DNA of 35,846 bases from a gamma proteobacterium HTCC2207 (lineage in GTDB: Bacteria; Pseudomonadota; Gammaproteobacteria; Pseudomonadales; Porticoccaceae), in NCBI GenBank assembly GCA_905182275.1, contig CAJJAU010000058.1, positions 1 through 35,846 of the forward strand. The letters run 5' to 3'. Position numbers and translations under genes: made by a program. Shown here piece by piece: positions 1 through 35,846 of the stretch (positions within the stretch are counted from its first letter, which is position 1; each line of letters opens with the position of its first letter). The notes under the pieces are model-generated. The model had not been told where the DNA came from, searched no databases, and saw only the letters and a program-made list of their open reading frames with translations.

Positions 1-70
1 TCATCTTTACAGATCCTGAAAACAAGGATTCATCGGCGCTTACGATGTCACAATGAACTGTTATAGCCAT
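1..70 (-). CDS. atpC: ATP synthase F1 epsilon subunit, 5' fragment
   Basis: Only the first 23 codons lie inside the window; the gene continues past the left edge. The visible N-terminus (MAITVHCDIVSADESLFSG) matches the start of epsilon subunits, whose E. coli form begins MAMTYHLDVVSAEQQMFSG. Epsilon is part of the F1 central stalk and couples rotation to catalysis, and it can inhibit ATP hydrolysis. It is the last gene of the atp operon and starts 27 bp after the atpD stop, which is the standard order. Identity is secure from motif and position; nothing can be said about the C-terminal domain. Confidence 0.9.
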   Translation of the reverse strand, partial: MAITVHCDIVSADESLFSGSVKM

Positions 71-97
71 TTCTTTATTGCCTTTGCTTGCTGCAAT

Positions 98-1507
<1,410 letters not shown>

Positions 1508-1536
1508 TTAACTAAACCTTTAAAATTCGTTGGGCT

Positions 1537-2397
1537 TTAAACAGCCGCTGCGCCACTGACAATTTCTGACAGCTCTTGGGTAATCGCTGCTTGGCGCGCT
1601 TTGTTATAAAGCAGTTGTAATTCATCAATCATGTCACCAGCGTTGTCGGTGGCGTTTTTCATTGCTAACATTCTTGCCGCCTGTTCGCAGGCTTTGTTCT
1701 CTACAACACCCTGATAAACTTGGGATTCTATATAGCGAATCAGTAGGCCATCAAGTAATTCTTTGGCATCTGGCTCATAGATATAATCCCAGTGATGATT
1801 AAGCCGATCATCAGCCGTCGCCGCTAATGGCAACAACTGCTCTACAGTCGGCGACTGTGTCATGGTGTTGACAAATTCATTGCTGACGACAAACAGCTTG
1901 TCGATACGCCCCTCATCGAAAGAGTCCAACATGACCTTTACGCCACCAATTAAATCAACGGCGTTGGGCTCATCACCAACATCTTTGACCGCTGCGACAA
2001 CATTACCGCCTACAGCTCCAAAAAAACCAGCCGCTTTATTGCCAACCACGCAAATATCAACTTCAACACCTTGATCAGACCAAGCCTTAATCGACTTGAG
2101 TGCGGCCTTGAATAAATTAATATTCAGACCACCACACAAACCACGATCCGTTGAAATGACCACGTAAGCAACACGCTTAACCTCACGCTCGTTTAAGTAT
2201 GGGTGTTTGTATTCGGAAACTGCATTAGCAATATGACCAACCACATCACGGATGCGCTGGGCATAGGGTTTCCCCAGAGCCATACGCTCCTGTGCTCGAC
2301 GCATCTTACTCGCAGCGACCATTTCCATGGCACTGGTAATCTTCTGCGTACTGCCTATGCTAGCAATTTTCGTTTTAACTTCTTTTCCGATTGCCAT
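1537..2397 (-). CDS. atpG: ATP synthase F1 gamma subunit
   Basis: This is the rotating central shaft of F1, linking the c-ring to the catalytic alpha3beta3 head. It is 286 residues (E. coli 287). The N-terminal helix ([20 protein letters not shown]) and the C-terminal helix ([20 protein letters not shown]) are the two family signatures that form the coiled-coil shaft. The conserved DRGLCGGLN segment is present. It lies between atpA and atpD with short gaps (27 and 41 bp), consistent with one transcript. The ribosome-binding site is weak, so translation may depend partly on coupling with atpA. Confidence 0.98.
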
Positions 2398-2424
2398 TTC
2401 TTATGCCTGTCCGATTACCCTGGT

Positions 2425-3969
2425 TTACCAGGTTTGAGTTGCAACAAAGTTTTCTAAAGCAGCCTTAATACTCGCTCCAATATCATTGTTGTAATCACCT
2501 GACGCATTGATAGTCGCCATCAGATCGCCATGCTCAGCTTTCATATAGGAAAGTAACGCCGATTCAAAATCACCGATTTTGTTAACCTCAACTGCCTGCA
2601 GGAAACCATTGTCTGCTGCATAAACCATCACGCCCATCTCAGCGATACTCTGAGGCGTATACTGCTTTTGCTTCATCAGCTCGGTGACGCGCTCACCATG
2701 GTCTAACTGGGCTTTGGTCGCGTCATCAAGGTCAGATGCAAACTGGGAGAATGCTGCCAGCTCACGGTACTGCGCTAGCGCGGTACGAATTCCACCTGAT
2801 AGTTTCTTAATGATTTTTGTCTGCGCTGCACCACCCACTCGCGATACCGAGATACCTGCGTTCATTGCAGGCCGGATGCCGGCGTTAAACATATCGGCCT
2901 CAAGGAAGATCTGACCATCAGTAATCGAGATTACATTGGTTGGTACAAATGCCGATACGTCTCCAGCCTGAGTTTCAATAACGGGCAGGGCGGTTAGGGA
3001 TCCAGTCTGACCTTTCACTTCACCATTGGTGAACTTTTCTACATAGTCAGCATTAACTCTAGCTGCACGCTCTAATAGTCGGGAGTGAAGATAAAATACA
3101 TCTCCAGGATAGGCTTCTCGACCCGGAGGGCGTTTTAGAAGCAGCGATATCTGACGATAAGCCCAAGCTTGCTTGGTTAAATCATCGTAGATAATTAGCG
3201 CGTCTTGCCCGCGATCACGGTAGTACTCGCCCATAGAACAGCCAGCGAATGGAGCCAAGAATTGCATGGCTGCAGGGTCTGACGCGGTAGCCGCAACAAC
3301 AATAGTGTGTTCCATCGCACCATGCTCTTCCAGTTTACGCACAACCGCAGCAACAGACGCTGCTTTTTGGCCAATAGCGACATAGATACATTTAATACCT
3401 GAGCCTTTCTGGTTAATGATGGCATCAACCGCAATGGCAGACTTGCCAATCTGGCGATCACCAATAATCAACTCTCGCTGACCACGGCCAATAGGCACCA
3501 TGGTATCAACAGCTTTTAAACCAATTTGCACTGGCTGATCAACCGATTGACGCTCAATAACGCCGGGCGCAACCTTTTCTACTGCGTCGGTAAGGGCGGC
3601 ATTAACCGGCCCTTTACCATCAATAGGGTTACCCAAGGCGTCAACCACTCGACCTTCTAATTCTGGACCTACCGGGACTTCCAAAACACGGCCGGTGCAT
3701 CGGGCCTTCTGGCCTTCCGCTAAGGTTTGGTAGTCACCCAATACCACGGCGCCGACAGAGTCGCGCTCGAGGTTAAGTGCCATACCGTAAACTCCGCCAT
3801 CGAATTCAATCATTTCGCCATACATTACGTCGGCTAGGCCGTGTATACGAATGATTCCGTCCGATACGGAAACAATGGTGCCCTCATTTTGGGCTTCTGA
3901 TGAAACATCAAGGTTGTCAATACGACTCTTGATAATTTCACTGATCTCTGATGGATTCAGTTGCTGCAT
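2425..3969 (-). CDS. atpA: ATP synthase F1 alpha subunit
   Basis: This is the regulatory, non-catalytic nucleotide-binding subunit of F1. It is 514 residues (E. coli 513). The P-loop GDRQIGKS is at about residues 170-177; E. coli has GDRQTGKT, and both fit GxxxxGK[ST]. The N-terminal segment [17 protein letters not shown] is typical of alpha, where it contacts delta at the top of F1. It is 16 bp downstream of atpH and 27 bp upstream of atpG. The motifs and the operon position leave no realistic alternative. Confidence 0.98.
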
Positions 3970-3985
3970 GCTTAGGCCTCAATCC

Positions 3986-4522
3986 TTAGGAATTTAGTGA
4001 CTCGGCGAGTTTGGTCAAACGACCGCGAATGGACCCGTCTATGACGGTATCCCCGGCACGGATAACCGCACCACCCAACAGGCTCTTATCTAAACTAACC
4101 TGCATATTTACTTTACGTTGTAACTTCTTACTCAGTGCATCGGACAACATCTGCTGCTGCTGCGCATCCAATGGCTGCGCTGCGGTAACATCGACATCAA
4201 CCGCTTTTTCTCGATTCGCTTTCATAGCTTCGAACTGAAGAGAAATCTGTGGCAACAATGTCAACCGTCTGTTCTCAGACAAAATAACTATAAAGTTTTG
4301 TCCAGTAACATCAAGAACATCACCACAGAGGTCAATAATGGTTGCCGCTTGCTGCGCTGGCGTTGAGCTTGGCGAACGTAATAACTTAACTACCGCCGCA
4401 TGCTGAGTAACCGCTGCGGAAGTAGCCAGACTATAAGCCCAACCTTTAAGATCCGACGCGTCAACAGCAAACTCAAAGGCTGCCTTTGCATAGGGTCTTG
4501 CTAGGGTGCTCAATTCTGCCAT
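3986..4522 (-). CDS. atpH: ATP synthase F1 delta subunit (OSCP homologue)
   Basis: Delta connects the top of the alpha3beta3 head to the peripheral b-subunit stalk. The protein is 178 residues (E. coli 177). The N-terminal part (STLARPYAKAAFEFA) matches the family's ARPYAxAxFE motif. The C-terminal part (GGAVIRAGDTVIDGSIRGRL) is the conserved family end and decides the identification. It sits between atpF (12-bp gap) and atpA (16-bp gap), the normal arrangement. Confidence 0.97.
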   Translation of the reverse strand: MAELSTLARPYAKAAFEFAVDASDLKGWAYSLATSAAVTQHAAVVKLLRSPSSTPAQQAATIIDLCGDVLDVTGQNFIVILSENRRLTLLPQISLQFEAMKANREKAVDVDVTAAQPLDAQQQQMLSDALSKKLQRKVNMQVSLDKSLLGGAVIRAGDTVIDGSIRGRLTKLAESLNS

Positions 4523-4534
4523 GATAAACCTCTA

Positions 4535-5005
4535 TTAAAGCTGTGACGCTAAATTATCAACCAGCGCACGATTAGCTTTATCATCAATGGACGCTTCAAG
4601 AACTTTCTCAGCACCCGCTAAAGCTAAACCTGCCACTGAAGCGCGAAGCTCTTCTTTAGCTCGATTAATCTCTTGCTCGATTTCTGCTTCAGCAGCGACC
4701 TTCAAACGATCACCTTCAGTAATCGCCTGCTGCTTTGCTTCATCGACAATTTGACTTGCTCGCTTATTCGCCTGATCAACGATGCCAGCAGCTTCCTGCT
4801 TAGCTTCCTTCATCTGGTCAGTTGCCTTGTCCTGCGCAGCCTCAAGATCACGCATAGCGCGGTCAGCTGCATCAAGTCCATCAGCAATTTTCTGTTGCCG
4901 TTCTTCCATAGCCGTGATGATGACGGGCCACACAAACTTCATGCAAAACCACACAAAAATTGCAAAGGTCACCATCTGACCGAAAAGCGTTAGATTAATA
5001 TTCAC
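4535..5005 (-). CDS. atpF: ATP synthase Fo b subunit
   Basis: This is the peripheral stalk subunit that anchors the F1 stator to the membrane. It is 156 residues, exactly the E. coli length. One N-terminal transmembrane helix (about residues 5-27, [19 protein letters not shown]) is followed by a long Ala/Glu/Lys/Gln-rich coiled coil to the C-terminus. The N-terminal [10 protein letters not shown] is the family signature. There is a single atpF copy and no b' homologue, as in other gammaproteobacteria. Neighbours are atpE upstream and atpH downstream. Confidence 0.97.
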
Positions 5006-5050
5006 GCCAATACCTCATTAATGAAGGTCGGGTTAAAAATTAAGTTGTTG

Positions 5051-5305
<255 letters not shown>

Positions 5306-5327
5306 TCAGTAGTTAAAAATAAAAAAA

Positions 5328-6398
<1,071 letters not shown>

Positions 6399-6470
6399 CT
6401 ATTTATCTCAACTCTTCTGAACCCTAGAAAGATGCGTGACCTGTAGTGGTTTACGCACTATCTACTCTAA

Positions 6471-6839
6471 TTACTTCACTATTTTTGCAACCAAAAACAG
6501 TTGCAGCGGGATCATACCTACAAAAGCAAACATGAACCCTATAATATTGACTTGCTCAAACAGTACAAAAACTGCGATGAACCCGGTAGCGGCTAATAAC
6601 ACCTTGCCTGTTTCACCGCGGTACATTGAACTAACAATACTATGCGTCTGATTTGCCCCAACATGCTTAAAAGCAAAATAAGCAAACCAAACTTGGGGCA
6701 GCAATTGATTCAACCCCCCCAGAAAGACAGAACAAGCAATAATAGTATCAAACCAAAAAACCACCACACTCACTATGATCAGCGCTATTAGCTGAATAAG
6801 TGAGGCCAAATATACCGGCGGTTTTGGAATGGTAGTCAT
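6471..6839 (-). CDS. atpI: ATP synthase protein I (c-ring assembly factor)
   Basis: This small 122-residue membrane protein has four predicted transmembrane segments (about residues 10-28, 33-52, 75-92 and 97-117). AtpI proteins help c-ring assembly and are not needed in the final complex. Sequence conservation in the family is low, so the call rests on length, four-helix topology and its place as first gene of the atp operon. A sigma70-type promoter lies about 65 bp upstream. The start ATG at 6839 has an AAGAAACA-type weak ribosome-binding site. Confidence 0.88.
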   Translation of the reverse strand: MTTIPKPPVYLASLIQLIALIIVSVVVFWFDTIIACSVFLGGLNQLLPQVWFAYFAFKHVGANQTHSIVSSMYRGETGKVLLAATGFIAVFVLFEQVNIIGFMFAFVGMIPLQLFLVAKIVK

Positions 6840-6902
6840 TGCTGTTTCTTACCATCTTCCCCGAATTTTTCCGGCGGTTTGTGCAGCACCGGAAGCGGGG
6901 GC

Positions 6903-6931
6903 ATTATAGGGATACTGCAAGCGATATTCAA
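6903..6931 (-). promoter_or_regulatory. Promoter of the atp operon
   Basis: On the minus strand TTGAAT (6926-6931) is followed by a 17-nt spacer and TATAAT (6903-6908). This is 5/6 and 6/6 to the sigma70 consensus with ideal spacing. Transcription would start near 6896, about 57 nt before atpI, and read through the whole operon. It is the only good promoter seen between parB and atpI. Confidence 0.75.
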
Positions 6932-6984
6932 CATGCTATTAAGGTCTATATTTGCAATTCATATCTCTGATAATGGCCAATTGA

Positions 6985-7869
6985 TTATTTAATGTGGGCC
7001 AATATACCCTCTAACTCATCAACACTGTGGTATTTAATCACCAATTTGCCGGAACCTTTGGTTGAATGTTGTATAATTACTGACGCTCCAACCTTCTCAG
7101 AAAGCTCCTGTTGTGCACGTAAAATATCGGGATCAGCTGATATAACTTGCTCTACAGGCTTTACAGAGCCTGACTGTTGCATTCGTTTAACTAAGGTTTC
7201 CGTCTGCCTAACAGACATAGCATTAGCGGCAACTTCTCGGCCAGCCATGATTTGCGTGTTGCTGGGGAGAGCTAATAGACACTTGGCATGCCCGAGCTCA
7301 ATTTCACCTAACTCAAGTTGTTTTTGCACGGCCGGCTCCAGGCTAGCTAGCCGCATTAAATTGGTGACCGCAGAGCGAGATTTACCCACAGCATCCGCTA
7401 CCTGCTGCTGGGTTAACTGAAATTCATCCTGTAGTCTTATGAGTGCGCGACTCTCTTCAATTGAATTAAGGTCTTCGCGTTGAATGTTTTCTATTAGCGC
7501 CATTGCAATGGCCGCTTCATCTGTGATCGTTCTGATGATAGCTGGAATTGACTCTAAGCCGGCCTGTTGGGTTGCGCGCCAACGGCGCTCGCCGGCAACG
7601 ATCTCATATTTGTCTGTCGCTATCTTGCGCACCACTATTGGCTGCATCACACCTTGTTGGGAAATTGAATTAGCCAACTCCTGGAGAGCGTCCGCATCTA
7701 AGTCTCGACGCGGCTGATATTTACCACGCTGAAGGAATTCTACCGGCAGGTCTCTTAATGTCCCATCAGCGTCTTTGGTATTATTATTTTGCTCATTAAT
7801 ATTAATGTCGTCAGAAAACCCCAATAAGGCATCTAAACCGGTACCCAAACTTTGTCTTTTTGCAGCCAT
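6985..7869 (-). CDS. parB: Chromosome partitioning protein ParB (CTPase, parS-binding)
   Basis: ParB binds parS sites, loads on DNA as a CTP-dependent sliding clamp and directs segregation of the origin with ParA. The protein is 294 residues. It shows the N-terminal ParB domain with the CTP-binding motif GERRWRATQQAG (about residues 117-128). The ENIQREDLNSIEESRA segment follows, then the helix-turn-helix around TQQQVADAVGKSRSAVTNLMRL that reads parS. A C-terminal dimerisation region completes it. It starts 4 bp after the parA stop, so the two genes are translationally linked. Two parS sites lie in recF, about 11 kb away. Confidence 0.97.
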   Translation of the reverse strand: MAAKRQSLGTGLDALLGFSDDININEQNNNTKDADGTLRDLPVEFLQRGKYQPRRDLDADALQELANSISQQGVMQPIVVRKIATDKYEIVAGERRWRATQQAGLESIPAIIRTITDEAAIAMALIENIQREDLNSIEESRALIRLQDEFQLTQQQVADAVGKSRSAVTNLMRLASLEPAVQKQLELGEIELGHAKCLLALPSNTQIMAGREVAANAMSVRQTETLVKRMQQSGSVKPVEQVISADPDILRAQQELSEKVGASVIIQHSTKGSGKLVIKYHSVDELEGILAHIK

Positions 7870-7873
7870 ATTA

Positions 7874-8665
7874 TTAAGCCTTTACCAGATCTGCTTTCTG
7901 TTGTTTTTCAAGTCGAAGTATTTCTCCGGCAAGTGCCAAATAAGCAATAGAGCCCTTTGAGTTTCGATCATACATTAAAACCGGCAGCCCATGGCTTGGC
8001 GCTTCAGCTAGTCGAACATTGCGTGGGATGCTCACCCTGTAAACCCGATCACCAAAATATTTTCTTAACTGAGCGGTTACGGCATTCGTCAAACTACTTC
8101 GGGGATCGTACATCGTTCTTAAAATACCCTGAATGTGCAGTGAAGGATTAATTAATTTCGCTATTTGCTTAATGGTGTTATTTAAATCCGCTAAACCTTC
8201 AAGAGAGAAATACTCACACTGCATAGGAACAATGACGCCTTCACTAGCCACCAATGCGTTCACCGTTAACATATTTAACGTTGGTGGGCAGTCAATAATC
8301 ACATAATCATAATTCTCACTGACCTCTCCAAGTGCCAATTTCAGCTTTGACTCTCGGCCAATTTCTTTCATTAATTCTACTTCTGCCGCCACTAAATCGC
8401 GGTTGGCGGGCAGTAAATCGTACTTACCCGTGGTGGCCTTAACTATTACCTCTGCCGTTGGGTTTTTAGCGGTTAACACATGGTAAACGCTTAAGGTGCA
8501 CTCTTGTTTGTTAACCCCAGACCCCATAGTTGCGTTGCCTTGAGGATCCAAATCAACAAGCAGAACGCGTTTTTTATAGGCAGCTAGAGAGGCTGATAAA
8601 TTAACACTTGTAGTGGTTTTACCGACACCGCCTTTTTGGTTTGCTATGGATATTATTTTAACCAC
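7874..8665 (-). CDS. parA: Chromosome partitioning ATPase ParA/Soj
   Basis: This Walker-type ATPase forms nucleoid-bound gradients that pull ParB-parS complexes apart. It is 263 residues, starting MVKIISIANQKGGVGKTTT with the deviant Walker A (KGGVGKTT, about 11-18). The Walker B-like VIIDCPP and the NVRLAEAPSHG signature are those of the chromosomal Soj/ParA group. It has no N-terminal HTH, as in Soj-type rather than plasmid-type ParA. It is co-oriented with rsmG and mnmG upstream and parB downstream. Confidence 0.97.
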   Translation of the reverse strand: MVKIISIANQKGGVGKTTTSVNLSASLAAYKKRVLLVDLDPQGNATMGSGVNKQECTLSVYHVLTAKNPTAEVIVKATTGKYDLLPANRDLVAAEVELMKEIGRESKLKLALGEVSENYDYVIIDCPPTLNMLTVNALVASEGVIVPMQCEYFSLEGLADLNNTIKQIAKLINPSLHIQGILRTMYDPRSSLTNAVTAQLRKYFGDRVYRVSIPRNVRLAEAPSHGLPVLMYDRNSKGSIAYLALAGEILRLEKQQKADLVKA

Positions 8666-8689
8666 CGGCTTTTTTCCTAGGTAATTTAT

Positions 8690-9346
8690 TTAAATTCTTT
8701 TTATTTTAATTAGATGCCGCTGACCATCAACCTCAGGCACTTCAATAGGATACTCTCCGACGACCTTATAGCCTTTTGGTATTGCACTCAACTCTGATTG
8801 TTCAAGACGACCTTTCATTGCCAAAAACCAACCATTGTCCGCGAGAAGGTGTTGGCAGTTAATAACCATGTCGGTTAGTGAGCTGAACGCTCGACTTAAA
8901 ACAGCTTGATACTTATGAGCAGGCGAGTACTTTTCCACTCTCTCATTCACCTCCTTAATGTTAGCCAAACCAAGTTCGATCTTAACCTGAAATAAAAATC
9001 GGGTTTTTTTACCGTTACTATCTAGTAGAGTAAAATGCTTGTCTGGATTAAGGATGGCTAAGGGTATGCCAGGTAGACCGGCGCCAGTACCGACATCAAT
9101 AAAGCGATCTCCATAAAGTAACGACGATATAGCAAGACTATCTAAAAGATGTAACTTAATCATCTCCATTGGATCTCTTACGGCAGTTAAATTATAGGCT
9201 TTATTCCAGTGTTCTAACATGCCAAGATAAGCCAACAATTGATCTAATTGGTCATCGCTATACTCTAATTTGAGCTTATCCATGCCCGATGTAAGTAATT
9301 GACGCTTTTGGGTCTGTGAGACGTTTGAATAGTTTTTTGATGCCAT
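8690..9346 (-). CDS. rsmG: 16S rRNA (guanine-527-N7)-methyltransferase RsmG
   Basis: The enzyme methylates G527 of 16S rRNA using S-adenosylmethionine. It is 218 residues (E. coli 207, GidB). The SAM-binding motif FIDVGTGAGLPGIPLA lies at about residues 82-97, preceded by the family segment WNKAYNLTAVRDP and HLLDSLA. LSRAFSSL further on is also typical. It follows mnmG by 16 bp and precedes parA by 24 bp, the widely conserved mnmG-rsmG-parA-parB order beside bacterial origins. Confidence 0.97.
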   Translation of the reverse strand: MASKNYSNVSQTQKRQLLTSGMDKLKLEYSDDQLDQLLAYLGMLEHWNKAYNLTAVRDPMEMIKLHLLDSLAISSLLYGDRFIDVGTGAGLPGIPLAILNPDKHFTLLDSNGKKTRFLFQVKIELGLANIKEVNERVEKYSPAHKYQAVLSRAFSSLTDMVINCQHLLADNGWFLAMKGRLEQSELSAIPKGYKVVGEYPIEVPEVDGQRHLIKIKRI

Positions 9347-9362
9347 TTGAAAGATTACTTAG

Positions 9363-11231
9363 TTAGGCTGCATGTTTTTTAAGCTGTACTAAGAGTAAGG
9401 AAATAGCGGCGGGCGTAACGCCCGGGATTCTTGATGCCCGAGCGAGCGTATCCGGCCTTGCTTCTCCTAACTTTTGCTTAACTTCATTAGATAAACCTTT
9501 AATTTCAGCATAATTAAAGTTACCGGGGATCGGTGTATTTTCATGACGTTGTAATCGATCAATCTCATCCTGCTGCCGGCTAATATAACCTGAATATTTC
9601 GCATCTATTTCAACTTGCTGCCCAATTTTCGCATCTGGCTTTTCATCTGGTAATAAATCAGCAATTATTTTATGGTTGAGCTCAGGCCGTTTCAGTAAAT
9701 CAAACAACGAGTACTCATGAGAAATCTTGTGGTCAATATGTTCAAACAGTTTTTCTGACAACTCACTATTAGGTTGAATCCAGGTACTTTTTAAGCGCTG
9801 CGTTTCTAGCTCTATGGCTTCCTGTTTCTCACAGAACTGTTGCCAGCGATAGTCATCAACCAACCCCAATTTTCGGCCAGTCTCTGTTAGACGAATATCG
9901 GCGTTATCCTCTCGCAGCAGTAAGCGATATTCCGCACGACTCGTAAACATACGATAGGGTTCGTTAGTTCCCATAGTTATAAGATCATCAACCAAAACAC
10001 CCATGTAGGCGGTGTCTCTGGTAGGACACCAAACATCCTTATCTAGAGTCTGTAATGCCGCGTTAGCCCCAGCCAATAAGCCCTGCGCCGCTGCTTCTTC
10101 ATATCCAGTAGTGCCGTTGATTTGGCCAGCAAAAAACAGCCCTCCAATAGCTTTAGTTTCCAGCGAATAGTTAAGATCTTGGGGGTTAAAGTAATCATAC
10201 TCGATCGCGTAACCCGGTCTTGTAATGTGGGCGTTTTCAAACCCTTTGATAGATCTAACTAGCGCTAATTGCACATCGAAGGGTAAGCTTGTGGAAATGC
10301 CATTTGGGTAGAGCTCGTAAGTATCAAGCCCTTCAGGCTCGACAAATATTTGGTGCTGGTCTTTGTCCGCAAACCTGACTACCTTGTCTTCAATCGATGG
10401 GCAGTAGCGAGGCCCAACACCGTCAATAACGCCTGTATAAAGTGGTGAGCGGTCCATCCCGCCATGAATGATTTGGTGTGTATTGCTATTGGTGTATGTT
10501 ATCCAGCAGCATGTTTGCTGAGGATGGTCTTCGGCTTTTCCTAAATAAGACATTACCGGTACTGGCTGATCGCCCCACTGCTCTTGCAGTAATGAGAAAT
10601 CAACGCTTCGAGCGTCAATTCTCGGAGGTGTGCCAGTTTTTAAACGCTCCACCCTGAATGGCAGCTCACGAAGTCGTTGCGCTAAGTTAATGGAGGGCGG
10701 ATCTCCCGCCCGTCCTGCTGAGTGATTTTCCAGACCTATGTGCACTTTGCCTGCAAGAAAAGTACCTGCAGTAACTACCACTGTTTTGGCTTTAAATTGC
10801 AACCCCATCTGGGTAACCACGCCTGTAACTCGATTGTTTTCGATTATTAGGTCATCTACGGCTTGCTGAAAAATCGATAAATTCGGTTGGTTTTCTAAAA
10901 TCCCTCTAATGGCAGCCTTATATCTAACCCTGTCAGCTTGTGCCCGGGTTGCTCTAACCGCCGGCCCTTTGCGTGCATTGAGAACTCTAAATTGGATTCC
11001 GCCAAGATCAGTCGCCTTGGCCATAGCTCCACCAAGAGCATCAACTTCCTTTACAAGATGGCTCTTGCCTATGCCGCCAATAGCTGGATTGCATGACATT
11101 TGACCTAATGTCTCAATGTTATGGGTGAGCAATAGGGTACTGCAGCCCATTCTAGCAGCGGCGAGACAGGCCTCAGTGCCAGCATGACCTCCTCCAACAA
11201 CAATAACGTCAAAACAATCTGGGTATTTCAT
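9363..11231 (-). CDS. mnmG: tRNA uridine 5-carboxymethylaminomethyl synthesis enzyme MnmG (GidA)
   Basis: This FAD-dependent partner of MnmE modifies wobble uridine 34 of several tRNAs. It is 622 residues (E. coli 629). The N-terminal dinucleotide-binding motif [11 protein letters not shown] (about 11-21), [14 protein letters not shown], and the FAD/NADH-binding signatures [11 protein letters not shown] and [16 protein letters not shown] are all present. Its partner mnmE is not adjacent; it lies about 3 kb away beyond the rpmH-yidC block. The upstream gap holds a TATAAT element for its leftward transcription. Confidence 0.98.
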
Positions 11232-11261
11232 AACAGCAACAATTTTTGTATTCGAGCGAGC

Positions 11262-11267
11262 ATTATA
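11262..11267 (-). promoter_or_regulatory. Candidate -10 element for mnmG
   Basis: A perfect TATAAT on the minus strand ends about 30 bp upstream of the mnmG start, giving an expected transcript start near 11255. The matching -35 is weak (TCAATA at 18-nt spacing, 3/6), so the call rests mainly on the -10 and its position. Confidence 0.45.
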
Positions 11268-11330
11268 CGTTGAGATTCACTAACTTATTGACTTTTTAAT
11301 TAAGGCGAATTTAATCGCTGTACTATCTCT

Positions 11331-11387
11331 TATAGTTATATAAATTAGTTTATATATTAATAGTTTATATTATTGTTATTGTTATTA
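11331..11387. promoter_or_regulatory. A+T-rich tract, candidate DNA-unwinding element
   Basis: Of 57 bases, 52 are A or T, with no C on the plus strand. It consists of TATA/TTAT runs ending in TTATTGTTATTGTTATTA. In the E. coli-type architecture the unwinding element also lies on the mnmG side of the DnaA boxes, as here. Function is inferred from composition and position only. Confidence 0.45.
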
Positions 11388-11724
11388 AGGGGCAGTGGTT
11401 TTGTTAGTAACTTTTTTTTTATGTTTTATTTCAATTACTTACATCGTTTTATAGGCTGTAAAAGTAGCTTAGTAACTCAGTTGTTCAAACTAGAACAAAC
11501 TGTTTCAACGCGGTATTAAATTAAGCCCTTATGTTTTGGCGAGCCTTAACAGCAAAATTTTGTTGATGAAACTTTTTTTCGCACACAGGGTATTCACAGT
11601 ATGTTGTATTTCGATAAAAGCGCTCGGTAAATCGTTTGTTTTCTGTTGATAAGCGTGTATTGTTTTTTAAAGGGCACTTATGGGTAAAAATTGGGCTGTT
11701 TTGAAGGATTTAGTGAATAAACCG

Positions 11725-11753
11725 TTGAAGTAGGGCGTTTATTTCTTTAGAAT
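11725..11753 (+). promoter_or_regulatory. Promoter of rpmH-rnpA-yidD-yidC
   Basis: TTGAAG (11725-11730), a 17-nt spacer and TAGAAT (11748-11753) form a sigma70-type promoter. A GCGC-rich sequence follows just downstream, as is common at ribosomal and growth-regulated promoters. Transcription would start near 11760, about 40 nt before rpmH. Confidence 0.7.
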
Positions 11754-11798
11754 CGCGCACCCTGTTAGGGTAACACACACAAATTTGGACTATTTACC

Positions 11799-11933
11799 AT
11801 GAAAAGAACATTTCAACCTAGTAATCTGAAGCGAAAGCGCACCCATGGTTTTAGAGCTCGTATGGCTACAGCAGGCGGCAGAGCGGTACTGAACCGTCGT
11901 CGAGCGAAAGGCCGCAAGCGTCTTTCAGCATAA
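11799..11933 (+). CDS. rpmH: 50S ribosomal protein L34
   Basis: This 44-residue, strongly basic protein begins [20 protein letters not shown] and ends GRKRLSA, diagnostic of bacterial L34, which binds 23S rRNA in the large subunit. It is the first gene of the rpmH-rnpA-yidD-yidC cluster, with a strong promoter upstream. The next gene, rnpA, starts 12 bp after its stop. In Pseudomonas this gene is divergent from dnaA across the origin; here it points towards dnaA. Confidence 0.98.
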
Positions 11934-11945
11934 GGTATGGGCTGA

Positions 11946-12320
11946 GTGCCCAATTTTAAGTTCGGTAAAGACCAGCGTTTACTCAAGGCCTCTGAGTTCA
12001 AAGAGGTCTTCGACCTAAATACCTGTAAGATTTCCCATCCGAAATGGCTATTGCTTGCAAAGTTTAATGAAGACTGTTCGTCTCGTTTAGGGCTTGTTAT
12101 CGGCAAGAAAAATATTCCTACTGCCGTTGGCCGTAATTTGGTCAAACGCCTAGTCCGAGAAAGTTTTCGTAAAACAGATTTCCCGCACTCCATAGATGTC
12201 ATATTTTTAGCCCGCAAAGGTGCCGATAAGCTTAACTCTAAGGACATGGCCTTGTTGTTACAGGAATCTTGGTGCAGACTGCTGCAGCGTTGCGAAGCTT
12301 CAAAGGCAAAAAATGCGTAA
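11946..12320 (+). CDS. rnpA: Ribonuclease P protein component
   Basis: This is the protein subunit of RNase P, which helps the catalytic RNA remove 5' leaders from pre-tRNAs. It is 124 residues, starting at GTG (11946) with the family opening [17 protein letters not shown]. The RNR motif region [14 protein letters not shown] lies at about residues 62-75. No ATG precedes the conserved N-terminal part, so GTG is the likely start. It overlaps yidD by 8 bp. The RNA component (rnpB) is not in the window. Confidence 0.96.
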
Positions 12321-12570
12321 AGTAGTGATAAAAATGATTCGTGGATATCAGCTGGTAATTAGCCCGTTGCTGGGAAGTAATTGCCGCTTTCAGCCTACGT
12401 GCTCTTGTTACGCGCATGAAGCGATTGATCGGTTTGGTGTTTTCAAAGGGACCTATCTTTCAATCATTAGGATACTTAAGTGTCATCCATTTCATCCCGG
12501 TGGTTATGATCCTCTTATCGGTAATAGCGACATTCAAAAACCTCCTCATCAAAAACCAACAGAGTTATAG
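12313..12570 (+). CDS. yidD: Membrane protein insertion efficiency factor YidD
   Basis: This 85-residue protein is thought to help YidC-dependent membrane insertion. The ATG at 12313 begins [20 protein letters not shown], followed by the family core [15 protein letters not shown] with its conserved cysteines and the C-terminal [11 protein letters not shown]. The reading frame is open further upstream inside rnpA, but conservation begins at this ATG. It overlaps the end of rnpA by 8 bp and meets the yidC start region with little or no gap, which implies translational coupling. Confidence 0.95.
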
Positions 12571-12575
12571 TGAAT

Positions 12576-14264
12576 ATGGATTGGCAAAGAACAATATTAA
12601 TCGCCGGCATGGGCCTCGTTGCATGGATGTTAGTTATCCAATGGAATCAATTTCAGGATCAAGATTTGGTAGTACAGCCAAGCTATAGTGAGACGCAGTC
12701 TAACTATGGATCGGAACTGGAGTCTGTTGCAGGGATTACTAGTCCTCAAAATAGCGAAGAGCTCCCCCAGCTAGAATCGATGCCTCAGTCCAGTGCAAGT
12801 TTAGATTTAGCCCAACCTTCTTCAAATAGGAATCTTATTACTGCGAAGAATGATGTTATTGAAATTGTGATCGATCCCTTAGGTGGAGATATCGTTAGCG
12901 GCCTTCTACTTAAGCACTTCGATAAGAAGCCCGAGGATGGGGGACAACCGTTTCCAATTCTGCAAAATAGCAGAGACAATATTTATATTGCTAGAAGCGG
13001 TCTTATTGGTCCTAGTGGGACCGACACTGCAGAAGGGAGGCCCAAATTCTCTTTTGCGAACAGTAATTATATTTTAAGCGATGCTGAAGATACCCTTAAC
13101 ATAGACTTGGTACTCAATGACGGCGGTGTAAGGATCGTAAAACGCTTTACTCTTAATCGCAGTAGCTATGATATCGGTGTTCAGTACATTATTAACAATG
13201 GCTCAAGTGCTGATTGGAATGGAACCTTTTATGGTCAGATAAAAAGAGACTCTAAGCCGCCTGTCACAGATATTTCAGGGTTCAGTATGCAACCATTTCT
13301 TGGTGCCGCTATTCGTCAACCTGAGAAGAATTACGCTAAATTTGATTTTAGTGACATTGAGGACGAATCTATTAAGACCTCGATTGAAGGTGGTTGGGTT
13401 GCCATGGTTCAACATTATTTTGTCAGCGCATGGGTACCACCGGCTGACCAGCTAAACAATTTCACCTTACGTAAACTATCCAAACAAGATATGTATTTAA
13501 TGAGCTTTACTGGCGCGCCTATTAGCGTGCCGGTTGGTCAGGCAGCTGATTATAAGGCAAGTTTTTACATGGGCCCTAAGGACCAGGAAGCCCTTATTGG
13601 GATGGCTGAGTACTTGGACAGAACGTTAGATTATGGGTTTTTATGGATTTTAGCTGAACCTATCTTTAAAGCGATGAAAATAATCCACAGTGTTATTGGT
13701 AACTGGGGTTGGACGATTATATTATTAACCTTGGCCATTAAGTTAATTCTCTATCCGTTGTCAGCAGCAAGCTTAAAGTCTATGGCAAAGATGAGAAATC
13801 TCCAGCCACAAATGGTTCGGTTAAAAGAGCTTTATGGTGACGATCGGCAAAAGATGTCCCAAGAAACAATGAGCCTTTACAAGAAAGAGAAGGTTAATCC
13901 AGCGGGCGGTTGCTTCCCGATGCTGTTGCAAATGCCGGTTTTTATCTCACTGTACTGGGTGTTAATGGAGTCCGTAGAGATAAGACATGCTCCTTGGATA
14001 TTCTGGATTCAAGATCTTTCAGCAAAAGATCCGTACTTTGTGCTGCCACTTATTATGGGTGCAAGTATGTTTCTTATGCAGAAGTTGCAGCCGGCCCCAA
14101 CTGATCCGATGCAAGCCAAAATCATGCAAATTATGCCCATTGCATTCACCTTTTTGTTTATGACATTTCCTTCGGGCTTGGTTCTTTACTGGACGGTGAA
14201 TAATCTCTTATCAATGGCGCAACAGTGGTTTGTGAACCGCCAGTTGGTTAACAAAAAAAATTAG
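12576..14264 (+). CDS. yidC: Membrane protein insertase YidC
   Basis: YidC (Oxa1 family) inserts and folds inner-membrane proteins, alone or with SecYEG. From the ATG at 12576 it has 562 residues (E. coli 548). It has an N-terminal signal-anchor helix (MDWQRTILIAGMGLVAWMLV), then a large periplasmic beta domain, then the five-helix insertase core. The core includes NWGWTIILLTLAIKLILYPL and the hallmark FPMLLQMPVFISLYW, and it ends near FPSGLVLYWTVNNL. A GTG at 12570, overlapping the yidD stop, is an alternative start; the ATG is preferred because family members begin MD-x-x-R. F-type ATPase c subunit is a known YidC substrate. A strong terminator follows. Confidence 0.97.
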   Translation: MDWQRTILIAGMGLVAWMLVIQWNQFQDQDLVVQPSYSETQSNYGSELESVAGITSPQNSEELPQLESMPQSSASLDLAQPSSNRNLITAKNDVIEIVIDPLGGDIVSGLLLKHFDKKPEDGGQPFPILQNSRDNIYIARSGLIGPSGTDTAEGRPKFSFANSNYILSDAEDTLNIDLVLNDGGVRIVKRFTLNRSSYDIGVQYIINNGSSADWNGTFYGQIKRDSKPPVTDISGFSMQPFLGAAIRQPEKNYAKFDFSDIEDESIKTSIEGGWVAMVQHYFVSAWVPPADQLNNFTLRKLSKQDMYLMSFTGAPISVPVGQAADYKASFYMGPKDQEALIGMAEYLDRTLDYGFLWILAEPIFKAMKIIHSVIGNWGWTIILLTLAIKLILYPLSAASLKSMAKMRNLQPQMVRLKELYGDDRQKMSQETMSLYKKEKVNPAGGCFPMLLQMPVFISLYWVLMESVEIRHAPWIFWIQDLSAKDPYFVLPLIMGASMFLMQKLQPAPTDPMQAKIMQIMPIAFTFLFMTFPSGLVLYWTVNNLLSMAQQWFVNRQLVNKKN

Positions 14265-14267
14265 ATT

Positions 14268-14292
14268 AAGGCCCCAGTAGGGGCCTTTTTTT
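14268..14292 (+). terminator. Rho-independent terminator after yidC
   Basis: A perfect 8-bp stem AAGGCCCC/GGGGCCTT with loop AGTA is followed by a run of T (seven T including the stem end). It begins 4 bp after the yidC stop and ends the rpmH-yidC transcript. mnmE starts only 18 bp downstream. Confidence 0.9.
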
Positions 14293-14309
14293 CTGGCATA
14301 CTGAAATCT

Positions 14310-15677
14310 ATGTTACAAAACGACAAAGACACCATTGTTGCTATAGCTACAGCCACTGGCCGCGGTGGTGTTGGTGTAGTGCGCCTTTCTGGCGAAAATC
14401 TCAGCGCTTATATTGAAGGCATTATCGGGCGGAAAGTTAGTCCACGCCAGGCAAGCTACTGTCGATTTTTAGATTCTGCGGGATCAACTATTGATGAGGG
14501 CGTCGCGCTGTATTTCCCCGCTCCGAACTCATTTACAGGAGAGTCGGTTTTAGAGCTTCAGGGTCATGGTGGGATGGTTATTCTAGATTCTTTGGTACAG
14601 CGATGTGTGTCTCTTGGCGCCAGAGTCGCTAGGCCGGGAGAGTTTAGTGAGAGAGCTTTTTGTAATGACAAAATGGACTTAGCGCAGGCTGAGGCGATAG
14701 CGGATCTAATTGATGCATCTTCGGTAGAGGCGGCTAAATCGGCGGTCAGATCGATGCAGGGTGAGTTTTCTAAGCTTATTAATCAGCTGGTAGAGGAAAT
14801 GATCCAAATTCGCATCTATGTTGAAGCGGCCATTGATTTCCCAGAGGAGGAAATCGACTTTTTACAGGATGAAAAGCTTTTTTCAAATTTAGATAAACTC
14901 TCATCAGATATATCGCGCGTGCTAGAAAAAGCACAACAGGGTTCATTGCTAAAAGATGGGCTAACGTTGGTGCTAGCAGGAAGACCTAATGCAGGTAAGT
15001 CTAGCTTATTAAATTCGCTTGCCGGGAATGATACAGCTATTGTGACCTCGGTGGCTGGTACGACCAGGGATGTTTTGCGTGAAAAGATCGTCCTCAATGG
15101 GCTACCGCTCAATATTGTAGATACAGCAGGGTTGCGCGATACCGATAATGAAATAGAAGCGGAGGGTGTGCGAAGAGCCTGGCGTGAGATCGAGGCCGCA
15201 GACCAAATTCTGTTTATTGTTGATTCCACGCAAGACAGCGTTCCAGAATTAGAGTCTGTTTGGCCCGAATTCTTTGATCGGTATCCAAACTCAAACCAAC
15301 AATTGACATTGGTATTGAACAAGATTGATCTATCAGGGCTCGCCCCTGGAGCTGTGCCGGGCGCTCAAAAAACCTTCGCCATATCAGTGAAGGAGCAAAC
15401 AGGATTCGATACACTTGTTGATCATTTGCAGAAGAGTGCCGGCTTTCTTGGACATTCGGAGGGGCTTTTCTCGGCACGGAGGCGGCATCTAGTTTCTTTA
15501 GAGAACGCACTTAATCTCATCACTATTGGTATTGCCCAGCTGCGCGATGCTGGGGCGGGTGAATTACTCGCTGAAGACCTGCGCCAAGCACAAAAGGAGC
15601 TTTCCGAAATCACTGGCCTGTTCACTTCAGATGATTTGTTAGGCAGGATTTTTTCTTCCTTTTGCATTGGAAAGTGA
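14310..15677 (+). CDS. mnmE: tRNA uridine-5-carboxymethylaminomethyl GTPase MnmE (TrmE)
   Basis: This GTPase works with MnmG to modify wobble U34 of tRNAs. It is 455 residues (E. coli 454). The N-terminal formyl-tetrahydrofolate-binding domain starts DTIVAIATATGRGGVGVVR. The G domain follows with P-loop GRPNAGKS (224-231), DTAGLRDT and NKIDL. The protein ends with the catalytic CIGK motif (452-455), so it is complete. It lies just after a strong terminator and has no clear Shine-Dalgarno sequence in the short leader. Its promoter is therefore probably inside the 3' end of yidC, or transcription reads through. Downstream is the A+T-rich gap before dnaA. Confidence 0.98.
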   Translation: MLQNDKDTIVAIATATGRGGVGVVRLSGENLSAYIEGIIGRKVSPRQASYCRFLDSAGSTIDEGVALYFPAPNSFTGESVLELQGHGGMVILDSLVQRCVSLGARVARPGEFSERAFCNDKMDLAQAEAIADLIDASSVEAAKSAVRSMQGEFSKLINQLVEEMIQIRIYVEAAIDFPEEEIDFLQDEKLFSNLDKLSSDISRVLEKAQQGSLLKDGLTLVLAGRPNAGKSSLLNSLAGNDTAIVTSVAGTTRDVLREKIVLNGLPLNIVDTAGLRDTDNEIEAEGVRRAWREIEAADQILFIVDSTQDSVPELESVWPEFFDRYPNSNQQLTLVLNKIDLSGLAPGAVPGAQKTFAISVKEQTGFDTLVDHLQKSAGFLGHSEGLFSARRRHLVSLENALNLITIGIAQLRDAGAGELLAEDLRQAQKELSEITGLFTSDDLLGRIFSSFCIGK

Positions 15678-15783
15678 CCGAAAATAGCAATAAGGTCACC
15701 CTATTAAATATAAATTTTTTGCTAAATCAATAACCATCCAAATATCTCCCTTAAACACTGTTTTCTAACTGCATATATACAGG

Positions 15784-15792
15784 TTATGCACA
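15784..15792 (+). promoter_or_regulatory. DnaA box (TTATGCACA)
   Basis: This 9-mer is an exact match to the TTATNCACA DnaA-box consensus, in a non-coding region about 320 bp upstream of dnaA. It is the only exact match seen in either candidate origin gap. It may serve initiation or dnaA autoregulation. Confidence 0.6.
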
Positions 15793-15856
15793 AAAATAGG
15801 TTATTTAATGATCAGTAATTGAGTTTTATTTGTGAGTAAAATAAAACTTGTTATTT

Positions 15857-15884
15857 TTTAAACCATTGATTTAAATGGTTTAAA
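15857..15884. repeat. Perfect 11-bp inverted repeat upstream of dnaA
   Basis: The arms TTTAAACCATT and AATGGTTTAAA are separated by GATTTA. The element lies in the A+T-rich part of the gap, between the DnaA-type sites at 15831 and 15918. It has no terminal T-run, so a protein-binding site or cruciform is more likely than a terminator. Function is unknown. Confidence 0.55.
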
Positions 15885-15963
15885 TTAAAATTCAGTATTA
15901 AACCCCCTTGTTTTTTTTGTGGATAGTCTAGATTTTCTTGTATACACTGCATTAACAATAAAT

Positions 15964-15989
15964 TTTTTTAGTAATGCGTTACTAAAAAA
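15964..15989. repeat. Perfect 11-bp inverted repeat in the dnaA leader region
   Basis: The arms TTTTTTAGTAA and TTACTAAAAAA enclose the loop TGCG. The stem is A/T-rich, flanked by A- and T-runs, and symmetric on both strands. It could act as a weak bidirectional terminator for mnmE or as an operator. It lies about 125 bp before the dnaA start. Confidence 0.5.
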
Positions 15990-16113
15990 GATGTATGTGA
16001 CTTTCTTTGGGGGCAGTTTGAAGGATAAATTCAAAATTTTTGGTGCCGTTAGCGCTCAATTTGAAACCTCTCTGCTCTTCGTGCAGAACGGGCAACTATA
16101 GTGGTGGATCGAA

Positions 16114-17532
16114 ATGCAGATTGATCTCGCTTCCACTGTTTGGCCGCAGTGCCAAGCTCAGTTGCGTGGTGAGCTTCCCGAACAGCAGTTTAATACCTGG
16201 ATTCGACCGCTGGTTGCGCAGGCAGGGTTGGATGGCGACCGAGTGCAGTTGTTGGCGCCGAACCGGTTCATTGAAGAGTGGGTGAAAAACAAATTTTCTG
16301 CGCGGATTCAAGAGTTGATGGATCGGTTGTGTGGGCGCAAGGTTAGCGTAGAGGTGATCGTTGCCGTGAGTCAGTATGATGGCGATCATGGGTTAGCTTT
16401 GATCAGCAGCAATACCGAACAGGACAGCGGCTCCGGTTGGAGCGCTGTTGCGCAAGACCAGGAAAAACCGCAGGCTCCAGCCATTATTACTTCGGCAGCA
16501 GAAAGTAGCTTAAAAACCAATTTAAATCGCAATTTCACTTTTGGTAGTTTTGTTGAGGGAAAATCCAACCAATTGGCCTTTGCGGCAGCTCGTCAGGTTG
16601 CCGAGAATCCGGGTGGTTCATATAATCCACTGTTTATTTACGGCGGTGTCGGGTTAGGTAAAACCCACCTAATGCACGCGGTCGGCCACGCAATGCGCGA
16701 AAAAAACCCCGAGGCAAAAATTGTTTACCTGCACTCTGAGCGGTTTGTTGCGGATATGGTTAAGGCGCTGCAGTTAAAAGCTATTGATGAGTTTAAGAGA
16801 TTCTATCGTTCAGTAGACGCACTCCTGATTGATGATATTCAATTTTTCGCTGGTAAAGAGCGTTCGCAGGAAGAGTTTTTCCATACCTACAATGCGCTGC
16901 TTGAGGGCGGCCAGCAAATGATTTTGACGTGCGACCGTTACCCGAAGGAAATTGATGGTGTGGAAGAAAGGTTGAAGTCAAGATTTGGATGGGGTTTAAC
17001 GGTTGCAGTTGAACCGCCAGAGTTAGAGACTAGGGCTGCTATTTTGATGAATAAGGCTGAGCAAGCTGGAATGGATCTGTCGAAAGATGCGGCGTTTTTT
17101 ATTGCTCAACGGATACGCTCTAACGTGAGAGAATTAGAGGGTGCCCTTAAGCGAGTTATGGCGCACGCTCAGTTTACTGGGCGCGTTATTGATATTGATT
17201 TAATTAGGGAATCCCTTAAAGATCTGTTGGCACTTCAAGACAAGCTAGTTACCATAGATAACATTCAGAGAGTTGTTGCTGACTATTATAAGCTTAAGAT
17301 GTCTGATATGTTGTCCAAGCGCAGAAGTCGTTCTGTTGCGCGGCCTCGGCAGTTAGCTATGTCTATCGCTAAGGAGCTTACCAGCCATAGTCTTCCAGAG
17401 ATTGGGGAGTCATTTGGCGGTAGAGATCACACTACGGTGCTCCATGCTTGCCGGAAGGTAAAGGAGCTAGAGGGTATGGACCGCGAAGTGCAGAGAGATC
17501 TAAAGAATCTGTATCGGGCCCTGTCCACTTGA
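16114..17532 (+). CDS. dnaA: Chromosomal replication initiator DnaA
   Basis: DnaA is the AAA+ ATPase that binds DnaA boxes, melts the origin and loads the helicase. It is 472 residues (E. coli 467). Domain I begins [19 protein letters not shown], and a low-complexity domain II lies near 100-135. Domain III carries Walker A GGVGLGKT (177-184) and Walker [10 protein letters not shown]. Domain IV has the DnaA-box-reading signature [12 protein letters not shown]. The ATG at 16114 is the first start in frame with the conserved N-terminus. The gene heads dnaA-dnaN-recF-gyrB, and the upstream gap contains DnaA-box-like sites that suggest autoregulation. Confidence 0.98.
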
Positions 17533-17582
17533 ATTTATTGGTTGATGGTTTTTGAGAGTAGAGTTGGAGATAATGAATTATT

Positions 17583-18680
17583 ATGAAATTTAGCTTATCG
17601 CGCGAAGCGCTTTTAAAGCCCTTACAGTTGGTGGTTGGTGTTGTTGAAAGGCGCCAAACATTACCAATATTGTCTAATGTGTTATTGAGTCTGGAGCAGT
17701 CCAGACTATCAATGACCGGAACTGATCTTGAGGTTGAGATAGTTGGCGTTACTGACATTGATGCGACAGGTGAAGATGGAGACGTAACTGTTTCGGCACG
17801 TAAGTTAGTTGATATTTGTCGGTCTCTCCCTGATGGGGCGATGGTTGATTTTTCAAGTAGCGACGGCAAGGCAACAATCAAAAGTGGGAGGAGCAAATTT
17901 ACGCTCTCGACGTTGCCTGCTAATGAGTTTCCTTCGGTAGATGAAGGCGAAAAAAGCGTGGAGTTCATGGTTGCTGGTTCAGTTCTTAAGGGGTTGATCG
18001 AGGCCACTTCCTTTGCCATGGCGCAGCAGGATGTAAGGTACTACCTTAATGGTATGCTTTGGGAGCTCAATGAAAACAAGCTTAGAGCCGTAGCGACAGA
18101 TGGCCATCGTATGGCGTTGTGTGATGGTATATGCGACGTGTCAGTGGTTGAGCCTATTACTTCGATTATTCCGCGGAAGGGTATTATTGAGCTGTCACGC
18201 TTACTTGACGAAAATGAGGTCAAGGTGGCTATGGGTTCTAACCATATTCGCGTAACAGGAGGCGACTATTGCTTTACCTCTAAGTTGGTAGATGGCGCTT
18301 ATCCTGATTATGACCGCGTTCTACCGAAAGGCGGCGATAAAATCGTTGTTGGGGATCGGGCAGAACTCAAGCAGGCATTCGGGCGAGCAGCGATTCTATC
18401 CAATGAAAAATATCGTGGAGTAAGGATTCTCTTGTCCGAGGGGTCTATAAAGATGGTAGCCAATAACCCAGAGCAGGAAGAGGCTGAGGAAGAGGTTTCT
18501 GTTAATTATTCTGGAGAAGATTTGGAGATCGGTTTTAACGTCAGTTATCTATTAGATGTATTATCTGTTATCACCGGCGCCGAAGTGCGCATCACCCTCT
18601 CTAATTCAAACAGTAGTGCTTTGGTCGAAGACGCTGCAGACGGTTCAGCGGTTTACGTCGTTATGCCCATGCGTCTTTAA
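17583..18680 (+). CDS. dnaN: DNA polymerase III beta sliding clamp
   Basis: This ring-shaped processivity clamp tethers DNA polymerase III to DNA. It is 365 residues (E. coli 366). The N-terminus MKFSLSREALLKPLQLV, the RRQTLPILSNVLL motif and the C-terminal YVVMPMRL, which forms part of the clamp-binding pocket, are all characteristic. It follows dnaA by 50 bp and precedes recF by 54 bp, as in most bacteria, so co-transcription with dnaA is likely. Confidence 0.98.
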   Translation: MKFSLSREALLKPLQLVVGVVERRQTLPILSNVLLSLEQSRLSMTGTDLEVEIVGVTDIDATGEDGDVTVSARKLVDICRSLPDGAMVDFSSSDGKATIKSGRSKFTLSTLPANEFPSVDEGEKSVEFMVAGSVLKGLIEATSFAMAQQDVRYYLNGMLWELNENKLRAVATDGHRMALCDGICDVSVVEPITSIIPRKGIIELSRLLDENEVKVAMGSNHIRVTGGDYCFTSKLVDGAYPDYDRVLPKGGDKIVVGDRAELKQAFGRAAILSNEKYRGVRILLSEGSIKMVANNPEQEEAEEEVSVNYSGEDLEIGFNVSYLLDVLSVITGAEVRITLSNSNSSALVEDAADGSAVYVVMPMRL

Positions 18681-18734
18681 TGATCTGCCGGGTAAGGCCG
18701 GACACAGAGTCTGGTTTTATTCGGCAAGGTACTT

Positions 18735-19823
18735 ATGCATATTACTCATCTTGAAATACATCAAGTACGAAACCTCCGAAGTCTGACGTTGGATTGTCAT
18801 AGCATGGCAAATATCGTTCATGGCGTTAACGGTAGTGGAAAGACCAGTTTACTTGAGGCCATACATTTGTTGGGGCGGGGTCGCTCTTTCCGTCATAGAG
18901 ACCTGCGATTGGTGGTTAGCCATGAGGCTGACGAGTTGGTTGTATCTGCTAAAGTGAACAAAACTGATCCTCTTAAAACACACCAGTTAGGCGTAAGACG
19001 CTCTTCTAGCGGTCAATTTGCAGCGCGCCTCGATGGGAAAACCATCCAGACAGCAGCTCAGCTAGCAACAGTTTTACCTCTACAACTGATAGATGCGCAA
19101 AGCTTTAATTTATTGGAGGGCGGGCCTCTTCAGCGGCGGCAGTTTTTGGATTGGGGAGTGTTCCACGTGGAACAGTCCTACTCTCAGTTGTGGGGTCGGT
19201 TTCAAAAGACACTAAAACAGCGGAATCAACTGCTACGTCATGGTAGAATAGATGCCGATTCGTTGCGTGCGTGGACAACCGAGCTCGTTCCGCTGGGGGA
19301 GCAGATTTCCACTTACCGCAAGCGCTATATTGAAGGGCTTATCCCACATATAGAGGCCGTGGCGAGGGAATTTGATGGGCTGGGCTCTCTGGATATTGAG
19401 TATTACCAAGGCTGGAGTGACGAAGTCTCTCTATCTGAGGCGATGGCACTCGACAACAAGCGTGACCTCGCTGTCGGTACCACTAGCCATGGTGCCCATA
19501 AGGCAGATATGCGGGTCAAAGTGGATGGGGCGCCCGCCGCGGATGTGCTGTCGCGGGGGCAAACTAAGTTACTCGTATATGCGCTAAAATTGGCGCAAGC
19601 AACATACTTTCGAGATCAGGCAGGGGAGTCTTGTGTGTTTTTACTTGATGATTTGCCTGCTGAGCTCGATTATCATCATCGCCAGCAGGTTGTGTCATGC
19701 TTATATGGTTTGAATTGTCAGTTCTTTGTAACTGGGGTAGATAAGAAAGATTTTGATGTTTTAGTGAAAGATAATGCGCACCAGATGTTCCACATGGAAC
19801 ATGGGGCGCTTACTGTCGGTTGA
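18735..19823 (+). CDS. recF: DNA replication and repair protein RecF
   Basis: RecF is an SMC-like ATPase that helps load RecA at gaps via RecOR. It is 362 residues (E. coli 357). It shows Walker A GVNGSGKT (30-37), the ABC-type signature LSRGQTKLL and Walker B FLLDDLPAELD. Two parS-type sequences are embedded in frame, one encoding VFHVEQ in the middle and one encoding MFHMEH near the C-terminus. These may constrain codon choice there. It lies between dnaN and gyrB. Confidence 0.97.
   Translation: MHITHLEIHQVRNLRSLTLDCHSMANIVHGVNGSGKTSLLEAIHLLGRGRSFRHRDLRLVVSHEADELVVSAKVNKTDPLKTHQLGVRRSSSGQFAARLDGKTIQTAAQLATVLPLQLIDAQSFNLLEGGPLQRRQFLDWGVFHVEQSYSQLWGRFQKTLKQRNQLLRHGRIDADSLRAWTTELVPLGEQISTYRKRYIEGLIPHIEAVAREFDGLGSLDIEYYQGWSDEVSLSEAMALDNKRDLAVGTTSHGAHKADMRVKVDGAPAADVLSRGQTKLLVYALKLAQATYFRDQAGESCVFLLDDLPAELDYHHRQQVVSCLYGLNCQFFVTGVDKKDFDVLVKDNAHQMFHMEHGALTVG
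19159..19174. promoter_or_regulatory. parS: parS site 1 (perfect palindrome) inside recF
   Basis: The 16-mer TGTTCCACGTGGAACA is identical to the chromosomal parS consensus bound by ParB. It lies within recF, codes for part of GVFHVEQ, and is about 10.5 kb from parAB. With parA and parB in the same window, this is very likely the ParB nucleation site for origin segregation. Confidence 0.93.
19786..19801. promoter_or_regulatory. parS: parS-like site 2 near the 3' end of recF
   Basis: TGTTCCACATGGAACA differs from the parS consensus at one central base (G to A), which also breaks perfect symmetry. It encodes MFHMEH close to the RecF C-terminus. It lies 627 bp from site 1 and probably binds ParB more weakly. 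Confidence 0.75.
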
Positions 19824-22259
<2,436 letters not shown>

Positions 22260-22287
22260 AGCTGATTAGCTACTCGGATTAGATGGC

Positions 22288-23013
22288 CTATCTAGACCCT
22301 GTTGTTTCTAGGCTGGCTGACACCCAGGAGTGCGCTTTTTCGGCCAATTCGCGCGCGCTGTAAGCAGACGAATCAAGAGGTGTGGCAAAATGGACATCTA
22401 TAGTCCCAGGATACTTTAGCCAGCTATCGGCTGGCCAATGTGCTCCGGCATTGTGCGCTAGGGGTACAACTGGCACATTAGCCAGCTTGGCTAAGGCAGC
22501 ACCTCCAGTTTTAAACGACCCTAATTTTCCGCTAGGATTTCTTGTCCCTTCTGGGTAAATTACCACTTTAATACCGTTCCTGAGCCGGTCTCGCCCCTGT
22601 TTCAAGACCTGCCGCATAGCAGCCCCGGGTTTAGAACGTTTTATAGCGATAGGCCCCATGGCTGCGATCGTCCAGCCAAAAAATGGCAGCCATAAGAGTT
22701 CTTGTTTTAACACGAAACTTGCCGGCTGTACTAACCACTGAATGTAAAAAGACTCCCAGGCACTTTGGTGGTTACTTAAAATCACGCAGGGGCCTGCGGG
22801 TAGATTTTCTAAGCCCGTAACGTTTACCTTTACACCGCACGTCAGGCGCAACCAGTTGAGTATCAGATAGTTACTAGTCGCCGCAAGGCTCTGACGACGA
22901 TTGAACGGGAGACCCCAAATAAAACACGAAGTGACACCTGAGGCCATTACGATTAGTAATAGGCCAAGATAAAAACAGCCCGATCGGGCTACCAACAATA
23001 AATATTTGAACAT
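22288..23013 (-). CDS. 1-acyl-sn-glycerol-3-phosphate acyltransferase-like protein (PlsC family)
   Basis: This 241-residue membrane-associated acyltransferase probably adds the second acyl chain to lysophosphatidate or acylates a related lysolipid. The catalytic HX4[DE] block is NHQSAWE (His82, Glu87), and the substrate-binding EGTR is at 155-158. An N-terminal hydrophobic segment (about 10-35) probably anchors it in the inner membrane. It starts 6 bp after glyS and is probably co-transcribed with glyQS. In Pseudomonas a similar acyltransferase also accompanies glyS, usually with gmhB, which is absent here. Family is clear; exact lipid substrate is not, so no symbol is given. Confidence 0.9.
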   Translation of the reverse strand: MFKYLLLVARSGCFYLGLLLIVMASGVTSCFIWGLPFNRRQSLAATSNYLILNWLRLTCGVKVNVTGLENLPAGPCVILSNHQSAWESFYIQWLVQPASFVLKQELLWLPFFGWTIAAMGPIAIKRSKPGAAMRQVLKQGRDRLRNGIKVVIYPEGTRNPSGKLGSFKTGGAALAKLANVPVVPLAHNAGAHWPADSWLKYPGTIDVHFATPLDSSAYSARELAEKAHSWVSASLETTGSR

Positions 23014-23019
23014 CCTGTC

Positions 23020-25104
23020 CTATTTTTTCGAATCCATCTGCGAAATATCAGCTACATTAATGAACAAAGTGCGTAAATCACTTAGTAGGCTCAGTCGATT
23101 ATTACGTAACGCTTGGTCATCGACCATTACCATAACCTCATTGAAGAAATCATCGATTGGATCCCGTAATGTGGCTAAGTGCTGAAGCACCCGGGTGTAG
23201 TCGCGATCTTCTAACAGCGGCACAGACAGCGATGCGAGGCCGGTTATGGACTCGGCTAGGGCCTTCTCGGCGGGTTCTACTAATAAACTAATGTTCATTG
23301 GCTCGGGCGTTTTAGTCCCAAGCTGCTTAGTGAGAATATTGGACACTCTCTTGTTTGCTGCGGCCAGATCATCGGCCTCTGCAAGTAAGGAAAAGGCAGC
23401 CACAGCATTTACGCGGGCATCAATATCCAATGGATTGCCAAGGTTGAGCGGTGCTACAGAGAGATAAATTTCAGTGGAAAAACCTTCTTCCTTGTACCAC
23501 GACTTAAATCGATCCAATATGTAAGCAAGTACTTGCTTACATATTGTTTGGAGCGCTTCATCCTCTAGCTTAAATTGGCTTGCAGAGACTTCTATCGCGG
23601 CTCGCAAATCCACATCTAGCTTACGGTCGATAATAATCCGCAAAAGGCCAAGACTGGCCCTTCTAAGAGCAAAGGGGTCGCGCGAGCCCGAAGGCTGCTG
23701 ACCAATACTGAAAATACCTACCAGGGTGTCCAATTTGTCAGCTAATGCGAGCGCCGCACCCACAGCCGTAGCAGGCACCATGTCACCGGCAAAGCGGGGC
23801 ATATACTGCTCTAAAAGTGCGTCGGCTACCTGGGGGTCTTCGCCGTCATTGAGCGCGTAGTAACGACCCATGACACCTTGAAGGTCGGTAAATTCGCCCA
23901 CCATATCAGTGACAAGGTCAGACTTACATAGCTGTCCAGCCCTGTAAGCTAACCGCGGGTCTGCTCCGGCCTCGACGGATAATCTTTTTGCCAACGTGGC
24001 TACGCGCTCTGTCTTAGCAAAAACCGAGCCCAACTTCTCCTGGAAAACCACTTTTTTGAGCTGCTCCCTGCGCTCATGGAGGCTTACCCGGGCATCGTTT
24101 TTATAGAAAAAGGCCGCATCAGCCAAACGCGGTCTAATGACACGTTCGTTACCTTCTATAACTTGCTGGGGGTCCTTACTAACGATATTAGCGACGGTAA
24201 TAAATGCTGGCATTAGCTCACTTTGACTATCTACTACATGAAAGTACTTTTGGTGCTCTTTCATAGATGAAACAAGGGCTTCGGAGGGTACCGACAAGAA
24301 GGCCTCATCAAACCTTCCAATCAGCGGCACCGGCCATTCGTTCAGCCCAGTCACCTCGTCAAGAAGCGCTTCATCGATTACTGCATTGCCGCCGACCCCT
24401 TTTGCTAGCGTAGATACACCATCCTTAATCAGTGCACGGCGTTTATCAAAACTAGCTAGGACAAACCCATCATGTAGTTGCTGTTCGTAACTATCAGGCG
24501 AGCGAATGACAATATCCCCACTGCCATGGAACCGGTGACCTTGGCTAATATTGCCAGTGGTCACACCGAGAATGTGCTCTTTACAAGTTTCACCATTAAA
24601 TAACAGAACCGCCCACTGCACGGGGCGCACGAACTCTTCCTTACTGTCGCCCCATTTCATACGTTTAGGAATCGGCAGGGCGGCTAAGGTCTGCTCAATA
24701 ATCCCGCCTAGGAGTGAAGTTGTATTTTTGCCTGTTTCAACGCGACGTGCACACAGCTTGTCTTGCTTGCCATCACTCTCAACCTTATCTGAAAGCTCTG
24801 AAACGTCTATTCCATTTTTACTAGCGAACGCCTGTGCCGCCTTAGTAGGGTTACCGTCGGCATCGAAAGCTACCTTTACAGGAGGCCCCCAAGAAACACT
24901 CTCAGTATCTGGCGTCCGAATCTCAAGAGATTTAACAATAATGGCCAAACGTCTGGGTGCAGCAAACGAATCTACTTGACCGAATGTCAGTTTGTGCTCG
25001 CCCAGACCCTTTTGCATGCCTTCAACCAAGGCATCTGAGAGGTTCATCAAGACTTTTGGCGGCAACTCTTCGGTACCTAGCTCAAACAATAAATCAGCCT
25101 TCAT
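23020..25104 (-). CDS. glyS: Glycyl-tRNA synthetase beta subunit
   Basis: This is the large subunit of the alpha2beta2 glycyl-tRNA synthetase, responsible for tRNA recognition. It is 694 residues (E. coli 689). The N-terminus [13 protein letters not shown] and internal segments such as [36 protein letters not shown] and [10 protein letters not shown] are family signatures. The start overlaps the glyQ stop by 4 bp (ATGA), giving strict translational coupling for stoichiometric production of both subunits. Confidence 0.98.
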
Positions 25105-26051
25105 TTTGAATCTCCAGCATGTTGAGCCAATACTTCTTGAGCAATCTCTGGCGAAGCCAGCGGAAAGCCGGCAGCCATGCGTGAGTCAAAGTAGGATTGA
25201 GCGACGCCTCGAGCCAATGTTCGAACACGAAGAATATAACGCTGACGCTCAGTCACAGAGATAGCCTTCCGCGCATCTAATAAATTGAAGGCGTGTGATG
25301 CTTTCATCACCATTTCATAGGCCGGAAGAGGTAGGTTATTATCGATCAATTGACTACAGTCTTTTTCATATTGATCAAATGCGCTAAACATAAAATCAAC
25401 GTCCGCGTATTCAAAGTTATATGTCGACATTTCAATTTCATTTTGTAAAAACACGTCACCATAGCTGACATCGCCCTGCGGGCCATGTGCCCAGACCAAG
25501 TCATAAATACTGTCAACACCTTGCAAATACATAGCAATGCGCTCAAGACCATAGGTGATCTCTCCGGTCACTGGATAGCACTCAAGTCCTCCAACTTGCT
25601 GGAAATAGGTAAACTGAGACACTTCCATCCCGTTCAGCCAAACCTCCCAGCCCAGCCCCCAAGCTCCTAAAGTTGGTGACTCCCAGTTATCTTCAACAAA
25701 CCTAACATCGTGAATTAAGGTGTCTACGCCCAAAGTCCGAAGTGACCCGAGGTATAGCTCTTGGAAATCTTTCGGTGAGGGCTTCATAACCACCTGGAAC
25801 TGATAGTAGTGCTGTAATCGGTTGGGGTTCTCGCCATAGCGCCCATCGGTAGGGCGGCGGGACGGCTGAACATAAGCGGCATTCCAGTTCTCCGGTCCTA
25901 TAGAGCGTAAAAATGTCGCTGGATGAAATGTCCCTGCGCCCACCTCCATATCCAAGGGCTGCATGATTACGCAGCCGCATTTCGCCCAGTATTGTTGCAA
26001 TCTGGAGATCAGATCTTGAAAAGTCTCTGGTGGTGCAAGAAGGTCGCTCAC
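25101..26051 (-). CDS. glyQ: Glycyl-tRNA synthetase alpha subunit
   Basis: This is the catalytic class II aminoacyl-tRNA synthetase subunit that activates glycine. It is 316 residues (E. coli 303). Hallmarks are [30 protein letters not shown], the [19 protein letters not shown] block and [19 protein letters not shown]. It is the first gene of a glyQ-glyS-acyltransferase operon. A candidate -10 (TATAAT on the minus strand at 26096-26101) lies upstream. Confidence 0.98.
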
Positions 26052-26095
26052 GAAAATTCACTCACTGTAAAAAAAGGGTCTGCCATAGCATTGCA

Positions 26096-26101
26096 ATTAT
26101 A
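26096..26101 (-). promoter_or_regulatory. Candidate -10 element for glyQ
   Basis: A perfect TATAAT on the minus strand lies 45 bp upstream of the glyQ start. No good -35 hexamer is found at 16-18 nt spacing, so this is tentative. Confidence 0.35.
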
Positions 26102-26270
26102 AAGCCGCTCAGCGATAAAGATAGGGTCTAAGCACCCCAAAACTGACAATTAGATAACCGCGCTGATTCAGCTTTCGATATACTACTTCAGCGCTGATCG
26201 ACGCATGTGATCTGTATCGAGCAAAGTGCACTGTGAATTTAAGAATAATAACCAAAAGGACACCCTGAAC

Positions 26271-27146
26271 ATGAGGAACACTCTGATCCTCTGGTTGTTG
26301 AAACTTATCTCCTGGCTACCCCTAGGTATTGCCCGCTTAAAAGGGCTATTTTTCGGATGGCTACTCTATGCCATCAATGCTCAACCCGCGCGAATCACAA
26401 AACTCAATTTAGCGCTTTGTTATCCTGAAATGAGCACAATAGATGCCAAAAAGCTGTGCAAAAAACGAATGAAACACCTTGCTCAAACAATTTTTGAAAC
26501 GCCTAAAGTGTGGCGGAAAGGCAACCCTTGGGTCACCCAAAATATAGTTTCCATAAAGGGACTAGCGTTATTCGAGGCAGCTATTGCGGATAGCCGCGGC
26601 ACTATCCTTGTCATACCTCATCAGGGCAACTGGGAGGTGCTAGGGCTTTGGGCCGGACAGCACAAAGCCATGACGTCTCTTTATGACCCGCCAAGAATGA
26701 GGGCGCTGGAGAACTGGATTAAAACATCTCGCCAACAATCTGGAGCTACCTTAGTGCCCACAAACGTCCGCGGGGTTGCGGCGATTATCAAGGCGTTAAA
26801 ACGAGGGGAGATCACCGGTATTTTGCCTGACCAACAACCGCCCCCAGAGAGTGGCGAGTTCGCCACTCTACTTGGCGTTCAGACACGCACCATGACACTG
26901 ATCAATAAGCTCTTACTGAGATCTGGGAGTCGAGCTCTAATGTGCACTGCGCTGCGGGTGTCAGGTGGCTGGGAGCTACACTTTTTACCGGTGGGTGAAG
27001 ACCTTTACAGTGAAGACATCCAAACCAGTCTTGCCGCACTCAACCGCGGCGTCGAGGCCATTGTCGCCCTAGCGCCTGAGCAGTATCAGTGGGAATACAA
27101 ACGGTTTCGGGATCGGCCGCCGGGTGTATCTGCAGCGTACGATTAA
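26271..27146 (+). CDS. Lysophospholipid acyltransferase, LpxL/HtrB family
   Basis: This 291-residue inner-membrane acyltransferase is of the lipid A secondary-acylation family, which transfers lauroyl or myristoyl groups from acyl-ACP. The catalytic block is HQGNWE (His117, Glu122). LPDQQPP at about 185-191 and the C-terminal PEQYQWEYKRFRDRP are family hallmarks. An N-terminal hydrophobic segment (about 5-35) anchors it. The frame is open from GTG at 26226, but the ATG at 26271 has AAGGA at good spacing and begins the conserved part. Its stop overlaps the ubiC start by one base. Whether it acts on lipid A or another glycolipid cannot be decided. Confidence 0.9.
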   Translation: MRNTLILWLLKLISWLPLGIARLKGLFFGWLLYAINAQPARITKLNLALCYPEMSTIDAKKLCKKRMKHLAQTIFETPKVWRKGNPWVTQNIVSIKGLALFEAAIADSRGTILVIPHQGNWEVLGLWAGQHKAMTSLYDPPRMRALENWIKTSRQQSGATLVPTNVRGVAAIIKALKRGEITGILPDQQPPPESGEFATLLGVQTRTMTLINKLLLRSGSRALMCTALRVSGGWELHFLPVGEDLYSEDIQTSLAALNRGVEAIVALAPEQYQWEYKRFRDRPPGVSAAYD

Positions 27147-27787
27147 TGACCAGTACCCCAATAATAACCCAATCCAATATAGGGACAGCTTTGCCAATTT
27201 CTCAACCTTCCCCCATAACCAGTGCTATTCCATGGAAAGCGCTTTCTGAGTTTGACCATGAGCAAGTTCCAGCCGGCTGGCATGAATGGCTATCTGATCG
27301 TGGGTCACTCACTGCAAGGTTGGTCGATGCCAGTGAAAATAAATTTTCAGTAGAGGTACTCAATCAGTACGAGTTCGTGCCCTCTGAATCAGAAGCGGCT
27401 GCTCTAGATATGTCCACCAGTACGCCCGCGATGATTAGGGAGGTTATCTTGTGCGGCAAAGGTAAACCGTGGGTGTTCGCTCGGAGCGTCTTACCGCTAA
27501 CCACCTTGACCGGAAGATTGGTGGCGCTTCGTGAACTTGATAGCCAGCCACTAGGGGCATTACTTTTTAGTGACCCGAGTATGACACGAGCGCCCGTAGA
27601 GGCAAGTTATTCGGCCGCCTCCGCCTTTTCTGTGCCCGATACGCTATGTGCAGGCAACGCGTTTTTATGGGGCCGCAGGTCAGTTTTTTATCTCGACCAG
27701 AAGCCACTGCTGGTGAGTGAGATGTTTTTACCAAGCTTTGAGCCTTATAATAACATGCTCAGACACACACAAGACGAGCAGAAATGA
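27146..27787 (+). CDS. ubiC: Chorismate lyase (pyruvate lyase)
   Basis: The enzyme converts chorismate to 4-hydroxybenzoate and pyruvate, the first committed step of ubiquinone synthesis. It is 213 residues, longer than E. coli UbiC (165), with a roughly 30-residue unconserved N-terminus. Family segments are WLSDRGSLTARL, REVILCGKGKPWVFARSVLP, LGALLFSDP, and FLWGRRSVF followed by PLLVSEMFLP. The conserved Arg98 and Glu192 probably correspond to the E. coli active-site pair. The frame is open upstream into the preceding gene; the ATG overlapping its stop (TAATG) is the chosen start. It overlaps ubiA by 4 bp. Confidence 0.93.
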   Translation: MTSTPIITQSNIGTALPISQPSPITSAIPWKALSEFDHEQVPAGWHEWLSDRGSLTARLVDASENKFSVEVLNQYEFVPSESEAAALDMSTSTPAMIREVILCGKGKPWVFARSVLPLTTLTGRLVALRELDSQPLGALLFSDPSMTRAPVEASYSAASAFSVPDTLCAGNAFLWGRRSVFYLDQKPLLVSEMFLPSFEPYNNMLRHTQDEQK

Positions 27788-28689
27788 CAGCCTCAGGAGA
27801 ACCCAGAGCAGCCTTCGTATCCAACCGCTGGCTTCGACTTATGCGCTTGGATCGCCCTATCGGTGTATACCTACTCATGTGGCCGACTCTCTGGGCATTG
27901 TGGTTTGCCGGGGAAGGCGTTCCTTCACTGAAGAATTTGAGCATCTTCTCGCTGGGCCTAATTGTTATGCGAGCAGCTGGGTGTGTTATTAATGACTATG
28001 CTGATCGACATGTCGATGGGCTAGTTGAGCGAACCAAAGGCAGACCGTTGCCAGCTGGAGAAATTACGCCAAACCAAGCGCTTTGGTTGTGTGGAGTTTT
28101 GCTAACCACGGCATTAATTTTGGTACTGATGACAAACCCCCTAACCATAGGGCTCTCCTTTGGGGGTCTAGCGGTAACAGCGATTTATCCGTTTATGAAA
28201 CGCTTCACTCATTTACCGCAAATCGGACTTGGCGTCGCATGGGCATGGGTGGTGCCTATGGCCTTTGCTGCACAGAGAGAAGCGTTGCCGCCAGAATTAT
28301 GGCTAATATTTGTCGCTATCGTATTGTGGACCGTTGCTTTTGACACCTACTATGCAATGGTTGATCGCGACGATGATTTAAAAATTGGTGTTAAATCTAC
28401 CGCCGTATTATTTGGTCAGTACGATCTTGTGATGATTCTTATGTTACAGGCGGCAATGCTGATTCTCATGATTCTAGCCGGCCTAGAGTTTCAGCGCAGC
28501 TGGATTTATTTTTTTAGCCTGTTAGTTTCAGCCGTGTATTTCATCAACCAATTTCGCAGCGCCAGACATCGAGAGAGGCAGGCATGCTTCGCTGCGTTTC
28601 TCGATAATCACAAAGTGGGCATGATTATTTTTATGGGCATTGCGCTTGACTACCTTTTTGAGGGGATGTCTTTAGCAGCCTATTTTTAA
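27784..28689 (+). CDS. ubiA: 4-hydroxybenzoate octaprenyltransferase
   Basis: This integral-membrane prenyltransferase attaches the polyprenyl tail to 4-hydroxybenzoate made by UbiC. It is 301 residues (E. coli 290). The two Mg-diphosphate-binding aspartate motifs are present: NDYADRHVDG (70-79) and DTYYAMVDRDDD (187-198). About eight hydrophobic segments make up the rest. It is coupled to ubiC through an ATGA overlap. Its stop overlaps that of the convergent DUF938 gene by 4 bp (TTAA), so there is no room for a terminator between them. Confidence 0.97.
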   Translation: MTASGEPRAAFVSNRWLRLMRLDRPIGVYLLMWPTLWALWFAGEGVPSLKNLSIFSLGLIVMRAAGCVINDYADRHVDGLVERTKGRPLPAGEITPNQALWLCGVLLTTALILVLMTNPLTIGLSFGGLAVTAIYPFMKRFTHLPQIGLGVAWAWVVPMAFAAQREALPPELWLIFVAIVLWTVAFDTYYAMVDRDDDLKIGVKSTAVLFGQYDLVMILMLQAAMLILMILAGLEFQRSWIYFFSLLVSAVYFINQFRSARHRERQACFAAFLDNHKVGMIIFMGIALDYLFEGMSLAAYF

Positions 28690-29279
28690 GTTTTCTGCCA
28701 AACGAGCAAACGATTATTGGCGGGCATAGCGTTGTCTTCTAGCAGACTCATGCCAGCGGACAAGGCCAGCTGATCAAGGTCATTAAACTCCCGAATACCC
28801 TGATTCGGGTTACTTTCTTTTAAGCGGTAGTTGAAGGCGCGATTACTTTCTGCAGCGATAACCCCAGAATATTGCATCGGTCCGTATAGACAAAACAGGC
28901 CGCCAGCAACCAATGAGCTGGCTACCTCCCTGAACATTATCTCAACCTCAGGCCAGGCCATGATATGAGCGGTGTTGGATGAAAAGGCTGCCTCAAATTT
29001 TTTTTTGGGCCAGACGTCGCGACTGACATTTAGGGCGATCGGCACACCGATGTTATCTAAACCACTTTCATCTAACCATTGGTTAATTCCAGAATGATTT
29101 TCAATTCTGTCACTCGTTTGCCAATATAAATGAGGCAGTTGCCGGGCAAACCAAACCGCGTGTTGACCGGTGCCGCTGCCGAGTTCAAGGACCGACTCAC
29201 GGTTTGATAAAAGGCGCACTAAAATGTCACCTATTGGAGCGCGGTTATTTTCACAAGCCTGGGAGAAAGGTTTATTCAT
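28686..29279 (-). CDS. DUF938 family SAM-dependent methyltransferase-like protein
   Basis: This 197-residue protein has a Rossmann-type SAM-binding motif, VLELGSGTGQHAVWFA, at about residues 30-45. The family opening FSQACENNRAPIG and the segment AFSSNTAHIMAWPEV are typical of the DUF938/UPF0585 group. Members are conserved in proteobacteria and some eukaryotes, but substrate and function are not established. It is convergent with ubiA and lies 38 bp downstream of yaaA, so it may be transcribed with yaaA. Confidence 0.85.
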   Translation of the reverse strand: MNKPFSQACENNRAPIGDILVRLLSNRESVLELGSGTGQHAVWFARQLPHLYWQTSDRIENHSGINQWLDESGLDNIGVPIALNVSRDVWPKKKFEAAFSSNTAHIMAWPEVEIMFREVASSLVAGGLFCLYGPMQYSGVIAAESNRAFNYRLKESNPNQGIREFNDLDQLALSAGMSLLEDNAMPANNRLLVWQKT

Positions 29280-29317
29280 TTAAACGGCCCATTTCTGAGA
29301 ATGGTTGTCAACTTTAG

Positions 29318-30085
29318 CTAACCTCGCGTGAAGACCCACCTGTCACCCTCGCTCAAAGCAGAATTGAAACTATAACCATCGCTATCAAAATTTTTGATAT
29401 CTTCAACGTCTGTAATCTTGCCCTTGATAATGAATGCGGCCATTAATCCCCGCGCCTTTTTGGCAAAGAAGCTAATGATCTTGTATTTGCCGTCTTTATT
29501 GTCCATAAATATCGGCGTGACAATGCGGCCAGTAATGTTCTTTTCTTTCGCCGCTTTAAAGTACTCATTCGACGCAAGATTCACTAATACGTCCGTGGGC
29601 TTTTTCAGAAGAGCGTTTAATTCACGAGTGATAATGCCATCCCAAAACGCATAGAGGTTAGGGCCGCGTTGATTGGCAAACTTAGTGCCCATTTCAAGGC
29701 GATAGGGCTGCATTAAATCTAGCGGGCGAAGCACGCCATAGAGGCCAGATAAGATACGCAGAGTACCTTGAGCCCAGTTGAGATCCTCCTCAGTCATATT
29801 TTCCGCATCTAGCCCCTGATAGACATCACCTTTAAATGCCAATACTGCGGGCCGGGCATTATCAGTATTGAAAGGGGCCTGCCATTCCTGAAAGCGCTCG
29901 TAATTGAGCGCACCTAAAGTGTCACTCAGGCCCATCAGTGCACAGACATCTTGCGGCGAAAGTGCCTTTAACCCTTCAAGTAGCTCTTTGGAATCCTCTA
30001 AAAGTCTTGGTTGCGAATATGTCTTAACTTTGAGTGAGCTGGCATAGTCTAATTTTTTGGCCGGTGAGATAACTGTAAGCATCAT
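29318..30085 (-). CDS. yaaA: Peroxide stress protein YaaA (UPF0246/DUF328)
   Basis: This 255-residue cytoplasmic protein matches YaaA (E. coli 258), which is induced by peroxide through OxyR and limits damage from free iron by binding DNA. Family segments are [43 protein letters not shown] and [22 protein letters not shown]. Two adjacent Met codons make the exact start uncertain by one residue. No OxyR site was recognised upstream. Confidence 0.94.
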
Positions 30086-30433
30086 GTCTGTATACCTGCT
30101 TTTAAAGATTGACGTTAAATAATTACAAAATTATAGCAAGCATTTTCACAACTGTTTAGTTTAAAAAAGCCAAATTTATTAAGGACACCTAAACGGTTGG
30201 GGGAAAGCCATATTTCGGAGACTAAAACTCTAGCAAAGAGAGGCTATAGCTATTTCGGTGAGGTATTTAAAGAAATTGTTCTAACTGCCGATCTGACTAG
30301 TAACAGGAAGAGATCTAACATTGTATGCAGAATTGAATTTACTCTGATATCAGGCTACAGTGCGACGGGCTGTGAATGCCTTAAAGCAAAAGTCAGAGCC
30401 CTGGCCCGCGCAACAAATTTGGAGCAACATTTT
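30086..30433. other. Gap between yaaA and the small membrane protein gene
   Basis: This 348-bp stretch holds the candidate promoter near 30109. From a TTG at 30197 a reading frame is open into the next gene, which would add 79 residues to its N-terminus. That extension has no ribosome-binding site and no recognisable motif, so it is treated as leader sequence or a gene remnant. No tRNA or other RNA was recognised. Confidence 0.4.
30109..30137 (+). promoter_or_regulatory. Candidate promoter for the small-protein/stator cluster
   Basis: TTGACG (5/6, 30109-30114), a 17-nt spacer and TATAGC (4/6, 30132-30137) point rightward in the divergent gap with yaaA. The first well-supported start downstream is at 30434, which would give a leader of roughly 290 nt. 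Confidence 0.4.
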
Positions 30434-30673
30434 ATGGGATCTGAACGACCTTACTGCGTAGTTTGTGGTCGAATACGGTTTGTTGTCGCGGCAGGCTTAC
30501 TTATTTCTGTCCTTTTCGTCACGCGCACTGAAATCGACTTTTTAAAGGGTCTCGACCTGAATGAAATTTTATTCCAGATCATCTTCGGAGCATTTTTTGT
30601 AATCTGTGTGTTCAAAGCCTATCAAGAATTCTGGAAACCCAACAAGGAAAAGCCCGATGACTCAATCGAGTAA
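30434..30673 (+). CDS. Small two-helix membrane protein with CxxC motif, unknown function
   Basis: This 79-residue protein is not recognised. It has Cys8-x-x-Cys11 at the N-terminus, two probable membrane helices (about 16-30 and 45-64) and a charged C-terminus (KPNKEKPDDSIE). The ATG at 30434 is preceded by GGAG with 9-nt spacing, which decides this start over the upstream TTG at 30197. Its end overlaps the next gene by 17 bp, so they are very likely co-transcribed. Its position before the motA-like gene suggests a link to that module, which is inference only. Confidence 0.6.
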   Translation: MGSERPYCVVCGRIRFVVAAGLLISVLFVTRTEIDFLKGLDLNEILFQIIFGAFFVICVFKAYQEFWKPNKEKPDDSIE

Positions 30674-30914
30674 TTGTTGGCAATGTAAGCACTTTAGGAT
30701 CACCCATGAGCAGTCTCGACCCTACGCATGCGGCGCCATGGGATTTAAATCGAAAGGGCTCCCATGTCACGAAGTGTCCAAAATTGATGGTAATCGCTGT
30801 CTCAGTTTTTCGCCTAAAAGCACTTTAGCAGGGAAAGGTAGTCCGAAAGTCCCTCGATTATCGCCTTTAGCGTCAATGGGAAGTCCGATAAGAAGCGTCA
30901 GCCGTTATTTGTGA
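30657..30914 (+). CDS. Small Cys-rich protein, probable zinc-binding
   Basis: This 85-residue soluble protein has cysteines at 7, 10, 25, 37 and 48 in the pattern NCWQCKHF, PYACGAMGFKSK, LPCHEV and GNRCLSF. The pattern resembles small conserved proteobacterial proteins of unknown function that have a CxxCxxF start and a GFKSK core. Cys7, Cys10, Cys25 and Cys48 could form a metal site. The C-terminal 30 residues are Ser/Pro/Lys-rich and probably disordered. AAGGA precedes the ATG at good spacing, and the start overlaps the upstream gene by 17 bp. It lies 62 bp before the motA-like gene. Confidence 0.65.
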   Translation: MTQSSNCWQCKHFRITHEQSRPYACGAMGFKSKGLPCHEVSKIDGNRCLSFSPKSTLAGKGSPKVPRLSPLASMGSPIRSVSRYL

Positions 30915-30976
30915 ATAGAAATTCTCTATCTTGCTTGTGGAGAGTAAAACGTTTTAATAAACATCATAGGTAAGAC

Positions 30977-31759
30977 ATGGATATTGCAAGTATTATTGGG
31001 CTAGCTATTTTTATTGCGGCTGTATATCTGGGGCTGTCTGATAATCCCGGGTGGGTTGATGCCTTCGTTAATCCTACATCCTTTTATATTGTTATTTTAG
31101 GAACGGTAGGTATTGTCCTCTATCGCTCAACTTTGGGCGAGTTCGCGACCATGTGGAGAGTGCTATTCGGGAAAATGTTTTGGCATAAAAGAGACAAACC
31201 AGAAGATCTTATTGATCAATTAGTAGAGTTAGCAGGGATCGCAAGAAAAGACGGCATGATTGCGCTGCAGAATGCGGAAATAAACAATCGCTTGATGGCA
31301 AAGGGAATTAGTGCACTTGTTGATGGCACAGACCCCGCTATTATTAAGTCCTCGTTGGAAAGAGATATGTATATTACGGCAAAGCGGCATGAAACTGCGC
31401 GCTCCACCATTAAATCTGCTGGGGATATTGCACCAGCAATGGGAATGATTGGCACTTTAATTGGGCTGGTAAATCTTTTAGGCAAAATGAACGAAGATCC
31501 GGAATCTATTGGACCAAGTATGTCAACGGCATTGTTGACCACTCTTTATGGGGCGGTTTTAGCCAACGCCTTATTTTTACCGGCGGCCGAGAAGCTTGAA
31601 AATTTCGCAAATGAAGAAAATCGTAATAGCCAATTGATTATTGAAGGCATTATGTTTATCCAGCGTGGGGGGAACCCTAGATTATTGGGTGATTTATTGT
31701 CAGCTTTTTTAAGTCCTAAATTAGCTAAAAAACGTGAATCAGAAGGTGCTGCGAGCTGA
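30977..31759 (+). CDS. MotA/PomA-family stator channel protein
   Basis: This 260-residue inner-membrane protein resembles PomA/MotA, the pentameric half of ion-driven rotary stators. Four membrane helices lie at about 3-20, 34-50, 150-170 and 183-203. The signature GDIAPAMGMIGTLIGLVNLL (149-168) and ALLTTLYGAVLANALFLP are close to PomA of Vibrio. The cytoplasmic loop keeps Arg90, but the position of MotA Glu98 is Gln98 and the next is Asn99, where PomA has two Glu. The C-terminus is short, unlike ZorA. It overlaps the following B-type gene by one base (TGATG). No flagellar genes are in the window, so a non-flagellar role is possible. Confidence 0.88.
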   Translation: MDIASIIGLAIFIAAVYLGLSDNPGWVDAFVNPTSFYIVILGTVGIVLYRSTLGEFATMWRVLFGKMFWHKRDKPEDLIDQLVELAGIARKDGMIALQNAEINNRLMAKGISALVDGTDPAIIKSSLERDMYITAKRHETARSTIKSAGDIAPAMGMIGTLIGLVNLLGKMNEDPESIGPSMSTALLTTLYGAVLANALFLPAAEKLENFANEENRNSQLIIEGIMFIQRGGNPRLLGDLLSAFLSPKLAKKRESEGAAS

Positions 31760-32829
31760 TGAGCTCTGACGTTGCGACCACTGAAGGCCAAGATCAACAG
31801 CTGGTTTTTGTTGAGGAAACTCGACTGCCACTTGACTGCCCAAAGTGTAAAAAGTTTGCTCCGGCCTGGATGACAACATTTGCCGACATGTCAACATTAC
31901 TGATGGCACTTTTTGCCATTTTGTACAGCTTTGCTCAGCAAGATGAAAAATCTAAAGCACTTATGCTCGGATCACTTAACGCACAATTTGGCGCTACAGT
32001 CATAGTCCCGACTATTAATATGCCAATCGCGCAAAGTATCATCTTTTCAGATACTGAAAGCGTCAACGATAAAAACTTAAAAGAAATAAGCGAGGATGAA
32101 ACGTTGCAGGCAGAGCAGAGCTTTATCTCTCTCAAGCAAACGTTGGCCGAAGAGATAGCTAAAGGAGAAGTGATCGTAAGAAAAGCTGACAATAAGATAG
32201 TTGTAGAATTACTTTCTTTTTCAAGTAAAGACAGTGTCAGCAAAGACTATTACTTGACTCAGAGCGTTCTTGATATTTCTGAGAAGGTGCTACTTGCTCA
32301 GGCGCAAATGACGACTGCAATAGAAGTCCGTAAGCAGGACCTCGCCGCTCTTGAGGCGGTCAAACAGCGGCGAAAAGAAGACGCAAAGAACCAGTATCAA
32401 AATATGGCAACAGATTTCGCGGCTGAGGTTTCAAGTGGGGCCTTAATTCTTGAATTAAAAGAGGAAAATCTCATCTTGCGATTGCCAGGAGAGGGATCAT
32501 TCGTATCAGGAAGTGCTTCTTTGCAGTCTCGTTTTAAAGATTTAGTGACGCGTATTGGTGAGAAGCTCAAAACATCTCGCGGAAGGATCAGGATTGAAGG
32601 CCATACAGACAACGTAAAGATTGCCTTTAGTGATCAGTTTAGGTCGAATTGGGATTTATCATCAGCACGTTCTGGTTCAGTGGGCTCTGTATTTCTTAAA
32701 GATCAAGGGATTGGTAGTGATCGCGTAGTGGTCGCTGGTTTTGCGGACTCAGTCCCTCTTGAGTCTAATGATACGGCCGCTGGCCGAGCGCGCAATCGGC
32801 GTATTGAGATTATTGTCCGTGGTTATTAA
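31759..32829 (+). CDS. MotB/PomB-family stator protein, first paralogue
   Basis: This 356-residue protein has one N-terminal membrane helix (about 36-58) with the ion-binding Asp43 in WMTTFADMSTLLMALFAIL. It ends in a C-terminal OmpA-like peptidoglycan-binding domain (about 240-356) with IEGHTDN (279-285) and GRARNRRIEI (342-351). A CPKC motif precedes the helix. Between helix and OmpA domain is a segment (about 129-160) that looks like a degenerate copy of the sequence just before the OmpA core (about 220-256). It overlaps the A-type gene by one base and lies 20 bp before a second, similar B-type gene. Confidence 0.87.
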   Translation: MSSDVATTEGQDQQLVFVEETRLPLDCPKCKKFAPAWMTTFADMSTLLMALFAILYSFAQQDEKSKALMLGSLNAQFGATVIVPTINMPIAQSIIFSDTESVNDKNLKEISEDETLQAEQSFISLKQTLAEEIAKGEVIVRKADNKIVVELLSFSSKDSVSKDYYLTQSVLDISEKVLLAQAQMTTAIEVRKQDLAALEAVKQRRKEDAKNQYQNMATDFAAEVSSGALILELKEENLILRLPGEGSFVSGSASLQSRFKDLVTRIGEKLKTSRGRIRIEGHTDNVKIAFSDQFRSNWDLSSARSGSVGSVFLKDQGIGSDRVVVAGFADSVPLESNDTAAGRARNRRIEIIVRGY

Positions 32830-32849
32830 CCATATCGAGGTCAGTTTAG

Positions 32850-33821
32850 ATGCCTGAAGAAGCGATAATTGAAGAAGAGTGCCCACCCTGCGGTTCCGGA
32901 GCACCGATGTGGATGACCACATTCTCTGATATGGCAACGTTGCTAATGGCACTTTTCGCAATGTTAATTGCGTTTACAGAAATGCAAAAGAAAGAATCCA
33001 TGATGGCCATGGAAGGAGACGGCCGAAAAGATAGAGGTGTTCAAAATGAAATTGAGTCAGACAAGGCGCCATCGAACTCAGGCTCTGATTCTGGTTCTGG
33101 AAAATCAGACACCGATCAAGGTTTTGAGGTAGTTGTTGAGGCCTTGGCCAAAGAAATAGAGGAGGGCTCCGTTAAAGTCCTCATTAACAACGAACGTATC
33201 GTTGTCCAAGTAGATTCGGCTACTGCTTCAAGTGCCGATGCGTCCAGAGTTCAGCAAGATCAGCTCGAAATTTATCTTAAAGTGGCTCAAGCACAAGAGA
33301 ACATAAATGTTGCAGTGAAAGTGGAGCAGGAGTCAGACGGCGTTATTGCGGATAGCGAGGTATGGGAGGCAATGTTTTCGGCGCAATATCGAGACATTCG
33401 TGAGAATTTGTCGGAGGCGATCGACAACAACTCCGTTGAGGTTATTCGTGAAGGCGATAAAATTATTGTTCGATTGGCATCCAAGGGTTCTTTCAAAAGT
33501 GGTGCAGCAGAATTGCAGCCTGGATTTGGACTTGTGTTGAATGAAGTCGGCGCAGCTATTGATGATGTCGAGGGTATGATTACCATTGAAGGGCATACCG
33601 ATAATGTTCCTGTAGGCTTCAGCATGAGATTTAGAACTAACTGGGATCTTTCGGCAGCCCGGTCGGGCGCGGTGGCAGATTATCTCTTGGGTGAGTATAC
33701 ATTTAACAGTGGACTAATGGTCACAGGGCTAGCCTCTACTAGACCGTTAATGACTAACAATACTGCAGAAGGGCGTGCTAGAAATCGACGGATTGAAATT
33801 GTTGTCGATGGTAGTTACTAG
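32850..33821 (+). CDS. MotB/PomB-family stator protein, second paralogue
   Basis: This 323-residue protein has the same plan as its upstream neighbour. A CPPC motif is followed by one membrane helix (about 20-43) with Asp27 in WMTTFSDMATLLMALFAM, then an acidic/Ser-Gly linker (about 55-92). The C-terminal OmpA-like domain (about 203-323) has IEGHTDNVPVGF and GRARNRRIEIVV. It too has an internal repeat: residues about 99-130 resemble about 187-222. GAGG precedes the ATG at good spacing. All residues needed for ion transfer and cell-wall anchoring appear intact, so it is not an obvious pseudogene. Confidence 0.87.
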   Translation: MPEEAIIEEECPPCGSGAPMWMTTFSDMATLLMALFAMLIAFTEMQKKESMMAMEGDGRKDRGVQNEIESDKAPSNSGSDSGSGKSDTDQGFEVVVEALAKEIEEGSVKVLINNERIVVQVDSATASSADASRVQQDQLEIYLKVAQAQENINVAVKVEQESDGVIADSEVWEAMFSAQYRDIRENLSEAIDNNSVEVIREGDKIIVRLASKGSFKSGAAELQPGFGLVLNEVGAAIDDVEGMITIEGHTDNVPVGFSMRFRTNWDLSAARSGAVADYLLGEYTFNSGLMVTGLASTRPLMTNNTAEGRARNRRIEIVVDGSY

Positions 33822-34161
33822 GAACTAAGTAAGGTGTTCAGAGTGAAGAGAGGGCTTCGTCGATTCCTGTTGTTCCATCAGCTAGGCTTTAGACATGGGC
33901 TTGAGAATTATTGCTGGTCTTGAAACCTGCTTCAGTTTTTTCAAAAGGATTTTTAAGGCCACTATTTTGTTTGTCTTTGACGAATAAACATGCAATTTCC
34001 TATTGTCCAGCTCTGTGGGATACGATAGAGAGCCTGTAAATACATTAAATAAAGCGGCAAAAAAATAACAGCGAAATACCTTTAAACAGGTATATTTCCT
34101 TATTTACAAATGGATATATTTACGTTACTTTCCCAACACATTTGATACCATCGGAGAAGTA
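33822..34161. other. Intergenic region between the stator genes and the lipoprotein gene
   Basis: This 340-bp A+T-rich gap has no convincing gene. It holds a candidate promoter (TTGACG 33977-33982, 18-nt spacer, TATTGT 34001-34006) and a 6-bp inverted repeat ATACCT/AGGTAT with a 6-nt loop (34076-34093). No strong terminator for the stator operon was seen. Confidence 0.45.
33977..34006 (+). promoter_or_regulatory. Candidate promoter of the lipoprotein gene
   Basis: TTGACG (5/6) and TATTGT (4/6) are separated by 18 nt, about 155 bp upstream of the lipoprotein start. The score is moderate in an A+T-rich region, so chance matches are possible. Confidence 0.3.
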
Positions 34162-35846
34162 ATGCACAAGCCCATGCAGATTAGCGTAAAAACACTACTG
34201 GCATTGAGTTTAGCAATGCTGCTTTCCGCTTGTGGCGGTGGCGGTGGCGGTACAAGTACAAAAGCACTTGCTCCAGCACCAACTGTCTCTATTTCTGCAT
34301 CATCGACATCAGCTATTGTGACAGGGATATCAAATCTTAGTTGGTCTTCTAGTAATGCAACATCATGTTCTGCTTCTGATGCCTGGAGTGGAGCTAAATC
34401 GGCGTCTGGAAATGAGGATGTAACGATTAATGATTCTGGCAATAATACCTTTACCATCACTTGTTCTGGTGCTGGCGGATCAAAATCTGCTTCAGTCTCT
34501 GTTGACGGATATAGAAATACGGCTGGAGTAGTTGTAGATGGCTATATTTCTGGCGCTAAGGTTTTTGTTGATGAAGATGATAGTTGGGTAGCTGACGCAG
34601 ATGAGTCGACGACGACTTCAGATAACGACGGTGCATTTACCATCAAATATACAAAAGGGAATTTGGTTTCTATTGGAGGCACTGATATAGATTCTCAAAC
34701 CCCGCTAGACAGCTTACTTTACGTACACAAGCTAACCAGCTACTCAGACTTTAAAGTTGTAACACCATTAACCTCTCTTATGGCCTTTATGGACGATCCG
34801 TCCAAAGTTAATGCAGCCTTGGGGGTTGACAGCTCTATTGACATAGCATCCTTTGATCCGGTCGCTAATAAAGGTGATGGTGGCATCAACGATTACCTCT
34901 ATGAGAAAGGCAATCAACTTACGGTTTTGGCATATGCGCTACAAAATATTACTAATGATCTAGCCGCAACGACCGAGACAACACAAGATTATTTTAAGGC
35001 GATTGCCGTAGAGGTAGAAAAAGAACATACAGAAACTTCTGGTAAGGTGGATATAGAAGCTGAAGAATTTGTTACTAAGGCACTTGAAAATGTTGTTACA
35101 AATAAAGTATTAGCTATAAGTGAGGAGGCTAAATCCAATGCGATAAAAGCGTTGACGGGAGTTATGCCTATTATTGAAGTGAAATCCTCTAATGATCTAA
35201 CTACCTCAATAATACGTTTTGCACTTACAACTTTGCAGACAGACATTATAACAATTACCAATGGCTCAGCTTCCTCTGACGTTATCACCAGTTACACCGA
35301 AGATATTTTAAACTATATATCAACTGATCAATTCGTGGATCCTAACGAAATTGCACCCGACATTACAGCAATTGCAGATAATGAAACGGTTCTGGAAGAT
35401 ATGAGCGTCAACATTACTGTGACTGCTAATGATTCTTTTGTGCATACTGCTCCCTTTAGTTTGACTACAACAAACCCGGAAAACGGTACGGCCAGTCTTT
35501 TATTCAGTAATCAAATTAGTTATTCACCCTCCGAAAATTATAATGGCCTCGATTCTTTTACCTATACGCTTATCCAAGGGGAAAAAGTTTCATCTGCCGA
35601 GGTAGTAGTTACTATTGATGCAGTAAATGATAAGCCATCTATAGACACAGCCGCTGTAATTGATGCAGCCGAAAACCAAACCGCAGTAACAAACATTGCA
35701 GTATCAGATGTTGATGTTGCTGACAGTTTAACTTTGACATTGAGCGGCACAGATGCAGAGAGTTTTGATTTATCAGCAGGCAATGCCTTAAGCTTTAAAG
35801 AGGCTCCCGATTATGAATCTAAGAATTCATATTCTATTACCCTAAC
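34162..35846 (+). CDS. Large cadherin-like surface lipoprotein, 5' part
   Basis: The gene starts at ATG 34162 with GGAG 5 nt upstream and stays open to the right edge (561 codons visible), so it is partial. The N-terminus is a lipoprotein signal ending in LLSAC (Cys24), followed by a run of six Gly. Residue +2 is Gly, not Asp, which suggests export to the outer membrane. A Thr/Asp-rich segment with VFVDEDDSWVADADES and SDNDGAF (about 137-158) resembles calcium-binding SdrD/CNA-B-like modules. From about 400 there is a cadherin/tandem-95-like repeat (TVLEDMSVNITVTANDS, NYNGLDSFTYTL and AVNDKP). A cadherin-like module with DVDVADSLTLTLSG and APDYESKNSYSITL follows. It is probably an adhesin; ligand is unknown. 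Confidence 0.85.
   Translation, partial: MHKPMQISVKTLLALSLAMLLSACGGGGGGTSTKALAPAPTVSISASSTSAIVTGISNLSWSSSNATSCSASDAWSGAKSASGNEDVTINDSGNNTFTITCSGAGGSKSASVSVDGYRNTAGVVVDGYISGAKVFVDEDDSWVADADESTTTSDNDGAFTIKYTKGNLVSIGGTDIDSQTPLDSLLYVHKLTSYSDFKVVTPLTSLMAFMDDPSKVNAALGVDSSIDIASFDPVANKGDGGINDYLYEKGNQLTVLAYALQNITNDLAATTETTQDYFKAIAVEVEKEHTETSGKVDIEAEEFVTKALENVVTNKVLAISEEAKSNAIKALTGVMPIIEVKSSNDLTTSIIRFALTTLQTDIITITNGSASSDVITSYTEDILNYISTDQFVDPNEIAPDITAIADNETVLEDMSVNITVTANDSFVHTAPFSLTTTNPENGTASLLFSNQISYSPSENYNGLDSFTYTLIQGEKVSSAEVVVTIDAVNDKPSIDTAAVIDAAENQTAVTNIAVSDVDVADSLTLTLSGTDAESFDLSAGNALSFKEAPDYESKNSYSITL

Follow-up and report, generated by a model that had tools for sequence, protein, structure and literature searches.

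The stretch of DNA analysed here (hereafter, the window) comprises 35,846 bp and is an entire contig (G000:C58) of the genome of a SAR92/Porticoccaceae bacterium. It carries a gene for one PomA-like ring subunit (A) followed by genes for two PomB-like axle subunits (B1 and B2), which together would form a flagellar stator operon; that these genes encode a flagellar stator in which both B paralogues work is very probable. The likeliest mode of assembly, to which we give about even chances on the grounds of sequence comparison, would be a heterodimer of B1 and B2 inside one A ring. Models of the flagellar stator presume two equivalent B chains. In the marine lineages of SAR92 and its kin, two unlike B genes are kept behind one A, and in nearly all of the genomes examined no further stator was found. 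With this, the theoretical question of whether the B chains must match, and whether their asymmetry alters gating, anchoring or direction, becomes an experimental one.

Gene triple and its genomic context

The A gene (positions 30977..31759, forward strand) encodes a PomA/MotA-like protein of 260 aa with a match to MotA_ExbB in the domain search (7.6e-27). It is followed on the same strand by B1 (31759..32829, 356 aa) and B2 (32850..33821, 323 aa), both extended PomB-like proteins matching MotB_plug (7.8e-13 and 1.5e-10, respectively) and OmpA (1.8e-14 and 7.4e-13), with no ExbD match listed for either in this search. The ORFs and these domain matches bore out the core of the original prediction, i.e., one A gene with two intact tandem B genes, and the ORF coordinates confirmed the 1-bp overlap of A and B1 (sequence TGATG) and the 20-bp gap between B1 and B2. 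Likewise, both proteins possess, as claimed, an OmpA-like domain, found by the domain search, and a membrane Asp (Asp43 of B1, Asp27 of B2) that lines up with the one in the TM segment of Vibrio PomB. In B1, a half-OmpA module (residues ~112–192) precedes the PG-binding OmpA domain (~205–354); in B2, whose plug/linker region is shortened in the window and its sisters, the two lie at ~87–160 and ~176–320. The NCBIfam cut-offs were not reached, with a score of 261.9 for A (PomA equivalog, 341) and scores of 210.1 and 206.9 for B1 and B2 (MotB subfamily, 259).

The A protein retains the threonines of the Na+ type and the Arg/Lys of the FliG contact. Every one of the 53 A proteins from tandem loci had equivalents of PomA T158, T185 and T186, which by numbering and role we take to be the residues tied to Na+, and we infer Na+ as the probable coupling ion. 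As for the positions presumably bearing the FliG-contact charges of PomA, the equivalent of R88 was found in 53/53 and that of E96 in 51/53 A proteins, with Gln at the latter position in the A of the window.

A small Cys-containing ORF (30606..30914, forward strand) without a Pfam match resembles ORFs found immediately before A in other families, and a Pfam scan assigned neither of the two small ORFs preceding the window's A to a family. Past B2, the 5′ part of a large lipoprotein-like gene with a Big_9/cadherin-like domain (34162..35846, forward strand) runs off the contig. It occupies the place held in relatives by fliS and other flagellar genes, and its best relative in the related genome G018 is on a different contig. 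As originally stated, no flagellar gene was recognised on reading the remaining ORFs of the window, which is a single contig ending ~2 kb past B2. The genome to which it belongs (G000; 2.0 Mb in 88 contigs) is 91% complete.

The genes upstream of the triple in G018 largely match those of the window (recF, gyrB, glyS, glyQ, ubiA, yaaA and others). Downstream of it follow fliS, fleQ-like genes, fliE, fliF, fliG, fliM, fliN, fliP, fliR, flhB, flhA, flhF, fliA and flgB to flgJ, with names assigned by reading the translations and fliG alone checked by family search. Flagellar neighbours of this type were found again at other tandem loci, and just one A adjoins the pair at the loci read. The tandem B pair was detected at 38 loci in 37 genomes of the family (Porticoccaceae/SAR92), the window included, and in other families as well, so the arrangement is not due to chance. 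A was called at 34 of the 38 loci and recovered by tblastn at the other 4, where an antisense ORF had been kept.

Across the family, MotB_plug was found in 67 of 112 genomes and FliG_C also in 67 of 112. FliG_C was present in 34 of the 37 tandem-bearing genomes, the misses being G000, G016 (82% complete) and G051 (80% complete); of the 24 with a completeness of 90% or more, 23 had it, with G000 as the sole miss. Outside the family, all 12 genomes tested had FliG_C, including the 7 tandem ones (7/7 from families f40 and f44). Exactly two MotB_plug matches, i.e., none besides the pair, were seen in 35/37 tandem genomes, the exceptions being G044 with two tandem loci and G051 with an additional, third match close to the start of a contig. 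A single MotB_plug match occurred in five family genomes (G029, G047, G052, G053 and G103), in each less than 1 kb from a contig start, and FliG_C occurred without a MotB_plug match in G001, G033 (92% complete), G101, G102, G108, G110 and G111, which belong to genera g1, g2 and g14.

The identity of the triple as a flagellar stator operon in the relatives is, hence, well supported. The suggestion that it may drive something other than a flagellum is unsupported, because the triple lies in or beside flagellar clusters, FliG_C accompanies it inside and outside the family, and further MotB_plug matches are lacking in nearly all tandem genomes; for the group as a whole, a non-flagellar motor was rejected on flagellar context and FliG. 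Of the two outcomes that, by its own terms, would together refute the original prediction, the first was observed in the relatives, where the triple occurs with FliG_C as apparently the sole stator; G000 itself gave no flagellar marker. Tandem loci in the tree described below include records labelled Halieaceae, Pseudohongiella and OM182, and this lineage spread is a lower bound, as the genome scan took the best 80 of 548. The order-level search covered 390 genomes at E 1e-60. In the class sample (369 genomes, E 1e-40, at which a weaker second B would escape), no tandem pair was found outside the window's own locus.

Several other genes are linked to the operon. A divergent Lcl_C-type lipoprotein gene lies upstream of A in many loci of Gamma-, Beta- and Alphaproteobacteria and is absent from this position in the window, G018, G016, G045, G002 and G003. 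Two genes recur downstream of B2 in many relatives, one for a voltage-gated K+ channel (Ion_trans; PDB matches led by KCNQ and Kv chains) and one for a ClC protein (Voltage_CLC and CBS); one or two proteins of each were family-searched and the others assigned by BLAST. Among loci with at least 4.5 kb downstream, which are related so that the counts are not independent, ClC was found at 36/46 tandem versus 0/35 single-B loci and the K+ channel at 27/46 versus 7/35. The window's contig stops before both positions. This linkage hints that membrane potential or ion balance might be managed jointly with a presumably Na+-driven motor; among the open-licence papers listed, none dealt by its title with a link of voltage-gated potassium channel genes to the flagellar motor or MotB. 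A Sel1 neighbour was considered as MotX and rejected, since its match was weak at 21 bits (E 1.9e-4; cut-off 330) and the PDB chains it matched included no MotX.

Origin and divergence of the two B proteins

The protein trees trace B1 and B2 to a single, old event in which an extended PomB was duplicated in tandem. In a tree of 112 B proteins, from which 15 loci judged to be repeats of included genomes and B fragments below 250 aa were left out, the first genes formed a clade of 33 rows and the second genes a clade of 30 rows, each with a support of 99, and the 29 tandem loci represented in it by both proteins were, without exception, split between the two. Outside both clades stood the single-B Betaproteobacteria, Alphaproteobacteria (SAR116 and others), Litorivicinaceae, Oceanospirillaceae and Methylococcales. 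Five single-B rows did fall inside the clades (L089, L109, L111, L114 and G330), all of them from loci cut by contig ends, and no locus with intact flanks and only one B was found there. Within the family, a tree built from 85 B proteins divided 37/38 B1 and 38/38 B2 into two groups with mirrored branching, the B1 of G019 standing outside its group on a very long branch. When other families were added, the B1 proteins of Porticoccaceae, f40 and f44 came together (98), as did their B2 proteins (99), with the single-B families f15 and f38 outside. All trees come from a quick method, with SH-aLRT as the sole measure of support, and their long branches are unsure, above all that of G019 in the 85-protein tree. 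The single-B sister lineages also carry FliG, so one B can suffice.

The dN/dS ratios show purifying selection on both B copies. In seven close pairs (dS <1), they ranged from 0.03 to 0.08 for B1 and from 0.03 to 0.09 for B2; those for A were 0.00–0.03 (six pairs). The other five pairs had dS >2 or were saturated.

Comparison of B1 with B2 from the same genome in 13 Porticoccaceae pairs gave an identity of 91–100% over the CxxC-TM stretch in seven pairs and 59–80% in the other six (65% in the window), 40–66% in the PG-binding domain and as little as 22–38% in the extra module. Six sites were fixed to at least 80% for differing residues in the two proteins. The TM Asp pattern was present in 60/61 B1 and 60/61 B2; the misses are the B2 of G105, with unread letters in the assembly, and the B1 of G099, whose called ORF begins past the TM Asp. 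The PG motifs are intact in both B proteins of the window. A B protein without PG binding was considered as proof of a heterodimer, and the idea was rejected: the motif had seemed absent from B1 of G019, L124, L130 and L133, but the alignment showed no more than a change from GHTD to GHSD. Mirror-tree partial correlations, calculated for 35 of 61 loci (26 were left out for having no A or FliS, or a short A or B2), were 0.64 for B1-B2 given A, 0.59 for A-B1 given B2 and 0.19 for A-B2 given B1; the signal is not specific, and the test was dropped as evidence for B1-B2 pairing.

The AlphaFold2 models (mean pLDDT 80.5 for B1 and 79.2 for B2) contain, in both proteins, a unit built of helix, strands, helix and strand, which is for the most part well predicted and lies after the TM helix and before the PG-binding domain. 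Its likeness to the first half of an OmpA-like domain, measured against shuffles, reached z values of 3.0 in the window's B1 and 7.0 in its B2, and exceeded 3 in 67 of 107 B proteins, the remaining 40 staying at or below this value; 15 of 122 proteins were left out of the test as lacking the anchor pattern. Vibrio PomB aligns with B1 and B2 only as two stretches flanking the module, and Foldseek matched the B1 model to periplasmic domains of PomB, TssL and MotB. The B profile also covers the single-B proteins of family f15, and the module therefore predates the duplication.

Proposed assembly of the stator

In the favoured mode, the axle would be a heterodimer, one B1 and one B2 enclosed by five A subunits. 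Each B would supply a very similar ion-carrying helix, together with periplasmic parts that are unlike; since the latter differ, plug control and the contacts with the cell wall or the rotor ring would probably not be alike on both sides of the stator. More tentatively, and with a confidence falling somewhat short of even, we propose that an obligate A5B1B2 stator became fixed in several marine gammaproteobacterial lineages, where its unlike faces would break the two-fold symmetry assumed for flagellar stators and one B would anchor or gate differently from the other, possibly tied to the ClC and voltage-gated K+ channels whose genes adjoin it in many relatives. A shared ring is favoured by the lone A beside the pair, the fixed gene order with tight spacing, the lack of an intact single-B locus in the two clades and the existence of single-B sisters. 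The heteromeric stator of the original prediction, hence, stays possible and is better motivated than before by two complete, functional-looking B proteins per A, conserved for long; its novelty is diminished, as a precedent exists in Aquifex (see below).

B1 and B2 both retain the PG-binding motif as well as the membrane Asp, which counts against the heterodimer, as these features would be needed by alternative homodimers too. The latter would be stators sharing A, with A5(B1)2 and A5(B2)2 formed separately and swapped according to load, salt or the state of the wall, and differing in anchoring and plug control. Such an exchange, which we regard as possible though rather doubtful, would also fit the similar constraint on both B proteins and their periplasmic parts being the most divergent. 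Stator exchange between MotAB and MotPS is known in Bacillus, as described in the accessible part of the literature, and the available portion of a study on Aquifex reports that the TM regions of its MotB1 and MotB2 each function with MotA alone in E. coli chimeras (PMC4525482), which likewise speaks against an obligate pairing of the two. Facultative alternatives, however, should sometimes vanish, and single-B loci occur in the two clades only at contig ends; nor was more than one A seen by the pair at the loci read. A mere dosage effect, the second B adding to the B supply and any combination being interchangeable, would agree with the near-identical TM region of 7/13 Porticoccaceae pairs, but appears improbable in view of two deep clades which stay separate, the six differently fixed sites and the low identity of the modules.

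Specific to the window's own genome is the question of whether it has lost the flagellum, the triple being a relic or driving another structure, and here FliG_C, Flg_bb_rod and FHIPEP had no match in the 91% complete assembly of G000, the lipoprotein gene replaces fliS and the rest downstream of B2, and the Gln at the FliG-contact E96 position of its A occurs in only 2/53 A proteins. On the other hand, the contig stops ~2 kb past B2 and the completeness estimate leaves ~9% of the genome unaccounted for, the branch lengths of G000 resemble those of its sisters G002 and G003, both with FliG_C, and the Asp and PG motifs are intact. We regard this reading as unlikely, though a recent loss would look no different from an assembly gap. 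Chemoreceptors were tried as a test of it and proved uninformative, since relatives bearing FliG_C (G012, G014, G045 and G003) are without an MCP match as well.

Comparison with known motors

Among solved structures, the best matches were those of the Na+-driven polar stator PomA/PomB of Vibrio (8bri, 8brd, 8zyv). A aligns nearly over its full length with PomA (8bri, 1.1e-61), and the TM and OmpA domains of B1 (3.6e-34) and B2 (7.9e-36) match PomB. Unlike in Vibrio, there are two B genes, and each B has the extra half-OmpA module between the plug and the PG-binding domain. The anti-phage motor ZorAB of Zorya also consists of MotA/MotB kin, and B1 and B2 match ZorB models through the OmpA domain. 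A defence function was nonetheless rejected: A has no PADLOC match, ZorA included, no partner effector gene was recognised on reading the window, and the context in relatives is flagellar.

The original prediction had compared the triple with AglRQS of Myxococcus. This parallel holds as far as one MotA-type and two B-type subunits are concerned; whether the latter form homo- or heterodimers is stated as unknown in the accessible text of one paper (PMC9389320). It does not extend to the type of B, as AglQ and AglS belong to the TolR/ExbD type and drive gliding, according to the available part of another (PMC3169522), in contrast to B1 and B2 with their MotB_plug and OmpA domains and the flagellar genes beside them in relatives.

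A like arrangement is the motA/motB1/motB2 operon of Aquifex aeolicus (PMC4525482, PMC4987623), also flagellar, with one A and two tandem B genes whose products have nearly identical TM parts and divergent periplasmic parts, as far as the accessible sections of the first report go. The tree of 112 B proteins places the duplication described here inside the proteobacterial extended-B group, and on account of this placement the two duplications are presumably independent. Overall, a motor with one A and two B subunits is already published for Aquifex and AglRQS, judging from the available parts of these sources, and the arrangement is not unprecedented. The present analysis adds its spread in marine clades, the further half-OmpA module of the B proteins and, for many relatives, the linkage to ClC and K+-channel genes.

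ClC and K+-channel genes beside the two-B stators

A gene for a ClC-type chloride channel or transporter with a CBS domain (positions 14,993-16,783 of locus L015, and its kin) accompanies the tandem-B operon: it was present in 36 of 46 tandem loci and in none of 35 single-B loci, all with at least 4.5 kb of downstream sequence, although these loci are related and the counts are not independent. In 27 of the same 46 tandem loci, the two-B stator was adjoined by a voltage-gated K+-channel gene (L015:18375-19280 and kin). The VGYGD filter was read in four of the channel copies near the two-B stator, and the string was absent from the copy in locus L119. Some single-B stators of SAR116 likewise have similar channels nearby.

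Flagellar and taxonomic setting

The G044 assembly carries two tandem-B loci (contigs C55 and C93) together with two FliG genes, a doubling which may reflect either two flagellar systems or mixed strains. Four other SAR92-family genomes with FliG_C (G012, G014, G045 and G003) gave no match to the chemoreceptor domain MCPsignal, and may swim without classical chemoreceptors. In other genomes, the single MCPsignal match was also found where FliG_C was absent (G040, G058). The stator genes of L106, L114 and L125, records labelled Hydrogenophaga, Klebsiella and Rhodobiaceae, cluster with those of aquatic Beta- or marine Gammaproteobacteria; some of the records may therefore be mislabelled.

B protein architecture and other neighbors

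The B proteins contain a duplicated half-OmpA module (residues 112-192 of B1 and 87-160 of B2 in the window), and a CxxC motif immediately preceding their TM helix is well conserved. Upstream of A, many loci of Gamma-, Beta- and Alphaproteobacteria have a divergent gene for an Lcl_C-domain lipoprotein (L016:2927-3511 and kin, cluster c3), a possible stator partner; this gene is absent from the window. Downstream of B2, the usual synteny is broken in the window by a large lipoprotein-like gene with a Big_9/cadherin-like domain (34162-35846, forward strand, running off the contig end). The same stator neighborhood includes a Sel1-repeat protein gene (L015:16861-17556 and kin, cluster c5), whose product might, very tentatively, have a MotX-like role.
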